A stretch of 64,000 bases of DNA from Jeotgalibacillus malaysiensis (GTDB taxonomy: Bacteria; Bacillota; Bacilli; Bacillales; Jeotgalibacillaceae), in NCBI GenBank assembly GCA_000818095.1, contig CP009416.1, forward strand, positions 2,402,501 to 2,466,500, read 5' to 3'. Every line of letters begins with the position of its first letter. Position 1 is the stretch's first letter. The notes beneath the pieces are model-generated. The model made no database searches and was not told the DNA's origin. It worked only from the letters and a program-made list of their open reading frames with translations. Both the position numbers and the translations under genes were made by a program. Positions 1 to 64,000 of the stretch are shown here, piece by piece.

Positions 1-754
1 TGTTTTAACCCAGCTGATTGAGAGAAATACCCGTTATGAAATTGACTGGGATGACCTTGCACAGAAGTTGAAAGAAGTTAAAATGTTTTTACTATGCAGT
101 CCGCATAACCCGTCAGGCAGAATCTGGACTGAAGAGGAATTGAAGAAAATCGCTGACATGTGTAAGCAGGAAAATGTTTATCTCGTATCTGATGAAATTC
201 ACTCAGATCTCGTGTACCGCCATGCAAAGCATGTGCCCGCAGCACTTGCAGCTGAGGACGACGCGCACATCATCACATTCGTCGCACCGTCAAAAACCTT
301 TAATTTAGCCGGCATGCAAGCTTCTGCTGTCATTGCTTCTGATGAGGAAGTCCGCAAAAAAATTCAGGAAGATCAGGGTAAACAGGGTTTCTTTACACTA
401 TCAACATTTGGTATTACTGCAATGGAATCCGCTTATTCAGAAGGCGAAGAATGGCTTGAGCAGCTGATCGACTATCTCGAAAGCAATCTTGAAATAGTCA
501 GAAAAGGTATTCAGGAAATCGACGGCCTTTATCTGATGGAGCCCGACAGCACCTATCTACTATGGATCGATGCACGTGAAAAAGGCTTAAGTGAAGATGA
601 CATGAAAGAAGTACTTTACCAAAAAGCAAAGCTCGGAGTTGATACGGGTGAAAAGTATGGTAAAGGCGGCGAAGGCTTTATCCGGATGAATATTGCTTCA
701 CCGCGGGCGATGGTTGAAGAAGGAATGGAGAGATTGAAGAAGGCTTTTGAATAG
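1..754 (+). CDS. patB: PatB/MalY-type aminotransferase-fold C-S lyase (C-terminal part)
   Basis: This is the C-terminal part of a PLP-dependent fold-type I enzyme; the frame is open to the left edge, so the start lies outside the window. About 250 residues are visible. The motif SPHNPSGR, the aspartate region SDEIHSDL and the Schiff-base lysine region APSKTFNLAG are typical of the PatB/MalY branch, which acts as cystathionine beta-lyase or cysteine desulfhydrase in the cytoplasm. The ending (GFIRMNIASPR) is normal for the family. In B. subtilis patB lies next to the kinB-kapB locus, which fits the genes that follow. Substrate is inferred from family only. Confidence 0.8.
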   Translation, partial: VLTQLIERNTRYEIDWDDLAQKLKEVKMFLLCSPHNPSGRIWTEEELKKIADMCKQENVYLVSDEIHSDLVYRHAKHVPAALAAEDDAHIITFVAPSKTFNLAGMQASAVIASDEEVRKKIQEDQGKQGFFTLSTFGITAMESAYSEGEEWLEQLIDYLESNLEIVRKGIQEIDGLYLMEPDSTYLLWIDAREKGLSEDDMKEVLYQKAKLGVDTGEKYGKGGEGFIRMNIASPRAMVEEGMERLKKAFE

Positions 755-768
755 GCTTTGATGTAAAA

Positions 769-801
769 ACGGCGGGATCTCAAAATTTGAGATCCCGCCG
801 T
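769..801. terminator. bidirectional hairpin terminator
   Basis: A 16-bp perfect stem (769-784 with 786-801) sits between two converging genes, with A-rich sequence on the left and T-rich sequence on the right. It can end transcription from both sides. Confidence 0.85.
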
Positions 802-807
802 ACTTAT

Positions 808-1014
808 TTAAGAATGTGTATCCTTACGATTCATCATTTTCTCTTCAAGCTTTTTCGCTTCGTCTGCCTGACGTTTTGATACGCGGACAATCCATTTATA
901 TGTCACGTAGGTCATTAATACGAATAACAGCAACCATAATGCAGCCGGCAGGTATTCGGATTTATCCTCAGGAAAGTATAGGAAAAGCTGTAAGACAAAC
1001 CATTCAGCAACCAT
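808..1014 (-). CDS. small single-pass membrane protein, unknown
   Basis: A 68-residue protein with one clear hydrophobic segment (about residues 22-42, AALWLLLFVLMTYVTYKW) followed by a positively charged, probably cytoplasmic tail rich in Lys, Arg and Glu. A strong ribosome site (GAGGAGG) lies 6 nt before the ATG, and a shared terminator follows directly, so it is likely real although I recognise no family. It occupies, together with the next gene, the place where kinB lies in B. subtilis. The overlapping plus-strand frame is a shadow. Confidence 0.6.
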   Translation of the reverse strand: MVAEWFVLQLFLYFPEDKSEYLPAALWLLLFVLMTYVTYKWIVRVSKRQADEAKKLEEKMMNRKDTHS

Positions 1015-1094
1015 TGGCCGCCCTCCTCACATCTGTCTGATACATCCATTATAACAGCGGTGAAATCAGACTTCACGTGAACAATTCGTGTACA

Positions 1095-1802
1095 CTACTC
1101 TTCAATTGTAATTGATTCAATCACAATGTCTTCTTCAGGTGCGTCATTGACGGTTTCAGTTGCAGCGATCTGATCAACTACATCCATCCCCTCGATGACT
1201 TGTCCAAACACAGTGTGACGGTTATCAAGCCATGGCGTGCCACCGCGTTCTGCATAAATATCAATAATCTCCTGAGGAAATTCTGCATCCTCCATCTGAC
1301 CGATCATATCGTCAGCAACCGTTCCTGCCTGTACAATAAAAAACTGGCTGCCGTTTGTGTTTGGTCCGGAATTAGCCATGGAAAGAGCGCCTTTCATGTT
1401 GATCAGGGATTCATCGAATTCATCTTCAAACGGTTCTCCGTAGATACTCTCTCCACCTGCTCCGGTGCCATCAGGATCTCCACCCTGAATCATAAAGTCC
1501 TGGATCACGCGGTGAAAAGTCAGCCCGTCGTAATAGCCGTTTTCAGCATGAGTCGTAAAGTTTTCAACAGCTTTAGGTGCCTTCTCAGGGAACAGCTTTA
1601 GTGTAATCGTTCCTTCTGATGTCTCCATTGTTGCGACCGGCTCATTTTCAGCAGGCTCAGGATTAGTCTGAGGATATCCTTCAACAACTGTATATTCCGG
1701 TTCCGTGCTTTCAGTTTCTGTTGCGCTTTCTTCCTCTGCCCCGCCACAAGCTGACAGAATGAGTAGTAAAGATAATGGTAATAGTGCTTTTAACTTCATC
1801 AT
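1095..1802 (-). CDS. lipoprotein cyclophilin-type peptidyl-prolyl isomerase
   Basis: A 235-residue secreted lipoprotein. The N-terminus has a signal peptide ending in a lipobox (LSAC, Cys about residue 19), then an acidic Glu/Thr-rich linker and a cyclophilin domain from about residue 50 to the end. Cyclophilin signatures visible are [22 protein letters not shown] and the HTVFGQV segment. It should isomerise prolyl bonds in proteins folding outside the membrane. The start is taken at one of two adjacent ATGs (1802 or 1799), because GGAGG lies 6-9 nt upstream; the longer frame from a TTG would overlap the ribosome site. The B. subtilis ppiB product is cytosolic, so this is a different, surface-anchored member. 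Confidence 0.85.
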
Positions 1803-1887
1803 AATCGCCTCCAATTAATACTTTAGACGAACGAAAAGAAAAAATCATCATTTTAAGGTAAACTTATGTTAAAGGAGTGGATATTTT

Positions 1888-2268
1888 ATGAACCTGGTGA
1901 AGGCATTTTATAAAACCGGTGCTTATATTGGTGAGGTTGACCAAGTACATACAGAGCATCAGGTGATACGGATCAAAAGTGTAATTAAGCATCCTGAGCA
2001 GGGAGACTTGCATAATCCAAAGCAGGTGGATGTACCATTTTTCCATGAACGGAAGGCGCTTGCTTTTAATGAGCGCGCAAATATTCCGTCCTCGATGGTG
2101 AAGCCGTATGATGGTGAATTGACCGATTACAATGAAAGTTTGATTGAGTCTGTCAAAAAGCTTGAGGAAAAATTAAAGGCTGAAGATTCTCCTTTTCATC
2201 AGAAATGCTTTGAAGCGCTCCAGGGTGTGAAGCGTGAATATGAATTGATGTATAACCTGAAATTTTAA
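1888..2268 (+). CDS. kapB: kinase-associated protein B
   Basis: A 126-residue protein resembling KapB throughout, including the opening segment FYKTGAYIGEV and the basic, coiled C-terminal half. In B. subtilis KapB is needed for the sensor kinase KinB to feed the sporulation phosphorelay. The family is historically called a lipoprotein, but this sequence shows no signal peptide or lipobox. An AAAGGAG ribosome site lies about 8 nt before the ATG. kapD converges from the other side, separated by a strong terminator. No kinB is visible upstream, which is unusual and is discussed as a finding. Confidence 0.8.
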   Translation: MNLVKAFYKTGAYIGEVDQVHTEHQVIRIKSVIKHPEQGDLHNPKQVDVPFFHERKALAFNERANIPSSMVKPYDGELTDYNESLIESVKKLEEKLKAEDSPFHQKCFEALQGVKREYELMYNLKF

Positions 2269-2276
2269 ATAACCAT

Positions 2277-2308
2277 AAAAAAAGAACCCATGCACGGGTT
2301 CTTTTTTT
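2277..2308. terminator. terminator between kapB and kapD
   Basis: A 9-bp stem (AAAGAACCC/GGGTTCTTT) with A and T runs on both sides, placed between the converging kapB and kapD genes. Confidence 0.85.
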
Positions 2309-2918
2309 ATTGGGCGAGAAACTGCCTGAGCGCGGAGAAATCCACGCGGTCGCCGATCGTTGTTGACTCTGAGCGGTTCAGATACTTTTTATCTTTTTCA
2401 ACAAGCTGGTAAATATGATAAGTCGTCATGGCATCATCAAGTGCTTTATGATGCTTTCCGGTTCCGTCTTTTCCATATTCCTGTACAGCTTTCCAAAGTC
2501 CGGTCTGGTTACGGTCACCGAAAAACCGTTTATATTCCATAGAGAGATCTACAAATTCCCCGCTGAACGGAAACGGCAGCTTGGCGATCTGACAATTCTG
2601 CTTTAATACCTTCATGTCCATATTGCCCCATGTGACTACCTTGCAGGGACCGGCTGCATTATATTCAGCCAGCTTTTCAATGAGTGTATAGAGTGAGATT
2701 CCCCGGTCCACCTGCTGCTGGCTGATATTTAAAAAGTTTTTGCATCTGCGGGACAGCCGTTTAAAAACACGGGGTTTTACATAGCTTGAGAACTGCTCCT
2801 GCCTGTCACCCTGCACTGCAAGCAGCCCCACTTCAATAATTTCAGGAAAGAACCCTTTATGTCCTCTTCCTTCTGGCATGGAGAATTCAAAATCAATAAA
2901 GATCGTTACGTCATTCAT
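2307..2918 (-). CDS. kapD: KapD, DEDDh 3'-5' exonuclease-fold protein
   Basis: A 203-residue DnaQ-like exonuclease domain. The first acidic motif is FIDFEF (residues 7-12), the second is in the WGNMDMKVL region, and the third is HKALDDA near residue 160, giving a full DEDDh set. In B. subtilis KapD is described as an inhibitor of the KinA route to sporulation. I chose the ATG at 2918 because a GGGGGG-rich ribosome site precedes it and the protein then starts directly with the exonuclease strand. The ten extra residues of the longer frame contain that ribosome site. Confidence 0.85.
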   Translation of the reverse strand: MNDVTIFIDFEFSMPEGRGHKGFFPEIIEVGLLAVQGDRQEQFSSYVKPRVFKRLSRRCKNFLNISQQQVDRGISLYTLIEKLAEYNAAGPCKVVTWGNMDMKVLKQNCQIAKLPFPFSGEFVDLSMEYKRFFGDRNQTGLWKAVQEYGKDGTGKHHKALDDAMTTYHIYQLVEKDKKYLNRSESTTIGDRVDFSALRQFLAQ

Positions 2919-3037
2919 ACTACCCCCCCTTATGCTGTGGTGTTTCACACAAAAATGTTGGGTTTATTATAACACGGGACCGCTTAATGTTTATAAAAAT
3001 GTCTGAATTTTCATACGACAATTTCCGTAGCGCTTTG

Positions 3038-3065
3038 TTGCACCCAGTTCTCTAAGGTGTATAAT
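3038..3065 (+). promoter_or_regulatory. candidate sigma-A promoter of the MFS gene
   Basis: TTGCAC (3038-3043) and TATAAT (3060-3065) are separated by 16 bp. An upstream ATG at 3057 falls inside this -10 element, so it cannot be the translation start of the following gene if the promoter is used. Confidence 0.6.
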
Positions 3066-3116
3066 TACTACGGTACACGAAATAATGAATGCAATGATGA
3101 CAAGAAGGTGTTAGCA

Positions 3117-4316
3117 ATTACTGTTGAAAAAAAGAATTTGACGATTATGTGGGTTGCGAACTTTTTAGTCGCTGCCAGTGCTACAATGGTTTTACCGTTT
3201 TTATCTCTCTATATAGAAACGATGGGGAATTTTTCACCTGAATATGTACAGAAATGGTCTGGACTTGTTTTTGGGATTACATTTCTGACAGCATTTTTTG
3301 TCTCTCCAATCTGGGGCAGATTTGGTGACCGCTTCGGGTACAAACCGATATTAATGATCACAGGATACGGGATTGCCTTCAGCATTTTTATGATGGGCTT
3401 TATTGATTCAGTGTTCGGACTGTTCATTTTAAGAATGTTTATGGGCGTTGTTACAGGATTTATCCCGACTTCTCTTGCTTTAATCTCCTCACAGACACCA
3501 AAGCATATAGCAGGCAGAACGCTCGGCACGCTTCAGATGGGGACAGTGACCGGTGGATTATTCGGACCAATTCTTGGCGGACTGATGGCTGATGCTTTCG
3601 GATTCAGCTATACCTTTATTATTACAGCGATTGTGATTTCAATTGCTGCGACCGTTGTCCTTTTCGGGATTACAGAAAAGAAGAAATCTGCCGATAAAAA
3701 GAATGAGAAAACGTATACGAGAAAAGAAGTGTTTAAACATATTACAAGTCAGCGCATGCTTTTGACTGTCATGGTCCTGTCTTTTCTTGTCCAAATGGCT
3801 AACTTCAGTATCCAGCCGCTTCTCGCACTTTATGTCGATGGCCTGACGAGTGCAGCTAATATTGCATTCCTCTCAGGGCTTGCTTTTTCCGCAACCGGTT
3901 TTGGTAACCTCATTGCTACAAGGGGCTGGGGCAGATTAGGCGATGCGATCGGCTATACAAAGGTACTGACGATTTTACTCGTTTTATCAGCTGCATTTAT
4001 TATTCCGCAGGCACTCGTCACTGAACTGTGGCAGCTGATCATTTTAAGATTTTTATTCGGAATGGCCATTGGCGGTATTATTCCAAGTGTAACCGCCTTT
4101 ATCAGACACGCAGCCCCTGTATCGATGCAGGGTGAAGTGCTTGGTTATAACCAGAGCTTCAGATTTCTCGGGAACGTTGCGGGTCCTGCATTTGGCGGAC
4201 TGCTATCTGGGTATATCGGAATCTCATCCGTCTTTTATGTAACTGGAATTTTATTCCTGAGCGCATTCGGTCTGCTTTGGTGGAGCAGACAACAAGTAGC
4301 AGTTGAAGATCATTAA
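3117..4316 (+). CDS. yuxJ: MFS multidrug-type exporter, YuxJ-like
   Basis: A roughly 399-residue major facilitator transporter with 12 predicted membrane segments and the loop motif GRFGDRFGYKP between segments 2 and 3; a related GRLGDAIGYTK motif occurs in the second half. The pattern matches drug:H+ antiporters of the MdtG/TetA kind. Its position between kapD and pbpD is that of B. subtilis yuxJ. The start is uncertain. There is no ATG or TTG near a good ribosome site: the AAGAAGGTG site (3102-3110) sits 6 nt before an ATT codon at 3117, and an in-frame GTG at 3108 has only a weak site. Substrate unknown. Confidence 0.85.
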   Translation: MTVEKKNLTIMWVANFLVAASATMVLPFLSLYIETMGNFSPEYVQKWSGLVFGITFLTAFFVSPIWGRFGDRFGYKPILMITGYGIAFSIFMMGFIDSVFGLFILRMFMGVVTGFIPTSLALISSQTPKHIAGRTLGTLQMGTVTGGLFGPILGGLMADAFGFSYTFIITAIVISIAATVVLFGITEKKKSADKKNEKTYTRKEVFKHITSQRMLLTVMVLSFLVQMANFSIQPLLALYVDGLTSAANIAFLSGLAFSATGFGNLIATRGWGRLGDAIGYTKVLTILLVLSAAFIIPQALVTELWQLIILRFLFGMAIGGIIPSVTAFIRHAAPVSMQGEVLGYNQSFRFLGNVAGPAFGGLLSGYIGISSVFYVTGILFLSAFGLLWWSRQQVAVEDH

Positions 4317-4337
4317 GTAGAAATGGAGAATTGCGAT

Positions 4338-6188
4338 ATGCGCATGACATTGGGCTTTACAGGTGTAATACTGCTAATCCCGCTATGCATATTTCTATGG
4401 GTTGAAATGGATAAGGAAATTAAAACGCAGGCTGCTTTTCAGGAAGCCGTATCTGAAAAAGTTGATGTGGATCAGATTCATACAAATGAGACCAGCTTTC
4501 TGCTCGATCAGGACGGGAACCGTTTTGCTCAAGGCAGCTCAGGTGTCAGACTGTATGCAACGAATGAAGAAATCCCTCAATTTTTAAAGGATGTAACAGT
4601 GTATTCAGAGGATCAGAACTTTTATGATCATATCGGCTTTGATGCCGGTGCGATTATCCGTGCGGTCGTTAAAAACCTGGTTTTCACCCATATTCAGCAG
4701 GGCGGCAGTACGATTACTCAGCAGCTTGCAAGAAACCTATATCTTACCCAGGATAAAACCTATAACCGGAAAATGACGGAGCTTTTTTATGCTAATGAGC
4801 TTGAAAAAAAGCTGACAAAGGATGAAATTTTATCCGCTTATTTAAATATTATTTACTACAGCAATGGTGTATACGGGATTAAAGGCGCCTCTATGTATTA
4901 TTTCGATAAGGAGCTTCACGAGCTGTCTAAAGCTGAAATGGCATTTTTAGCAGCAATCCCGAATAACCCTTCCAAATATGATCCTGTGAATAACTTTGAT
5001 CAGGCAAAGGAACGTCAGGAAAGATTGTTCGATATTCTGGTGCTTGAGGAAATGATGGACAGCGATGAAGCAGAAGCGCTGAAAGCAGAACCGATCAATC
5101 TGCAGCCATATGAAAATACAGATTTATATCCTGATTATGCTGTCTATGTTGAATATGAATTAAAGCAGCTGATTGCTGAACAGGAAGGTTTTAAAGATCG
5201 ACTGAACCGTGCAGAGAAATCTTCTGTCAGAGAACAGATCAGCCAGGAGCTTGATCAGCGGACGAATGAAGTGCTCGGTTCAGGCGTAATGATCCACACT
5301 GCGCTTTCCCCCGCTCTGCAGGAGAAAACTGTCGCTGCTGTTAAAAATCATCTACCTTATGAAAATGTTGAGGGCGCTGCTGTTCTGATCGACAATGTTT
5401 CCCGGGAAATAGTCGGCATTGCCGGTGGTAAAAGCTATCAGAAGTATAATTTTAATCGTGCCTACCAGGCAGTCAGGCAGCCTGGATCAGCGATTAAGCC
5501 ACTTCTGGTCTATGCACCATATATAGAAACGTATCAGCCATTTTTAAGCCAGACTGTAAATGCTGACAGCTTTTGCATTGACAATTACTGCCCCGAAAAT
5601 TATGGCGGCATTGAATATGGAAATGTCTCGCTTTCAAGAGCCTTTCTATTGTCACTTAACACGCCGGCTGCAAGACTAATGAATGAAACAGGTATTGATC
5701 TTTCATTTAACTATTTACAGGCATTTGATTTTGATTCCGTCCAGCCCGGTGATCGCACCTTAGCAGCTGCTGCAGGCGGCTTCACTTACGGTATGTCACC
5801 ACTCGAGCTGACTGATGCCTATACCAGCTTTATCGATGGCAGCTATACGCCTGCGCATGCGATCCGTATGGTCACAGACACTGCGGGAAACGTACTTTAT
5901 GAATGGGAAGATAAAAAGGTGCCGGTCTGGTCAGCCCAAACGACTACAAAAATGAGAGAACTGCTGAATACTGCTGCTGTTTCAGGTACCGGGAGCCCGG
6001 CTTATCTGAATAAGCCTTATATCGGAATTAAAACCGGTACAACCAATGAGTGGGCGGACTACTGGACAGTCGGCTTAACGGACCAGTTCACCGGAGGCGT
6101 CTGGGTTGGCCATGACCTGCCTGAGAATATGAGAAGTATTGAAAACGACAGGCCGGCCCATTTGATCTGGAAGGATATGATGAGGTAG
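4338..6188 (+). CDS. pbpD: class A penicillin-binding protein (PBP4-like)
   Basis: A bifunctional peptidoglycan synthase of about 616 residues. After one N-terminal membrane anchor comes a glycosyltransferase domain with EDQNFYDHIGFD and GGSTITQQLARN. It is followed by a transpeptidase domain with the serine motif SAIK (in QPGSAIKPLL), SLN and KTGTTNEW. It polymerises and crosslinks glycan strands outside the membrane. ATG 4338 is preferred because ATGGAG, spaced 9 nt upstream, serves as its ribosome site. It starts about 20 nt after the MFS gene, so the two are probably cotranscribed, as with yuxJ-pbpD in B. subtilis. A terminator follows. Confidence 0.88.
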   Translation: MRMTLGFTGVILLIPLCIFLWVEMDKEIKTQAAFQEAVSEKVDVDQIHTNETSFLLDQDGNRFAQGSSGVRLYATNEEIPQFLKDVTVYSEDQNFYDHIGFDAGAIIRAVVKNLVFTHIQQGGSTITQQLARNLYLTQDKTYNRKMTELFYANELEKKLTKDEILSAYLNIIYYSNGVYGIKGASMYYFDKELHELSKAEMAFLAAIPNNPSKYDPVNNFDQAKERQERLFDILVLEEMMDSDEAEALKAEPINLQPYENTDLYPDYAVYVEYELKQLIAEQEGFKDRLNRAEKSSVREQISQELDQRTNEVLGSGVMIHTALSPALQEKTVAAVKNHLPYENVEGAAVLIDNVSREIVGIAGGKSYQKYNFNRAYQAVRQPGSAIKPLLVYAPYIETYQPFLSQTVNADSFCIDNYCPENYGGIEYGNVSLSRAFLLSLNTPAARLMNETGIDLSFNYLQAFDFDSVQPGDRTLAAAAGGFTYGMSPLELTDAYTSFIDGSYTPAHAIRMVTDTAGNVLYEWEDKKVPVWSAQTTTKMRELLNTAAVSGTGSPAYLNKPYIGIKTGTTNEWADYWTVGLTDQFTGGVWVGHDLPENMRSIENDRPAHLIWKDMMR

Positions 6189-6192
6189 TATG

Positions 6193-6232
6193 AGACCCCT
6201 TACGTCAGGTTGCTGGCTGAGGGGTGTTTTTA
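6193..6232 (+). terminator. terminator after pbpD
   Basis: ACCCCT (6195-6200) pairs with AGGGGT (6220-6225) around an imperfect inner stem, followed by TGTTTTTATTTT. Confidence 0.7.
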
Positions 6233-6576
6233 TTTTGGGTTGGGGTTTGCGGCTGGTGGTTGGATGACGAGCGTGGCGACTTGAAAGAAAGTGAGCTTAA
6301 AATGATGAGATCGGTCGTGTATTTGAAGCAATAATGAGACAAGATGATGCAATTAACCTGTTGCAAATCGTAATGAAGGAATAAAATCTAATATTGATAG
6401 AATCATCTTGGCACTGAGGCAATCATTTCTCAAATTGAGGGAAATATTGCTAAATTGAAGGAATTAGCAACGTTTGCCCAAGCAACAGCGAGCACTAGTG
6501 AAGCCACATCGCCGCCCTCCCCAGCCCCAAAACAAAAACACCCCCGCCTAAAACCATCAGAGGTGTCCGCATATAC
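6233..6576. other. 344-bp gap with degenerate ~21-bp periodic repeat
   Basis: No coding frame was found here. From about 6330 to 6475, short blocks beginning AAT, ATT or ACT plus GA recur near 6330, 6351, 6372, 6393, 6413, 6434 and 6454, that is every 20-21 bp. The right end (about 6540-6570) has a weak ACACC...GGTGT inverted repeat with a T-rich side on the minus strand, which may terminate the gene ending at 6577. Confidence 0.45.
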
Positions 6577-7152
6577 TCAAGCTGGCAGCTGCTCCAAAAT
6601 CGGAAGACTTGCAAGCAGTCCATTATAGAGCCTGATCACAACGTACAGTACTGCAGAAATCATCGCAGACCACACCGTAATCTCAAACAAGATTACACCA
6701 ACCGTACCCCCTGCTGACAATGTCGTGCTGACCTTCATGACAAAATAAATAAAGTAAATAAACGATGTCACGGCAAAGATAATCAGCAGTCCCCTAATAG
6801 AAGAAAGACTGACAATCGTAACAAGTGAGCCGAAGAAATAAATGAGCGACCCCGATCGGACGCGGGTTAATGCCTCCCCTTCTTTATCCCTTGAGAAAAA
6901 CAGCAGTGCCACTTCATTGATCGTCTCTGCAATCAGCTTTAAAGCGGCAAAGATCATAAAGCAGACGATCATCAGTACAATTAATATAAATATTTTCAGT
7001 TCAAGATCAGATAAAAACTCCCTCATCCCTGCATAAATGCCGATTCCTTTAAATAATTCAGTCAGCACCCCAGTTCCATAGACTGAAAATGATAAGCTGA
7101 ACATTAAAATTGAAAACAGAGGAAGGTATCCTGTTAAATATGTATTTTTCAT
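6577..7152 (-). CDS. yufK: YufK-like integral membrane protein (DUF5366-like)
   Basis: A 191-residue, very hydrophobic protein with about five membrane segments and a short charged loop (FFSRDKEGEAL) near the middle. The sequence pattern and its position just upstream of mrpA match YufK of B. subtilis, whose function is unknown. It is transcribed away from the mrp operon, so the 320-bp gap to mrpA carries both promoters. No catalytic motif is visible. The assignment rests on remembered similarity and on synteny. Confidence 0.6.
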   Translation of the reverse strand: MKNTYLTGYLPLFSILMFSLSFSVYGTGVLTELFKGIGIYAGMREFLSDLELKIFILIVLMIVCFMIFAALKLIAETINEVALLFFSRDKEGEALTRVRSGSLIYFFGSLVTIVSLSSIRGLLIIFAVTSFIYFIYFVMKVSTTLSAGGTVGVILFEITVWSAMISAVLYVVIRLYNGLLASLPILEQLPA

Positions 7153-7393
7153 TTATGACGCTCCCGGTAATTCATCTACTCACATGATAATCGTTTCTGC
7201 CGTTTTTTAAAAGGAAATTCCAAAAGATTCTAGTATTTGCCGTCATTTTTCGACACGAAGATGTAAAAATTTTATGTCAGAAAATCGTTTTCTTCCTATA
7301 TATAAGCACAGGACAAGGCCTGTTATACAAGTGATTCCATTATGCATTCACGCTGCTTTTACGTTATACTATTTTCTATACAACATTTAAAAG

Positions 7394-7448
7394 ATCACAT
7401 CACTAAGGACTTCCGTGTAAGGCGAGAGTCCTTATTTAAATGTGTGAT
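7394..7448 (+). promoter_or_regulatory. structured mrp leader (two nested stems)
   Basis: In the untranslated region before mrpA an inner stem TAAGGACT/AGTCCTTA (7404-7411 with 7427-7434) is enclosed by an outer pairing ATCACAT with ATGTGTGAT (7394-7400 with 7440-7448). A TATACT box at 7365-7370 may be the promoter. The ribosome site AAGGAGG follows about 10 nt after the structure, so it could influence translation. No T-run follows. The ligand, if any, is unknown. Confidence 0.4.
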
Positions 7449-7472
7449 AGAGAATTTAAGGAGGGATCTTCA

Positions 7473-9881
7473 TTGTCGCTGCTTCACTTAGCCATCTTAC
7501 TGCCATTCATTGCGGCGGTATTTGTCCCTTTTTTGTTTAAGGGATTCCGTTCAATTCATACGGGATGGTTCGTCTTGCTCGTTCCGCTGGCACTGTTTAT
7601 TTATTTTATCCAGTACATGCCGGTAACAAGCAGCGGACAGACAGTTTCACAAACATTCGAATGGATACCATCGCTTGGCATTAATTTTACTGCCTATGTA
7701 GATGGACTCGGGCTGTTATTTGCCCTTCTGATTACAGGTATTGGATCACTTGTTGTGCTCTATTCAATCTATTACCTGGCAAAAGAGAAAGAAGCACTTG
7801 GTAACTTTTATGTTTATTTATTAATGTTTATGGGTGCAATGCTTGGACTCGTGCTTTCAGATAACATGATTGTGTTATATATGTTCTGGGAGTTCACTTC
7901 GATTTCATCATTCCTGTTAATCGGTTACTGGTATGACAAAGAGCGCTCACGATACGGTGCTCAAAAATCAATGCTGATCACCGTATTCGGTGGTTTATCA
8001 ATGCTTGGCGGTATTGTACTCCTGTACATTATGGGTGGTACCTTCAGTATTCGTGAACTGATCGGAATGTCAGGAGATCTGATGACAGAGCCGTTATTCC
8101 TGTTTGCGATGATTCTGATCTTACTTGGTGCATTTACGAAATCTGCACAGTTTCCTTTCCACGTCTGGCTTCCGGACGCAATGGAAGCTCCAACACCAGT
8201 ATCAGCTTACCTTCACTCAGCAACGATGGTTAAAGCGGGGATCTACCTTGTAGCCCGCATGAGCCCTGTGTTTGCTGAATCAGGTGTCTGGTTATGGCTC
8301 GTTGCAGGCTTTGGTATCTTCACTTTATTCTGGGGATCCTTTAACGCAGTAAAACAGACTGACCTGAAGGGAATACTCGCCTTTTCAACGATCAGTCAGC
8401 TCGGTCTGATCATGTCATTACTCGGACTTGGTGCAGCTGCACTGCATTTTGACACACTAGATGAAAATATGTATATGACTGCAACAATTGCAGCAGTCTT
8501 CCACCTGATTAATCACGCAACCTTTAAAGGGGCGCTGTTTATGATGGCCGGGATCGTGGACCACGAAACCGGAACCCGCGATATCAGAAAGCTTGGCGGT
8601 CTAGTAAATCTAATGCCGATTACATTTACGATTGCAATAATCGGTTCATTTTCTATGGCAGGTCTGCCGCCATTTAACGGATTCTTAAGTAAGGAAATGT
8701 TCCTGACAGGTATGATTTCTGTTTTTGAACTGGATCTGTTCAATTTGAATACGTGGGGCATTTTATTCCCTGTGCTTGCTTGGGTTGCAAGTGTCTTCAC
8801 ATTCATCTACAGTATAATGCTTGTATTCAAAACGTTCCTTGGGAAGCCTCAGTTTGACAAGCTTCCGAAAAAACCGCACGAAGCACCAATTGGGATGCTT
8901 ATTTCCCCTCTTGTGCTTGTGTCGCTCGTAATTATTTTCGGATTCTTCCCGAACCTGCTGTCTAACAGTATGATCAAGCCGGCAGTTGAAGCAATTCTGC
9001 CAAGCCTGACAGACGCAGGGCAGGAAGTATATGTAGATATTTATTTCTGGCACGGGTTCCAACCGGAGTTATTTATGACACTCGGTATTATTCTGACAGG
9101 TACACTGATGTATGCCACGCTTGCTAAATGGCAGGGCATTTATAATCGTATTCCTGAAAGATTCACCATTAATGGTGTCTATGACCGGGGACTTGATAAA
9201 AGCGAATCCGGCAGCTTTAAGCTGAATGAAGTTGTCATGACAGGCTATATGAGATCATATCTGATCTATATTTTTGCATTCTTTGTCGCGATTTTGCTTT
9301 CTACAATGGGCATTCGTGATGCTTTTGCAGTCGATACGTCTAACCTGGCAGAGATCAGAATCTATGAAGTTGCGCTTGCACTTGTACTTATTGCCGGTGC
9401 CATTACAATTCTGTTTGCGAAATCAAGATTGACATCGATTGTTTTACTTGGTGTAGTCGGTTATTCAGTTGCCCTGTTCTTTGTTTTCTTCAGAGCGCCT
9501 GACCTGGCCTTGACGCAGCTTGTGATTGAAACCGTATCAGTTGCCTTATTCCTGCTGTGCTTCTATCACCTGCCTGAGATCAGTAGAAAAGAAGAACGCA
9601 TGAAATTCAAAATGGGTAATGCAGTCATTTCCGTATTAGTTGGTGTGACTGTCACGCTGATTGGTATTGCTTCATTCAGTAACAGCCAGGCTTTTGAATC
9701 GATTTCACAGTACCATATCGATAATGTGTATGAACTCGCAGCAGGCGGTAACATGGTTAACGTAATTCTTGTTGATTTCCGTGGTTTTGATACATTATTT
9801 GAAATCTGTGTGCTTGGTGTTGCAGCACTTGGTATTTATGCAATGGTGAATTTCCGTGGAGTTAGGAGGCAGAAACGATGA
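7473..9881 (+). CDS. mrpA: Mrp Na+/H+ antiporter subunit A
   Basis: The largest Mrp subunit, about 802 residues and some 20 membrane helices. The N-terminal two thirds is homologous to complex I NuoL (PFHVWLPDAMEAPTPVSAYLHSA is the conserved proton-channel region, with TKS and the MVKAG segment). The C-terminal part is the MrpA-specific extension containing FFRAPDLALTQLVIETV. With subunits B-G it exchanges Na+ for H+ across the membrane, essential for salt and alkali tolerance. The start is the TTG at 7473, placed 6 nt after AAGGAGG; the 11 upstream codons of the longer frame include that site. Confidence 0.95.
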   Translation: MSLLHLAILLPFIAAVFVPFLFKGFRSIHTGWFVLLVPLALFIYFIQYMPVTSSGQTVSQTFEWIPSLGINFTAYVDGLGLLFALLITGIGSLVVLYSIYYLAKEKEALGNFYVYLLMFMGAMLGLVLSDNMIVLYMFWEFTSISSFLLIGYWYDKERSRYGAQKSMLITVFGGLSMLGGIVLLYIMGGTFSIRELIGMSGDLMTEPLFLFAMILILLGAFTKSAQFPFHVWLPDAMEAPTPVSAYLHSATMVKAGIYLVARMSPVFAESGVWLWLVAGFGIFTLFWGSFNAVKQTDLKGILAFSTISQLGLIMSLLGLGAAALHFDTLDENMYMTATIAAVFHLINHATFKGALFMMAGIVDHETGTRDIRKLGGLVNLMPITFTIAIIGSFSMAGLPPFNGFLSKEMFLTGMISVFELDLFNLNTWGILFPVLAWVASVFTFIYSIMLVFKTFLGKPQFDKLPKKPHEAPIGMLISPLVLVSLVIIFGFFPNLLSNSMIKPAVEAILPSLTDAGQEVYVDIYFWHGFQPELFMTLGIILTGTLMYATLAKWQGIYNRIPERFTINGVYDRGLDKSESGSFKLNEVVMTGYMRSYLIYIFAFFVAILLSTMGIRDAFAVDTSNLAEIRIYEVALALVLIAGAITILFAKSRLTSIVLLGVVGYSVALFFVFFRAPDLALTQLVIETVSVALFLLCFYHLPEISRKEERMKFKMGNAVISVLVGVTVTLIGIASFSNSQAFESISQYHIDNVYELAAGGNMVNVILVDFRGFDTLFEICVLGVAALGIYAMVNFRGVRRQKR

Positions 9882-10306
9882 AGAAACAGCCAAATGATCT
9901 GATCCTCCAGACCGTAACAACAGTCATCTCTTTTATTATCTTTTTGTTCTCCATCCATTTATTCTTTGCCGGTCACTATACGCCCGGCGGAGGGTTTATC
10001 GGTGGACTGATGACAGCTGCAGCACTTGTGCTGTTACTGCTCGCTTATGATATTAAGACCCTGAATACGATTCTGCCTTTTGATTACCGTCTGATGACGG
10101 CTGCAGGGCTATTAATTGCCGTATTAACAGGGGCTGGTGCATTGTTATTTAATGAGCCTTTTCTCACTCACGCTTACGACTATTTTGAGCTGCCGCTATT
10201 AGGTGAGACATCACTTCACACTGCAGTATTATTTGATATCGGTGTGTATCTGACTGTAATCGGCGTAACAATGACCATTATTCAGACGATTGGGGAGAGT
10301 GAATAA
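9878..10306 (+). CDS. mrpB: Mrp antiporter subunit B
   Basis: A 142-residue membrane subunit with four predicted helices and the family segment [20 protein letters not shown]. It overlaps the end of mrpA by 4 bp and has its own ribosome site (AGGAGG) inside mrpA. It belongs to the Mrp complex in the cytoplasmic membrane. Overlapping gene ends throughout this cluster indicate a single transcript and coupled translation. Confidence 0.95.
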
Positions 10307-10647
10307 TGGAAATTTTAATGTCTATCGTTGTCGGTGTATTATTTACTTCTGCCGTGTATCTGATTCTGTCAAAAAGTCTTTTACGTGTCATTATCGGTAC
10401 AGCACTGCTCAGTCACGGAGCACACCTGCTGCTTCTGACGATGAGCGGACTGAAAACCGGTGATGCGCCTGTACTGATGGATGGTGTGACGTCTTATACA
10501 GATCCCCTTCCACAGGCACTCGTTCTGACTGCGATCGTAATCAGCTTCGGGGTTACGGCATTTTTCCTGGTACTCGCTTTCCGTGCTTATCAGGAGCTTG
10601 GGACAGATAATATGGAAGAAATGAAAGGGAATGACTCAAATGATTAA
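10306..10647 (+). CDS. mrpC: Mrp antiporter subunit C (NuoK-like)
   Basis: A 113-residue, three-helix protein homologous to complex I NuoK, with the typical SHGAHLLLL and [14 protein letters not shown] segments. Its ATG overlaps the mrpB stop by one base. It forms part of the ion path in the Mrp complex. Confidence 0.94.
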
Positions 10648-12121
10648 TTTACCGTTATTACCAATTCTCATTCCGCTTTTATCTGCTGTACTATTAATGT
10701 TCTTCCCGAAGCGTATTAAAGCTCAGCGGGTGATTTCAATGATCGGAATCGCCGGGACTATCATTGCAGCGATTGTGCTTGCAGCAGAAGTAAAAGCAAA
10801 TGGAATTCAGACAGTTAACCTTGGAAGCTGGCCTGCACCATACGGAATTCCGCTGGTGTCAGATATGCTTTCAGTACTACTCGTCCTGACATCAAGTATC
10901 CTGACATTCTTTGTTGTCTGGTATGCGATGATCTATATGGATGAATCCTATGAACGATTCTTTTTCTATATTGGTGTCATGTTCCTTTTAACAGGAATCA
11001 ATGGCGCATTTACAACAGGTGATATTTTTAACCTGTTCGTATTCTTTGAGGTATTTCTGATCGCTTCTTACCTGCTGATTGTATTAGGCGGTAAAAGTGG
11101 TCAGCTGCGTGAATCAATTAAATATCTGCTGATTAACGTCATTTCATCAGCATTATTCGTCACAGCAGTCGCTTATTTGTATTCAGTCGTTGGTACATTG
11201 AACATGGCGGATATTTCCCAGCGGATTGATGAACTCGGCAGCCCTGGGATCATTACAGTGATTGCAATCTTTTTCCTGATTGTATTCGGATTAAAAGGTG
11301 CGATTTTCCCGCTGTACTTCTGGTTACCAGGCTCATACAGCGCACCACCGATTCCGATTCTTGCTTTATTCGGTGCTTTACTGACAAAAGTCGGTGTCTA
11401 CTCAATCCTGAGAACGTACACGCTGTTTTTCTATCAGGATCAGGGCTACACGCACCAGATCCTTGGTGTACTCGCCTTACTCAGTATTGTGGTTGGTGTA
11501 ATTGGCGCGATCGCATACAGAGATGTTAAGACAATTATCATCTACAACATCGTGATTGCTGTCGGTGTTATCCTTTACGGGGTTTCTGCTATGACACCAG
11601 CAGCACTTGAAGGAGCGGTATTCTACCTGCTTCATGACATGGTGATTAAAGCAGCATTGTTCCTGCTTGTCGGCATTATGATGGCGATTGCGGGTGCAAG
11701 CCACCTGAATAAGATGGGTGGTATGATCAGGGATTATCCGCGTATTGGCTGGACGTATCTGGTTGCAGCATTTGCACTTGCCGGGATTCCGCCGCTCAGC
11801 GGATTTATCGGAAAGCTGCTGATCGTACAGGGCGGCTTTGAAGCAGGCGATATGGTCGGTCCAATCATTATTTTGCTATCAAGCTTACTCGTACTGTATT
11901 CAGCAATGAAGATCTTTATGAATGGTTTCTGGGGAACGCCAAAGGAGTATCACGGAGCAAAAGCTCACCTTGCAAACCGTCTGTGGGTACCGGCTGCAGG
12001 ATTAGTGCTGATCGCCATTGCATATGGTGTTGGCTCTGAAGCTGTTTATCCGTTTATCCAAATGGCGGTAGAACCACTCATCGATCCTGCAATCTATATT
12101 GAAGCAGTGTTAAAGGAGTAA
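10640..12121 (+). CDS. mrpD: Mrp antiporter subunit D
   Basis: A 493-residue, about 14-helix subunit homologous to NuoM/NuoN. Conserved segments include [17 protein letters not shown] with the key glutamate, [16 protein letters not shown], and the helix-breaking LLTKVGVY. The ATG at 10640 is preferred over the one at 10631, because AAAGGGA lies 9 nt before it. It overlaps mrpC by 8 bp. MrpA and MrpD are the two antiporter-like subunits that move ions. Confidence 0.94.
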
Positions 12122-12127
12122 TGTGAT

Positions 12128-12604
12128 ATGCCATTTCAAATTTTATTAAATTTCTTTTTAGCGTTCCTGTGGATGTTTTTAACAGGATCATTCAGTCTAT
12201 CAAGCTTTATTATCGGTTATCTCCTGGGTCTACTTGTGATCTTTGCAATGAGACGATTTTTTCAGACCAGACTCTATGTTTATAGAGTCTGGGCGATTAT
12301 CAGGTTAACCGTTTTATTCAGTTATGAATTAATTAAAGCGAATATTGAAGTATTAGTCATCGTACTCCGGCCGAATATGGACCTTAAGCCGGGCATCTTC
12401 AAATATGACACGAAGCTTGAGCACGGCTGGGAAGTTACGCTGCTGTCACTTTTAATTACATTGACACCGGGAACTCTTGTCGTTGATGTAAGTGATGATA
12501 ACAGCACGCTCTATATTCATGCGCTGAATGCTTCAGATATTAAAGGAAATGTATCATCTATTCGTGAAGGTTTTGAAAAAGCAATTAGGAGGGTGAGCCA
12601 ATAA
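12128..12604 (+). CDS. mrpE: Mrp antiporter subunit E
   Basis: A 158-residue subunit with two N-terminal membrane helices and a cytoplasmic domain carrying the conserved LLSLLITLTPGTLVVDVSDD stretch. An AAAGGAG ribosome site lies at the end of mrpD. It stops where mrpF begins (TAATG). It is required for assembly of the complex in characterised Mrp systems. Confidence 0.94.
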   Translation: MPFQILLNFFLAFLWMFLTGSFSLSSFIIGYLLGLLVIFAMRRFFQTRLYVYRVWAIIRLTVLFSYELIKANIEVLVIVLRPNMDLKPGIFKYDTKLEHGWEVTLLSLLITLTPGTLVVDVSDDNSTLYIHALNASDIKGNVSSIREGFEKAIRRVSQ

Positions 12605-12888
12605 TGCTGACTATTAGTGTGTACATCGCGCTTGTTGCGTTTGCGGTTGCCATGATTGGTATCGTTATTCGTGCAATTAAAGGACCCTCCGCTGCAGACC
12701 GTGTCATTGCACTTGATTCACTTGGCATCAGTCTGATCGCAGTTACTGCACTGTTTTCAATTCTGCTTCGCACAAGTGTATTTCTGGAGGTTATCTTATT
12801 ACTTGGAATTCTGGCCTTTATCGGTACAGTTGCCTTCTCAAAATATATCGAGAAAGGAGCGATTATAGACCGTGATCGACGTAAGTGA
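12604..12888 (+). CDS. mrpF: Mrp antiporter subunit F
   Basis: A 94-residue, three-helix subunit with the conserved IKGPSAADRVIALD loop. Its start shares one base with the mrpE stop, and GGAGG lies upstream inside mrpE. In B. subtilis MrpF is also linked to cholate export, but here it is best read as a core Mrp subunit. Confidence 0.94.
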   Translation: MLTISVYIALVAFAVAMIGIVIRAIKGPSAADRVIALDSLGISLIAVTALFSILLRTSVFLEVILLLGILAFIGTVAFSKYIEKGAIIDRDRRK

Positions 12889-13249
12889 GTATTTTATAGC
12901 CGCATTTGTATTAATCGGTGCCTTCTTTGGGGTCGTCACTGCGATCGGGCTGATTCGTCTACCCGATCTCTACACGAGAACGCATGCCGCTTCCAAAAGC
13001 GCAACGCTTGGGGTCATGAGTGTCTTAATTGGTGCGCTCCTCTTCTTTTTAACAGAGGAAGGCATGTTCAACTCCCGGATTGTACTCGGTATCTTTTTTG
13101 TCCTGATTACCGCTCCGGTAGGCGGACACTTAATCGCCCGCGCTGCTTATAACGCAGGCATCAAGCTGACACCTGAAACAGTCCAGGACGATCTGGCTAA
13201 AAAAGAACAGTTCGAAGCAAAGAAAAAGAAAAACTCATCCAGGGATTAA
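12872..13249 (+). CDS. mrpG: Mrp antiporter subunit G
   Basis: A 125-residue, three-helix subunit with the signature GLIRLPDLYTRTHAASKSATLG. It begins at GTG 12872 inside mrpF, after an AAAGGAG site about 12 nt upstream. The basic tail (QFEAKKKKNS) overlaps the terminator stem. It is the last gene of the operon. Confidence 0.93.
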   Translation: MIDVSEYFIAAFVLIGAFFGVVTAIGLIRLPDLYTRTHAASKSATLGVMSVLIGALLFFLTEEGMFNSRIVLGIFFVLITAPVGGHLIARAAYNAGIKLTPETVQDDLAKKEQFEAKKKKNSSRD

Positions 13250-13264
13250 TTCCCGGATGAGTTT
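13230..13264. terminator. bidirectional terminator after mrp
   Basis: A 13-bp stem with one mismatch (13232-13245 with 13251-13263), A-rich on the left and T-rich on the right. It overlaps the stop codons of mrpG and of the converging gene. Confidence 0.85.
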
Positions 13265-13629
13265 TTTGATTCATATAAAGTCTGATCAAATGATCCGTCT
13301 TCCTGATAAACCTCAAGCTGACCGCCATGATCTGTTACATAAGACTTCGCTTTCTCTTCCAGATCACTTTTTGTATCCTCAACATAGATTGCTTTATCAG
13401 AGCCCTTTTTTACAAGCTGCCAGCCATCATCATGCTTTTTCAGCTGATACGTATCCTGATCATCCCTTTGCACAGCTTGCTTTGCTTTATCCGTCGCAAT
13501 CGCAATCACCCGGCTCTCATCATAATTCTGCTCCCGCAAAAGTGCATTACCGATCTCAATCGCTTTATTTCTCACATCCGGATCAAGGTTGCTCCAGGAA
13601 TCAGGATAATCATTTTTACTCCACGGCAT
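13246..13629 (-). CDS. YdaT-like protein with DUF2188 domain
   Basis: A 127-residue soluble, charged protein. The N-terminal part (MPWSKNDYPDSW, residues 1-12, then a short helical region) resembles YdaT-type general-stress proteins. The C-terminal half (about residues 62-125, DGWQLVKKGSDKAIYVEDTK) resembles DUF2188. GAGGCG lies before the ATG. Function is unknown; a stress role is suggested only by family. It converges with mrpG on a shared terminator. Confidence 0.65.
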   Translation of the reverse strand: MPWSKNDYPDSWSNLDPDVRNKAIEIGNALLREQNYDESRVIAIATDKAKQAVQRDDQDTYQLKKHDDGWQLVKKGSDKAIYVEDTKSDLEEKAKSYVTDHGGQLEVYQEDGSFDQTLYESKNSSGN

Positions 13630-13682
13630 TTAAATCGCCTCCTCATTGTTCATCCTTTTCCACATGAGAAGGAAATTAAACC

Positions 13683-14072
13683 CTATTTACGCTTTGGTAC
13701 AACAGCTACTGTACATCGTGATATACAGAGCAGATCCTCTTCTTCATCTACAATTTTAATTTCCCATACCATTGTCGTTTTTCCTTTATGTATAATCTCT
13801 GCGATTCCTGTTACAGTACCTTCTCTTTTAGCCTTAATATGATTTGCGTTAATCTCAAGACCAAAGCAGCTGTACTCGTTTAAATCAATCATCGCTGCTG
13901 ATCCTACACTTGCCACTGTTTCAGCAAGTGCGACTGATGCACCGCCGTGCAGAAAACCAAACGGCTGATGCGTCCGCCCGTCCACAGGCATTTCAGCAAC
14001 CGCTCTTCCCTTTTCAACGCTGATCATGTTGATACCGAGTGAATCCATTAATGTTTCTCTGTTCCAATCCAT
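13683..14072 (-). CDS. yuxO: hotdog-fold acyl-CoA thioesterase YuxO
   Basis: A 129-residue PaaI/MenI-type thioesterase. The family motif HQPFGFLHGGASVALAETVAS (residues about 34-54) includes the catalytic glutamate, and the later ANHIKAKREGTV strand is also typical. B. subtilis yuxO lies next to mrpG and is proposed to hydrolyse 1,4-dihydroxy-2-naphthoyl-CoA in menaquinone synthesis. A GGGGG-type ribosome site precedes the ATG. The exact acyl-CoA is inferred from the homologue. Confidence 0.8.
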   Translation of the reverse strand: MDWNRETLMDSLGINMISVEKGRAVAEMPVDGRTHQPFGFLHGGASVALAETVASVGSAAMIDLNEYSCFGLEINANHIKAKREGTVTGIAEIIHKGKTTMVWEIKIVDEEEDLLCISRCTVAVVPKRK

Positions 14073-14104
14073 GTGTCATCCCCCTTTTTTCTATCATCTC
14101 TCAG

Positions 14105-14275
14105 TGCGGGTTGGTTGGCAAGGCTTTTGGGTTTGTGTGGGGCGGTGGTTCGGCGTTTGTGTGTGGGTGTTCGGGGTCCAAATGGTCCTGTTCGCCACTT
14201 GTATGCTTTTGTTCGACGTTTAACCATGACTGTTCGACGTTTATTCTGCAACCTTCGCCACTTAGTGACTTTTGT
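14105..14275 (-). repeat. 21-bp periodic array, CGAACA type
   Basis: Read on the minus strand, the hexamer CGAACA or a close variant (CGAAGG, CGAACC) recurs exactly every 21 bp for at least six units, often preceded by AAACGT. In frame it would encode imperfect heptapeptides (NVEQ-, SGEQ-, DPEH-type). No ribosome site or stable gene end supports a protein. Confidence 0.6.
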
Positions 14276-14278
14276 ACC

Positions 14279-14309
14279 AAAAAAGCTCTGACCACAAAGT
14301 CAGAGCTTT
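14279..14309 (-). terminator. terminator after yuiF
   Basis: AAAGCTCTGAC pairs with GTCAGAGCTTT (14282-14292 with 14299-14309), with a T-run on the minus-strand side. Confidence 0.8.
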
Positions 14310-14317
14310 CATCACTT

Positions 14318-15637
14318 TTATAAAACGAGTGCAGCAATCCATCCGAATAAGATCAGTGGAATATTATAGTGCAGGAATGTCGGCACACATGTATCCCAGA
14401 TGTGATTGTGCTGACCGTCGGCATTCAGACCGGCTGTCGGTCCAAGCGTACTGTCCGAGGCAGGAGAACCGGCATCACCAAGCGCACCCGCCGTACCAAT
14501 GAGCGCAACCGTCGCAAGCGGACTGAAGCCAAGCTCAAGTGATAACGGTACAAACAGCACTGCAATGATCGGAATCGTGGCAAATGATGAGCCGATTCCC
14601 ATTGTAACAACGAGACCGACAATCAGCATCAGTAATGCCCCGACCGCTCTGTTATCGCCAATGAGCGCTGCTGCCCCGTTTACAAGACTTTCAACAGCGC
14701 CAGTTTCAGTCATGACCGCTGCAAATCCGTTAGCAGAAATCATCACAAAACCGATAAATGCCATCATCTTCATCCCATCCGTCATCAGCTGATCCTGATC
14801 ACGCAGCTTCACTGTTCCGCTGACAAATAAAACAGCTAGACCAATCACTGCACTAAAGACCATTGACTGGAATACAGACTGAATGACAAGTGCAGCAATA
14901 ATAGCTGCGATCGTTACAATCAGATCTTTCGTCGTAATTGTTTTAGCATCGCCATCCTGAAGTGATACTTTTCTATTCTGATACTCTCTCGGCTTACGGT
15001 AGCTGATAAAAATCGCCACCAGCAATCCCAGAATCATACCACCAGTTGGAATCAGCATCGCTGTCGGAATCACATTAAGATCAATCGCAAGTCCGCTCAG
15101 CTCCATATTTGTCGCAATCGTATCGTGGAAAATCTGTCCAAAGCCATAAGGCAGTAAAATGTATGGCGCAGTTAATCCAAATGTAATCACTGTCGCAATC
15201 AGTCTTCTATCAATCCCAAGCTCATTCATCACAAGCAGTAAAGGCGGAATTAAAAGAGGAATAAAAGCAATGTGAACAGGTACAATGTTTTGAGACATAA
15301 TCGAAATGGATAAAATAGCAAGAATCACAAGTACCTTCGGAAGTGCCTTTGTTCTCGGCTCCCCTTCCCTGCTGACGGCTGCAACAATCTTATCCACCAT
15401 TAGCTTAGGCAGACCCGTATAAGAAATCGCAACTGCAAATCCGCCTAACAATGCATAACTAAGCGCAATATTCGCACCGCCTCCTACACCATCAGAAAAT
15501 ACACTGACCGTTTCTTCAACAGACAGACCACCAATCAATCCACCTGCTGCAGCACCAATAATCAGCGCCGCCACAACATTTACCCTGATCAGACTCAAGA
15601 TCAGCATAATTAAAACCGCAATGACTACAGCATTCAT
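14318..15637 (-). CDS. yuiF: YuiF-like Na+/H+ antiporter family protein
   Basis: A 439-residue membrane protein with about 12 helices. It belongs to the NhaC/ion-transporter superfamily, with the conserved PLLIPPLLLVMNELGIDRR region near residue 125 and the substrate-site segment GALGDAGSPASDSTLGPTAGLN near the C-terminus. B. subtilis YuiF is annotated both as a Na+/H+ antiporter and as an amino-acid transporter, and sequence alone does not settle this. AAAGGAG precedes the ATG. It lies beyond yuxO and before pepA, as in the B. subtilis yui region. Confidence 0.75.
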   Translation of the reverse strand: MNAVVIAVLIMLILSLIRVNVVAALIIGAAAGGLIGGLSVEETVSVFSDGVGGGANIALSYALLGGFAVAISYTGLPKLMVDKIVAAVSREGEPRTKALPKVLVILAILSISIMSQNIVPVHIAFIPLLIPPLLLVMNELGIDRRLIATVITFGLTAPYILLPYGFGQIFHDTIATNMELSGLAIDLNVIPTAMLIPTGGMILGLLVAIFISYRKPREYQNRKVSLQDGDAKTITTKDLIVTIAAIIAALVIQSVFQSMVFSAVIGLAVLFVSGTVKLRDQDQLMTDGMKMMAFIGFVMISANGFAAVMTETGAVESLVNGAAALIGDNRAVGALLMLIVGLVVTMGIGSSFATIPIIAVLFVPLSLELGFSPLATVALIGTAGALGDAGSPASDSTLGPTAGLNADGQHNHIWDTCVPTFLHYNIPLILFGWIAALVL

Positions 15638-15739
15638 CTATATAAACTCCTTTTTTAGAAAATTCTTTACTCTGCTAAACGGGTAACGTATTAAAACACC
15701 TTTCATACATTAACAGAGTAAAAGGAGAGTTGTCAATGG

Positions 15740-15968
15740 GGGGATTGCGGTGACACAGGGGGGACGGAGGTGAGTGTGACGTTATTGGAATGATTATAAA
15801 AATGGCGCGGCCGGGGACAGAGTTACGTGATTCAATTTTAGAATCGTTACAAAAGTGGCACAGCCAGGGACGGAGTTAAGTGATTCAATTTTAGAATCGT
15901 AACAAAAGTGGTACAGCCAGGGACGGAGTTAAGTGATTCAATTTTAGAATCGTTATAAAAATGAACCA
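15740..15968 (+). repeat. 53-bp tandem repeat, three units plus one degenerate
   Basis: Units start at 15810, 15863 and 15916, exactly 53 bp apart, and share the core GGGACGGAGTTAAGTGATTC. Each unit has a GATTC/GAATC inverted repeat around an AT-rich loop. A fourth, degenerate unit precedes them (about 15755-15809). The sequence immediately beyond the IS element reads ACTCCGTCCCC, the inverse of the unit start, so the IS entered at the edge of this structure. Confidence 0.85.
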
Positions 15969-16030
15969 GTCAACTTGTGGTGCACCCCTAAAGTTAGAGT
16001 TCAAAAACTAACTTTAGGGGTGCATTTATT

Positions 16031-16597
16031 ATGGTTAAATACAATGAGAAGTTTAAATTGATGATTGTGAAAGAATATTTGAACGGTCCTCATGGTATTA
16101 GAATTTTAGCACGTAAGCATGGTATTCAATCTAAAACGCAGATCTTTAATTGGGTGAATATCTATCGGCACTTTGGTGAAGAAGGGTTGAAGAAAAAGAA
16201 AAAGGCATTTTATTCTGTTCAATTTAAACTGGATGTAATAAGCTTTATGGACAGAACAGGTGCTTCCCAAACTGAAACAGCCCTTCAATTTAGACTAACG
16301 AACCCATCGTTAATTGGCGAATGGAAGAAAAAGTTCCTTGAAGGGGGTTATGAAGCACTAGAGAACCCGAGAGGACAATCAACCATGTCAGATAAAAAGA
16401 AGAATGGTCAAAACGAGACAGCCTCTAATCAAAATGAAGCGTCTAACAGAGAAAAAGAATTAGAGAGAGAAAACGAGTTATTACGTCTTGAGGTTGCTTA
16501 TTTAAAAAAGTTAAAAGCTTTTCAGAAGGATCCGAACAACTATCTCGAAAAGCACAAGCAGCGCTATCGTTCGAACTCAAAGAAACATTCAGACTAA
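16031..16597 (+). CDS. IS3-type transposase OrfA
   Basis: A 188-residue DNA-binding protein with two helix-turn-helix segments (about residues 10-55 and 65-115) and a leucine-zipper-like coil near residues 140-165 (REKELERENELLRLEVAYLKKL), as in IS150-type OrfA. Its codons include the perfect slippery heptamer A AAA AAG at 16504-16510. Slipping back by one base there joins it to the orfB frame, which is open from that point. OrfA recognises the element ends. Confidence 0.92.
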   Translation: MVKYNEKFKLMIVKEYLNGPHGIRILARKHGIQSKTQIFNWVNIYRHFGEEGLKKKKKAFYSVQFKLDVISFMDRTGASQTETALQFRLTNPSLIGEWKKKFLEGGYEALENPRGQSTMSDKKKNGQNETASNQNEASNREKELERENELLRLEVAYLKKLKAFQKDPNNYLEKHKQRYRSNSKKHSD

Positions 16598-16608
16598 AGG
16601 ATGTATTA

Positions 16609-17424
16609 ATGGTTGTAGGCATTCCTGAAGCTTCCTATCATTATCATATTAAACGGATGCATAATGTTAATCCGGATCAGGAGCTTGAAGATCAGATTCG
16701 ATTCATCTTCGATGCCCACAATGGCAACTATGGGTACCGTCGAATCCAGGCGGCACTTAAGAGTGACGGGCTGATCATCAATCATAAAAAGGTTCAACGG
16801 ATTATGAAAAAGCTTGGCTTAAAAGGCTTAAAGTTCAGAAGGAAATCTAGAAGCTATAGCTCTTACAAAGGTACCGTAGGTAACGTGGCCAAGAACAGGT
16901 TGAATCGCCGTTTTCAAACAGCTCATCCTCTTCAAAAGCTGGCAACCGATATTACTGAATTCAAATGCTTAGGTGGCGGAAAGTTGTACCTGAGCCCGAT
17001 CCTGGATATGCATAATAGTGAAGTGATTTCATTTGGCGTCAGTCAACATCCGACATTGGATTTCGTTATGAAACCATTAGAAGAAGCTCTGAACCTTGTT
17101 AAGTATGCAAAATACCGTACAACTATTCACTCTGATCAAGGATGGCATTATCAGCACTATACATGGGTCAAGGCCCTGAAAGGGCAAAAGGTATTTCAAA
17201 GTATGTCCCGAAAAGGAAATTGTATCGACAATGCCCTTATGGAGAACTTTTTTGGTTTACTAAAGCAGGAAATGTATTATGGAGAGAAGTTACGCACATA
17301 CGAAGAACTTAAAAAAGATATTGAAACGTATATCCATTATTACAACCATGATCGAATCAAACAAAAGTTGGCTGGCATGAGTCCGGTTCAATATCGTCTG
17401 CATACCAGCCAAATGGCTGCTTAA
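16609..17424 (+). CDS. IS3-type transposase OrfB (DDE integrase)
   Basis: An rve-type catalytic domain of 271 residues if started at ATG 16609, with the three acidic positions in LATDITEF, TIHSDQGWHY and CIDNALMENFF, followed by the family K/R seven residues later. The -1 frame is open from the slippery site at 16504-16510, so the true product is probably an OrfAB fusion made by ribosomal frameshifting. It is complete, with no stop or deletion. Confidence 0.92.
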   Translation: MVVGIPEASYHYHIKRMHNVNPDQELEDQIRFIFDAHNGNYGYRRIQAALKSDGLIINHKKVQRIMKKLGLKGLKFRRKSRSYSSYKGTVGNVAKNRLNRRFQTAHPLQKLATDITEFKCLGGGKLYLSPILDMHNSEVISFGVSQHPTLDFVMKPLEEALNLVKYAKYRTTIHSDQGWHYQHYTWVKALKGQKVFQSMSRKGNCIDNALMENFFGLLKQEMYYGEKLRTYEELKKDIETYIHYYNHDRIKQKLAGMSPVQYRLHTSQMAA

Positions 17425-17484
17425 TAAAAACTCTAACTTTTGGGGGTCACATCAACTCCGTCCCCAGTAAACCGCACACCATCG

Positions 17485-18114
17485 AAATGCGGAAGGCGCT
17501 TGCCCAGCTCCGACAGGCATAAGACGCGGAGCGGAAAACGGATGACCTTTACCGTTTACCGATGCGCGGCTTATGACCCGAGGAGCTAGCGCCTGGAGCT
17601 GGACACCAAGAAATGCGGAAGGCGCTTGCCCAGCTCCGACAGGCATAAGACGCGGAGCGGAAAACGGGTGACCTTTCCCGTTTACCGATGCGTGGCTTAT
17701 GTCCCGAGGAGCTAGCGCCTGGAGCTGGACACAATCGAAATGCGGAAGCGCCTTGTTCAGACCCGACAAGCGTAAGACGAGCTGAGAGAAATGGGCGACC
17801 TTTCCCATTTTCTCAGCTTGGCTTACGACTCGAGGGTCTAGGCGCCTGGAGCTGGACACAATCGAAATGCGGAAGCGCCTTGTTCAGACCCGACAAGCGT
17901 AAGACGAGCTGAGAGAAATGGGCGACCTTTCCCATTTTCTCAGCTTGGCTTACGACTCGAGGGTCTAGGCGCCTGGAGCTGGACACAATCGAAATGCGGA
18001 AGCGCCTTGTTCAGACCCGACAAGCGTAAGACGAGCTGAGAGAAATGGGCGACCTTTCCCATTTTCTCAGCTTGGCTTACGACTCGAGGGTCTAGGCGCC
18101 TGGAGCTGGACACA
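17485..18114. repeat. five tandem ~127-bp hairpin units
   Basis: Units start at 17485, 17611, 17738, 17865 and 17992 and are 126-127 bp long. Units 1-2 form one sequence type and units 3-5 another; units 3-5 look identical. Each unit begins AAATGCGGAAG and ends GCGCCTGGAGCTGGACAC. Inside, several nested complements (AGCTGAGA/TCTCAGCT, CGTAAG/CTTACG, GACCC/GGGTC) fold each unit into one long hairpin. The apparent reading frames through it are repeat artefacts. Confidence 0.9.
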
Positions 18115-18116
18115 AA

Positions 18117-18147
18117 AAAAGGAAACGCCCAAAAAGGACATTCCCCA
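18117..18147 (-). terminator. terminator after pepA
   Basis: On the minus strand an imperfect stem, GGAA...TTCC with an inner CC/GG pairing, is followed by seven T. It is of moderate strength and directly abuts the repeat array. Confidence 0.6.
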
Positions 18148-18154
18148 TCCAACT

Positions 18155-19669
18155 TTACTTCTCCGCTCTCTCAAGCACAAACTGCTCTGTCAACAGCGCA
18201 AGGGTTCTGGCCATTGCACCTGTTCCGCCTGCTGGGCCTAAAAGATTAGCTGATTTTGTTGTGGCGGTTCCTGCGATATCAAGGTGAACCCATGGTGTGC
18301 CTTCTGTGAATTCTCCGATGAATGCACCGGCAAATAATGCGTGGCCGTCGCGTCCTGGTGAGTTGTTCAGGTCGGCTACCGGGCTGTTGCGTACACGCTT
18401 TCTGTCGCCTTCTGTGTAAGGCAGCTGCCAGATAAACTCTCCTGCTTCCACAGAAGCCTCAAGTACTTTTTCAAATAGTGGTTCATTGTTCGTCAGGGCA
18501 CCTGTTTTATCAAGACCCAGCGCGACAATAACACCGCCTGTAAGCGTCGCTACATCTACAAGGTAATTAGCGCCATGTTGTTTTGCGTACGTTACAGCGT
18601 CAGCCAGTACGAGGCGGCCTTCTGCATCTGTATTAAGAATTTCGATCGTTTTGCCGCTCATCGATGTGATGACATCATCCGGTTTAAATGCAGTGTGACT
18701 GATCATATTGTCAGTTGCTGCGATGACTGCCATCACATTTTGCTCAGGCTTCAGGCGGCCGATGATTTCCATTGCACCGAGTACGGCTGCTGCACCGCCC
18801 ATATCGGCTTTCATGCCTACGATACCGTCTTTAGGCTTAATTGAATAGCCGCCTGTATCAAATGTGATACCTTTGCCGACAAGTGCAAGTACGTCTTCCC
18901 ACTTTTCAGTCGCCTGATGCTTCATGACGATCATGCGGGGCGGGATTTCTGAGCCCTGGTTGACTGCAAGCAGCGCACCCATTCCCATTTCTTCGATTTC
19001 TTTTTTTCCAAGAATTTCGATCTCAAAATCATGTCGTTCTGCCATTTCCTTTGCATATTCAGCCATTTTTACAGAAGTCAGCAGGTTGGATGGCATATTT
19101 ACAAGCGTTCTTGCTTCGTTGGTTCCTTCTGCGAGTGCGAGTCCCACTTCGAGCGCGGCCTCAATTTCCTGTGCATCATGATCTGTGTAGATGTGCAGTT
19201 CTTCAAGCTCTACTTCAGGCACATTGGATTTCTTTTTATAGCCTTCGAATTCATACATTGAAAGCGTCACACCTTCAATCAGTGCCTGGGCAATATCTGT
19301 CGCTTCGAATTCTTTTCCTTTAAAAGAATCAAGTGCAACTGCCAGCGATGAAACCTTCTTCTTTTTCAGTGTCTTACCGAGAGCACCAAAGCTTTCTCTG
19401 AGGTCATCAAATGTCAGATTTGATTCCTTACCGAGGCCAGTGAAAATGACTCTTTTCGCATCAAGTGCACCAAGCGTCGGTAAAACTGTTACCTGCTTCT
19501 CTTTAGTTTCGACGTCACCTTCTTTGATTAGATCCGTCAGACCGCCGTTCATCTGCTCATCTATTTCTTTTGAAAAACCTGAGACCACAGGCTGGTTCCA
19601 GACACCTGCTGCTAAATAATCGTACTTCGTTTTAAGTACGTTTTCATTTGTATGTATTGTCCATTTCAT
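18155..19669 (-). CDS. pepA: leucyl aminopeptidase, family M17
   Basis: A 504-residue cytosolic, two-metal aminopeptidase that trims N-terminal residues from peptides. The C-terminal catalytic domain (about residues 180-500) shows [29 protein letters not shown] and the signature [13 protein letters not shown] with metal and catalytic residues. The N-terminal macro-like domain is complete. I chose ATG 19669 because GGAGGTG lies 7 nt before it. The gene equals yuiE in the B. subtilis yui cluster. It diverges from yuiD. Confidence 0.93.
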
Positions 19670-19792
19670 ATCAAACACCTCCAATTGTTTAGTATACTGT
19701 AAATGTTGTGATAATTCGATTACGGGACATCCGGAAACGTTTTGTTCTGTGGTATACTAGCTTAAAACTCCTGCCACTTGAAAGGATGACTA

Positions 19793-20278
19793 ATGCCTAT
19801 GGAACTCTTCAGCAATTTTCCTCTTTGGGCTTCATTATTCGCGATTTTATTTGCCCAGGTTGTAAAAGTACCGATTCAATTTATTGCAACACGGAAAGTG
19901 GACTGGTCACTTGTGACATCCACCGGCGGTATGCCAAGTTCCCATTCAGCTGCTGTTACTGCGCTTGCAACCGGGATTGCACTTGACTTTGGCGTTGGCT
20001 CATCAGTATTTGCGCTCGCAACAGTATTTGCCATTATTACGATGTTTGACGCGACAGGCGTACGCTTTCAGGCTGGTGAACAGGCTGCTGTTATTAACCA
20101 GCTGATGCGTGATTTTAATAAATTTGTGTCTGATGCAAGAGGATGGCAGGATAAGGATGAAGAAGAAAAGCGTAAAGAGCTGAAAACGCTGCTTGGTCAT
20201 AAGCCGATTGAAGTATTTTTCGGCGGACTGACGGGGATCTTTCTGACACTTCTCGTTCATTATCTGATCACGATGTAA
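19793..20278 (+). CDS. yuiD: YuiD, divergent PAP2-family membrane protein (DUF212)
   Basis: A 161-residue protein with about four membrane segments and the DUF212 signature TGGMPSSHSAAVTALATGI (residues about 42-60), which resembles the phosphatase motif of PAP2 enzymes, followed by MFDATGVRFQAGEQA. Its function is unknown. AAAGGATG lies before the ATG. It is transcribed with the binding-protein gene 14 bp downstream. Confidence 0.85.
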   Translation: MPMELFSNFPLWASLFAILFAQVVKVPIQFIATRKVDWSLVTSTGGMPSSHSAAVTALATGIALDFGVGSSVFALATVFAIITMFDATGVRFQAGEQAAVINQLMRDFNKFVSDARGWQDKDEEEKRKELKTLLGHKPIEVFFGGLTGIFLTLLVHYLITM

Positions 20279-20292
20279 CTGGAGGAAAAAAG

Positions 20293-21123
20293 ATGAGAAT
20301 TGTATCACTTTGTCCAAGTAATACAGAGCTCGCAGCTTATCTGGGGCTCACGGATGCCATTGTCGGTGTGGATGATTTTTCAGACTGGCCGGCTGCAGTC
20401 AATCAGCTGGAGCGGCTCGGACCCGACCTTTCAATTGATATCGATAAAGTTGAGGCGCTTAAACCTGATCTGATTTTATCTTCATTAAGCGTACCCGGCA
20501 TGGAAAAAAATGTTGAGGCGCTTGATCGAAAAGGTTTATCACACATTTGCCTTAATCCGCAGTCGCTTGATGACATTGTGCAGGATCTTCGTACCCTCGG
20601 AAACGCTGCAGGCATTCCTGATCAGGCTGAGCGCATCGCAAAAGCTTTTGAAGCAGTAGTGGAACAATGTAAGAAAGCTTCAGCAAATGTTGATTCGAGC
20701 CCTACCCTCTACTGGGAATGGTGGCCAAAGCCTGTCTTTACGCCAGGCGGAATAAACTGGCTGACAGAGATTAGCCGCCTTGCAGGGGGTGTAAACCTGT
20801 TTGAAGATGTTGACCTTGCAAGCGTTCAGACAGACTGGTCAGATGTGTTGACTAGAGATCCCGATGTCATCTGTCTGGCCTGGGTTGGTGTACAGCCTAG
20901 AAAAGTAAATCCTGAGATCCTGAATAAACGACCAGGATGGCTGGAAATGGATGCCATTCAAAAAGGGCGGGTTCATGTCCTTGAAGAAGCGCTGTACTGC
21001 CGCCCTTCACCAAGGTTACTTGAAGGTCTCATCAAGCTTGGCAGCATTCTGCACCCTGAGCAGTATAAAGGGATCGAACTGCCTGAAGAACTGAACATAA
21101 AAAAAGTGTCACGCTTCAAATAG
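20293..21123 (+). CDS. BtuF-like cobalamin/siderophore-binding protein without signal peptide
   Basis: A 276-residue protein with the class III periplasmic-binding-protein fold: MRIVSLCPSNTELAAYLGL at the N-terminus, VDDFSDWP, KVEALKPDLIL, and a C-terminal CRPSPRLLEGL segment. The family binds vitamin B12 or iron chelates outside the cell. This one starts directly with the first strand after a GGAGG site and has no signal peptide or lipobox, so it is probably cytoplasmic or uses an unusual route. No ABC permease or ATPase lies nearby. It is not part of the B. subtilis yui cluster as I recall it. Confidence 0.75.
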   Translation: MRIVSLCPSNTELAAYLGLTDAIVGVDDFSDWPAAVNQLERLGPDLSIDIDKVEALKPDLILSSLSVPGMEKNVEALDRKGLSHICLNPQSLDDIVQDLRTLGNAAGIPDQAERIAKAFEAVVEQCKKASANVDSSPTLYWEWWPKPVFTPGGINWLTEISRLAGGVNLFEDVDLASVQTDWSDVLTRDPDVICLAWVGVQPRKVNPEILNKRPGWLEMDAIQKGRVHVLEEALYCRPSPRLLEGLIKLGSILHPEQYKGIELPEELNIKKVSRFK

Positions 21124-21137
21124 CGTGACACTTTTTT
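21105..21137. terminator. bidirectional terminator
   Basis: AGTGTCACGCT pairs perfectly with AGCGTGACACT (21105-21115 with 21122-21132), with A-run left and T-run right. It overlaps the stop codon of the plus-strand gene and serves the converging yuiC too. Confidence 0.88.
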
Positions 21138-21138
21138 G

Positions 21139-21777
21139 TTATTGATTATTTAGTGCAGCAAACTCTTCTTCAGTCAGTGTACCGTCGCCTTCTTTCAGCA
21201 CGTACACTTCGACTTTTTGCTTGCCCCATTCGTTAAATACTTCATCGACTGTATCAAAGTACAAGTCGATGATGTTGCCTTTAATGGCGCTTCCTGTATC
21301 AGCGACTACCCCGTAGCCGTAGCCGGGAATAAACATCACAGTACCAATTGGAAATACCTTCGGGTCAGCTGCAATCGTAGAATACAGGTCTCTCTTTACC
21401 TCGATCCCTGAAAATGTGATGCCATACAGCTCATCACCAGGCTCTTTACCAGTGGACTCAATTCCGGCAGTGTAGCCGGTCGCTGTAACTGTTTTTGATG
21501 GATTGTCCACCACATGTCTCGGCACAGCTTTATCTTTGTTTCCTTTCACTTTAGAAGCAATCAGCTTATATGCTGTATCCTCGCTCGAAAGTGTTTTTGA
21601 TGTTAAAGACAGCTCTCTGTCCTGTAACATTCTCATATCCTCAACGACTGGCACCATTTCTTCAGATGGCAATGCAATCGACCATCTTTCGGCTGCTGCC
21701 TTGTTTTCCTGCGTAAAAAATAACGAAGCAAGCCCTGCAAGTAGAATTCCTGCAGATACTTTTACTATTTTAGACAT
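21139..21777 (-). CDS. yuiC: YuiC, secreted 3D-domain muralytic protein
   Basis: A 212-residue protein with an N-terminal signal segment (residues 1-24) and a C-terminal 3D domain with the aspartate-bearing [19 protein letters not shown] motif. Related MltA/3D domains cleave peptidoglycan as lytic transglycosylases, and B. subtilis YuiC is described as such. The ATG at 21777 follows GGAAGGAG by about 8 nt and begins with a normal signal peptide; the 14 extra upstream codons would precede it. The final acidic tail is unusual but short. Confidence 0.88.
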
Positions 21778-21872
21778 TACATCTACTCCTTCCAAAATTA
21801 CATATTCCCTATATGACAAAGATTAATCATTTATGACATAAGACCTAATCCTTTGAATTGCCTGACAACTAA

Positions 21873-21903
21873 AAAAGCTCCACGTCATCCGGGGAGCTTT
21901 TAG
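21873..21903 (-). terminator. terminator after yuiB
   Basis: AAAAGCTCC pairs with GGAGCTTTT, overlapping the yuiB stop, with a T-run on the minus-strand side. Confidence 0.75.
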
Positions 21904-22226
21904 AACATTCGGTAACCCTGCTTACGGAGCCATATCATTACAAGTCCTGCAATGATCGCGCCTGCCATACCGCTTGATAATATTAAAATATCCGCTGGTG
22001 CCAGCGAAACAAATCGGGTTCCGAGCGCAGAAAAAGATTCTCCCGGTTCACGAAAATACTCGATGAATCTGACTTCATCGACAATCAAAATCGTAATGAC
22101 TGGATAAATCACTGCCATGATCCACGTCATACGTAATAACATATTTAATAAGAAGCCGATTCCAAAAAATAAGATCAGAAACAGCATCATCGAAATTAAA
22201 AGTTCAGCCAATCCAAACGAAGCCAA
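21900..22226 (-). CDS. yuiB: YuiB-like small membrane protein
   Basis: A 108-residue protein with three membrane segments (about residues 8-33, 37-55 and 78-100). It matches YuiB in position (yuiC-yuiB-yuiA) and type; the function is unknown. The best start is the TTG at 22226, because the GGAGGTG ribosome site lies 6 nt upstream; the ATG of the longer frame overlaps that site and would leave none for itself. Confidence 0.7.
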   Translation of the reverse strand: MASFGLAELLISMMLFLILFFGIGFLLNMLLRMTWIMAVIYPVITILIVDEVRFIEYFREPGESFSALGTRFVSLAPADILILSSGMAGAIIAGLVMIWLRKQGYRMF

Positions 22227-22299
22227 ATGATACACCTCCATGTTCACTAGAACAGTGTACATCACTTGGGAATCCAGTGCAATGCTCATGTCTGAACGT

Positions 22300-22480
22300 T
22301 CATTTTGATGACACAAAGTTAGGTTTGGGGACGAAGTGGATTTTTGAAAATGCGGCTGTGGTGGTTTGAAATGTAGCAATCATAGCTCCGTTTGTCGCGA
22401 TACACCCGGGTATTTGTTCGAATCCGAGCCGGGTTTGTAGCTTTCCGCTGTTCTGAACGTCATATTTGATCCTTAAAGAT
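22300..22480 (-). repeat. 21-bp periodic array with GATACACCCGG core
   Basis: TTTGT blocks recur every 21-22 bp from about 22390 on the plus strand, beginning with TTTGTCGCGATACACCCGG (core at 22399-22409). The same core occurs at 46906, 47127 and, inverted, 53320. No gene is supported here. Confidence 0.6.
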
Positions 22481-22500
22481 CCACTTCTCTAAAATAGAAA

Positions 22501-22526
22501 AACCGGATGCTTCCAGGCATCCGGTT
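22501..22526 (-). terminator. terminator after yuiA
   Basis: AACCGGATGC pairs with GCATCCGGTT around a 6-nt loop; on the minus strand it is followed by TTTTTCTATTTTAG. Confidence 0.85.
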
Positions 22527-22533
22527 GTATCAT

Positions 22534-22641
22534 CTATTTTTTACCTTCCCCTCCACAATTAGGGCAGGTTTCTGATCCGCCTAGTCTTAACTGAAAATAT
22601 CCTTTACCAGCGCAATAGCTGCAATTTGTTTGTTTTTTCAT
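22534..22641 (-). CDS. yuiA: YuiA-like 35-residue zinc-ribbon protein
   Basis: A tiny protein with two CxxC pairs in the pattern CSYCAGKG and CPNCGGEG, resembling one DnaJ cysteine-rich repeat, so it probably binds one zinc. GAGAGGGTG precedes ATG 22641, and a strong terminator follows. The longer frame upstream has no ribosome site. It corresponds to YuiA of B. subtilis, of unknown function. Confidence 0.75.
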   Translation of the reverse strand: MKKQTNCSYCAGKGYFQLRLGGSETCPNCGGEGKK

Positions 22642-22940
22642 GTGTTGCACCCTCTCTTCTGATGTATTGAGAGTACTATAGCACGGACGCTTTAAAGCTG
22701 AAAAGTGGCAAATTTGGCGAAAAAAGCGCATGAAAGCGAATACATACGCCCGTTTCTTCCGTTTTCTTTAATTATCAGAAAATTTAGAACTGTGGGTAAA
22801 TTTCGCAATTTGTTCACAATTGGCTTTTTTATACCAGTGTTCTCATTGTCCATAATCGATATTTAGAGGATAACAGTTACTGCTTAGTTTAAATGATTAA
22901 GACAGTGTATAGATAAATCAAATTATTTTTATTATATTCA

Positions 22941-23067
22941 GCAGCCCATTATTCTGGAGGGCGGAGACTCCCGCCCCAGGAAGGGACAGGTGAGACCCCG
23001 CAAGCGAAGCTGAGGAGGCTCACCGCCCGGGGGCAGGAAAGCGCAGTCCTCCAGAATAATGGGCTGC
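22941..23067 (+). repeat. ~130-bp hairpin element, copy 1
   Basis: The element has 18-bp perfect outer arms GCAGCCCATTATTCTGGA (22941-22958) and their complement (23050-23067). The inner consensus is GGAGACTCC, GGGACAGGTGAGACCCCGC and GAGGAGGCTCACCG. It lies between the nudix gene and yuiA; the rest of this 445-bp gap (22642-22940) is AT-rich and shows no gene. Confidence 0.9.
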
Positions 23068-23086
23068 GTTATAAGACACCAAATTA

Positions 23087-23569
23087 TTAAAAAAACAAAT
23101 GATACTTCGTATAACCGAACTCATCTCCAGGATCTGAATTACGGTTAATTTCGAGTGTGGCCGCCTCTTCATGATCAAGCATGACCGGTATCATGGAGGA
23201 TACATCCGGATGGTCCCTCAGTTCACTTTTTTCTATCCATGCTGCTTCTGCGATCTCTTCTTCAGGAACCATTAAAGACTCAGCTTCATCCACTGCTCTC
23301 ATAACAAAGATAATCATATTATCACTGATCGTATCTTTCAGCACGCCGCTCCTGAAGCCCGCTACCTTGATGACTTCAGCGGTAATACCCGTTTCTTCCT
23401 TCACTTCTCTTACTGCTGCCTGATCTGCTGTTTCCCCTTCTTCCACAAATCCGGCCGGTATGGACCATTTACCTTTTAAGCCGCCGTATTTTTTCTTTAC
23501 GACGAGCCATTCGCCTTTACTGTTTTCGACGACGCCTGCTGCGCCTAACCAGACTTTCCCTCGTTTCAT
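23087..23569 (-). CDS. Nudix hydrolase
   Basis: A 160-residue Nudix enzyme. The Nudix box GFVEEGETADQAAVREVKEETG (residues about 41-62) has all the conserved glutamates that bind Mg2+. Such enzymes hydrolyse nucleoside diphosphates linked to another group; the substrate cannot be told from sequence. The ATG is preceded by AAGGGGTG. It lies downstream of yumB beyond a terminator and so may have its own promoter. Confidence 0.85.
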   Translation of the reverse strand: MKRGKVWLGAAGVVENSKGEWLVVKKKYGGLKGKWSIPAGFVEEGETADQAAVREVKEETGITAEVIKVAGFRSGVLKDTISDNMIIFVMRAVDEAESLMVPEEEIAEAAWIEKSELRDHPDVSSMIPVMLDHEEAATLEINRNSDPGDEFGYTKYHLFF

Positions 23570-23592
23570 GTTGACACCCCTTATATATGTAG

Positions 23593-23621
23593 AAAAAAGA
23601 GCAGCCGCAGCCGCTCTTTTT
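23593..23621 (-). terminator. terminator after yumB
   Basis: AAAAAGAGC...GCTCTTTTT flank a GC-rich loop (23593-23621), with a T-run on the minus strand, between yumB and the nudix gene. Confidence 0.8.
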
Positions 23622-23622
23622 A

Positions 23623-24837
23623 TTAAAACATGTTTAGCTTACCTTTTTTGAATACAAGTCCAGGACCACCGAGGATATATAGCGCACGGTTGTCGATGAC
23701 TTTCTTCATCATAGCAGCTTTTTTACCTGTGATTTTACGGCCAAATACTTCGCCGATCGCTTCGCTTTCGCCAAGTGAGCAGACAGTACCTTTAAGGTCA
23801 GGTGTGAATGGCTCAAGCTCTTCACCCTTGAACAGTGCAACCAGGTTGTGTGCAGTGTGTGCACCCTGCTGCATTGCGATCTGTGCAGTTGGCGGGTATG
23901 GACGTTCTGTCTGTGCATTGATCATTAATGCGCAGTCTCCAACGATGAATACGTTGTTGTGTCCTGGAGCGCGAAGGTCCGGATCAACTTTGATACGGGC
24001 ACGCATGTTGTCAAAGCCTGCTTTTTCGATGATTGAGTTACCGCGAACGCCGGCAGCCCATACAACTGTTTTAGCAGGGATTTCTTCGAATACGTCTTCA
24101 CCTTTTTTAATCTTAACACCCTCAGGCGTTGCTTCTGTAAGAGGTGTTCCGATTGAGAATTCGATTCCCTTACTCTTCAGGTAGTTTACTGCATATTCAA
24201 CAAGCTCTTCGTCAAAGCCTGGAAGAACCATTGGTGCAGCTTCTACACAAAGAATACGAACTGCTTTAGGATCTACATCATATTCCTCGCAAAGTTCAGG
24301 AAGACGGTCTGCAAGTTCTCCAAGGAATTCGATTCCTGTGAAGCCTGCACCACCAACAATGATTGTTAGTCTTGAAGGATCTTTTACTTCTTCAAGGCTG
24401 TACGTTGCGAATTGGTATTCGATGTGGTCACGGATCTGGCGCGCAGCTTTTACGTTAGCGATCGAGAAAGCGTGCTCTTTTAAGCCAGGGATTCCGAATG
24501 TTTCACCTTCGAAACCAAGTCCGACTACAAGGTAGTCATAAGCGATTTCAGAACGGTCTGTAATCACTTTTTGTGCTTTTGTATCAATATTTTCAACTGT
24601 TGCCTGTACAAAGTTTACTTTCCCTTTATCAATCACGCCGCCGATATCAAATCGTACTGCGTCAGGAGACATTGTACCTGCTGCTGCTTCATGAAGCCAT
24701 GTAGATTCGTAATGGTAATCATTCTTATTCACTAGAATGATATCTGCATCATCTGCATTCACAAGCTTCTGAAGTTTTGTAATAACGGATAATCCACCGT
24801 ATCCTGCTCCTAAAACAACCACTGTAGGTCTTTTCAA
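23623..24837 (-). CDS. yumB: type II NADH dehydrogenase (NDH-2), YumB-like
   Basis: A 404-residue FAD flavoprotein of the NADH:quinone oxidoreductase type II family. It has an N-terminal FAD-binding GAGYGGLSV (residues 8-16), an NADH-binding [17 protein letters not shown] near residue 160, VWAAGVRGN, and the FAD segment VFIVGDCAL near residue 290. The C-terminus carries the membrane-contact region expected in NDH-2. It passes electrons from NADH to menaquinone without pumping. The start is taken at TTG 24837, where the family normally begins (MKRP-like), 11 nt after AAGGTGG; a GTG two codons further upstream is possible. Confidence 0.88.
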
Positions 24838-25134
24838 TTGGATCACTTCCACCTTTTTAATATGAGATTACGATGCTTTTAAGGCAGCAACGCTTGCCCT
24901 TATAAAAGATTGTGAAATTGTTCACGAGAATGAACATCATACTTCTTCTATTGATTCTTTGTCTGAAACCATCATATTCTTTTTTTCTTCTTATTTCAAG
25001 GTTTTATGCTAAAATCTGAAAACTTACTTTCATCCAAAAGTCTGAAAAGTGCTTTTTGGGAACCTCAGAAAAGGTTAAGCAGTCCCCTCGTGTGTTACAC
25101 TACATGCAAATCAGGTTTTGTGGAGGGATCTCAG

Positions 25135-26130
25135 ATGAAAGAGGATACTTCGATTTATGATATTACAGTGATAGGCGGCGGTCCGGTCGGGCTGTTCACA
25201 GCTTTTTACGGCGGTATGCGCCAGGCAAGTGTAAAGCTGATTGAAAGTCTTCCGCACCTTGGCGGACAGCTGACTGCTTTATATCCTGACAAATATATAT
25301 ACGATGTAGCAGGTTTTCCAAAAGTAAAGGCGCAGGAGCTGGTTGATAACTTAACCGCTCAAATGTCACGCTTTGATACAGAAATCCGTCTTGGTCAGGA
25401 AGTCACACACGTTGAAAAGCGTGAGGATGGCGTATTCGTTCTGACTACACCGGAGGAAGTTCATTATACACGAACAATTATTATTACTGCAGGAAACGGT
25501 GCATTCCAGCCAAGAAAGTTAAATCTTGATGGACTGAACGACTTTGAAGAGAAAAATCTTCATTACTTTATAGAAGATCTTTCAAACTTCAAGGATCAGG
25601 ATGTCGTACTTTTAGGCGGCGGTGATTCAGCGGTTGACTGGGCACTGATGCTTGAGCCTGTTGCCAAATCAGTAACACTCGTGCACAGACGTGATACATT
25701 CCGTGCACACGAAGCAAGTGTAGAACAGCTGAAGCAGTCATCGGTTAATGTGATGACGCCTTATGTTCCGGTTGCCTACCAGACAATGAACGACATTATT
25801 CAATCCCTGACGCTGCAAAAGGCAAAGTCAGAGGAAACAACTGTATTGAATTTTGATCATTTAATTGTCAATTACGGATTTGTCTCATCTCTAGGTCCGA
25901 TCAAAGAATGGACGCTAAATATTGAAAAGAATTCGATTGTCGTTAATTCCAGAATGGAAACAAATATCCCTGGCATTTATGCAGCAGGCGATGTGTGTAC
26001 CTACGATGGAAAAGTAAAGCTGATCGCATCAGGATTTGGTGAAGCACCGACTGCTGTGAATAATGCGAAAGCTTCTATTGATCCAAAAGCACGTGTGCAG
26101 CCAATGCACAGCACATCTATGTTCAGCTGA
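25135..26130 (+). CDS. yumC: ferredoxin/flavodoxin-NADP+ reductase, YumC type
   Basis: A 331-residue thioredoxin-reductase-like FNR of the Bacillus type. It has an FAD motif GGGPVGLF (residues 14-21), GGQLTALYP, an NADPH motif [13 protein letters not shown] near residue 160, and YAAGDVCTY near 285; it lacks a CxxC, as expected. It moves electrons between NADPH and ferredoxin or flavodoxin. The ATG 25135 follows GTGGAGG by 7 nt; the extra 43 codons in the open frame carry no ribosome site. It diverges from yumB over about 300 bp. Confidence 0.92.
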
Positions 26131-26198
26131 TTGTCCGTTTAGTAAAAGCAGCCCCGGGTATGATATAGAGTATCAACTACTTTTTGGAGAGTGATACC

Positions 26199-26846
26199 AT
26201 GCATGTACTCGTAATTGGCGCAAATGGAACGACTGGAAAAATGGCCGTTAAAAAGCTTGCTGAAAGTGAACAGCATCTTGTCAAAGCAATGATCCGGAAA
26301 TCCGAGCAGTCCAAAGAGATGGAGGATCTCGGAGCAAGACCGATTATTGCTGACCTTGAACAAGCATTCAAATATGCCTTTGAGGATATTAATGCTGTCA
26401 TTTTTGCTGCAGGCTCAGGCCCTGATACAGGAATGGATAAGACAACAGCTGTTGACCGTGACGGTGCGATTAAAGCAATTGATTTTGCAAAAGAAAAAGG
26501 CATTGAGCGGTTCATTATGCTGAGCTCGATGGGTGCAGATGATCCGTCGATTGCAGGAGACAGTGAAACATTCCGTCACTACCTGCAGGCGAAGCATGAT
26601 GCAGATGTTCACCTTAAACAAAGCGGACTCAATTATACGATTGTGCGCCCTGGCGCGTTAACAGACGACGAAGCCACAGGTAAGATTGATGTTTCTGAGG
26701 AAATGAAGCATCGCGAGGGTGAAATCACCCGTGAGGATGTTGCAACAATTCTTGTTGAATCAATTCTTTTTACAAACCTTCATCATAAAACGATTGAAAT
26801 GGTGAATGGAGATGAACCAATTAAAGACGCGTTAAAACGCATATAA
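26199..26846 (+). CDS. NAD(P)-binding SDR-like (NmrA/YhfK type) protein
   Basis: A 215-residue atypical short-chain dehydrogenase with the dinucleotide motif GANGTTGK (residues 7-14) and a conserved middle FIMLSSMGAD...YLQAKHDAD pattern with the YxxxK replaced by the extended-SDR arrangement. Such proteins act as NAD(P)H-dependent reductases or redox sensors; the substrate is unknown. Ribosome site TTGGAGAG precedes ATG 26199. It is followed by a strong terminator. Confidence 0.8.
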   Translation: MHVLVIGANGTTGKMAVKKLAESEQHLVKAMIRKSEQSKEMEDLGARPIIADLEQAFKYAFEDINAVIFAAGSGPDTGMDKTTAVDRDGAIKAIDFAKEKGIERFIMLSSMGADDPSIAGDSETFRHYLQAKHDADVHLKQSGLNYTIVRPGALTDDEATGKIDVSEEMKHREGEITREDVATILVESILFTNLHHKTIEMVNGDEPIKDALKRI

Positions 26847-26877
26847 AAAATCGCCGGCGAATCTGCCGGCGATTTTT
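26846..26877. terminator. bidirectional terminator
   Basis: A 12-bp stem AAAAATCGCCGGC/GCCGGCGATTTTT (26846-26858 with 26865-26877) lies between converging genes. Confidence 0.9.
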
Positions 26878-26880
26878 CTA

Positions 26881-27243
26881 TTAGCAATTTTCAGGCGTAC
26901 CAGCTTTTGTCGCTGTTCTGAATGATGATCCACATCCGCAAGATGCGATTGCATTTGGATTTTCAATTGTAAAACCGCCACCCATGAGTGACTGCTTATA
27001 ATCAATTTCAGTTCCATTTAAAATATCAGCGTCTTCCTTCTTCAGAAGCACCTGAATTCCGTGATGTTCTTCAATCTGATCAGTCTCACCGAGTTCGTGC
27101 TCAAAGCCCATCCCGTAAGACAGACCACTGCATCCGCCGCCTTTGATGGCTACGCGAAGATATGCGTTTTCCTCTTCTGCCTGCTTCATCATATCTTTCA
27201 CCTGAAGCGCTGCAGCTTCTGAGAGTTTAATTACATTTGCCAT
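26881..27243 (-). CDS. yutM: A-type iron-sulfur carrier (HesB/IscA family)
   Basis: A 120-residue A-type carrier with the three cluster-binding cysteines: GGGCSGLSY near residue 45 and the CGCGSSF pair near the C-terminus. It receives Fe-S clusters from the Suf machinery and passes them to target enzymes. The ATG 27243 follows TTGGAGGTG. The suf operon at 47.5-52.7 kb would supply its clusters. It corresponds to yutM, also annotated sufA or erpA in related genomes. Confidence 0.9.
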   Translation of the reverse strand: MANVIKLSEAAALQVKDMMKQAEEENAYLRVAIKGGGCSGLSYGMGFEHELGETDQIEEHHGIQVLLKKEDADILNGTEIDYKQSLMGGGFTIENPNAIASCGCGSSFRTATKAGTPENC

Positions 27244-27467
27244 TTCAGCACCTCCAACGTTATTAACTGATTTTAGTATATCGTTAATCCGGACTGTACT
27301 CAACCAATTGAAATCGTGTTGTTTCATTATATGGTCTCAATCCTTGTTTTTATCAGCATTCTTAAAATTAATTTATGTAATTTGTTCTAAAAGACCTATT
27401 TTAGCGGTATAATAAAAGAAAATACGAACGATTTAAGAGTATATTGGACTATCCGGAGGTGAATAAA

Positions 27468-28157
27468 GTGGAACTGACCCCTCTTTATCAGAAAAACATG
27501 ACATGTACATTGTGTCAGCATTCATTTAAAACAACTAAGATCAGAGGCCGCTTTGTACGCGCAACTGAGCATAGCACAGACTTAATGCCAATTTATCAGG
27601 ATCCTGCATTAAATCCTAACCTCTACCATGTTCATGTCTGCCCGGAGTGCGGCTATTCTTTTACAGATGATTTCGCCCCTTATTTTCCGCCTGGAGGTAA
27701 AGAAGAAATTGAAGAAAAAATCTCGACGCACTGGCAGCATCTTGATTTTTCAGGCGAACGGTCTCTTGAGGACGCCATAAAGGCATATAAGCTCGCGATA
27801 TACATCGCTATGATCAAGAAGGAAAAAAGCATTACACTTGCCGGGCTTTATTTAAGACTTTCCTGGCTGTATCGAGGCATGAATAATGAACAGGAGCAAA
27901 GGTTCCAGCGGCTTGCTGTTGAAACTTATAAAGAAGCTTATTCAAAAGAGGATTATAAAGGTTCACAGATCACAACAGAACGCGTCCTGTACTTGATTGC
28001 AGAGCTTTCTTTACGACTCGGGGAAGATGATGAAGCAACTAGACATTTCTCAAAAATCATTGAAAGGCAGCACAGTTCCACCGACCGGAAAATGGTTCAT
28101 ATGGCAAAAGAAAGATGGCAGATGTATAGAGAAGAGCGCCCAATAAAAAGAAGCTGA
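27468..28157 (+). CDS. DUF2225 protein with zinc-binding cysteines
   Basis: A 229-residue soluble protein. Two cysteine pairs (CTLCQHSF near residue 12 and CPECGYSF near residue 60) suggest a split zinc ribbon, followed by an all-helical region with TPR-like repeats (about residues 105-215). It matches DUF2225, whose function is unknown. The start is GTG 27468, placed 8 nt after CGGAGGTG; the TTG of the longer frame precedes this site. Confidence 0.8.
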   Translation: MELTPLYQKNMTCTLCQHSFKTTKIRGRFVRATEHSTDLMPIYQDPALNPNLYHVHVCPECGYSFTDDFAPYFPPGGKEEIEEKISTHWQHLDFSGERSLEDAIKAYKLAIYIAMIKKEKSITLAGLYLRLSWLYRGMNNEQEQRFQRLAVETYKEAYSKEDYKGSQITTERVLYLIAELSLRLGEDDEATRHFSKIIERQHSSTDRKMVHMAKERWQMYREERPIKRS

Positions 28158-28176
28158 ACTGATTCAGCTTCTTTTT
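28145..28176. terminator. bidirectional terminator
   Basis: AAAAAGAAGCTGAA pairs with TTCAGCTTCTTTTT, overlapping the stop of the DUF2225 gene and facing yuzB. Confidence 0.88.
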
Positions 28177-28181
28177 TGTGA

Positions 28182-28418
28182 TTAAAACATTGGGTTCTCT
28201 TCAAGAAACTCGTACACAGCTTCCACAAGTTCTTTCGGTGTGTCTGCTTCAACAACTTCGCCATTGACAATCGCAAACATTGAAGCTGCACAGATACCGC
28301 AATGACTTGTACAGCCGTATTCAATCACATCAAGATTCGGATCACGTTCAAGCGTTTCAAATGCCTCCTGTGACCCACTTGCTATATTACTAATACAAAA
28401 CTCTATAATTGGTTTCAT
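28182..28418 (-). CDS. yuzB: YuzB, DUF1450 protein
   Basis: A 78-residue protein with cysteines in EFCISN and [12 protein letters not shown], resembling a thin thioredoxin-like or [2Fe-2S]-ferredoxin-like fold. The family (DUF1450) has no assigned function. ATG 28418 follows AGGTGAT. It is divergent from yutJ, as in B. subtilis, which hints at a shared redox role but proves nothing. Confidence 0.85.
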
Positions 28419-28652
28419 TTTTATCACCTCATACTCATTTCAAATGTAACGCCTTCAGGAAAGTTCGTCAATGATCCTGCTCTGTTTCATGACAAGTTTG
28501 TGAAAGAAATCTCTTATTATGATTGTACTAAGACCTTTATTCCGATATACTTTTTAATGAATGTAAACGTAATGATCAAACACATTGTGTATGTATGATC
28601 ATATTGAAAGTGCTTACTTACTAATATGCTTACTGTAAAGAGAGGGCTATCC

Positions 28653-29720
28653 ATGAAACACTTAGTATTATTAGGTGGGGGCTACGGCAATATGCGCGTC
28701 TTACTGCGACTGCTGCCGGATAAGCTGCCTGAAGACGTAAAAATTACATTAATCGACCGTACACCTTACCACTGTCTGAAAACAGAATACTATGCGCTTG
28801 CAGCAGGTACAGCTTCTGATCAGGAAGTACGCGTAAGCTTTCCTGAACATGAGCGTCTTGAACTGAAATATGGCACAGTAGCTAAAATTGATACTGAACA
28901 AAGTCTGGTCATTCTTGAAGATAACACTGAAGTTCCTTATGATGACCTGGTTGTTGGTCTCGGCTGTGAGGATAAATATCATAACGTCCCCGGTGCTGAT
29001 GAACACACTTACAGCATTCAGTCGATCCAGCGTTCAAGAGCGACCTATGAACGCCTTTCTAACCTTCCATCCGGATCAGTTGTAGGGGTAGTTGGGGCAG
29101 GACTAAGTGGGATTGAGCTTGCAAGCGAATTGCGTGAAAGCCGTGAAGACCTTAACATTAAGCTCTTTGACCGTGGTGAGCGTATTCTTCCAGCCTTCCC
29201 GCAGCGACTCAGTAACTATGTGCAAAAGTGGTTTGACGCCAACAATGTAGAAGTTGTCAGCAACTCTAATATTACAAAAGTTGAGCCTACGATGCTGTAT
29301 AACCATGAAGAACAGATCCCTGTTGACGTTTGTGTATGGACAGCAGGCATTCAGCCGGTCAAAGTCGTACGTGACCTGCCTGGGGAGAAGGATTCTTCAA
29401 ACCGCGTCGTGCTTTCGCAGTATCATAACCTGCCGGATAACGAGCATGTCTATGTAGTCGGAGATTGTGCAAGCCTGCCATTCGCACCAAGCGCGCAGCT
29501 TGCCGAGGAACAGGCTGAGCAGATCGTCAAAGTTCTATTAGCACGATGGAAAAATGAAGACCTGCCTGAGCAGATGCCAAAAATTAAGCTAAAAGGCTTT
29601 ATGGGCTCACTCGGTAAAAAGCAGGGCTTTGCTTACCTTGCAGACCGCACCGTTACAGGACGGATTGCACGACTGCTGAAATCTGGTGTGCTTTGGATGT
29701 ATAAGTACCATAACGGATGA
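28653..29720 (+). CDS. yutJ: NDH-2-like FAD/NAD oxidoreductase YutJ
   Basis: A 355-residue homologue of type II NADH dehydrogenase. FAD motif GGGYGNMRVL (residues 7-16), NAD motif VVGAGLSGIELASEL near residue 150, VWTAGIQPV, and VYVVGDCASLPFAPSAQ near residue 275. It is shorter than YumB and lacks the long C-terminal membrane part, so quinone may not be its acceptor. AGAGAGGG precedes ATG 28653. It is the second NDH-2 relative in 6 kb. Confidence 0.85.
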   Translation: MKHLVLLGGGYGNMRVLLRLLPDKLPEDVKITLIDRTPYHCLKTEYYALAAGTASDQEVRVSFPEHERLELKYGTVAKIDTEQSLVILEDNTEVPYDDLVVGLGCEDKYHNVPGADEHTYSIQSIQRSRATYERLSNLPSGSVVGVVGAGLSGIELASELRESREDLNIKLFDRGERILPAFPQRLSNYVQKWFDANNVEVVSNSNITKVEPTMLYNHEEQIPVDVCVWTAGIQPVKVVRDLPGEKDSSNRVVLSQYHNLPDNEHVYVVGDCASLPFAPSAQLAEEQAEQIVKVLLARWKNEDLPEQMPKIKLKGFMGSLGKKQGFAYLADRTVTGRIARLLKSGVLWMYKYHNG

Positions 29721-29722
29721 GG

Positions 29723-29815
29723 TTTTTCAGAAACTCATCAGTTCCTGAAAAAGCTGGTATTATCAGCATCCATTTATTTAACTTACTTCACGCTCAATCA
29801 CTTGGGCGTGTTTTT
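29723..29815 (+). terminator. two consecutive hairpins after yutJ
   Basis: TTTTTCAG pairs with CTGAAAAA at 29726-29753. A second stem, CACGC...GCGTG, near 29788-29810 is followed by TTTTTTTATC and looks like the real terminator. Confidence 0.7.
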
Positions 29816-29904
29816 TTATCCACTTTTATATTAAAGGCTATTAAGTCCATTCATACGGATAACTAACTTAACAAATATGAATTTCCCACTGACATTGATG
29901 TACG

Positions 29905-30579
29905 CTATCCCTCAAGAGCAGCTTTACTATTAACCCCATAAACACCATCCACAACCAAGCCATTTTGATATTGGAAGCTTCTCAGGGCACGCTCTGTCTT
30001 CGGTCCAAAGATACCATCAATGACAAGATCATATCCATGTCTATTAAGCAGCTCCTGCATCGCCTCTACTCCCGCACCCTCATCTCCAAATTCCAGCCAG
30101 GTCTTTTTAACTTCAGAAACCTGATCAAATGCCGGGCGTCTTCCTGCCTGCAGATCTTTCCAGGTCAACCCTTTTGTATATTCAAGGTGAGAAGCATCAG
30201 GAAAGCTTGTCCAGTCGCCGCCCCATGTAAAACCCATTGATTTCGCAATGGCCGCGACTCGTTTCCACTGATCATTGACAGTCCACACTGCTGTATCACC
30301 TGTACGATTCGTTAAAAAATAGTCAACAGCTAGACCGTAATTATGAACTGACTGCCCCGCTCTTGCATTTGTCACAATATTCCCTGATGCCGTTCTTCCT
30401 TTAGCATATAATCTATTTTGTTCATCATTTGTACGAAGACCTGAGCTGATCTGTACGTTAATCCCTTCACTATAAGCGCGTCTGATCACCTCTATCATCA
30501 TATCCCTGACGCGTGAATCAATCGCACCCATGTTCCGAATACTGCGATTAATTAATGTATCAAGAGCTACTCTGCTCAT
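29905..30579 (-). CDS. endolysin-like L-Ala-D-Glu endopeptidase (M15 VanY + PG-binding)
   Basis: A 224-residue two-domain cell-wall enzyme. The N-terminal M15/VanY domain (residues 1-130) has the zinc motif SVHNYGLAVDYF and the second-site SHLEY; the C-terminal PG_binding_1 domain (about 155-222) has FGPKTERALRSFQ. CwlK and phage endolysins such as Ply500 share this layout. There is no signal peptide, which points to a phage-type endolysin needing a holin, or to release on lysis. AAAGGATGGG precedes ATG 30579. No other phage gene is seen nearby. Confidence 0.82.
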   Translation of the reverse strand: MSRVALDTLINRSIRNMGAIDSRVRDMMIEVIRRAYSEGINVQISSGLRTNDEQNRLYAKGRTASGNIVTNARAGQSVHNYGLAVDYFLTNRTGDTAVWTVNDQWKRVAAIAKSMGFTWGGDWTSFPDASHLEYTKGLTWKDLQAGRRPAFDQVSEVKKTWLEFGDEGAGVEAMQELLNRHGYDLVIDGIFGPKTERALRSFQYQNGLVVDGVYGVNSKAALEG

Positions 30580-30827
30580 TTGAACCCATCCTTTCAAGAC
30601 GATTTAACATCCAGATGCTGGTTATTATCATTAGTACCCTGAGTTGTATTGTCTGAACCTGTCATTGTGGAAATTCTATGTACGTAGCAATTCGTAGTCT
30701 AAAGAACGCTGGAGCTACAATCCACAACAGCTTTAAAATAGCCAACACATTAATTAATTTCTAAAATATTGATTTGCTGCCGGATCGTTTATACTGAAGA
30801 AAACCTTTTCAGGCGGTGAAACAGCTA

Positions 30828-30994
30828 TGTCATTATTACCATTCCATGAACGCTATAACCTTGTAGAAGTGCCCGAGGACTATGATAATCAAAATCCTGA
30901 TTTTGTAGTTATGAGAGATGAACATGATAAATGCTACCTTTGTGATAAAGGGGATGCAGAGGTACTGAAGGGTTTAAACTTTACAGAAGTCTGA
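30828..30994 (+). pseudogene. small ORF, frame broken after start
   Basis: A GGCGGTG site and an ATG at 30828 open a frame that stops after 12 codons. A second frame, offset by two bases, is open from about 30833 to a TGA at 30992 and encodes about 53 residues of ordinary protein-like sequence (ERYNLVEVPEDYDNQNPDF, then a CYLC pair) but has no start codon. One inserted base would fuse them. A strong terminator follows directly. I recognise no family; this may be a decayed gene or a sequencing error. The stretch 30580-30827 before it shows no gene. Confidence 0.45.
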
Positions 30995-31000
30995 ATGAAA

Positions 31001-31038
31001 AAAGCGTCCAGAAGTGAAATCACTCCTGGACGCTTAAT
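31001..31038. terminator. bidirectional terminator
   Basis: AAGCGTCCAGAAGTG pairs with CACTCCTGGACGCTT with one bulge, between the broken small ORF and yuzD. Confidence 0.85.
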
Positions 31039-31040
31039 AT

Positions 31041-31370
31041 TTATTCTGCAGTCTGAAATCCGTACTTTTCAAGTTCTTTATAGACTGCCTTCAAACGTGG
31101 GTTCCCTTCCCCCACGATTTCATCCTCTACAAGTACAACAGGATAAAACAGATCTTCTTCCCACACACGCTCTACAAACGCAGCCTTTTTAGGATCTTCC
31201 TGCTCAGTATTAATATCCACATAATCCATTACAAACGTACGATCCGGAAACTTACGGCCAATCGCCGCTTCAAGCCAATCATACGTCTCCTTAGAAGAAG
31301 GCGCACCTACACAGCTCGCACAAATCGTCTCCGCCCCATACACCGTAATCGTCACAGCTTCATTTGCCAT
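31041..31370 (-). CDS. yuzD: YuzD, thioredoxin-fold protein (DUF1462)
   Basis: A 109-residue protein with a thioredoxin-like fold and a CASC motif (ETICASCVGAPSSKET, residues about 13-28), then the cis-proline-like YPVVLVEDEIVGEG. DUF1462 structures are known but no function is assigned. ATG 31370 follows AAGGGG. It diverges from the NifU-like yutI, which suggests a role in thiol or Fe-S chemistry; this is inference. Confidence 0.85.
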   Translation of the reverse strand: MANEAVTITVYGAETICASCVGAPSSKETYDWLEAAIGRKFPDRTFVMDYVDINTEQEDPKKAAFVERVWEEDLFYPVVLVEDEIVGEGNPRLKAVYKELEKYGFQTAE

Positions 31371-31409
31371 ATCTAACAACCCCTTTTTAAAATATCTTTG
31401 TTTAAATTG

Positions 31410-31540
31410 GCTGTTGATTGTAGCTCCAGGGGGGACGCTTTCCGCAGGATCGGCGGTGAGCCTCCTCAGCTTCGCTTGCGGGGTCTCACCTGTCCGATTT
31501 TTCCTGCTGGAGTCGCCCCCCTTCTGCTACAATCAACAGC
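31410..31540 (-). repeat. ~130-bp hairpin element, copy 2
   Basis: It has 15-bp perfect arms GCTGTTGATTGTAGC (31410-31424) and their complement (31526-31540), with the common core in minus orientation. It lies upstream of yuzD in the yuzD-yutI divergent gap. Confidence 0.9.
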
Positions 31541-31649
31541 TGTGCAAAAACAACAATGTTCTTTAACACAGCTTTTAAAAGAAAAATCAATGCAATTAGA
31601 ATTGGTTTTAAAAAATTTAATTTGGAACAACATTTATATATTTGCACAG

Positions 31650-31773
31650 CAGAGATTGGTGTGGAAGGCGGCGACTCCGGGACGATTAGTGGGAAGCTGA
31701 GACCCCACAGCCGAAGGCGAGGAGGCTCAGCAACCACCGTCCGGAAAGCGTCCGCCTGGAGCACCAATCTCTG
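31650..31773 (+). repeat. ~130-bp hairpin element, copy 3
   Basis: It has 12-bp perfect arms CAGAGATTGGTG/CACCAATCTCTG around a plus-oriented core. With copy 2 it fills most of the 526-bp yuzD-yutI gap. Confidence 0.88.
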
Positions 31774-31896
31774 CCTCCTTTTAAAAGACTCTGCATCATG
31801 TATTTAAATCCGTAAACAATAATAATTTCAAATAACATGGATGGATTTTTTTCGTTATACTCATTATAATAGAACACAGGAAGGGAGTCGATTCGA

Positions 31897-32133
31897 ATGA
31901 CAGAAGTAGAAATGAAAGATTCAGTTCAGGAAGTACTTGATAAACTTCGTCCATTCCTTCTTCGTGACGGCGGAGACTGCGAACTTGTTGACGTTGAAGA
32001 TGGAATCGTTAAATTAAGACTTCTTGGCGCATGCGGTACATGCCCAAGTTCAACTATTACACTTAAAGCAGGTATCGAACGCGCACTGCTTGAAGAAGTA
32101 CCAGGCGTAGTGGAAGTTGAACAGGTATTTTAA
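31897..32133 (+). CDS. yutI: NifU-like Fe-S scaffold/carrier
   Basis: A 78-residue Nfu-type domain with the cluster-binding CGTCPSS motif (in [18 protein letters not shown], residues about 43-60) and the usual [16 protein letters not shown] start. It carries a [4Fe-4S] cluster between the Suf system and client proteins. A GGAAGGGAG site precedes the ATG. It corresponds to yutI (nfu). Confidence 0.92.
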
Positions 32134-32140
32134 TTTACAT

Positions 32141-32176
32141 CATCCTCTTGCTATAGACAGCAAGAGGATTTTTTAT
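32141..32176 (+). terminator. terminator after yutI
   Basis: ATCCTCTTGCT pairs with AGCAAGAGGAT, followed by TTTTTTATT. Confidence 0.9.
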
Positions 32177-32202
32177 TGAGAAATTTTTAAATTAAATGAG
32201 AA

Positions 32203-33165
32203 TCAGACTGACACTTTTGTTAAGGGCTTTTCACCATTTAATACTGCTTTAATGTTATCTGCAGCAAGCTTCATCATAATAAAGCGTGTTTCAGTGGATG
32301 CACTGCCGATATGTGGTACTGCCACTACATTTTTCATGGCAACCAGCGGATGGTCTTTTGAAATTGGTTCCTTTTCAAACACATCTAGACCAGCTCCTGC
32401 GATTTCCCCGTTTTCAAGCGCCTCAATCAGTGCTTTCTCATCAACTACCGGACCTCTTCCAACATTAATAAATATCGCTGATTCTTTCATGATCTTGAAC
32501 TGCTCTGCTCCGATCATTCCACGTGTTTCATCTGTTAAAGGAGCAAGCACCAGTACAAAATCAGCTTTTTCGAGCAGATCATTCAAGCTCTTGTATTGCG
32601 CACCAAATTGCTCTTCAGCTTCAGTTTTTCGACTTCTCGTATGATATAAGATATCCATATCAAACCCCGCAGCGCGCTTAGCTACAGCCTGTCCGATTTT
32701 CCCCATACCAATAATCCCAAGAGTCTTGTGATGAACGTCATGACCTGCTAGTAAGTATGGAGACCATGATGTCCAGTCTCCTTTTTTAATATATTCTGCT
32801 GCTTCAGGAATTCTTCTGGCTGTCGCAAGAATCAGTGAAAAAGCAAGATCAGCCGTTGTATCTGTTAAAACGTCAGGCGTATTCGTTACAATGATGCCAG
32901 CCTTTTCTGCTGCCTGAACATCAATGTTATCGTACCCAACCGCCATATTCGCAACCACTTTCAAAAGAGGCGCGTTAGATAACACCTCTTTATCAATCTG
33001 ATCAGAGAGCATGGTCAAAAGCGCTTGACTTTCCTTCACCTTTTCCAGCAATATATCTCTTGGTACAGCTTCATCTTCAGAATCCCACACTTCCACGTCA
33101 AAACTCTTTTTAAGCTCATCAATCACTGCTTCATCTATTTTACGGGTAATGAAAATTTTAGACAT
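32203..33165 (-). CDS. D-2-hydroxyacid dehydrogenase (glyoxylate/hydroxypyruvate reductase type)
   Basis: A 320-residue NAD(P)-dependent enzyme. The coenzyme motif GMGKIGQAVAKR is near residue 150. The catalytic Arg lies in NVGRGPVVDE near 235, the Glu in DVFEKEP near 265 and the His in PHIGSAS near 285. It reduces glyoxylate or hydroxypyruvate in close relatives. ATG 33165 follows AAAGGGGAT. It is not part of the yut cluster in B. subtilis as I recall it, so it may be a local insertion. Confidence 0.87.
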   Translation of the reverse strand: MSKIFITRKIDEAVIDELKKSFDVEVWDSEDEAVPRDILLEKVKESQALLTMLSDQIDKEVLSNAPLLKVVANMAVGYDNIDVQAAEKAGIIVTNTPDVLTDTTADLAFSLILATARRIPEAAEYIKKGDWTSWSPYLLAGHDVHHKTLGIIGMGKIGQAVAKRAAGFDMDILYHTRSRKTEAEEQFGAQYKSLNDLLEKADFVLVLAPLTDETRGMIGAEQFKIMKESAIFINVGRGPVVDEKALIEALENGEIAGAGLDVFEKEPISKDHPLVAMKNVVAVPHIGSASTETRFIMMKLAADNIKAVLNGEKPLTKVSV

Positions 33166-33213
33166 GATCAGCATCCCCTTTTGAAATTGATAAAAACTTA
33201 ATATGTATGTCTC

Positions 33214-33280
33214 AGCTGCCCCTTGCAGTGGAGGACGCAGACTCCCTATAAAAGCTCAGTCCTCCGCAACAAGAGACAGC
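33214..33280 (+). repeat. hairpin element, copy 4 (truncated)
   Basis: Only the outer parts remain (GGAGGACGCAGACTCC joined to CAGTCCTCC), about 67 bp instead of 130, with partly matching outer arms. It looks like an internal deletion. Confidence 0.7.
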
Positions 33281-33294
33281 ATTATAAAAATTCT

Positions 33295-34059
33295 TTAAAT
33301 TTTCCACTCAGCCAGTGAATCAATTGAATAAGTCGGCTGCAGCTCTTTTTCAGCAAGCAGGCTCTTTGGTGACACACCAGTATGCACCATTAACGTATCC
33401 ATACCTGTATTGAACCCGGCTTTAATATCCGTATCATAATTATCCCCAACCATTACAACGTCTTCTTTAGGCAAACCAAGCACATTCAGCGCCTGTTCCA
33501 TGATCACTGCTTCAGGCTTACCGATAAACAGTGGCTGTGTCTGTGTTGATACAGTAATCACTGATGTCAGGGAACCATTCCCCGGCAGCAGTCCGCGTTC
33601 AGTTGGAATGGCAATATCACCGTTTGTAGAAATGAATTTTGCACCGTTTCTGACTGCCAGACAGCCAAGTGCAAGCTTTTCATACGTGATTTCACGATCA
33701 AGACCAACAATGACGTAATCAGGATTTTCATCTTTAATTGTGATGCCTTTTTCAGTCAAAGCCTGACGGATTCCGTCGCCTCCGATCACATATGCAGAAG
33801 CTTCAGGCATTTCCCGGGAAATGACCGCTGCTGTTGCAAGAGATGTCGTAAATACCTGATCAGGTTCTGCAGGAACATCAAAATTTTGCAGATGTGCAGC
33901 GACCTGTTCCCGCGTTTTTGAAGAATTGTTCGTTACAAATAAATACGGAATACCTTTTGCCTTCAGCTTTTTAACAAACTCAACCGCTTCAGGGATCGGC
34001 TCCGTTCCTCTATACATCGTTCCATCTAAATCAATTAAGTAACCTTTGTATGCTTTCAT
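33295..34059 (-). CDS. yutF: HAD-superfamily phosphatase YutF (NagD-like)
   Basis: A 254-residue NagD-subfamily HAD hydrolase. Motif I is IDLDGTMYRG (residues 9-18), motif II VTNNSSKT near 43, and motif III/IV GKPEAVIMEQAL...MVGDNYDTDIKAG in the C-terminal third; the cap inserts between II and III. It removes phosphate from small cytosolic molecules; the natural substrate is not certain. It begins 20 bp after the yutE stop and is probably cotranscribed with it. Confidence 0.88.
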   Translation of the reverse strand: MKAYKGYLIDLDGTMYRGTEPIPEAVEFVKKLKAKGIPYLFVTNNSSKTREQVAAHLQNFDVPAEPDQVFTTSLATAAVISREMPEASAYVIGGDGIRQALTEKGITIKDENPDYVIVGLDREITYEKLALGCLAVRNGAKFISTNGDIAIPTERGLLPGNGSLTSVITVSTQTQPLFIGKPEAVIMEQALNVLGLPKEDVVMVGDNYDTDIKAGFNTGMDTLMVHTGVSPKSLLAEKELQPTYSIDSLAEWKI

Positions 34060-34079
34060 TTTGTACGTCCTCTCTATTT

Positions 34080-34517
34080 CTACCGTCTGAATGCTGAGAC
34101 CGGGCCCAACTCGTCTTCAAGATAGGTTCTTACTGCTGGTGCAAATGCTTTTAGCGCACTTTCTGATGATGTGAAAATATCAATGCACATCTGGTGGTTG
34201 ACTTCAGTAAACTCCTGCACCAGGTGTTTTCTCAGTTTCACAACCTGAACCAGATCAGCATGCACGTCTTTCCCGATTACTTTTTCATCCTCTAATATGT
34301 CGATAATATCTTCATAACTGCCGGGATCACGCATAATAAAACCATCAATCATTGAATTACCCACATCAATAATTGATTCTATAATGGTATGCAGGCTGCG
34401 TTCAAGCGCCAGCTGTTCAATTTTAGATTCCCAAGAGGTGTGCTCATATAAAAAATTGAGCTGCCCTTCCATAAACGTTAATGTCTTTTCAATTGTTTCT
34501 CTATCCACGAAGTACAT
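34080..34517 (-). CDS. yutE: YutE, DUF86 (HepT-like) protein
   Basis: A 145-residue all-helical DUF86 protein, the same family as HepT toxins of HEPN-MNT modules. The usual HEPN RNase motif RxxxxHxY appears here as RKHLVQEF, so the catalytic His and Tyr are not conserved, and no MNT nucleotidyltransferase partner is adjacent. A house-keeping, non-toxic role is likely, in line with its conserved place next to yutF. ATG 34517 is 8 nt after GGAG; the 21 codons further upstream are excluded because they contain it. Confidence 0.82.
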   Translation of the reverse strand: MYFVDRETIEKTLTFMEGQLNFLYEHTSWESKIEQLALERSLHTIIESIIDVGNSMIDGFIMRDPGSYEDIIDILEDEKVIGKDVHADLVQVVKLRKHLVQEFTEVNHQMCIDIFTSSESALKAFAPAVRTYLEDELGPVSAFRR

Positions 34518-34628
34518 GTCCTCACACTCCATCAAAATGTCTGCTTTCAGTGTACCATAAGCCTTCAGATTTTTTGGCATGACGTGTGTTAATCGTTATA
34601 ATTGTGATTATAGCGTAAGGAGGATTTT

Positions 34629-34901
34629 ATGATGAGTGAGAGATTTTTTCTTTATGATGATACAGAGGAAACAAAAACAAGATTTGTTAGCTTTATGGGA
34701 GAGCACCAGCGCTTCGACCTGGCGATTATGTATTCAGACCGCTATTTTGGTAAAGCAATGGTAATGGATATCCAGGGAAGCAGATTTGCCATTATCGGTC
34801 AGGACGACCTTGAAGAAGAAGGTTATATTGAACATGCCTTTAAACTTTCAGAGCAGGAAGCATCTGAGCTGAGAGAATTTTTAAACGAAGTCATTTTGTG
34901 A
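34629..34901 (+). CDS. DUF3055 family protein
   Basis: A 90-residue acidic protein whose opening (FFLYDDTEETKTRFVSFMG) and middle (FDLAIMYSDRYFGKAMVMD) fit DUF3055, known from bacilli and staphylococci without assigned function. AAGGAGG lies 6 nt before the first of two adjacent ATGs. It diverges from yutE over about 110 bp. Confidence 0.7.
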   Translation: MMSERFFLYDDTEETKTRFVSFMGEHQRFDLAIMYSDRYFGKAMVMDIQGSRFAIIGQDDLEEEGYIEHAFKLSEQEASELREFLNEVIL

Positions 34902-34949
34902 ATCAACTAAAGTTTGACTGCTCATACTAAATCAAAAAGGAGCAGTCGA

Positions 34950-35178
34950 ATGGAACGATATAGTGATTTTTTCAAACGTTGAAGTACAAAAAGAATATCT
35001 GATCCCTGAAACCCTCCCTGAAGGCCCATATGGCTCACCAAGAGGGAAATATTCTCTTGTCAGAAACAAATCAGGACCCTGGCAAAAAGGGCAGCGTTGT
35101 TACAGCGCATTCAACTACGAAAACAAAGGCGACCACGAAGACATCCCAAGACTCGATCCCGGTGCGCATAAACCTTAA
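34950..35178 (+). pseudogene. small cytosolic protein gene with frameshift at a T6 run
   Basis: AAAAAGGAG followed by ATG 34950 opens a 10-codon frame ending at TGA. A second frame, open from GTG 34963 to 35178, encodes about 71 residues of convincing sequence (KEYLIPETLPEGPYGSP and FNYENKGDHEDIPR) but has no ribosome site. Removing one T from the run at 34967-34972 fuses them into one 75-residue protein. It is either a decayed gene, a sequence error, or slippage at the T-run. Confidence 0.5.
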
Positions 35179-35208
35179 TTTTTTTACTGATTTGTCTCTG
35201 TTAAAGTT

Positions 35209-35337
35209 GGCTGTTGATTTCTGCTGCAGGGGGACGCTTTCCGCGGCCGGGCGGTGAGCCAGCAGGCTTCGCCGTGCTTTGTCTCACCTGTCCCTTCCTG
35301 CCGCAGGAGTCGCCCCCTTCCGCTCCAATCAACAGCT
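35209..35337 (-). repeat. ~130-bp hairpin element, copy 5
   Basis: Minus-oriented core with arms GGCTGTTGATT and AATCAACAGC. Its arms resemble those of copy 2, so the two are close relatives. Confidence 0.88.
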
Positions 35338-35368
35338 GTGCAGAAACAATAATGACCTTTACTTAGCT

Positions 35369-35430
35369 ATTGATTTTAAAAAGGAGCATGTCTCATTGTA
35401 AGTTGAGACATGCTCCTTTTTTAAATCAAT
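35369..35430. terminator. long perfect inverted repeat / terminator
   Basis: AAAAAGGAGCATGTCTCA (35378-35395) pairs with its complement (35404-35421), and the pairing extends outward through ATTGATTT/AAATCAAT. The T-run on the right makes it a strong terminator. It lies between hairpin-element copies 5 and 6. Confidence 0.8.
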
Positions 35431-35495
35431 ACAACTTTTTCTAGATTAGCTCCTAATGATAGATGAGGTTGAAGAAGATTTTTAATGAAATCAAA

Positions 35496-35618
35496 GTGCA
35501 GCGGAGCGTAGGGCGGCGACTCCACCGGGATTTGACGGACAGGTGAGACCCCGCAAGCGGAGCTGAGGAGGCTCACCGCCGTCCCCGGGGAAAGCGTCCG
35601 CCTGAAGCGCAGCGAAAC
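35496..35618 (+). repeat. ~130-bp hairpin element, copy 6
   Basis: Plus-oriented core (GGCGGCGACTCC to GGAAAGCGTCCGCC) with short imperfect arms (TGCAGCGGAGCG and AAGCGCAGCG). With copy 5 and the terminator it fills the 460-bp gap before yutD. Confidence 0.85.
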
Positions 35619-35638
35619 GGCTACTATAGAATCACCTG

Positions 35639-35923
35639 TTACTTTTTAGCACCCGCAACCTTCTTCACAATAAAATAAGGGCACCCGAAATTGCAGTGCT
35701 CATACAAATAATCCTTCACCGTCGAAATTTTTGTATCAAACGAAGCCTTCTGATTCGTATCTTCAAAAAACCCCTTTAGCCTGAGCTGTCCATAACCCCA
35801 GTCGCCTACAATGTAATCATACTTATGCAGGATCTCACTGTATCTCGCTTCAAAAGCCTCTTCATTATAGCCTTCTCTAAATTCTTCTAATATTTCATAT
35901 TGTTGATTGTGCATTGTAATCAT
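35639..35923 (-). CDS. yutD: YutD, DUF1027 protein
   Basis: A 94-residue soluble protein with the family signature KYDYIVGDWGYGQLRLKGFF (residues about 34-53). A cysteine pair follows (CNFGC). DUF1027 is conserved in bacilli with unknown function. GGAG precedes the ATG by about 10 nt. The order yutF-yutE-yutD is that of B. subtilis, interrupted here by the DUF3055 gene and repeats. Confidence 0.88.
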   Translation of the reverse strand: MITMHNQQYEILEEFREGYNEEAFEARYSEILHKYDYIVGDWGYGQLRLKGFFEDTNQKASFDTKISTVKDYLYEHCNFGCPYFIVKKVAGAKK

Positions 35924-36036
35924 CAGATTCTCACTCCTGCCTGTTAACTACTTCCTATTATACATGACCACACACTTTTTTCTATGCATGTTTGCCATTC
36001 AAAACGGACAAACTTTTGAAAAGGAGTGTTGCATGT

Positions 36037-36198
36037 ATGAAGCTGATTCTCACAGTTCTATTAATTATTTTTATCAGCGGATGTACTAAGGAACCTGATC
36101 CCCCGGAGGTTTCAAAGCCTGTCAACTGGCTTCCTGCCGTGATGAATGAGTACGATCTGGCACCTGAAACTGAATTAAAAAAGCTGCCTGTACTGTAA
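36037..36198 (+). CDS. 53-residue putative lipoprotein
   Basis: A very short lipoprotein: MKLILTVLLIIFISGC is a complete signal peptide with lipobox (Cys 16), followed by only 37 residues rich in Pro and Glu. AAAAGGAG precedes ATG 36037 by about 10 nt. It sits at the position of B. subtilis yutC, a longer lipoprotein gene, so it could be a shortened remnant; there is no alignment to show this. Confidence 0.55.
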   Translation: MKLILTVLLIIFISGCTKEPDPPEVSKPVNWLPAVMNEYDLAPETELKKLPVL

Positions 36199-36208
36199 GC
36201 ACAGGCAG
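36182..36208. terminator. hairpin at lipoprotein/metS junction
   Basis: GCTGCCTGT pairs with ACAGGCAGC across the lipoprotein stop codon. No strong T-run follows, so termination is uncertain; it lies between converging genes. Confidence 0.5.
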
Positions 36209-36216
36209 CCCTCGTA

Positions 36217-36327
36217 TTAAACTGTTTTATTTTTGGATTTTCTTACTGCGTTCATAATACTTGCAGCAAGGCCGCCCCATAAAAGAACGATCCCAATTAC
36301 CATCATCACAATTGCACTGGTTGTCAT
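36217..36327 (-). CDS. metS: NSS transporter small subunit (MetS-like), 36 residues
   Basis: A single-helix microprotein: MTTSAIVMMVIGIVLLWGGL is the membrane span, followed by a basic tail ending KSKNKTV. GGAGGG lies 6 nt before the ATG. It begins 14 bp after the large transporter gene ends, which is the arrangement of methionine/alanine-import NSS transporters, whose small subunit (MetS in Corynebacterium) is needed for activity. It is below the usual length for gene finding. Confidence 0.75.
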   Translation of the reverse strand: MTTSAIVMMVIGIVLLWGGLAASIMNAVRKSKNKTV

Positions 36328-36341
36328 TGTGAATCCCTCCT

Positions 36342-37865
36342 TTAGTCCTTATCCGGAAGCTCAACCGGAGTTGAACGGCTCCATTTAAGTGTTGAAACTA
36401 GAATTCCAATTACAAATGCCGCACCGGCTGAAGCAAGGAACATTGTGAGTGCAAATCCATTTGAATAGCCTTCATAGTTACCTGTATCATTATCAAACTG
36501 CTGGAACAGGTTATCTGTTACAAGTCCAAACATCATGTATCCAAGGACGATTGGTGTAATGATCGAAAGACACACTTTCCACCAGCCGCCAAGGTGAATA
36601 TCAGATGTAAGGTTTGCATGGTTCTGAAGCATTCCTGTCTTACGAAGTACCCATGCGATCATGATGACTTCAACAAGACCAATCGCTGCCACACCAAACT
36701 GGTTAATGTAGTAATCTGCTGCATCAAGGAAGAATAGTCCGCCCTGAGTAGCAAATAGAACTGAAATAAGTGCTGCAAGTCCGCCTCCGAAAAGAACGGC
36801 TTTATTACGCGAGATACCCAGCTTTTCTGTTAAACCGGCAACATACGTTTCAGTGATTGACATCAATGATGTGAGTCCTGCAAGTGTTAACGAGAAGAAG
36901 AATAATGCGCCGAAAATTCCGTTTAATCCAGGCAACTGGTTAATAATCTGCGGAAATACGACAAAGGCAAGACCTACCCCTGCAGACGCTACTTCTGATA
37001 CTGGAACATCAAGCTGTGATGCCATGAACCCAAGTGCTGCGAATACCCCGATACCAGCTAGAAGCTCGAAACCTGAGTTTGCAAAACCTGTGATAAATGC
37101 GTTATTCGTAATATCCGATTTCTTCGGAAGATAACTTGAATAAGTAATCATGATTGCAAATGCAATTGATAAACTGAAGAAAATATGACCATAAGCTGCA
37201 ACCCATACAGACGGCTCCAGTATATTATCAAAGTTTGGTTGGAAGAATGCATTCAGACCTTCAGCCGCTCCTTCAAGCGTTACTGCTCTGATTACGATAA
37301 TCAGGAACAAAATGACAAGTGTCGGAATGAAAATACGGTTAGCATATTCAATCCCTTTCTTAACTCCTGCAAGCAAGATACCAAGTGTTAATGCCCATAC
37401 AATGACGAGCGGAATAAAAATTCCCCATACGATGCCACCTGTTTCACCAGGTGCTACGTCAAGCTGTAAAAATTCCGTGAATAAAAATCCTTCTGTATCT
37501 TCTCCCCATGCCTGCCCGAATGAAAATATTGTATACCTCATTGCCCAGGCAATAATGACGGCATAGTAGGTGGAAATAACAAATGACACAAATACTGCCC
37601 ACCAGCCAAGCCATTCTGCTTTTTTACCGCTCATACGGAAGAATGATAATGGCGCTGATCCTCTGTACTTATGACCGATGGTGAATTCCATGATAAGAAT
37701 TGGAATACCGGCTGTTAAGAGTGCAAATAAATATGGAATAAAGAATGCTCCCCCACCGTTTTCATAAGCGACATACGGAAAACGCCAAATGTTCCCGAGT
37801 CCGACTGCGGAACCAACTGCTGCAAGAATAAATCCGGCACGTGTTCCCCACTGCTGACGATTCAT
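36342..37865 (-). CDS. Na+-dependent NSS family amino-acid transporter
   Basis: A 507-residue neurotransmitter:sodium symporter with 12 membrane helices. The first-helix signature WGTRAGFILAAVGSAVGLGN is followed by IWRFPYVAYENGGGAF, as in MetP/YhdH-type members. It imports an amino acid with Na+; methionine or alanine is likely because of the adjacent small subunit. A GGGGGG site precedes the ATG. The two genes form one transcription unit with a promoter near 37944-37971. Confidence 0.88.
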   Translation of the reverse strand: MNRQQWGTRAGFILAAVGSAVGLGNIWRFPYVAYENGGGAFFIPYLFALLTAGIPILIMEFTIGHKYRGSAPLSFFRMSGKKAEWLGWWAVFVSFVISTYYAVIIAWAMRYTIFSFGQAWGEDTEGFLFTEFLQLDVAPGETGGIVWGIFIPLVIVWALTLGILLAGVKKGIEYANRIFIPTLVILFLIIVIRAVTLEGAAEGLNAFFQPNFDNILEPSVWVAAYGHIFFSLSIAFAIMITYSSYLPKKSDITNNAFITGFANSGFELLAGIGVFAALGFMASQLDVPVSEVASAGVGLAFVVFPQIINQLPGLNGIFGALFFFSLTLAGLTSLMSITETYVAGLTEKLGISRNKAVLFGGGLAALISVLFATQGGLFFLDAADYYINQFGVAAIGLVEVIMIAWVLRKTGMLQNHANLTSDIHLGGWWKVCLSIITPIVLGYMMFGLVTDNLFQQFDNDTGNYEGYSNGFALTMFLASAGAAFVIGILVSTLKWSRSTPVELPDKD

Positions 37866-37943
37866 CTAATTACCCCCCTGTAAGTTCTTCCAGATTAGAT
37901 GGAAGTTTTTATATATTCAGATTATTTCTCATAATCTAAAAAC

Positions 37944-37971
37944 AGTATAGCACTTGCTTCCTAAATGTAAA
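37944..37971 (-). promoter_or_regulatory. promoter of the NSS transporter
   Basis: On the minus strand TTTACA (37966-37971) and TATACT (37944-37949) are spaced by 16 bp, about 80 bp before the start codon. Confidence 0.5.
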
Positions 37972-38020
37972 AGTACTATTTTGAAAAATTCTGAAATTAT
38001 ATCGATATAATCTATACAAA

Positions 38021-38052
38021 AAAATAAACCTTGTTATATCAAGGTTTATTTT
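38021..38052. terminator. hairpin upstream of the NSS promoter
   Basis: AAAATAAACCTTG pairs with CAAGGTTTATTTT around a 6-nt loop. It is a symmetric terminator-like stem and may back up the next terminator. The rest of 37866-38165 is AT-rich and has no gene. Confidence 0.6.
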
Positions 38053-38121
38053 AATAGTGTGCAAGATTTTTCACACTTTATATAATTCATACATTTTTCC
38101 AATCATACAATAGTCCTTTTA

Positions 38122-38161
38122 AAAAAGCGTCTGAATAGAAGGCTCTATTTAGACGCTTTTC
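38122..38161 (-). terminator. terminator after the NhaC-type gene
   Basis: AAAAGCGTCTGAATAG pairs with CTATTTAGACGCTTTT with one mismatch, with a T-run on the minus strand. Confidence 0.85.
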
Positions 38162-38165
38162 TTCA

Positions 38166-39785
38166 TTATTCGAGTCCTTCTTTAGCTGAAACGGTTCTGG
38201 CTTTTTCAGGATTCCTGCCCATTATGACTGCAAATAATACAAGTAGTACAAGAACAAGTCCGAGTGAAAGTAATGTACTTCCAGAGAAGCCAAGCAGAAT
38301 ATAACCGGCAGATGCGATTGCAGCACCGGTTACCGCATAAGGAATCTGAGTTGCTACGTGATCGATATGGTTACTACCTGCTCCTGTTGAAGAAAGAATG
38401 GTTGTATCAGAAATTGGTGAACAGTGGTCACCGAATACAGCTCCTGCAAGAACTGCTGCAAGTGATGGAAGCAGCAGTGAAATATCTGTGCTTGCCGCAA
38501 TTTCCCCTGCGATCGGAAGCAGGATACCAAATGATCCCCATGATGTTCCTGTAGAAAATGCCATAACGCCTGCTACAAGGAACAACAGAACTGGCAGCCA
38601 GCCAAGAGGCAGGTTAGATGATTCTACGATGCCTGCAAGGTACTCTCCAGTACCAAGATCACCAATAAGTCCAACAATCATCCACGCAAAAACAAGGATG
38701 TAGATGGCAGGAAGCATTGATTTCACACCTTCCTTAAGTGCAAGGAAGAATTCAGCGCCGCCGATTTTCTCAGAACGGCCAATCTGTCTGATAAAGAATG
38801 CAATGGCAACTGCTAGTCCGACAAGCGCACCATAGACAAGTGATTTTGCAACGTCTGTGTATTCAAACATTTGTAGAATGGTAGCAGACTCTCCTGTATC
38901 AGCCGCATAAGCCTGAGCGCCTGTCCACATCATTGATGCAACTGTACCAACTACAAGAGCAATGATTGGCCAGATCAGGTCTCCAACCGTACCATGCTTA
39001 GATGTCGGAAGGTCATTTTTTAATTCACCCGGAATATCTTTCTTTGGGTCATATACTTCCCCTGTTTCAATTGCGCGGTTTTCGTGAATCTTCATTTGAC
39101 CGAAATCAACACCGCGAAGTGCTACGATAAAGACAATACCAAGCGTTGCCCATACATAAAGGTTCATTGGCACCATCTGGATAAAGGCAGAGAATGCTGT
39201 GTATTCAGTAATTGAATGTGTAGCAAGAATTCCACCGATAACTGCAATGATATAGGCGCCCCAGCTTGATACCGGCGACACGACACAGATCGGTGCTGCT
39301 GTTGAATCAATCAGGTAAGCAAGCTTAGCACGTGATACACGGTGACGGTCAGTCAGCGGACGTGCAACCTGTCCAACTGCAAGGCTGTTAAAGTAATCAT
39401 CAATAAAGATAATAATACCAAGACAAGCTGTTACTACCTGAGCCCCTGCACGCGTTTTTACACGTTTCATTGCCCATTCACCGAACGCTCTTGCGCCTCC
39501 GGATACGTTAATGAATGCTGTGATAACGCCAAGGATAATCAGGAATAACATAATAAAAATATTCCACAGATTCAGTCCACCAGGCTCTCCGTCCGAACCG
39601 TACTCCCAAAATACGCCGCTAAATGACATCCAAAGTGTCTCAAGCGTCGCAACCGGTCCGAAGCTTGTAATTAAAAGTGCTGCTGTGACGATTCCCGCTC
39701 CAAGTGAAAGCAGTACGCGTCTTGTAAGTAAAACCATTGCAATCGCAATGATCGGTGGTAAAAGTGATAACCATGTTCCTTCCAT
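38166..39785 (-). CDS. NhaC-type transporter under lysine riboswitch control (LysW-like)
   Basis: A 539-residue membrane protein of the Na+/H+ antiporter NhaC family, with about 12-13 helices. Conserved segments are IDDYFNSLAVGQVARPLTDRH, SPVSSWGAYI and FSTGTSWGSFGILLPI...VFGDHCSPISDTTILSS. The family moves amino acids as well as cations. Here the leader is a lysine riboswitch, so I infer lysine import or exchange, as proposed for lysine-riboswitch NhaC homologues. ATG 39785 follows AAGGAGGG; the 23 codons of the longer frame contain the ribosome site. Confidence 0.85.
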   Translation of the reverse strand: MEGTWLSLLPPIIAIAMVLLTRRVLLSLGAGIVTAALLITSFGPVATLETLWMSFSGVFWEYGSDGEPGGLNLWNIFIMLFLIILGVITAFINVSGGARAFGEWAMKRVKTRAGAQVVTACLGIIIFIDDYFNSLAVGQVARPLTDRHRVSRAKLAYLIDSTAAPICVVSPVSSWGAYIIAVIGGILATHSITEYTAFSAFIQMVPMNLYVWATLGIVFIVALRGVDFGQMKIHENRAIETGEVYDPKKDIPGELKNDLPTSKHGTVGDLIWPIIALVVGTVASMMWTGAQAYAADTGESATILQMFEYTDVAKSLVYGALVGLAVAIAFFIRQIGRSEKIGGAEFFLALKEGVKSMLPAIYILVFAWMIVGLIGDLGTGEYLAGIVESSNLPLGWLPVLLFLVAGVMAFSTGTSWGSFGILLPIAGEIAASTDISLLLPSLAAVLAGAVFGDHCSPISDTTILSSTGAGSNHIDHVATQIPYAVTGAAIASAGYILLGFSGSTLLSLGLVLVLLVLFAVIMGRNPEKARTVSAKEGLE

Positions 39786-39840
39786 AATGTTCCCTCCTTT
39801 ATTTGTATGATAGGGCAGTGAGGCATAATCGTAAAAAAAC

Positions 39841-39882
39841 GCAAAAAAGGGCAATGATAGAGGACTCTACCATTACCCTTGT
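39841..39882 (-). terminator. riboswitch terminator
   Basis: AAGGGTAATGGTAG pairs with CTATCATTGCCCTT (with G-T pairs), followed by TTTTTTGCG on the minus strand. A competing pairing of CATTAC (39889-39894 region) with GTAATG in the terminator arm could act as antiterminator. Confidence 0.8.
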
Positions 39883-39904
39883 GAGTTAGTAATGTTATGC
39901 TCCA

Positions 39905-40090
39905 TCACGATCTGTAGCTCCTCAACCCGCAAAACTGCTGCGGAAAGAGAGTGTTATCCTTCTTAAAGATAACCCCAATGATAAAACCCTGACTGATTGT
40001 TACCATTTCGGCAGTGATTCCCTTTCATCTGTGATCGCAGTTGTCATCCTCACACAGATTACTCATAAATCCTGCTCCTCTACCCCATCG
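39905..40090 (-). promoter_or_regulatory. lysine riboswitch (L box)
   Basis: The minus strand carries the conserved L-box blocks in order: AGAGGAGC near 40081, AGTA near 40062, TGAAAGGG near 40024, TGCCGAA near 40010, a GGGTTTTATCATTGGGG region, and GGAGCTAC near 39918 closing P1. A terminator follows directly. Lysine binding should cut transcription of the NhaC-type gene. Confidence 0.88.
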
Positions 40091-40156
40091 GATTATGATG
40101 TGGTGATTATTCTTTTTACTGAACTATTATAACAAGCAGTTGTCTTCAATTCAAGA

Positions 40157-40912
40157 CTAATTTGTCGGAATCGGGACTTCAAGTGACGGTGACATCCCAT
40201 CACCAACGTTATAAATTTCAGGCACCTGCCCCTGAATGAGTCCCATCGCAACTGGAATGTCCTGTTCAATTGTCGTTTCTTCTGTCGCAAAAGGAACAAT
40301 GATCTGCACTTTAACAACCAGGTGAATATTGATTTCTACAAAAGCGTTATTGATGCCGAATTCAGTAATATTGGATTTAATATTAGATGTCACATTTCCA
40401 ACTGCGTGAAACCGGATAGGCACCTTTGGACCAAGGTTGCCAAGCAGTGCATTCTCGGTTGCCTGACCAAGTGGAACTGTATAGACGATCCCTTCTAGAT
40501 TCCCTGCATCCTCTACTTCAAGGTCCAGCTCAGTCAATGATTTCAGTATGCTTGTATCCCCTCGTTCAATCGCCCTCAGCTGCTCCTGTACTAGTTCAGT
40601 CGTTTCTGCGAGCACTCTGTTAATAATTTCTGTATTAAATTTCGTTGTGACCATTTCAGCTGAATCTGTAGGTACATTTTCAATAATTTCATTGATATCC
40701 ATAACGTTTGCGATTTCTCTGTTGACTGCCTTACTAATGACCAGTGCTCCTATCTTTTTTGTCTGTGACTCAGCATAAATCATCAGTGTCGGCTTTACGC
40801 CCGTATTAATCACAGCAAGTCCGATGACTGTCATCACCAGAAAGAGCAACAATGACAGCAGCCAGACAGAGCGTGCAGTGAGCGGCTTGATCATTACTTT
40901 TTTTCTGCGCAT
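40157..40912 (-). CDS. yunB: sporulation protein YunB
   Basis: A 251-residue protein with a basic N-terminus and one membrane helix (about residues 15-38), then an extracytoplasmic domain with the family pattern LVISKAVNREI and VPLGQATENALLGNLGPKVPIRF. YunB is a sigma-E-controlled protein involved in spore formation in B. subtilis. GGAGGG precedes the ATG. Its presence supports a spore-forming host. Confidence 0.92.
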   Translation of the reverse strand: MRRKKVMIKPLTARSVWLLSLLLFLVMTVIGLAVINTGVKPTLMIYAESQTKKIGALVISKAVNREIANVMDINEIIENVPTDSAEMVTTKFNTEIINRVLAETTELVQEQLRAIERGDTSILKSLTELDLEVEDAGNLEGIVYTVPLGQATENALLGNLGPKVPIRFHAVGNVTSNIKSNITEFGINNAFVEINIHLVVKVQIIVPFATEETTIEQDIPVAMGLIQGQVPEIYNVGDGMSPSLEVPIPTN

Positions 40913-40968
40913 AAAAAAGCCCTCCTATATCGCAGTGTATGCGGTCAGAAGCGCTTTTTTACAAAGAA

Positions 40969-42066
40969 TTATTCAGTTACAAATGCAATATCAGTCTGAG
41001 CAATCGTACAGTCCAGGTGCGTTGAGAGGTCAAGTTCGTATGTCGCACGGACGATTAAGCCATTTTCTTCTACAATCCGGACAACCGGACGCATTGAAAC
41101 TGCTTTATTCTGTCTCGCCACAACCCCTTTTCTGCCGTCACTCAGCTGAACGGTCAGTCCGTTTGGATAAATGGCAATTCCTTTTTGAAACGCTTTGATG
41201 ACAGTCGGATCAAATAACGTACCTGAGCCTGCAAGAAGAATCTCTACTGCATCTGCCGGCAGCATTTTATCCCGATATACCCGGTTTGATGTGCATGCAT
41301 CAAAAACGTCTGCAACGGCAATAATTTTTGCATACGGATGAATATCTTCAGCGGTTAAGCCTCTCGGATACCCTGAGCCATTCAGCCGCTCATGATGCTG
41401 AAATGCGCAATGTGCAGTCAGTAATGATACATTATGAAGGTTTTTCAGTACTTCAAAGCCATGCACAGTGTGCGATTTGATCTCTTCAAATTCCTCCTGT
41501 GTCAGCGCTCCTTCTTTCATTAACACATCCTCATCCACCATCGTCTTTCCGATATCATGCAGCATCGCACCAAGTCCGAGCTGTTCGAGCTGCTTCACAG
41601 GAAGCTTCAGTTCTTTTCCGATCGCAAGCGTATATAACGTTACGTTATAAGAGTGATCGAAAATGTAGGAATCATACAGGTAGGCGTCAGATAAAATCAT
41701 CAGCAGATCCTGATTGGCATCCATTTCACTCATAATATTCTTCAGGATATCCTGAATTTTCGACGCCTTCTTCTCAAGCATATCTGCCATGTTTTTCTGC
41801 TTACATCCATCAATTGAGGAAAAAGCCTGTCTGATTTCCCTGATTGATTCCTGTCTGACAAAGACTGGTACACTCTCTTTTACTTCTATGCCTTTTGACT
41901 GTTCATCTGAGATATAGATATACTGCACTTTTAAATGAATCAGCCTTGCAATCATTCCATCGGTCAGCTTCACACCCGCCTGCAGCAGAGGCTTTTCATT
42001 CACATTATAAATTGTATGACCCAGTACCATGCCTGCGCGGACAACCTTTGTGGCTATTAATCTCAT
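40969..42066 (-). CDS. HD-GYP domain phosphohydrolase
   Basis: A 365-residue signalling protein. The HD-GYP domain (about residues 130-300) has HDIGK, HSYNVTLYT, HHERLNGSGYPRGL and VADVFDACTSNRVYR; an N-terminal domain resembles that of other Bacillus HD-GYP proteins and no receiver or membrane segment is seen. It probably hydrolyses a cyclic dinucleotide. In the GYP motif the usual D of DGxGYP is Asn, which is tolerated. It lies between yunB and yunD. Confidence 0.87.
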   Translation of the reverse strand: MRLIATKVVRAGMVLGHTIYNVNEKPLLQAGVKLTDGMIARLIHLKVQYIYISDEQSKGIEVKESVPVFVRQESIREIRQAFSSIDGCKQKNMADMLEKKASKIQDILKNIMSEMDANQDLLMILSDAYLYDSYIFDHSYNVTLYTLAIGKELKLPVKQLEQLGLGAMLHDIGKTMVDEDVLMKEGALTQEEFEEIKSHTVHGFEVLKNLHNVSLLTAHCAFQHHERLNGSGYPRGLTAEDIHPYAKIIAVADVFDACTSNRVYRDKMLPADAVEILLAGSGTLFDPTVIKAFQKGIAIYPNGLTVQLSDGRKGVVARQNKAVSMRPVVRIVEENGLIVRATYELDLSTHLDCTIAQTDIAFVTE

Positions 42067-42098
42067 TGACTGATCACCCTTCTTTATCTGTATCTTGT

Positions 42099-43454
42099 TT
42101 AACGGGCTGTATGACTCAGCTTGTCTTTTAAAATATCGCGCAAAAACTCAGGCATGAAATACTGTTTTTTTGCCCGCTGCATTTCCGGGAAAAAGAAGCC
42201 GAACGTAAACATATCCACAGTAGCGATTTTATAGATCTGTTCTGCACGCACCGCTTTCCCATTTATATAAAACTGATGATCCCTCTCTTCAAGCCCTTTG
42301 TATATAAATTCTCCAAGGATCGTTCCCCTGAACCCAAGACCTCTGATCACAGTCGTCGGCCAGTTCTGATGCCTTGATTCCCTGATGACTTCTTTCAGTT
42401 CACTTCCGGTCAGTTCAACAAGACACGGATTAATCGGATGAGGAAGGATTTTATGCAGATCATATTCAGTCACCGGTCCTGCTTCAAGCGGATGAAGCAG
42501 CAATCCGCCGGTTACAATAGACAGATCTGCCTCACACCAGTCAAGAATTGCTTCTGCAAGCAGCATCGATAGCGGGGAAGAAGCCTGAAGCGGATTATGA
42601 AGAATCGGCTGGTCAAGCACTGTAATTTCGTTCGATAACAGCTGTTTCCCTTCTTGAAGCCACTGCTCATTCAGATCCTCCGCTTCCGGCAGCTCACTCG
42701 TTTCATATAAAGTGGCTGTTTTTCCGGATACTTCTCTGCTGACGTGGTCAAATTCAATTTCAACCTTGCCAGTATACATACCAAACTTGCCTGCAGCTGC
42801 TAACAGTACCTGATTATGCAGCCTGCCATTCTCAAGCACATGATGGGTGTGACCGCCCATAATGACATCAATATCCGGGCACTCCTCAGCCACCCACTCA
42901 TCCTCTCTGATCCCGAGATGAGACAGCAGCACAATAATATCCACCTTATCTTTCATCGCTCTTACCTGCGCCTTCAGCTCATCCTTAGCAGAGGTAATAT
43001 GCCAGCCAAGCTTTTCATAAAAAACCGGATACTCCGCTGTGACAGCCGTAATCCCGATTTTTATTCCGCTTTTAGTCGTTTTAATCAGATAAGGGCAAGC
43101 CCAGTCCGGCCGGTTCCCTTCCGTTGTAAAAAGGTTGGCAAGGATTACTTCAAAGTCAGCATCACGATACATCTCATTTAATTCATCATAGGAAAATGTA
43201 ATGCCTTCATTGTTCCCGATTGTTACCGCATCATACTCAGCTTCATTCAGCAGATCAACATTCCGCTTACCTGCTGAGCCTTCTGTTAACGGATGAGAGC
43301 GGTCAGCATGATCTCCTATATCAAACAGGAATACATCCTCACCGTCATGCCTGAGCATATTCCGCTCCTGCTCCAGAAACTGGTGAATACGGGGCCAATT
43401 CTCGAAATGACTATGTAAATCATTTGTATGAAAAATTGTAATTCTTTCTTTCAC
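42099..43454 (-). CDS. yunD: metallophosphoesterase/5'-nucleotidase family YunD
   Basis: A 451-residue two-domain protein of the UshA/5'-nucleotidase family. Metal motifs are FHTNDLHSH (residues 8-16), DIGDHADRSH, IGNNEG, LLSHLGI and GGHTHH; the C-terminal 5'-nucleotidase domain follows from about 280. Unlike secreted relatives it has no signal peptide, so it is cytoplasmic. The nucleotide substrate is not known. It starts 23 bp after the yunE stop, with yunE and yunF upstream in the same direction. Confidence 0.9.
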   Translation of the reverse strand: MKERITIFHTNDLHSHFENWPRIHQFLEQERNMLRHDGEDVFLFDIGDHADRSHPLTEGSAGKRNVDLLNEAEYDAVTIGNNEGITFSYDELNEMYRDADFEVILANLFTTEGNRPDWACPYLIKTTKSGIKIGITAVTAEYPVFYEKLGWHITSAKDELKAQVRAMKDKVDIIVLLSHLGIREDEWVAEECPDIDVIMGGHTHHVLENGRLHNQVLLAAAGKFGMYTGKVEIEFDHVSREVSGKTATLYETSELPEAEDLNEQWLQEGKQLLSNEITVLDQPILHNPLQASSPLSMLLAEAILDWCEADLSIVTGGLLLHPLEAGPVTEYDLHKILPHPINPCLVELTGSELKEVIRESRHQNWPTTVIRGLGFRGTILGEFIYKGLEERDHQFYINGKAVRAEQIYKIATVDMFTFGFFFPEMQRAKKQYFMPEFLRDILKDKLSHTAR

Positions 43455-43477
43455 AAGTTATCACCTCTCAAATCCAA

Positions 43478-44299
43478 TTAACCTAATCCCTCGATAATTG
43501 ATCTGATCCCGATCAGTACGAGTATGATTCTAAGCACAAACACAAGCTTGTCGGATTGAAGCTTCTGGTTCATCCACGCCCCAAGCTTTGCGCCAAACCA
43601 TGCGCCAGGCGCAAGCAGAGCCACATAAAGCCAGTCCACATTACCAAGCGCTATATGTGAAGCAGAACCGAGCAATGCCGAAAGAAATACCATCAGCATC
43701 GATGTTCCCACTGCTACATGAGGCGGGAATAAAAATGCAATGATCATAATCGGCACCATAACGGATCCGCCACCGATACCAAATAATCCTGATGCAAATC
43801 CGACAGCAAATGCAGCAAGAATCCCTGCAATCGGCGGGAATCCGTATGTCCATTGTACGCCCTGCGGATCAGTAAAATGCCGCTGGTAGGAAGCTGACTT
43901 GAACTTTTCAATCGGTCTGATTTTATTTCTGATCAGCAGAATGAAAGATAAAAAGATCATAAACAGTCCGAAATATAGATGAAACGATCCTAATGTCAGG
44001 TACTGATTCGTGTAGGATCCCACAATTGCACCGGGTCCGCTCCCTGCAAAAAAGATCAGTCCACTTTTAACATCAACTGTTTTCGTTTTTAAATAAGCAA
44101 GAGTTGATGATAACCCAGTAAAGATCATCACAACCAAAGAAATGCCGACAGCAGTCTGCGGCGTGATACCATCGATCCACATCAGTGCCGGTCCAAAAAA
44201 CAGTAATGCCGGCACGACAATAACGCCACCACCAAGTCCGATCAGCGAACCGATCGCACCTGCTGCAAGCCCGATTAGAGGCAGTAACAACCATTCCAT
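43478..44299 (-). CDS. yunE: TauE/SafE family membrane permease YunE
   Basis: A 273-residue, eight-helix permease with the repeated family motif: LAAGAIGSLIGLGGGVIVVP at the start and FASGLFGIGGGSVMVPIMI in the second half. TauE/SafE proteins export sulfite, sulfoacetate or related small anions; the substrate here is unknown. It is spaced 17 bp from yunF and is probably in one operon yunFED. Confidence 0.88.
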   Translation of the reverse strand: MEWLLLPLIGLAAGAIGSLIGLGGGVIVVPALLFFGPALMWIDGITPQTAVGISLVVMIFTGLSSTLAYLKTKTVDVKSGLIFFAGSGPGAIVGSYTNQYLTLGSFHLYFGLFMIFLSFILLIRNKIRPIEKFKSASYQRHFTDPQGVQWTYGFPPIAGILAAFAVGFASGLFGIGGGSVMVPIMIIAFLFPPHVAVGTSMLMVFLSALLGSASHIALGNVDWLYVALLAPGAWFGAKLGAWMNQKLQSDKLVFVLRIILVLIGIRSIIEGLG

Positions 44300-44316
44300 T
44301 TATTCTTCATTCCAAT

Positions 44317-45165
44317 CTAAAATAAGTCGAGCTGTCTCGGCGCCAGACCTCCATAATCCAGTCCCAGCAGTTCGATCATTGTTTTCGCGTTAGCGGCTGC
44401 GTGACCGCCTGAATTATTATTAAAGAGTACATACACTTTATCGGACGCACGGTCCAGCTTTTGAAGAACCGGCACAAGATCTTTCAGTTCAGCTTCACGA
44501 TAATCATAAAGGTAACGTACTTCACGCCAGCTGTTCTCATTGCCTTTCTTCGTCCAGCCGGCTACATTTCTTCCGTGCAGCCTGAATACAGTTACACCTT
44601 GATGTGTACTTTCTGCAATCAGCGGAATCGATCCTTCACCAGCCTGCGGTTCATCACAGACGCTGTGAATCAGCTCTTCATCCTTTAAAAACTGAAGCGT
44701 CCTGTCACGGAACTCATCTGAATACCAGGTCTGATTTCTGAATTCAACTGCGAGCGGAAGCCCCTCAAGCTGCTGCTTACAATAGCGTATGTAATCGACA
44801 TTCTGCTTCTGGCAGTCAAACCACGGCGGATATTGTAATAATACGACGCCCAGTTTGTCCGCCTCGATTAAGGTAGTCAGTGAAAGACGGAATGCCTTAA
44901 ACATCTCCTCTTTCGATTCAAAAGGAATATCTCCGCGCTGATGCCCGGTCATTCCCTGATAAGCCTTTACAATAAACTTAAATGAGTCAGGCGTCTCAGC
45001 CACCCACTTTTTCATATTGCGCTCAGGCTGAACTGCATAAAATGATGCATCGAGTTCCACAATCGGGAAATGTCCTGCATAATCCTTCAGTTTGTCCTGC
45101 TTCGATGAATGCTCATCATATACATCCGGATGATCTCCCCACCCGGTCAAACCGATATAAATCAC
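44317..45165 (-). CDS. yunF: DUF72 protein YunF
   Basis: A 282-residue TIM-barrel-like DUF72 protein with YIGLTGWGDHPDVYDE, VELDASFYAVQ, LLQYPPWFDC, AVEFRNQTWYSDE and YVLFNNNSGGHAAANA. The family occurs in all domains without an assigned reaction, though related to endonuclease-IV-like barrels. GAAGGTGAT precedes the ATG. It is the first gene of the yunFED group. Confidence 0.9.
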   Translation of the reverse strand: MIYIGLTGWGDHPDVYDEHSSKQDKLKDYAGHFPIVELDASFYAVQPERNMKKWVAETPDSFKFIVKAYQGMTGHQRGDIPFESKEEMFKAFRLSLTTLIEADKLGVVLLQYPPWFDCQKQNVDYIRYCKQQLEGLPLAVEFRNQTWYSDEFRDRTLQFLKDEELIHSVCDEPQAGEGSIPLIAESTHQGVTVFRLHGRNVAGWTKKGNENSWREVRYLYDYREAELKDLVPVLQKLDRASDKVYVLFNNNSGGHAAANAKTMIELLGLDYGGLAPRQLDLF

Positions 45166-45334
45166 ACAATCACCTTCTTACGGCCAATTTAATATGGTTA
45201 TTGTATCATAGTTATCCTGGTGCTGTGGCAAACAGGTGATCTGATTTCAAATGTCAGCTCATATGTGTTCTAACAGCTTCTGTCAAAAGGAAGCGCTACC
45301 AGAAAAACTGTTTGTAAAAATGAGAATATTGCTA

Positions 45335-45363
45335 TTGTAACCCCTGTGAATTCTTGTTAGGAT
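45335..45363 (+). promoter_or_regulatory. candidate brnQ promoter
   Basis: TTGTAA (45335-45340) and TAGGAT (45358-45363) are separated by 17 bp, about 57 bp before the brnQ ATG. Confidence 0.45.
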
Positions 45364-45419
45364 TACCTTTATTACATCACAGCGTTGCACTTAAAAAGGC
45401 ACAGGAAAGGAACAATATT

Positions 45420-46784
45420 ATGCAACAAAAGGTCTCATTCTCAACTTATCTGATGATCGGCACAATGTTATTCGGACTCTTCTTCGGAGCAGGGAACTTA
45501 ATCTTCCCAATCCAGCTCGGACAGCTTGCCGGCACATCATTCTGGCCTGCACTTGCAGGATTTTTAGTCACAGCAATCGGTCTTCCATTGCTCGGGATCC
45601 TTGCAATCGGATTATCAGGCAGTAAAGGACTTCACGATCTTGCAAGCAGGGTTCACCCGTCATTCGGCACAGTATTTGCACTTATTCTTTACTTAACAAT
45701 CGGACCATTTTTCGCGATTCCGCGTACAGCGACTGTTCCATTTACAGTCGGATTCGAACCATTTGTCAGCCCTGTACAGAGTCAGCTCTGGCTTGCAGTA
45801 TTCAGCGTTGTATTCTTTGCGATTGTCTATGTTCTTTCGTTAAAAGCTGAAAAAGTCATGGACATTGTCGGAAAATATTTAACACCGGTCTTTTTATTTT
45901 TCTTATCGATTCTAATCATTACTGCGATTGTGAATCCAATGGGCAGCTTCCAGGCACCCGCTCCCGATTATCAATCCCTTCCATTTATGAGCGGCTTCCG
46001 CGAAGGCTATAACACAATGGATGCACTAGGCGCACTGGCTTTTGGGATTATTGTAATTCATGCAATTAAAAACTTAGGCATCACTGATAAAAAAGCAATC
46101 GCCAGCACAACGCTGAAATCCGGCCTGATCGCTACAGGTCTTATGATGCTAATCTATGGATTAATCACTTATATGGGCGCTTCAAGCCCTTCAGCTGTCG
46201 GCACATTTGAAAATGGCGGACTGACATTCGCTGCTGTTGCTCAGCATTATTTCGGTCCATTCGGTGCTGTCCTGCTGGCACTGATCATTGTTTTAGCCTG
46301 TGTGAAGACAAGTATCGGACTGATCATTGCCTGCAGTGAGTTTTTCCACCAGCTGTACCCAAAAGTCAGCTATAAAACGTTTGTACTGATTCTTACACTC
46401 ATGTCCCTGGGCATTGCGAACTTTGGCTTAACGAATATTATTCAGTATGCGATTCCTGTACTGATGTTCTTATACCCACTTGCGATTGTACTGATCTTAC
46501 TTGGTCTGACTTCTAATCTGTTCGGTCATAAGAGAAGCATTTATGCAGGGGCGATGTTCCTGACATTCTTCGTCAGCCTGATCGACGGCTATAATGCGCT
46601 GGTTGGCACACTGCCTGGCATTGCAAATGGCGTATTTGATGCTGTAACAAATTTTTATATGACTTACCTGCCTTTATATGAAATCGGACTAGGCTGGATG
46701 CTGCCGGCACTAATTGGTGCGGCGCTCGGGTATATGTGGAGACCTGCTTCTGGTGGGAAGGTTTCGGAGGATTTATCATATTAA
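45420..46784 (+). CDS. brnQ: branched-chain amino-acid:cation symporter BrnQ
   Basis: A 454-residue LIVCS-family transporter with 12 helices and the family start FSTYLMIGTMLFGLFFGAG-NLIFPIQLG, then PRTATVPFTVGFEP near residue 95. It imports Leu, Ile and Val with Na+ or H+. AGGAAAGGAA precedes ATG 45420; the 22 earlier codons of the open frame cover the promoter and leader. It is monocistronic, with a terminator after it. Confidence 0.92.
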   Translation: MQQKVSFSTYLMIGTMLFGLFFGAGNLIFPIQLGQLAGTSFWPALAGFLVTAIGLPLLGILAIGLSGSKGLHDLASRVHPSFGTVFALILYLTIGPFFAIPRTATVPFTVGFEPFVSPVQSQLWLAVFSVVFFAIVYVLSLKAEKVMDIVGKYLTPVFLFFLSILIITAIVNPMGSFQAPAPDYQSLPFMSGFREGYNTMDALGALAFGIIVIHAIKNLGITDKKAIASTTLKSGLIATGLMMLIYGLITYMGASSPSAVGTFENGGLTFAAVAQHYFGPFGAVLLALIIVLACVKTSIGLIIACSEFFHQLYPKVSYKTFVLILTLMSLGIANFGLTNIIQYAIPVLMFLYPLAIVLILLGLTSNLFGHKRSIYAGAMFLTFFVSLIDGYNALVGTLPGIANGVFDAVTNFYMTYLPLYEIGLGWMLPALIGAALGYMWRPASGGKVSEDLSY

Positions 46785-46795
46785 TATTTTATGAG

Positions 46796-46822
46796 AGACT
46801 GCTGCGGCAGTCTTTTTTTTGT
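46796..46822 (+). terminator. terminator after brnQ
   Basis: AGACTGC (46796-46802) pairs with GCAGTCT (46807-46813), followed by seven T. Confidence 0.88.
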
Positions 46823-46854
46823 GGATTGGAAACTGCGGGTGTGAGCTGGGGCTT

Positions 46855-47215
46855 AAATGTCGATGTTTCTGCTGGAGTTATCGATGTTCACGCCCGATTT
46901 GTTGCGATACACCCGGGGAATTGTACCTTTCTGCGGCTGATTTGTCTGTTTCCACGCTTCAATTGTATGTATTTCATCTGTAGCTGGTTCTGCACTACCC
47001 CTCTTAATGCTTTTAAGTTAAGACATAAAAGCCTGTTTCTTAAAGGCATTCAGGGCTGGTCGGACTTATGGCTGGAGTTGTCGGTATTTTCGCCGGAGTC
47101 GCCAGTGCTCACACCTGTTTTGTCACGATACACCCGGTTATTTGTCACTTTCCAAGGCTGATTTGTCTGTTTCCACGCTTCAGTTGTATATCTTTCATCT
47201 GTAACTTGTCATGCA
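46855..47215 (-). repeat. duplicated 21-bp periodic array with GATACACCCGG core
   Basis: On the plus strand ATTTGT or GTTGT blocks recur every 21 bp. The array holds two related halves (about 46860-46985 and 47085-47205), each with the core GATACACCCGG (46906 and 47127) and the identical stretch TTTGTCTGTTTCCACGCTTC. Read on the minus strand the units form heptapeptides such as TNQPWKV, TNNRVYR and DKTGVST, but stops interrupt and no ribosome site is evident. Confidence 0.75.
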
Positions 47216-47298
47216 CAATCCCCACTTGATGATTATGGGAAAAGTTCACTTCACCACACTTACTTTTAAGATAAGTTTTTTATTAAAAAAATCAAAGC

Positions 47299-47417
47299 TG
47301 ACCCTTGGAGTGGAGGGCGAAGACTCCTGCGGCATAGAAGCGACAGGTGAGACCCCACAGGCGAAGCCTGGCCCACCGTGCGGCCGCGGAAAGCGAAGCC
47401 CTCCACGGAAAGGGTCC
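47299..47417 (+). repeat. ~130-bp hairpin element, copy 7
   Basis: Plus-oriented core with arms GACCCTTGGAGTGGAGGGC and the near-complement GCCCTCCACGGAAAGGGTC. It lies between the 21-bp array and sufB. Confidence 0.88.
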
Positions 47418-47445
47418 GCGGTTACCAAAGACAAATAGACATAAA

Positions 47446-47476
47446 AAAACCCGCACTTCAAAAAGTACGGGTTTTC
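47446..47476 (-). terminator. terminator of the suf operon
   Basis: AAAACCCG-CACTT pairs with AAGTA-CGGGTTTT around a short loop, with a T-run on the minus strand. Confidence 0.85.
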
Positions 47477-47482
47477 ATCATA

Positions 47483-48880
47483 TTAACCGATAGAACCTTC
47501 CATCTCAAACTTGATCAGACGGTTCATTTCTACTGCATATTCCATTGGAAGCTCTTTCGTAAATGGCTCAATGAAGCCCATTACGATCATTTCAGTTGCT
47601 TCCTCTTCAGAAATTCCGCGGCTCATCAGATAGAATAGCTGCTCTTCAGAAACCTTAGACACTTTCGCTTCATGCTCAAGTGAAATGTTGTCATTTAGAA
47701 TTTCGTTGTATGGAATTGTATCAGATGTTGATTCATTATCCATAATCAGCGTATCGCACTCAATGTTAGAACGCGCACCGTGTGCTTTACGTCCAAAGTG
47801 TACGATACCGCGGTACGTTACTTTACCGCCCTGTTTAGAGATTGATTTAGATACGATTGTTGAAGATGTGTTAGGTGCCAAGTGGTGCATTTTAGCTCCT
47901 GCATCCTGGTGCTGACCTTTACCTGCAAGTGCGATTGACAGTGTCATACCACGTGCACCTTCACCGCGAAGGATGACTGCAGGGTATTTCATTGTCAGCT
48001 TAGAGCCGATGTTTCCATCTACCCATTCCATTGTTGCATTGGCATCACATACTGCACGCTTCGTTACCAGGTTAAATACGTTGTTCGCCCAGTTCTGAAT
48101 TGTTGTGTAACGGCAGTAAGCGTCTTTTTTGATAATGATTTCAACAACGGCACTGTGAAGAGAGTTCGTTGTGTAAACCGGTGCTGTACAACCCTCAACG
48201 TAATGTACGCTTGAGCCTTCATCAGCAATAATCAGTGTACGCTCGAACTGACCCATGTTTTCAGAGTTGATTCGGAAGTATGCCTGTAGTGGAGTATCAA
48301 CCTTTACGCCCTTAGGCACGTAGATGAATGATCCACCTGACCATACTGCTGAGTTCAGTGCTGAGAACTTGTTATCTCCTGAAGGAATAACAGTTCCCCA
48401 GTGCTTTTTGAAAAGCTCTTCGTTTTCTTTCAGCGCTGAATCAGTGTCCTTGAAGACGATACCCATCTCTTCAAGATCTTCCTTCATGTTGTGGTATACA
48501 ACCTCTGATTCATACTGTGCAGATACACCAGCAAGGTACTTCTGCTCAGCTTCAGGAATACCAAGCTTATCGAATGTACGCTTGATTTCCTCTGGAACCT
48601 CGTCCCAGCTGCGCTCGCTTCGCTCTGACGGTTTTACGTAGTACGTAATTTCATCAAAGTTCAGTCCGCTTAAGTCGCCGCCCCACTGAGGCATTGGCAT
48701 ATTGTAAAACTGTTCAAGAGCTTTCAGACGGTAGTTCAGCATCCACTCCGGCTCTTCTTTCATGCGGGAAATTTCTTCCACGATCTCACGCGTCAGACCA
48801 CGCTTCGAACGGAAAATCGATACGTCTTTGTCATGGAAGCCATATTTATAATCGCCAACTTCGGGCATTTTTTTCGCCAT
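47483..48880 (-). CDS. sufB: Fe-S cluster assembly protein SufB
   Basis: A 465-residue SufB of the usual length, with the beta-helix core and the conserved C-terminal part [49 protein letters not shown] includes a conserved cysteine. With SufC and SufD it forms the scaffold on which Fe-S clusters are built. GAAGGAGGA precedes the ATG. It is the last gene of sufCDSUB. Confidence 0.96.
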
Positions 48881-48906
48881 GATGATTCCTCCTTCTTTGT
48901 TTGCAG

Positions 48907-51867
<2,961 letters not shown>

Positions 51868-51884
51868 ATTCATCCTCCTATCAG

Positions 51885-52667
51885 TTACGCTTCTTGTCCT
51901 ACAGTTTCGTCTTCAATACCAAGTTCCTGTTTGATCCAGTCATAACCTTCACTTTCAAGGCGCTGAGCCAGTTCAGGTCCACCTGATTTAACCACGCGGC
52001 CCTGCATCATAACGTGTACGAAATCCGGCTCGATGTAGTTAAGAAGACGCTGATAGTGAGTGATGATCAGGCAGCCGAAATCTTCGCTGCGCATCTGGTT
52101 AATTCCTTTTGATACAACTTTAAGTGCATCAATATCAAGACCAGAGTCAATCTCATCAAGGATACCGAATTCAGGCTTAATCATCATCAGCTGAAGAATT
52201 TCGTTACGCTTCTTCTCACCGCCTGAGAAACCTTCATTCAGGTAACGCTGTGCCATGTTCTGATCCATTTCAAGGAAGTCCATGTTTTTATCAAGTTCTT
52301 TAATGAATTTCATTAGAGAAATTTCCTGACCCTCTTCACGGCGCGCATTGATTGCAGAACGAAGGAAGTCTGCATTTGTTACGCCAGTGATTTCACTTGG
52401 ATATTGCATTGCAAGGAATAGACCTGCAAGTGCACGCTCATCCACTTCCATTTCAAGAACGTTCTCGCCGTTCAGCAGTACCTCGCCTTTTGTTACTTCG
52501 AACTTAGGGTGTCCCATAATCGCTGAAGCAAGCGTAGATTTACCTGTTCCGTTAGGTCCCATAATAACGTGGATCTTACCGCTATCTAATTCAAGGTTTA
52601 CACCTTTTAAAATTTCTTTGCCTTCGATCTCCACATGAAGATCTTTAATTACTAAAGTTGAAGCCAT
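51885..52667 (-). CDS. sufC: SufC, ABC-type ATPase of Fe-S assembly
   Basis: A 260-residue soluble ABC ATPase with Walker A GPNGTGKST (residues 36-44), the SufC-type signature FSGGEKKR, and Walker B GILDEIDSGLD. It powers the SufBCD scaffold rather than transport. GGAGG precedes the ATG. First gene of the operon, with a promoter about 70 bp upstream. Confidence 0.96.
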   Translation of the reverse strand: MASTLVIKDLHVEIEGKEILKGVNLELDSGKIHVIMGPNGTGKSTLASAIMGHPKFEVTKGEVLLNGENVLEMEVDERALAGLFLAMQYPSEITGVTNADFLRSAINARREEGQEISLMKFIKELDKNMDFLEMDQNMAQRYLNEGFSGGEKKRNEILQLMMIKPEFGILDEIDSGLDIDALKVVSKGINQMRSEDFGCLIITHYQRLLNYIEPDFVHVMMQGRVVKSGGPELAQRLESEGYDWIKQELGIEDETVGQEA

Positions 52668-52735
52668 TGTCTAATTACCTCCGTTTGTATGTGAATTTGA
52701 AATGGAAGAACCATTCTCAATTTATTCTCATTCTA

Positions 52736-52764
52736 ATCTTATAACAAATTAAAACTAGAATCAA
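52736..52764 (-). promoter_or_regulatory. suf operon promoter
   Basis: On the minus strand TTGATT (52759-52764) and TAAGAT (52736-52741) are spaced by 17 bp. Just downstream, two GAGAAT repeats could be a regulator site, which I cannot assign. Confidence 0.55.
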
Positions 52765-52790
52765 ATGACGCTGACCCTTGCCTTTACAAT

Positions 52791-52824
52791 CAAAAAAGTC
52801 AGTGTAGGATACACTGACTTTTTT
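52791..52824. terminator. bidirectional terminator
   Basis: AAAAAAGTCAGTGTA pairs with TACACTGACTTTTTT around a 3-nt loop, between the suf promoter and a small minus-strand reading frame. Confidence 0.88.
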
Positions 52825-52837
52825 CACTTCTCTACTA

Positions 52838-53039
52838 TTATAAATGATTGACGACTTTACCTTCAAGTTCCTGGACTAAGTCCTGCGACTTTTTGTAATC
52901 TTTTTCACGTTTCATCTCCACATTCATACGCACATCATGATCTCTCATATACGTTTCGTAACCAACTCCGTGCGAACTTAGCATCTGCTTCTCCATGTCA
53001 GTTGTAAAATCAACTTTAATAGGATGGATAATGAATCAT
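52838..53039 (-). pseudogene. small minus-strand gene, frame broken near its start
   Basis: AAAAGG followed by ATG 53039 opens a frame stopping after seven codons. The frame ending at 52838 is open from about 53030, has an internal ATG at 52996 and encodes charged, protein-like sequence (DMEKQMLSSHGVGYETYMRD, then a coiled lysine-rich tail) just before a terminator. Deleting one T fuses the two into about 66 residues. Translation could instead begin at 52996 (52 residues), but that ATG has no ribosome site. No family recognised. Confidence 0.45.
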
Positions 53040-53261
53040 TCCTTTTCGTTTTTTTGTCCGTGACTTAGTTTCCATATATTTTCTAGAACTGTTTACTAGT
53101 TGGTGTATTACCCGCTAGAAAACTTAATAAACACACTAGCATTATTTTTTGAGTATTACAAATATTCATTTGAAGCATGTAAGGGTTTCCATTATTTTAA
53201 GGTCAATGGATGACGGCTTTTAAAAATTTTTATTTTTTAGCGGGTCGCCTGTCAAAATTGA

Positions 53262-53395
53262 TTTAACTATCGTCAACCTATCTGATACTACCGTCGATTT
53301 GGTTCTCACTACCATTGGTCCGGGTGTATCCTGCCGTCGCGGTCCGCTTCACTACCATCACCAGCAATCTTACTACCATCCAGCTGCATAATCCG
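53262..53395 (+). repeat. 21-bp periodic array with inverted GATACACCCGG core
   Basis: ACTACCATC or ACTACCGTC blocks recur every 21-22 bp over six units. The core is present in reverse orientation (CCGGGTGTATC, 53320-53330), so this array is the opposite orientation of those at 22.4 and 47 kb. The remaining AT-rich part of the suf-met gap (53040-53261) shows no gene. Confidence 0.65.
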
Positions 53396-53410
53396 CACAC
53401 TTCACTCAAT

Positions 53411-53448
53411 GAAAAAACTGCCCAGTCATTAAGACTGGACAGTTTTTA
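53411..53448 (-). terminator. terminator after metQ
   Basis: AAAAACTG-CCAGTC pairs with GACTGG-CAGTTTTT around a 5-nt loop, with T-run on the minus strand. Confidence 0.88.
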
Positions 53449-53453
53449 AACAA

Positions 53454-54299
53454 TTATTCAGCGTCAACCGGTACGACAGCTCCGCCCCATTCTTCAAGAA
53501 TGAAGTCCTGGATTTCTTCAGAAGTTAATACTTCTACAAGTTTCTGAACTGCTTCGTTATCTTCTTCACCGCTGTTAACAGCAATTACGTTTACATATGG
53601 CGAATCTGAATCTTCAAGCGCGATTGAATCTTCAAGCGGGTTAATTCCAGCATCAATTGCGTAGTTAGAGTTGATTAGAACCGCGTCACCTTCTCCGTTT
53701 TCGTAAAGCTGTACAAGCAGTGCTGCTTCGTAGTCTGCTTCAAACTGAAGGTTTTTAGGATTTTCTACAATGTCAGATACTTCTGCTTCTGTTTTCTCTA
53801 CTTCAGGGTCTAGCGTGATTAGTCCCTGCGCTTCAAGCATTGTCAGGATACGGCCGTGGTCAGCTACTGAATTACTCATCAGGATCTCTGCGCCATCTGG
53901 AAGGTCTTCAAGTGATTCGTGCTCCTGAGAATATACGCCGATCGGTTCAATGTGAATGCCGCCAGCATTAGCAAAGTCATAGCCATGTTCTGCAATTTGT
54001 GACTCAAGGTAAGGGACGTGCTGGAAGTAGTTTGCATCAATTTCACCTGAATCAAGGTCCTGGTTAGGAAGAATATAATCCTGATACGTTTCGATCTGAA
54101 GGTTGACGCCTTCTTCTTCAAGAAGCGGCTGTGCCTGTTCAAGGATTTCAGCATGTGGTACGTTAGATGCGCCCACAGTCAGTTCAACCGGCTCGCCGTC
54201 TTCGCTTGTACCGATTCCTTCCTCTGCGTTATCTGAACCGCAAGCGGCTAATGCAAAGATACTTGTTGCTGCGAATGTTCCTACTACGAATTTTTTCAT
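53454..54299 (-). CDS. metQ: methionine-binding lipoprotein MetQ
   Basis: A 281-residue NlpA-family substrate-binding lipoprotein with a lipobox at LAAC (Cys 20). The first strand ELTVGASNVPHAEILE and the binding-cleft segments NYFQHVPYLES and INSNYAIDAG are typical. It captures D- or L-methionine for MetNP. Last gene of the SAM-riboswitch operon; AGGGAGAG precedes the ATG. Confidence 0.94.
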   Translation of the reverse strand: MKKFVVGTFAATSIFALAACGSDNAEEGIGTSEDGEPVELTVGASNVPHAEILEQAQPLLEEEGVNLQIETYQDYILPNQDLDSGEIDANYFQHVPYLESQIAEHGYDFANAGGIHIEPIGVYSQEHESLEDLPDGAEILMSNSVADHGRILTMLEAQGLITLDPEVEKTEAEVSDIVENPKNLQFEADYEAALLVQLYENGEGDAVLINSNYAIDAGINPLEDSIALEDSDSPYVNVIAVNSGEEDNEAVQKLVEVLTSEEIQDFILEEWGGAVVPVDAE

Positions 54300-54341
54300 G
54301 TGTGATTCTCTCCCTTTAATGTGTTTTTATAATAAGCTAAA

Positions 54342-55010
54342 TTAGCGTTTATCCAGTTTGTTGGTGAAGAAGTCTCCAAAGAATTGAATGATGAAGACGA
54401 TTGCTAAGATAATGATGGTTGCAGCGAGCGTAACGTCATCACGGCTTCGCTGGAATCCGTCTAGGAATGCCAGATTACCAAGTCCGCCTGCTCCAATTAC
54501 ACCGGCCATCGCTGTATAACCAACCAGTGCGATTGCTGTAACGGTGATTCCTGAGATCAGAGCCGGCATTGATTCCGGCAGTAAAACTTTAAAGATAATT
54601 GTACTGACCTTTGCACCCATTGATCTCGCTGCTTCAATGACGCCTTTATCAATTTCGCGCAGTGCAATTTCAACCATACGTGCATAGAATGGGGCTGCAC
54701 CAATGATTAATGCAGGAAGCGCTGCATCCGCGCCTCTGATCGTTCCAAGTAGAAAGCGTGTGAACGGGATCAGCAATACAATCAGGATAATAAATGGAAT
54801 GGACCTGAATATATTCACAAGTGCGGTTGTAATGGTATAGGCGATTTTATTTTCCCACAGGTTTCCTTTAGAAGTGAGAAATAAAAGCAGCCCGAGTGCG
54901 AGTCCGAGTACGAATGTGATCGCAACTGATAATACCGTCATATAGATCGTTTCATAAGTTGCTTCCCACATGACCGGCCATTCTACGTTCGGAAAAATCT
55001 GCTCAATCAT
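54342..55010 (-). CDS. metP: methionine ABC permease MetP
   Basis: A 222-residue five-helix permease with the coupling loop EAARSMGAKVSTIIFKVLLP (residues about 140-160). It forms the membrane channel of the methionine importer. It overlaps metN by 8 bp. In other species the same subunit is called metI. Confidence 0.94.
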   Translation of the reverse strand: MIEQIFPNVEWPVMWEATYETIYMTVLSVAITFVLGLALGLLLFLTSKGNLWENKIAYTITTALVNIFRSIPFIILIVLLIPFTRFLLGTIRGADAALPALIIGAAPFYARMVEIALREIDKGVIEAARSMGAKVSTIIFKVLLPESMPALISGITVTAIALVGYTAMAGVIGAGGLGNLAFLDGFQRSRDDVTLAATIIILAIVFIIQFFGDFFTNKLDKR

Positions 55011-56028
55011 GTGTGATCACCTCCACTCCAACACTTGCCGCTTCTAGAAATTCAATCGCACGCGCCAGTTCATCCGGTTTCCCGTGTAAATGAATAAACA
55101 GTGAGCCATATGCGCCATTTTGCGTCTGAGAAATTTTCCCCTGAAGGATGTTCACCTGAAGATCAAATGAACGGATCAGATTTGTGACCACCGGCTGCTC
55201 AGCTGATTCACCTACGAATGTGAGCTTGATAACTTTTCCGTCCTGATATTCCTTCAGCAGATGTTCAATCGTATCTTTTGTTTCTTCAGGTTCTGTTACC
55301 TGCTGAACAAAGCGCTTCGTGATGTTTTCTTTTGGCTGCTTGAAGACATCAAGCACATTGCCAAGCTCAACGACTTTTCCGCCTTCCATGACGGCAACTC
55401 GGTGACAGATCTTTCTGATCACGTGCATCTCGTGGGTGATCAGTACAATTGTCAGGCCAAGACGCTTATTAATATCAACAAGCAGTTCAAGAATTGAATC
55501 GGTTGTCTGAGGATCGAGTGCTGACGTTGCTTCATCACAAAGCAATACCTCAGGATCATTTGCAAGTGCTCTTGCAATCCCGACCCTCTGCTTCTGACCG
55601 CCACTCAACTGTGAAGGGTATGAATCCCCTCGTCCTTCAAGACCTACAAGCTCAATCAGCTCATCCACTCTCTTCAGTCGCTGCTGTTTTGGAACACCTG
55701 CAATTTCAAGTGGAAAAGAAATGTTCTCCCTGACCGTTCTTGACCAGAGCAGATTAAAATGCTGGAAGATCATGCTGATTTTCTGTCTCGCTTTGCGTAA
55801 GTCTCCTCCTTTGATAGAGGAAATCAGCTTGCCATTTATATCAACCTTACCTTCTGACGGCTGTTCAAGCCCGTTCAGCATACGGATTAATGTACTTTTA
55901 CCGGCACCACTGTAGCCAATGACACCGAAGATTTCGCCTTCCTTGATATTCAGGTTGACTTTATCGACTGCTATCAGTGATCCGCTTTTTGTTTTAAATA
56001 CCTTTTTGACATCCGAGATGGTTATCAT
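55003..56028 (-). CDS. metN: methionine ABC ATPase MetN with NIL domain
   Basis: A 341-residue ATPase: Walker A GYSGAGKST near residue 38, signature LSGGQKQRVGIARAL, Walker B VLLCDEATSALDP, and a C-terminal NIL domain (about 265-341) that senses methionine and slows import. It energises MetPQ. The operon order metN-metP-metQ is preceded by a SAM riboswitch. Confidence 0.95.
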   Translation of the reverse strand: MITISDVKKVFKTKSGSLIAVDKVNLNIKEGEIFGVIGYSGAGKSTLIRMLNGLEQPSEGKVDINGKLISSIKGGDLRKARQKISMIFQHFNLLWSRTVRENISFPLEIAGVPKQQRLKRVDELIELVGLEGRGDSYPSQLSGGQKQRVGIARALANDPEVLLCDEATSALDPQTTDSILELLVDINKRLGLTIVLITHEMHVIRKICHRVAVMEGGKVVELGNVLDVFKQPKENITKRFVQQVTEPEETKDTIEHLLKEYQDGKVIKLTFVGESAEQPVVTNLIRSFDLQVNILQGKISQTQNGAYGSLFIHLHGKPDELARAIEFLEAASVGVEVITHD

Positions 56029-56113
56029 ACCATCACCTACTTTCGTAAATTAACTTATTATCCCGTTAAAGCAGGAAATTAAAATACTGCCATTTTATGA
56101 CCTTTTATATATT

Positions 56114-56149
56114 AAAAACGCCTCTCTGCGTGATGAGCAGAAAGGCGTC
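56114..56149 (-). terminator. terminator of the SAM riboswitch
   Basis: ACGCCTTTCTGC pairs with GCAGAGAGGCGT around an 8-nt loop, followed by TTTTTAATA on the minus strand. Confidence 0.88.
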
Positions 56150-56162
56150 AAAAATTAAACGG

Positions 56163-56275
56163 CTTTCTCTCATCTGCCAGGTATCAACCTGTGTGACTTG
56201 GCACCTTTCCAGTAAACTGTCGGTTGCCGGGCTTCATAGGGCACTTCCCTCCGCCGCTCTTGATAAGAGTTTGCG
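56163..56275 (-). promoter_or_regulatory. SAM riboswitch (S box)
   Basis: On the minus strand the S-box blocks appear in order: CTTATCAAGAG, GGAGGGA, CCCTATGAAGCCCGGCAACC, AAGGTGCCAA, and GATGAGAG closing P1, then a terminator. SAM should stop transcription of metNPQ. Confidence 0.94.
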
Positions 56276-56363
56276 TATTTAGTTAAGATTCATTAAGAGT
56301 ACGAGACAAATCGTATCATGATCTTAAATTTACTGTCAACGAATTTTTTTCAAAATTGCACAT

Positions 56364-56693
56364 TTACTGATTTGCAGGCTGTGCTGATAAGTCACCAAAT
56401 GCCTCAAAGATCGTTGGAACAGATTCAAACTTATACATCTTCTGTACCAATTCGCCATCTTTAAACAACAGCAGGCACGGCACACTTTCGATCTGGTAGC
56501 GCTCAGCAAGCGGCTCAACATAGTTAAGATCCGCCTTCCCAATCTCAGTATCCGAAATCGCAGCAGCCGTCACTTCAAGCATCTTACCTGCAAGCTTACA
56601 CGTTCCACACATCGGCGTATACAAATACATCGCTGCCTGCTTTTTTTCCTGCAAGCGCTGATCGAGGTCTTCTATCGTCCATTCTTTTATCAT
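56364..56693 (-). CDS. yusE: thioredoxin-like protein YusE
   Basis: A 109-residue thioredoxin-fold protein with the active site CGTC (in YTPMCGTCKLAGK, residues about 26-38) and the cis-Pro segment IESVPCLLLFKDGE. The site differs from the CGPC of thioredoxin, so redox potential and partner may differ. Its ATG overlaps the yusF stop (TAATG), showing a two-gene unit. Confidence 0.88.
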   Translation of the reverse strand: MIKEWTIEDLDQRLQEKKQAAMYLYTPMCGTCKLAGKMLEVTAAAISDTEIGKADLNYVEPLAERYQIESVPCLLLFKDGELVQKMYKFESVPTIFEAFGDLSAQPANQ

Positions 56694-57049
56694 TAAAGAT
56701 TCATCCTTTTTTCTAAAAACTCAGTGTAAATATCAATATTCGCACCCGCTAAAATAACTGCCAGGTGCTGCTCCGGAGCTGTCGCAACTTCACGGTAGGC
56801 CCTGTCGATATACAAATGATCCGCTTCAGGCATCTCTCTTTTAAATTGTCTGCGCAATTTCTCACCGGCATCATCCGCATCAACAAGGACATAAACATCC
56901 TTTTCATACAACTCATCAATCAGCTCATCCATCTTCGTCAGGCTGATTGTGCCATTTGTACAAATAATATCAACCGGCTCCCTGATAATCGGCTGAACCT
57001 TCCGTTTATCAGACTTACCTTCAACAATAATAACCTTTTTGCACTCCAT
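56693..57049 (-). CDS. yusF: Toprim-domain protein YusF
   Basis: A 118-residue stand-alone Toprim domain: VIIVEGKSDKRKV carries the glutamate, and VYVLVDADDAGEKLRRQF the two aspartates. Small Toprim proteins related to RNase M5 or DnaG may act on RNA or DNA; no function is known for YusF. Its ribosome site is weak (GGGTGTGATGGG). It is coupled to yusE. Confidence 0.88.
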   Translation of the reverse strand: MECKKVIIVEGKSDKRKVQPIIREPVDIICTNGTISLTKMDELIDELYEKDVYVLVDADDAGEKLRRQFKREMPEADHLYIDRAYREVATAPEQHLAVILAGANIDIYTEFLEKRMNL

Positions 57050-57187
57050 TTCCCATCACACCCTCACCTAAGGATCGCACGGCTTTCTTACATGGTATGC
57101 TGCTGATTTAATTGTCGCCTGTACTTGGGAGAAATGCAAGTAAATGAGATGGGGAAGAACTCTTTAAGTTAGTGGTGCAGTAAAAGT

Positions 57188-57316
57188 GGCAGGTAATTTC
57201 CGCTTCAGGCGGACGCTTTCCATGGCCGGGCGGTGAGCCAGCAGGCTTCGCCATGCACTGTCTCACCTGTCCCTTCCTGCCATAGGAGTCGCCGCCTTAC
57301 GCTTCAATCACCTGCT
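57188..57316 (-). repeat. ~130-bp hairpin element, copy 8
   Basis: Minus-oriented core with arms GGCAGGTAATTTCCGCTTC and the near-complement ending AATCACCTGC. It occupies the gap where B. subtilis has yusG. Confidence 0.87.
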
Positions 57317-57389
57317 GTGCGAATATGGATTCTTCTTTCATAAACTAATAACTGAAAAATTAGATACCCTTTATATATCCAATAGAAAG

Positions 57390-57525
57390 GATGAGGTGAA
57401 CGGAGCAGAAGACGGCGACTCCAGCGGGATGTGACGGACAGGTGAGACCCCGCAGGCAAAGCCGAGGAGGCTCAGCGCCGTCCCCGCGGAAAGCGTCCGC
57501 CTGGCGCGCAGTGAGCCGGTTCATA
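57390..57525 (+). repeat. ~130-bp hairpin element, copy 9
   Basis: Plus-oriented core (GGCGACTCC to GGAAAGCGTCCGCC) with short imperfect arms, GGTGAACGGAGC-like and GCGCAGTGAGCC-like. It is followed by the gcvH terminator. Confidence 0.82.
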
Positions 57526-57528
57526 TAA

Positions 57529-57557
57529 AAACCGCCCACCCCATAAGGTGAACGGTC
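57529..57557 (-). terminator. terminator after gcvH
   Basis: On the minus strand ACCGTTCACC pairs with GGTGGGCGGT (with G-T pairs), followed by TTTTTAT. Confidence 0.75.
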
Positions 57558-57563
57558 CATCAA

Positions 57564-57947
57564 TCAGTCTTCGTCTGTCATCTTGTCATATGCTTCAGCA
57601 TCCATCAGTGCGTCAACTTCTGAGTCGTCAGAAAGTTCTACTACGACCATCCATGCTTTTTCATATGGAGATTCGTTAACGTATTCAGGGCTGTCTTCAA
57701 GGTCTTCGTTCACCTCAACGACTTTACCGCTGACTGGTGCGTAAAGTTCTGAAACTGTTTTTACAGATTCAACGCTGCCAAATGGCTCGTCTGCCTGCAG
57801 CTCGTCGCCAACTTCCGGAAGCTCAACGAATACGATATCGCCAAGTTCTGACTGTGCAAATTCAGTGATACCGATACGCGCTTTACCGTCTTCAACTTTT
57901 ACCCATTCGTGTTCTTCTGAATAACGTAATTCTTTTGGTGAACTCAT
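57564..57947 (-). CDS. gcvH: glycine cleavage H protein
   Basis: A 127-residue lipoyl-domain protein; the lipoylated lysine lies in [12 protein letters not shown] (about residue 64). It shuttles the aminomethyl group in glycine cleavage, and in B. subtilis also serves as the first acceptor for lipoate synthesis. GGAGGG precedes the ATG. No other gcv gene lies in the window, which is normal for this group. Confidence 0.95.
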
Positions 57948-58030
57948 GTGTTTTCCCTCCGCATATGAATGATTTCTATACTACTTCATATTGGCATAAC
58001 AGATGCCCGAAAACAAGAATTGTTTCTGAT

Positions 58031-58390
58031 TTAACCCTGCCATTTTTCCTCGAATTCAGGTTCTTTAAATCCAACAGTGACTTGTGTGCCATCTGTTGTC
58101 AGCGGACGCTTGATCAGCTTGCCATCTGAAGCGAGCAATTCAAGCTTTTCATCATCTGACATGTCAGCCAGTTTATCTTTCAAACCAAGCTCACGGTACT
58201 TTACGCCGCTTGTGTTGAAAAACTTCTTCAGTTCAAGCCCGCTTTTCTTATGTAGCTCAGAAAGCTCCTCTTTTGAAGGCGGTGAATCAATTAGATGTAT
58301 TTCTTCATAAGATACATCATTTTGATCCAGCCATTTCTTTGCTTTGCGGCATGTACCGCACTTTGGATACGTATAAAAAGTAATCGCCAT
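58031..58390 (-). CDS. yusI: ArsC/Spx-family protein YusI
   Basis: A 119-residue thioredoxin-like protein with CGTC (in YPKCGTCRKAKKWL, residues about 8-21), RPLTTDG near residue 95 and the ArsC-family fold. The Spx-type redox pair is present, but sequence does not show whether it regulates RNA polymerase or reduces a substrate. AAAGGAGG precedes the ATG. It follows the ArsR gene by 14 bp. Confidence 0.85.
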   Translation of the reverse strand: MAITFYTYPKCGTCRKAKKWLDQNDVSYEEIHLIDSPPSKEELSELHKKSGLELKKFFNTSGVKYRELGLKDKLADMSDDEKLELLASDGKLIKRPLTTDGTQVTVGFKEPEFEEKWQG

Positions 58391-58404
58391 GGTAATTCCT
58401 CCTT

Positions 58405-58707
58405 TTAATAACAGCGGTCCTCCACTGTAATGATCAGATGCTTTAACGTCTCAAGCGCACCCTCAAATGCAAGGGAATAATTGCGCTGTGTGCCGTGCTG
58501 TTCCATTTTTAAAATACCCTGTTCGCGCAGAATTTTCAAATGATGAGAAACAGCAGGACGGGAGAGTGGCAGCTTGTCCGTTAATTCATTGACTGTCATT
58601 GAATCTGTATCTGAAAGCATTAGAATAATATCCTGACGATAAGGATCACTTAATGCCTGAAACAACGGAATACAATCCCGAAATGCTTTTTCTGCCTGTT
58701 CCCCCAT
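58405..58707 (-). CDS. ArsR/SmtB-type winged-helix regulator
   Basis: A 100-residue winged-helix repressor-like protein with a clear recognition region LPLSRPAVSHHLKILREQGIL (residues about 47-67). No metal-binding cysteine box (ELCVCDL) is seen, so it is unlikely to be a classic arsenic sensor. It is encoded between a short-chain dehydrogenase and yusI, with gaps of 13-14 bp, and may control that unit. ATG 58707 follows GAGGTGAG. Confidence 0.82.
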   Translation of the reverse strand: MGEQAEKAFRDCIPLFQALSDPYRQDIILMLSDTDSMTVNELTDKLPLSRPAVSHHLKILREQGILKMEQHGTQRNYSLAFEGALETLKHLIITVEDRCY

Positions 58708-58720
58708 TGATCTCACCTCA

Positions 58721-59491
58721 CTACTCTCTTTCCTGTGTTTTCCTGACGATCCCTGCAGCAGCTGATCTTGATATGAGACGGCTCGCTCTGGACTGAAGCT
58801 TATTCATGCCGCCCGGGATAATCTGCTTTTTCCCGTTCATAAATTCAATAAATGCAATCTTTGCTACTGCCTGCGGTTTCATCGTGCCATTATTAAATAA
58901 CTTTGAATCGTTTAACTCTGCAGTATCTTTAAACCCTGTACTCGTAGGCCCCGGATAAAGTCCTGATACCTGTACGCCATGCTCAGCCCATTCGTTTTCG
59001 AGCGCCTCAGTAAATGATTTCACATACGCCTTAGACGCGTAGTACACGGCCATCAGCGGCCCCGGGAAAAATGCAGCTGTTGAAGCGACATTTAGAATCT
59101 TACCGGACTTGGCATTCACCATCTCACGTCCAAACAACTTCGTCAGCTCTGTTAGCGACGTAATATTCAGCTGAATCATGTCACGCTCTTTTTGAAGATC
59201 CGTTTGATGAAACTCTCCAAAAAGACCTACACCCGCATTATTAATCAGAATATCAACATGCAGATCTTGTGATTGCACCTGATCAAATAAAGACTGAGCA
59301 GCACCTGCTTTTGATAAATCACTTTTGAAAACGTGCGTCTTAATTGTATATTTATCAGCAAGCTCTGCTGTCAATTTCTTCAGCTTATCCTCACTTCTCG
59401 CAGCCAAAATCAGCGTATGTCCCTTCTCAGCATAAAGCTTCGCAAGCTCCAGCCCAATCCCGCCGGAAGCACCCGTAATCAACACATTCAT
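58721..59491 (-). CDS. short-chain dehydrogenase/reductase
   Basis: A 256-residue classical SDR: cofactor motif GASGGIGLELAK (residues 7-18), NNAGVG near 87, the serine in ILNVASTAAF near 137, and catalytic YYASKAYV near 150 (YxxxK). It oxidises or reduces an alcohol/ketone with NAD(P); the substrate is unknown. AAGGAG precedes the ATG. It is the first gene of the SDR-arsR-yusI unit, and is not at this place in B. subtilis as I recall it. Confidence 0.88.
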   Translation of the reverse strand: MNVLITGASGGIGLELAKLYAEKGHTLILAARSEDKLKKLTAELADKYTIKTHVFKSDLSKAGAAQSLFDQVQSQDLHVDILINNAGVGLFGEFHQTDLQKERDMIQLNITSLTELTKLFGREMVNAKSGKILNVASTAAFFPGPLMAVYYASKAYVKSFTEALENEWAEHGVQVSGLYPGPTSTGFKDTAELNDSKLFNNGTMKPQAVAKIAFIEFMNGKKQIIPGGMNKLQSRASRLISRSAAAGIVRKTQERE

Positions 59492-59649
59492 CCAACCACT
59501 CTCCTTATGTCTATATGTTTAAAAGTTTAAACAAATCGTAAGGACTTTTTCATTAGAAGTCAATTATAGTTGTTTTTCACACAAAAAATCGCCTAAATTA
59601 TAGAAGGTTGCTTACTTAAAATTATTTCGTTAGAGTTTATCGCACCACC

Positions 59650-59779
59650 AGCTAATGGTTGGAGTGGTGGACGGAGACTCCTGCGTCATAGGAGCGGTGA
59701 GACCCCACAGGCGAAGCCGAGGAGGCTCAAGCAACAACTGTCCGGAAAGTGTCCCCCTGAAGCGCAGCGGAACGATTAG
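59650..59779 (+). repeat. ~130-bp hairpin element, copy 10
   Basis: Plus-oriented core (GGAGACTCC ... GAGGAGGCTCA) preceded by CGCACCACCAGCTAATGG. It lies downstream of the fadE gene and upstream of the SDR gene. Confidence 0.85.
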
Positions 59780-59781
59780 AA

Positions 59782-59812
59782 AAAACCGCCTACAATCATA
59801 GACGGTTTCTGA
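59782..59812. terminator. hairpin between element copies 10 and 11
   Basis: AAACCGCC...GACGGTTT forms an imperfect 7-8-bp stem with A-run left and T-run right. Confidence 0.55.
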
Positions 59813-59842
59813 CTAAACTATGTTATTAAAATATATCGCACC

Positions 59843-59968
59843 AACCAGCTAATGATTGTAGTGGGGAACGGAGACTCCTGCGTCATAGGAGCAGTGAGCC
59901 CCCGCAGGCAAAGCCTGGCCCACCGCGCGGACGCGGAAAGCGCAGTTCCCACGGAAATTATTAGCGGT
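59843..59968 (+). repeat. ~130-bp hairpin element, copy 11
   Basis: Plus-oriented core with the same lead-in as copy 10 (CGCACCAACCAGCTAATG), so the two arose by local duplication. The arm AATGATT...AATTATT pairs imperfectly. Confidence 0.85.
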
Positions 59969-59982
59969 TTATATAATGATGT

Positions 59983-61767
59983 TTAAACGACAAACTTCTC
60001 AGCATCAATCAGCTTCGCAGCCGCTTCACGCTTCACCGGAATCAGATTCACCGGAGTGAAACGAGTGAACTTACGAAGAGCAGAAAGCATCATGCGCAGT
60101 GAATCACCGCTCTCAGCAGCAATCAGCGTTTCTTTCGCATGCTGTTCAATCTCATTGAAAGCTTCCTGACAGAAGATCTGCGTATATAGAACCTTCTGCT
60201 GGTTCTTCTCTAAACCAGACTTTTCAACAGCCTTCTGTGTACGAAGAAGTGAAGACTCCATTGCATAAGCAAGAGATACGATATCAGCAATGTTTACAAG
60301 AACTTCCTGCTCTGCTTCAAGCGCTTTGCCGTACTTCTGTGCAGCAAGACCTGCAGCCAGCAGACCGATCTTCTTCGCATTCTTTACAAGATACTCTTCC
60401 TGCTTTAACGGCTCATCGCTGATTTCTTCAGGCATCATGCTCATCAGTTCTTCCTGAAGCGCCTGTGCTTTTTGAAGTAATGGCAGTTCGCCTTTCATTG
60501 CTTTACGCAGGTAAGTGCCTGGCACTAACAGACGGTTGATTTCGTTTGTTCCTTCAAAGATACGGTTAATACGTGAGTCGCGGTAGATACGCTCTACTTC
60601 ATACTCCTGCATAAATCCGTAACCGCCGTGCAGTTGAACTGCTTCGTCAGCGATATAGTCAAGAGATTCTGTACCGAATACTTTATTAAGCGAGCACTCA
60701 ATTGCATATTCAGCGATTGATTTTGCTACTTCTTTACCGTCTTTAATCTCTTCATCAGACAGCTGGCTCATACGATCCTCGAAAAGACCAACTGTACGGT
60801 AAACTGAGCTCTCTGTTGCATAAAGCTTCGCACCCATTGTCGCAAGCTTTTCCTTCGTCAGGTTGAAGCTTGAGATTGGCGTATTGAACTGCTTACGCTC
60901 GTTTGTATATTTCACCGCTAGTTCAAGCGCACGCTTTGAAGCACCTACTGTACCTACACCAAGCTTGTAACGGCCGATGTTCAGAATGTTAAATGCGATC
61001 ACGTGACCTTTTCCTGCTTCACCAAGAAGGTTTTCAACCGGAACTTCTGCGTCTTCAAGGATCAATGTACGAGTTGAAGAACTCTTAATCCCCATTTTCT
61101 TCTCTTCAGCTCCAACTGAAACGCCCGGGAATTCACGCTCTACGATAAATGTAGAGAACTGCTCGCCGTCAATTTTTGCATAGACAACAAATACATCAGC
61201 AAAACCTGCATTTGTAATCCACTGCTTTTCACCATTTAACATATAGTGAGTACCTGCTTCATTTAGCTTAGCAGTCGTTTTTGCGCCAAGTGCGTCAGAA
61301 CCTGAACCTGGCTCAGTCAGTGCATAAGCAGCAATTTTCTCACCAGTCGCAAGTGTTGGCAGATACTTTTGCTTCTGATCTTCGTTACCGAAAAGAACGA
61401 TCGGCAGTGAACCGATTCCTACGTGTGCACCGTGAGTGATTGAGAAACCGCCCGCGCGTGACATTTTTTCAGCGATTAAAGCTGAGCTGACCTTATCAAG
61501 TCCAAGGCCGCCGTACTCTTCAGGAACATCTGCTCCTAGAAGACCAAGATCTCCTGCTTTTTTCAGAAGCTTTACTGAACGGTCGAACTCATGGTTTTCG
61601 ATGTGCTCTACTTCAGGAACAACCTCGTTGATCACATAATCCTCAGTTGTTTTGGCAATCATTTTCTGCTCGTCTGTGTAATCCTCAGGTGTGAATACGC
61701 TTGAAGCTTCAACATCCTCAATCAGAAAGCTGCCGCCTTTAACCAATGCTTTTGTTTCGTTTGACAT
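59983..61767 (-). CDS. fadE: acyl-CoA dehydrogenase FadE
   Basis: A 594-residue acyl-CoA dehydrogenase of the long bacterial type with an extra C-terminal domain of about 190 residues. It has YALTEPGSGSDALGAKT, QWITNAGFADVF, and the catalytic-glutamate region GYGFMQEYEVERIYRDSR then IFEGTNEINR near residue 400. It makes the first double bond in fatty-acid oxidation, passing electrons to an electron-transfer flavoprotein. GGGAGGAA precedes the ATG. Third gene after fadN and fadA in B. subtilis order. Confidence 0.93.
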   Translation of the reverse strand: MSNETKALVKGGSFLIEDVEASSVFTPEDYTDEQKMIAKTTEDYVINEVVPEVEHIENHEFDRSVKLLKKAGDLGLLGADVPEEYGGLGLDKVSSALIAEKMSRAGGFSITHGAHVGIGSLPIVLFGNEDQKQKYLPTLATGEKIAAYALTEPGSGSDALGAKTTAKLNEAGTHYMLNGEKQWITNAGFADVFVVYAKIDGEQFSTFIVEREFPGVSVGAEEKKMGIKSSSTRTLILEDAEVPVENLLGEAGKGHVIAFNILNIGRYKLGVGTVGASKRALELAVKYTNERKQFNTPISSFNLTKEKLATMGAKLYATESSVYRTVGLFEDRMSQLSDEEIKDGKEVAKSIAEYAIECSLNKVFGTESLDYIADEAVQLHGGYGFMQEYEVERIYRDSRINRIFEGTNEINRLLVPGTYLRKAMKGELPLLQKAQALQEELMSMMPEEISDEPLKQEEYLVKNAKKIGLLAAGLAAQKYGKALEAEQEVLVNIADIVSLAYAMESSLLRTQKAVEKSGLEKNQQKVLYTQIFCQEAFNEIEQHAKETLIAAESGDSLRMMLSALRKFTRFTPVNLIPVKREAAAKLIDAEKFVV

Positions 61768-61799
61768 GAAAAATTCCTCCCTTGTTTTTGTGCTTTATA

Positions 61800-61928
61800 A
61801 TCGCCGCTCATTTCGCTTCAGGCGGACGCTTTCCGTGGCCGGGCGGTGAGCCAGCAGGCTTCGCCATGCTTTGTCTCACCTGTCCCTTCCTGCCACAGGA
61901 GTCGCCGCCTGCAGCGAGAATCGCTGCT
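61800..61928 (-). repeat. ~130-bp hairpin element, copy 12
   Basis: Minus-oriented core between fadA and fadE, with arms from ATCGCCGCTCATTTCGC and GCGAGAATCGCTGC. Confidence 0.87.
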
Positions 61929-61969
61929 AGGTTTACAGTTGAACATTTCAGTTTTACTAAAGGTATTTT

Positions 61970-63148
61970 TTAGTTAATCATTTCAAAGACGCCTGCTGCG
62001 CCCATTCCGCCGCCGATACACATCGTCACTACGCCGAATTGCTGCTGTCTGCGCTTCAGCTCGTGAAGCAGTGACAGCGTCAGCTTAGTTCCTGTACAGC
62101 CTAGCGGGTGGCCAAGTGCAATTGCACCGCCGTTAACGTTAACGATCTCCTCGTTCAGGCCAAGCTGTCTGATGACCTGGATTGACTGTGAAGCAAAAGC
62201 TTCATTTAACTCAAACAGATCAATATCAGATAAAGAAAGTCCAGCAAGTTTTAACGCTTTTGGAATCGCCTCAACCGGTCCGACACCCATAATTTCAGGA
62301 GGCACGCCGCCTACTGCAAATGAACGGAACTTAGCGATTGGCTTCAGACCGAGTGATTCTGCTTTTTCACGTTCCATCACCATGACAGCTGCAGCACCGT
62401 CACTTGTCTGTGAAGCGTTACCCGCTGTTACAGAACCCGTCATTGAGAAAGCGGGACGAAGTTTACCCAGAGATTCTACTGAAGAATCAGGACGTACGCC
62501 TTCATCTCTTGAGAATGTGAAAGTCTCCTCTTTCAGCTTATGATCTTTTCCAACTGTACGGCGCGTTACTTCCACCGGTACAATCTCTTCGTCAAATACA
62601 CCGCCATGAACAGCTTTAGCTGCTTTTTGATGACTTCTGACTGCGAATGCATCCTGGTCTTCACGTGAGATGCCAAATTTCTTCGCCACTTCCTCAGCTG
62701 TGTGACCCATGCTCATATAGTATTCAGGCATTTCTTCTGCGATTTTTGAATTCGGTCGAACCGTGTGACCCATCATCGGGACAAGGCTCATTGATTCTGC
62801 TCCGCCAGCGATAATGGTATCTGCCTGACCGATCATAATACGCTCTGCGCCGTATGCAATTGACTGAAGACCAGATGAGCAATAGCGGTTAATTGTGATT
62901 GCAGGTACTGTGTAATTCAGCCCTGCAAGTGCACCGATATTACGTGCCATGTTCATGCCCTGTTCTGCTTCCGGCATTGCACAGCCGAAGATTAAGTCAT
63001 CAATTTCTCCGTCATAGTTTCCTGCACGCTTTAGTGTTTCTCTGACAGCCAGTGCGCCCAAATCATCCGGACGTACATGCGCCAGTGATCCTTTTTTTGC
63101 TTTACCGACCGGAGTTCTCGCTCCGGCAACGATTACTGCTTCACGCAT
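61970..63148 (-). CDS. fadA: acetyl-CoA C-acyltransferase FadA
   Basis: A 392-residue thiolase with the nucleophilic Cys in INRYCSSGLQSI (about residue 91), NVNGGAIALGHPLGCTG near 345, and the last Cys in CIGGGMGAAG near 381. It cleaves 3-ketoacyl-CoA to acetyl-CoA in the final step of each beta-oxidation cycle. AAGGGGGAG precedes the ATG. A hairpin element separates it from fadE and another from fadN. Confidence 0.95.
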   Translation of the reverse strand: MREAVIVAGARTPVGKAKKGSLAHVRPDDLGALAVRETLKRAGNYDGEIDDLIFGCAMPEAEQGMNMARNIGALAGLNYTVPAITINRYCSSGLQSIAYGAERIMIGQADTIIAGGAESMSLVPMMGHTVRPNSKIAEEMPEYYMSMGHTAEEVAKKFGISREDQDAFAVRSHQKAAKAVHGGVFDEEIVPVEVTRRTVGKDHKLKEETFTFSRDEGVRPDSSVESLGKLRPAFSMTGSVTAGNASQTSDGAAAVMVMEREKAESLGLKPIAKFRSFAVGGVPPEIMGVGPVEAIPKALKLAGLSLSDIDLFELNEAFASQSIQVIRQLGLNEEIVNVNGGAIALGHPLGCTGTKLTLSLLHELKRRQQQFGVVTMCIGGGMGAAGVFEMIN

Positions 63149-63187
63149 AGTGCTCCCCCTTAAATGCTCGATTTATCTGATTAGACC

Positions 63188-63310
63188 GTCGAACTGCGCT
63201 CCGGGTGGATGCTTTCCGCGGGGACGGCGGTGAGCCTCCTCAGCTTCGCTTGCGGGGTCTCACCTATCCGTCTAATCCCGTCGGAGTCACCGCCCTGCGC
63301 TCCGTTCGAC
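63188..63310 (-). repeat. ~130-bp hairpin element, copy 13
   Basis: Minus-oriented core with arms GTCGAACTGCGCTCCG and the near-complement GCGCTCCGTTCGAC, between fadN and fadA. Confidence 0.88.
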
Positions 63311-63368
63311 TAGATGGGTATTTATATTTTAAAGTTGCTTGTGTAAAACCAGATCTTCAAGTGGCAAA

Positions 63369-64000
63369 TCAGTTACGCAGCGGCTTGCCTTTTACAAGCA
63401 TGTGCTGCATGCGCTGTTGTGATTTTGGTTTTTCGATCAGGCTTAGGAATGCTTCTCTTTCAAGCTGAAGCAGATACTCTTCGTCTACTTCTGTTCCATA
63501 CGGTACTTTTCCGCCAGCGATGACGTAAGCCAGTTTCTTTGCAATTTTCAGATCGTGCTCTGAGATAAATCCTGACTGATACATAGACTGTGCGCCAAGA
63601 AGCAGTGTCGCGTATCCAGGTTCTCCGACAACAGGTACTTTTCGTTTCACAGGCACTGTATAGTTTTCAGCTAAATGAAGGACTGCCTGTTTTGCGTCAT
63701 AGATCAGGTGATCACCGTTCACGCTGATGCCGTCAGACTGACTCAGGAAGTTGTAGTCTCTAGCTTCTGCAGCTGATGTTGATACTTTCGCCATTGCGAT
63801 CATTTCAAACACTCTGTTTGCTACTTTCTGAAGATCGAAGTCTACACCTTTTGGCAGGCTGTTATAGTAATTCAGATAAAGCTCCTTGTTACCGCCTCCG
63901 CCTGGAATTAATCCTACGCCGACTTCTACAAGGCCCATATACGTTTCAGCTGAAGCCTGGATATGATCAGCAGGGAGACAAACTTCTGTTCCGCCGCCAA
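63369..64000 (-). CDS. fadN: 3-hydroxyacyl-CoA dehydrogenase/enoyl-CoA hydratase FadN (C-terminal part)
   Basis: About 210 C-terminal residues of FadN; the frame runs off the right edge, where the family is about 790 residues long. The visible part starts in the crotonase-like domain (GGTEVCLPADH, then MGLVEVGVGLIPGGGGNKE, the oxyanion/active-site segment) and ends with a helical tail. FadN performs the hydration and dehydrogenation steps that feed FadA. It should be the first gene of fadN-fadA-fadE. Confidence 0.92.
   Translation of the reverse strand, partial: GGGTEVCLPADHIQASAETYMGLVEVGVGLIPGGGGNKELYLNYYNSLPKGVDFDLQKVANRVFEMIAMAKVSTSAAEARDYNFLSQSDGISVNGDHLIYDAKQAVLHLAENYTVPVKRKVPVVGEPGYATLLLGAQSMYQSGFISEHDLKIAKKLAYVIAGGKVPYGTEVDEEYLLQLEREAFLSLIEKPKSQQRMQHMLVKGKPLRN

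Follow-up and report, generated by a model that had tools for sequence, protein, structure and literature searches.

A tandem array of hairpin units beside pepA in Jeotgalibacillus malaysiensis, probably a cluster of a mobile, structure-conserved repeat family found across the order

Between an insertion sequence and pepA, the genome of Jeotgalibacillus malaysiensis carries five hairpin units arranged head to tail. The array raises the question of what kind of sequence these units are and how they came to stand in tandem. We analysed a 64,000-nucleotide stretch (the window; contig CP009416.1, positions 2,402,501 to 2,466,500 of the forward strand) and followed its hairpin units into other genomes. 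The array lies at 17484-18112 on the plus strand and consists of units of 122 nt separated by linkers of 4-5 nt. Its parts and neighbours are listed here, with scores from the covariance model R1, which is described below.

16031..16597, plus strand: first ORF of an IS transposase (Pfam HTH_28, HTH_Tnp_1), left of the array
16609..17424, plus strand: second ORF of the IS transposase (Pfam HTH_21, rve, rve_2), presumably IS3-like, left of the array
17484..17605, plus strand: hairpin unit 1, of the sub-type whose outer stem is GGCGCT/AGCGCC; R1 124.5 bits; fold -55 kcal/mol, z -5.2 (folded with its linker)
17606..17609, plus strand: linker CCAA, separating units 1 and 2
17610..17731, plus strand: hairpin unit 2, sub-type as unit 1 and 96.7% identical to it; R1 125.1 bits; fold -58.7 kcal/mol
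17732..17736, plus strand: linker CAATC, recurring at 17859-17863 and 17986-17990
17737..17858, plus strand: hairpin unit 3, of the sub-type whose outer stem is GCGCCT/AGGCGC; R1 130.8 bits; fold -56.3 kcal/mol, z -5.6
17864..17985, plus strand: hairpin unit 4, same sequence as unit 3 (R1 match and identity comparison)
17991..18112, plus strand: hairpin unit 5, same sequence as unit 3 (R1 match and identity comparison)
18110..18146, minus strand: predicted terminator-like hairpin 3' of pepA, whose T-tract (an A-tract on the plus strand) abuts the array end
18155..19684, minus strand: pepA (Peptidase_M17, Pfam E 1e-113), right of the array, with its stop at 18155

An earlier note, made from the sequence alone, had described a five-unit head-to-tail array next to an IS element and pepA. 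This array is real: R1 gave five matches at 17484-18112, the one array called here by Tandem Repeats Finder has a period of 127 and a score of 840, and Pfam identified both neighbours. The R1 scores of the window units (124.5-130.8 bits) include units 1 and 3, which were among the 57 units from which the model was built. The two sub-types that the note had distinguished were found as well. Units 1 and 2 share 76-78% identity (about 77%) with units 3-5 when gaps are allowed, and 64% without gaps in the case of the family reference. Units 3-5 are 100% identical, and an exact period-127 run extends over 401 bp (17715-18115). The claim that each unit folds completely held when units 1, 2 and 3 and the other strand of unit 3 were folded. 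Each gave one long hairpin of -55 to -59 kcal/mol, compared to means of -35 to -41 for dinucleotide-shuffled sequences (z -5.0 to -6.6), and none of 200 shuffles was as good.

The array does not stand at a stop codon. On the left, 59 nt separate it from the IS ORF; on the right it meets the pepA terminator in reverse orientation. The terminator-like match itself (18146-18120, tail TTTTTTGTGT) is weak when taken alone, since shuffled sequences average 1.4 such matches. In the gap between the IS and the antiporter gene, at 15794-15960, we also noticed a 53-bp direct repeat in 3.2 copies, whose motif GGGACGGAGTT reappears reversed to the right of the IS at about 17454.

To describe the family, an iterated nhmmer search over 57 loci yielded 100 distinct full units, and 57 representatives (<90% identity) were aligned (alignment A1) with a 39-pair structure. 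The covariance model R1 was made from these 57 units. The ends of the consensus are well conserved (GAAAAGCGGAAG ... CTGGAGCTGGACA). The frame consists of two outer stems and a conserved internal stretch CGACAAGCATAAG / CTTATGACTCGAG, while the inner stem varies freely with its pairing preserved by compensatory change. The size of the unit is 115-147 nt across the family. Next to these type A units there is a type X of 143-147 nt, which has the same ends and outer stems and a different inner domain (GATAAAGGAAACAC ... GATGTTGACTTATC). The two types can be interleaved in one array, as at locus L080 (16-713), where the order is A-X-X-A-X. The base pairing is supported by very strong covariation. 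In A1, 89.5% of cells are paired and both members vary in 33 of the 39 pairs; the score for covariation reaches 0.430 vs. 0.159 after shuffling and 0.05-0.14 when slid. For 46 distinct units from other genera, outside the training set of R1 yet aligned by it, 95.9% of cells were paired, 34 of 39 pairs were double-changed, and the score was 0.607 vs. 0.173 for shuffled. G-U combinations outnumber A-C in the paired cells of A1 (118 vs. 51). Leaving out one conserved G-U pair, the counts are 76 vs. 51, a modest asymmetry that ignores the kinship of the units. This excess suggests that it is the unit strand that folds.

R1 found 63 matches in this genome, some of them partial or of type X and two of them antisense echoes that were dropped before grouping. 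All 63 lie on the 3.52 Mb contig. The second contig (0.60 Mb, by difference) has none, and about 9 would be expected from its size. All 12 genomes of the genus were positive, with 19-91 places each. Across the order, 214 of 299 genomes in 81 of 116 genera carried a match, and in a sample of the phylum the positives were 3 of 299 genomes, all three from this order; both scans scored at most 12 candidates per genome under stricter filters, so that they count genomes rather than copies and can miss weak copies. Among the phylum genomes listed, whose sequence appears to follow kinship, one further member of this order is matchless, which leaves the other 295 as negatives. The order is meant here in the sense of GTDB; NCBI places Jeotgalibacillus in the Caryophanales, the former Bacillales. 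A 33-base pattern of the unit, sought in a collection of 84,980 species from which the window's own record may have been excluded, occurred in eight stretches, all from Jeotgalibacillus alimentarius, terrae or salarius.

The units were not recognised as a known RNA family, and we rejected this assignment: no Rfam covariance model reached its gathering score on the array. Below threshold, the units gave mir-3200 (21 bits, cut-off 79) and mir-1803 (20.2, cut-off 95), and suhB (24.3, cut-off 41) was placed at 18105-18146, where its overlap with the array is confined to the final 8 nt. Carriage by phages or plasmids is likewise unsupported by searches with the window unit and the X unit, neither of which matched in phages or plasmids. 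Three viral stretches contain a 17-base pattern; one of them has an R1 unit, at the very edge of the stretch. With a unit from another genus as the query, one plasmid record was found, of 690 kb, from Cytobacillus spongiae.

The earlier note had held that such units normally occur singly and that a five-fold array is unusual. The first part was wrong. The R1 matches in this genome, 61 after the echoes were dropped, form 39 groups, six of them at 23S rRNA, and 14 of the other 33 hold at least two matches (in one case a fragment and a unit). Five units is the largest array found in this genome. In 111 pooled arrays, drawn from best matches and thus possibly favouring arrays, one full unit was found in 55, two in 28, three in 12, four in 4, five in 4, six in 2, nine in 1 and none in 5. 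Hence, of the 106 arrays with a full unit, 51 contain several and seven contain at least five; the sizes form a continuum in which the five-fold array has its place. The comparisons of neighbouring units, linkers and flanks were run on this set while it still counted one fragment, which has no linkers, twice (112 entries). In the nine-unit array (L048/L057/L072, G005:C1 ~362947-364047) the pattern repeats at a higher order every three units, about 368 bp.

Of 82 pairs of adjacent units, 22 reached 95% identity or more, and the median over the pairs (0.76) is close to that of random units of this genome (0.77). Consecutive linkers were identical in 26 of 59 comparisons, against 0.9% between arrays. 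Where a middle unit was less than 85% identical to both of its neighbours, the linkers on its two sides were still equal in 13 of 35 cases. Exact duplicates together with unlike units between equal linkers indicate that arrays lengthen through exact duplication and that they also accommodate unlike units without loss of register. The latter could come from gain of units or from gene conversion of unit cores. Comparison of flanks with linkers in 61 arrays revealed no clean target-site duplication: the left flank equalled the first linker in 4 of 61, while consecutive linkers agreed in 26 of 59.

The 3' edges of arrays are ragged. Sixteen of 19 type A units truncated at the 3' end stop by model position 65 (p 1e-4 vs. 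a uniform spread). A recognised partial unit ends 27 of 110 arrays, and 58 of the other 83 end in sequence resembling the start of a unit (background 6.5%). An A-tract followed by a hairpin was present in the right flank of 14 of 103 arrays and in the left flank of 2 of 106 (Fisher p 0.0014); the left flank is the better control for this feature because the background is mostly coding.

The 5' edge is often placed precisely. With ORFs called by a simple longest-ORF rule (at least 80 codons), a same-strand upstream gene was present in 60 of 103 arrays, and the first unit began within 6 nt of its stop codon in 38 of the 103 (14 in this genome, 20 in the genus and 4 in other genera). The mirror control, which takes the distance between an array's end and the stop codon of a converging gene, gave 1 of 103, and an opposite-strand gene lay within 6 nt upstream in 3 of 103. 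Orthologous arrays were thinned, for the stop-codon count only, by locus clusters chained through flank similarity (the largest holds 10), and the figures were then 22 of 72 vs. 1 of 72 for the mirror. The remaining 65 of the 103 arrays, the array of the window among them, are more than 6 nt from any same-strand upstream stop. The position directly after a stop codon, in one orientation, is thus a preferred site of the units, and selection on position or targeted insertion could underlie it.

For eight genes whose stop codon adjoins a unit, we then sought the 3' end across the genus; 78 matches were found and 50 loci compared. The same gene end proved to be filled in some genomes and empty in others, so that units come and go there. 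At one gene end, genome G006 has the stop codon, 11 nt and a terminator-like hairpin, while this genome has two units followed by a similar hairpin; G001 has units there as well, and G011 has only the first half of a unit, about 52 nt. At a second gene end, seven genomes without a unit end in TAA, while this genome, G004 and G011 end in TAG, in which the G is the first base of the unit. For two genes, the unit at the same 3' end is of type A or of type X depending on the species. Gain of units would be the simplest reading of the empty and filled ends, although any one site may instead reflect loss. Because units directly follow the gene at these eight ends, the IS in the window may be a mere neighbour of the array.

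At the pepA site itself, none of the 11 other species has a unit, and the array is specific to this species among the 12 compared. It may have been gained in this lineage or lost in all 11 others. The absence of units at the orthologous sites and the 401 bp of exact identity bear out the recent amplification that the earlier note had proposed, and units 3-5 are probably the product of recent tandem duplication, for which slippage or unequal crossing-over would suffice for these three units alone. The pepA spacers of G003 and G007 (L161, L163) contain palindromes with GGGGCCAGACCCC or GGGGTCAGACCCC cores, and L160 has a related form; these are perhaps another repeat family.

Related hairpins also occur after 23S rRNA. 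With R1 we found a 115-nt hairpin with family-like ends directly 3' of 23S rRNA at six of the eight 23S ends of this genome, the other two being unread. Rfam placed 23S and 5S on either side of the one match that was examined. It is located as follows:

L125 7572-7757 (genome position 44242-44427): hairpin in the 23S-5S spacer (R1); five more such spacers are present

Four other genomes have an R1 match after 23S rRNA, namely G010 and three from other families of the order, one per family (L219 40.6, L229 63.5, L237 61.9 and L231 36.3 bits). At L218 and L227 the ends look alike by eye, yet no R1 match reached E 1. In the loci read from G011, G001, G002, G008, G003 and G009, the 23S spacers are short and have no hairpin.

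We interpret the array in the window as a cluster belonging to a family of short non-coding hairpin repeats that is mobile, conserved in structure and spread across the order, and that would be moved by some enzyme acting in trans. We put the probability of this reading at about 0.65. The picture of an unusual array of normally single repeats would probably give way to that of a widespread, covarying, mobile family in which arrays are common and often lie at gene 3' ends. What stands of the earlier reading is the sub-types, the identical units, the folding and the recent amplification; it had overlooked that the family spans the order, that the pairs covary, that units lie at stop codons and 23S rRNA ends, and that a second unit type exists. 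In the mechanism that we envisage, transcription of the upstream gene would at many sites continue through the folding strand, giving its mRNA a hairpin in the 3' untranslated region. The enzyme, acting in trans, would make new copies and insert them starting from the stop-codon side, as is suggested by a 5' edge that is fixed and a 3' edge that mostly falls within the first arm of a further unit. Units 3-5 of the window would have arisen through recent tandem duplication. More tentatively, the units may constitute a kind of non-autonomous mobile element of their own, with a conserved hairpin frame, an exchangeable interior and sense-strand placement exactly at the 3' ends of genes and 23S rRNA, mobilised in trans. 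Copying would start on the side of the stop codon and proceed until a hairpin arm stalled the polymerase, which would leave whole units plus a fraction. As to the mobilising gene, this genome has no match to Y1 transposase, and a reverse transcriptase is present in only 5 of the 12 genomes of the genus. A simple pattern search of the DNA collected for this analysis gave no convincing larger autonomous element with the same ends.

It is quite possible, at somewhat under even odds, that the hairpin is a functional RNA and not a selfish one, which protects or processes the 3' ends of mRNA and 23S rRNA, for instance by serving RNase III-type enzymes as a substrate, with selection keeping its position and fold. 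The sense-strand bias of the wobble pairs, the stop-codon adjacency in one orientation, the hairpins after 23S rRNA and the strong covariation all agree with such a role. It is harder to reconcile with the variable presence of units at a given gene between species (1 of 12 at pepA), with 19-91 matches per genome in the genus, and with the 65 of 103 arrays that are not adjacent to a stop. A functional role could also be compatible with mobility. It seems unlikely that the array is nothing more than a neutral intergenic repeat multiplied by ordinary slippage or unequal crossing-over. Such a process would account for the identity of units 3-5 and of their linkers and for the 22 of 82 nearly identical neighbours, but not for adjacent units that are on the whole no more alike than random units of this genome, for unlike units in register between equal linkers, or for the empty sites in relatives. 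On present data slippage is insufficient as a full account.

A group II intron-type enzyme acting by reverse transcription is a doubtful candidate for the copying. Such enzymes favour terminator hairpins as targets. The edge fixed at the stop codon, the truncations in the first arm and the A-tract with hairpin in 14 of 103 right flanks vs. 2 of 106 left flanks would suit them, but RVT_1 occurs in only 5 of 12 genomes of the genus and no unit was found in the six RVT_1 loci read, with about 1.5 kb on either side. A linked reverse transcriptase, as expected for derivatives of group II introns, is therefore unsupported. Single-strand transposition of the REP/REPIN kind by a Y1 (RAYT) transposase is slightly more doubtful still. 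The units are palindromic and intergenic with unequal ends and no clean target duplication, and Y1_Tnp is present in 9 of the 12 genomes of the genus; however, the unit measures about 122 nt and not 20-40, Y1_Tnp gave no match in this genome, and the 14 Y1 loci of those nine genomes (46.5 kb) contain no unit. On the last two grounds a Y1/RAYT source is unsupported. Finally, three identical periods of 127 bp are difficult for short reads, but an assembly artefact in the copy number is very improbable, as it cannot produce arrays of non-identical units, which are common elsewhere, and the genome is in two contigs.

We found no earlier description of this hairpin family in the open-access literature, and it is apparently undescribed; bcr1, Bhal-1 and Bant-1 were compared by description only. 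The bcr1 repeat of the Bacillus cereus group, of about 150 nt (PMC2267715), resembles our family in being an intergenic folding repeat of Bacillus with traits of a mobile element. By the title of its paper it is specific to that group, whereas the present family is order-wide; the distinction is one of description and not of sequence. The stem-loop families Bhal-1, Bant-1 and others of Bacillus halodurans and B. anthracis are also intergenic (PMC2267715), and they may be identical with part of our family, although their models measure 72-76 bp and our units 115-147 nt. REP/REPIN sequences are palindromic repeats of 20-40 bp that bear GTAG/CGTC tags, are enriched in intergenic DNA and in part occur in tandem (PMC3733652; see also PMC2817692 and PMC3116915). 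Our units share the palindromic form, the tandem order in some cases and the intergenic enrichment, but they measure about 122-147 nt and have no GTAG/CGTC tag in the consensus ends GAAAAGCGGAAG / CTGGAGCTGGACA, and no linked Y1 gene was found. The MITEs RUP, NEMIS and ERIC are small, non-coding mobile repeats, often near genes and transcribed (PMC3733652). Our units are similarly small, non-coding, mobile and often beside genes. Unlike MITEs they show no terminal inverted repeats, as the first five columns of the 39-pair structure are unpaired and pairing begins at column 6; no clean target duplication was seen, though consecutive linkers agree in 26 of 59 comparisons. Presence and absence at orthologous sites, by which small mobile repeats in the broad sense are recognised, were both observed.

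If our reading is true, about seven in ten genomes of the order (214 of 299 sampled) bear an unnamed structured element, which in the studied genus reaches tens of copies per genome, often in gene 3' regions and sometimes inside rRNA operons. These copies would provide a large natural set for studying the effect of hairpins at stop codons on mRNA ends and the way in which a repeat can target the ends of genes. The search for the mobilising enzyme would become concrete, with 214 genomes that have and 85 that lack a detected copy within one order. Elsewhere in the window, Rfam recognised lysine and SAM riboswitches on the minus strand, at 39907-40090 and 56167-56269, respectively.
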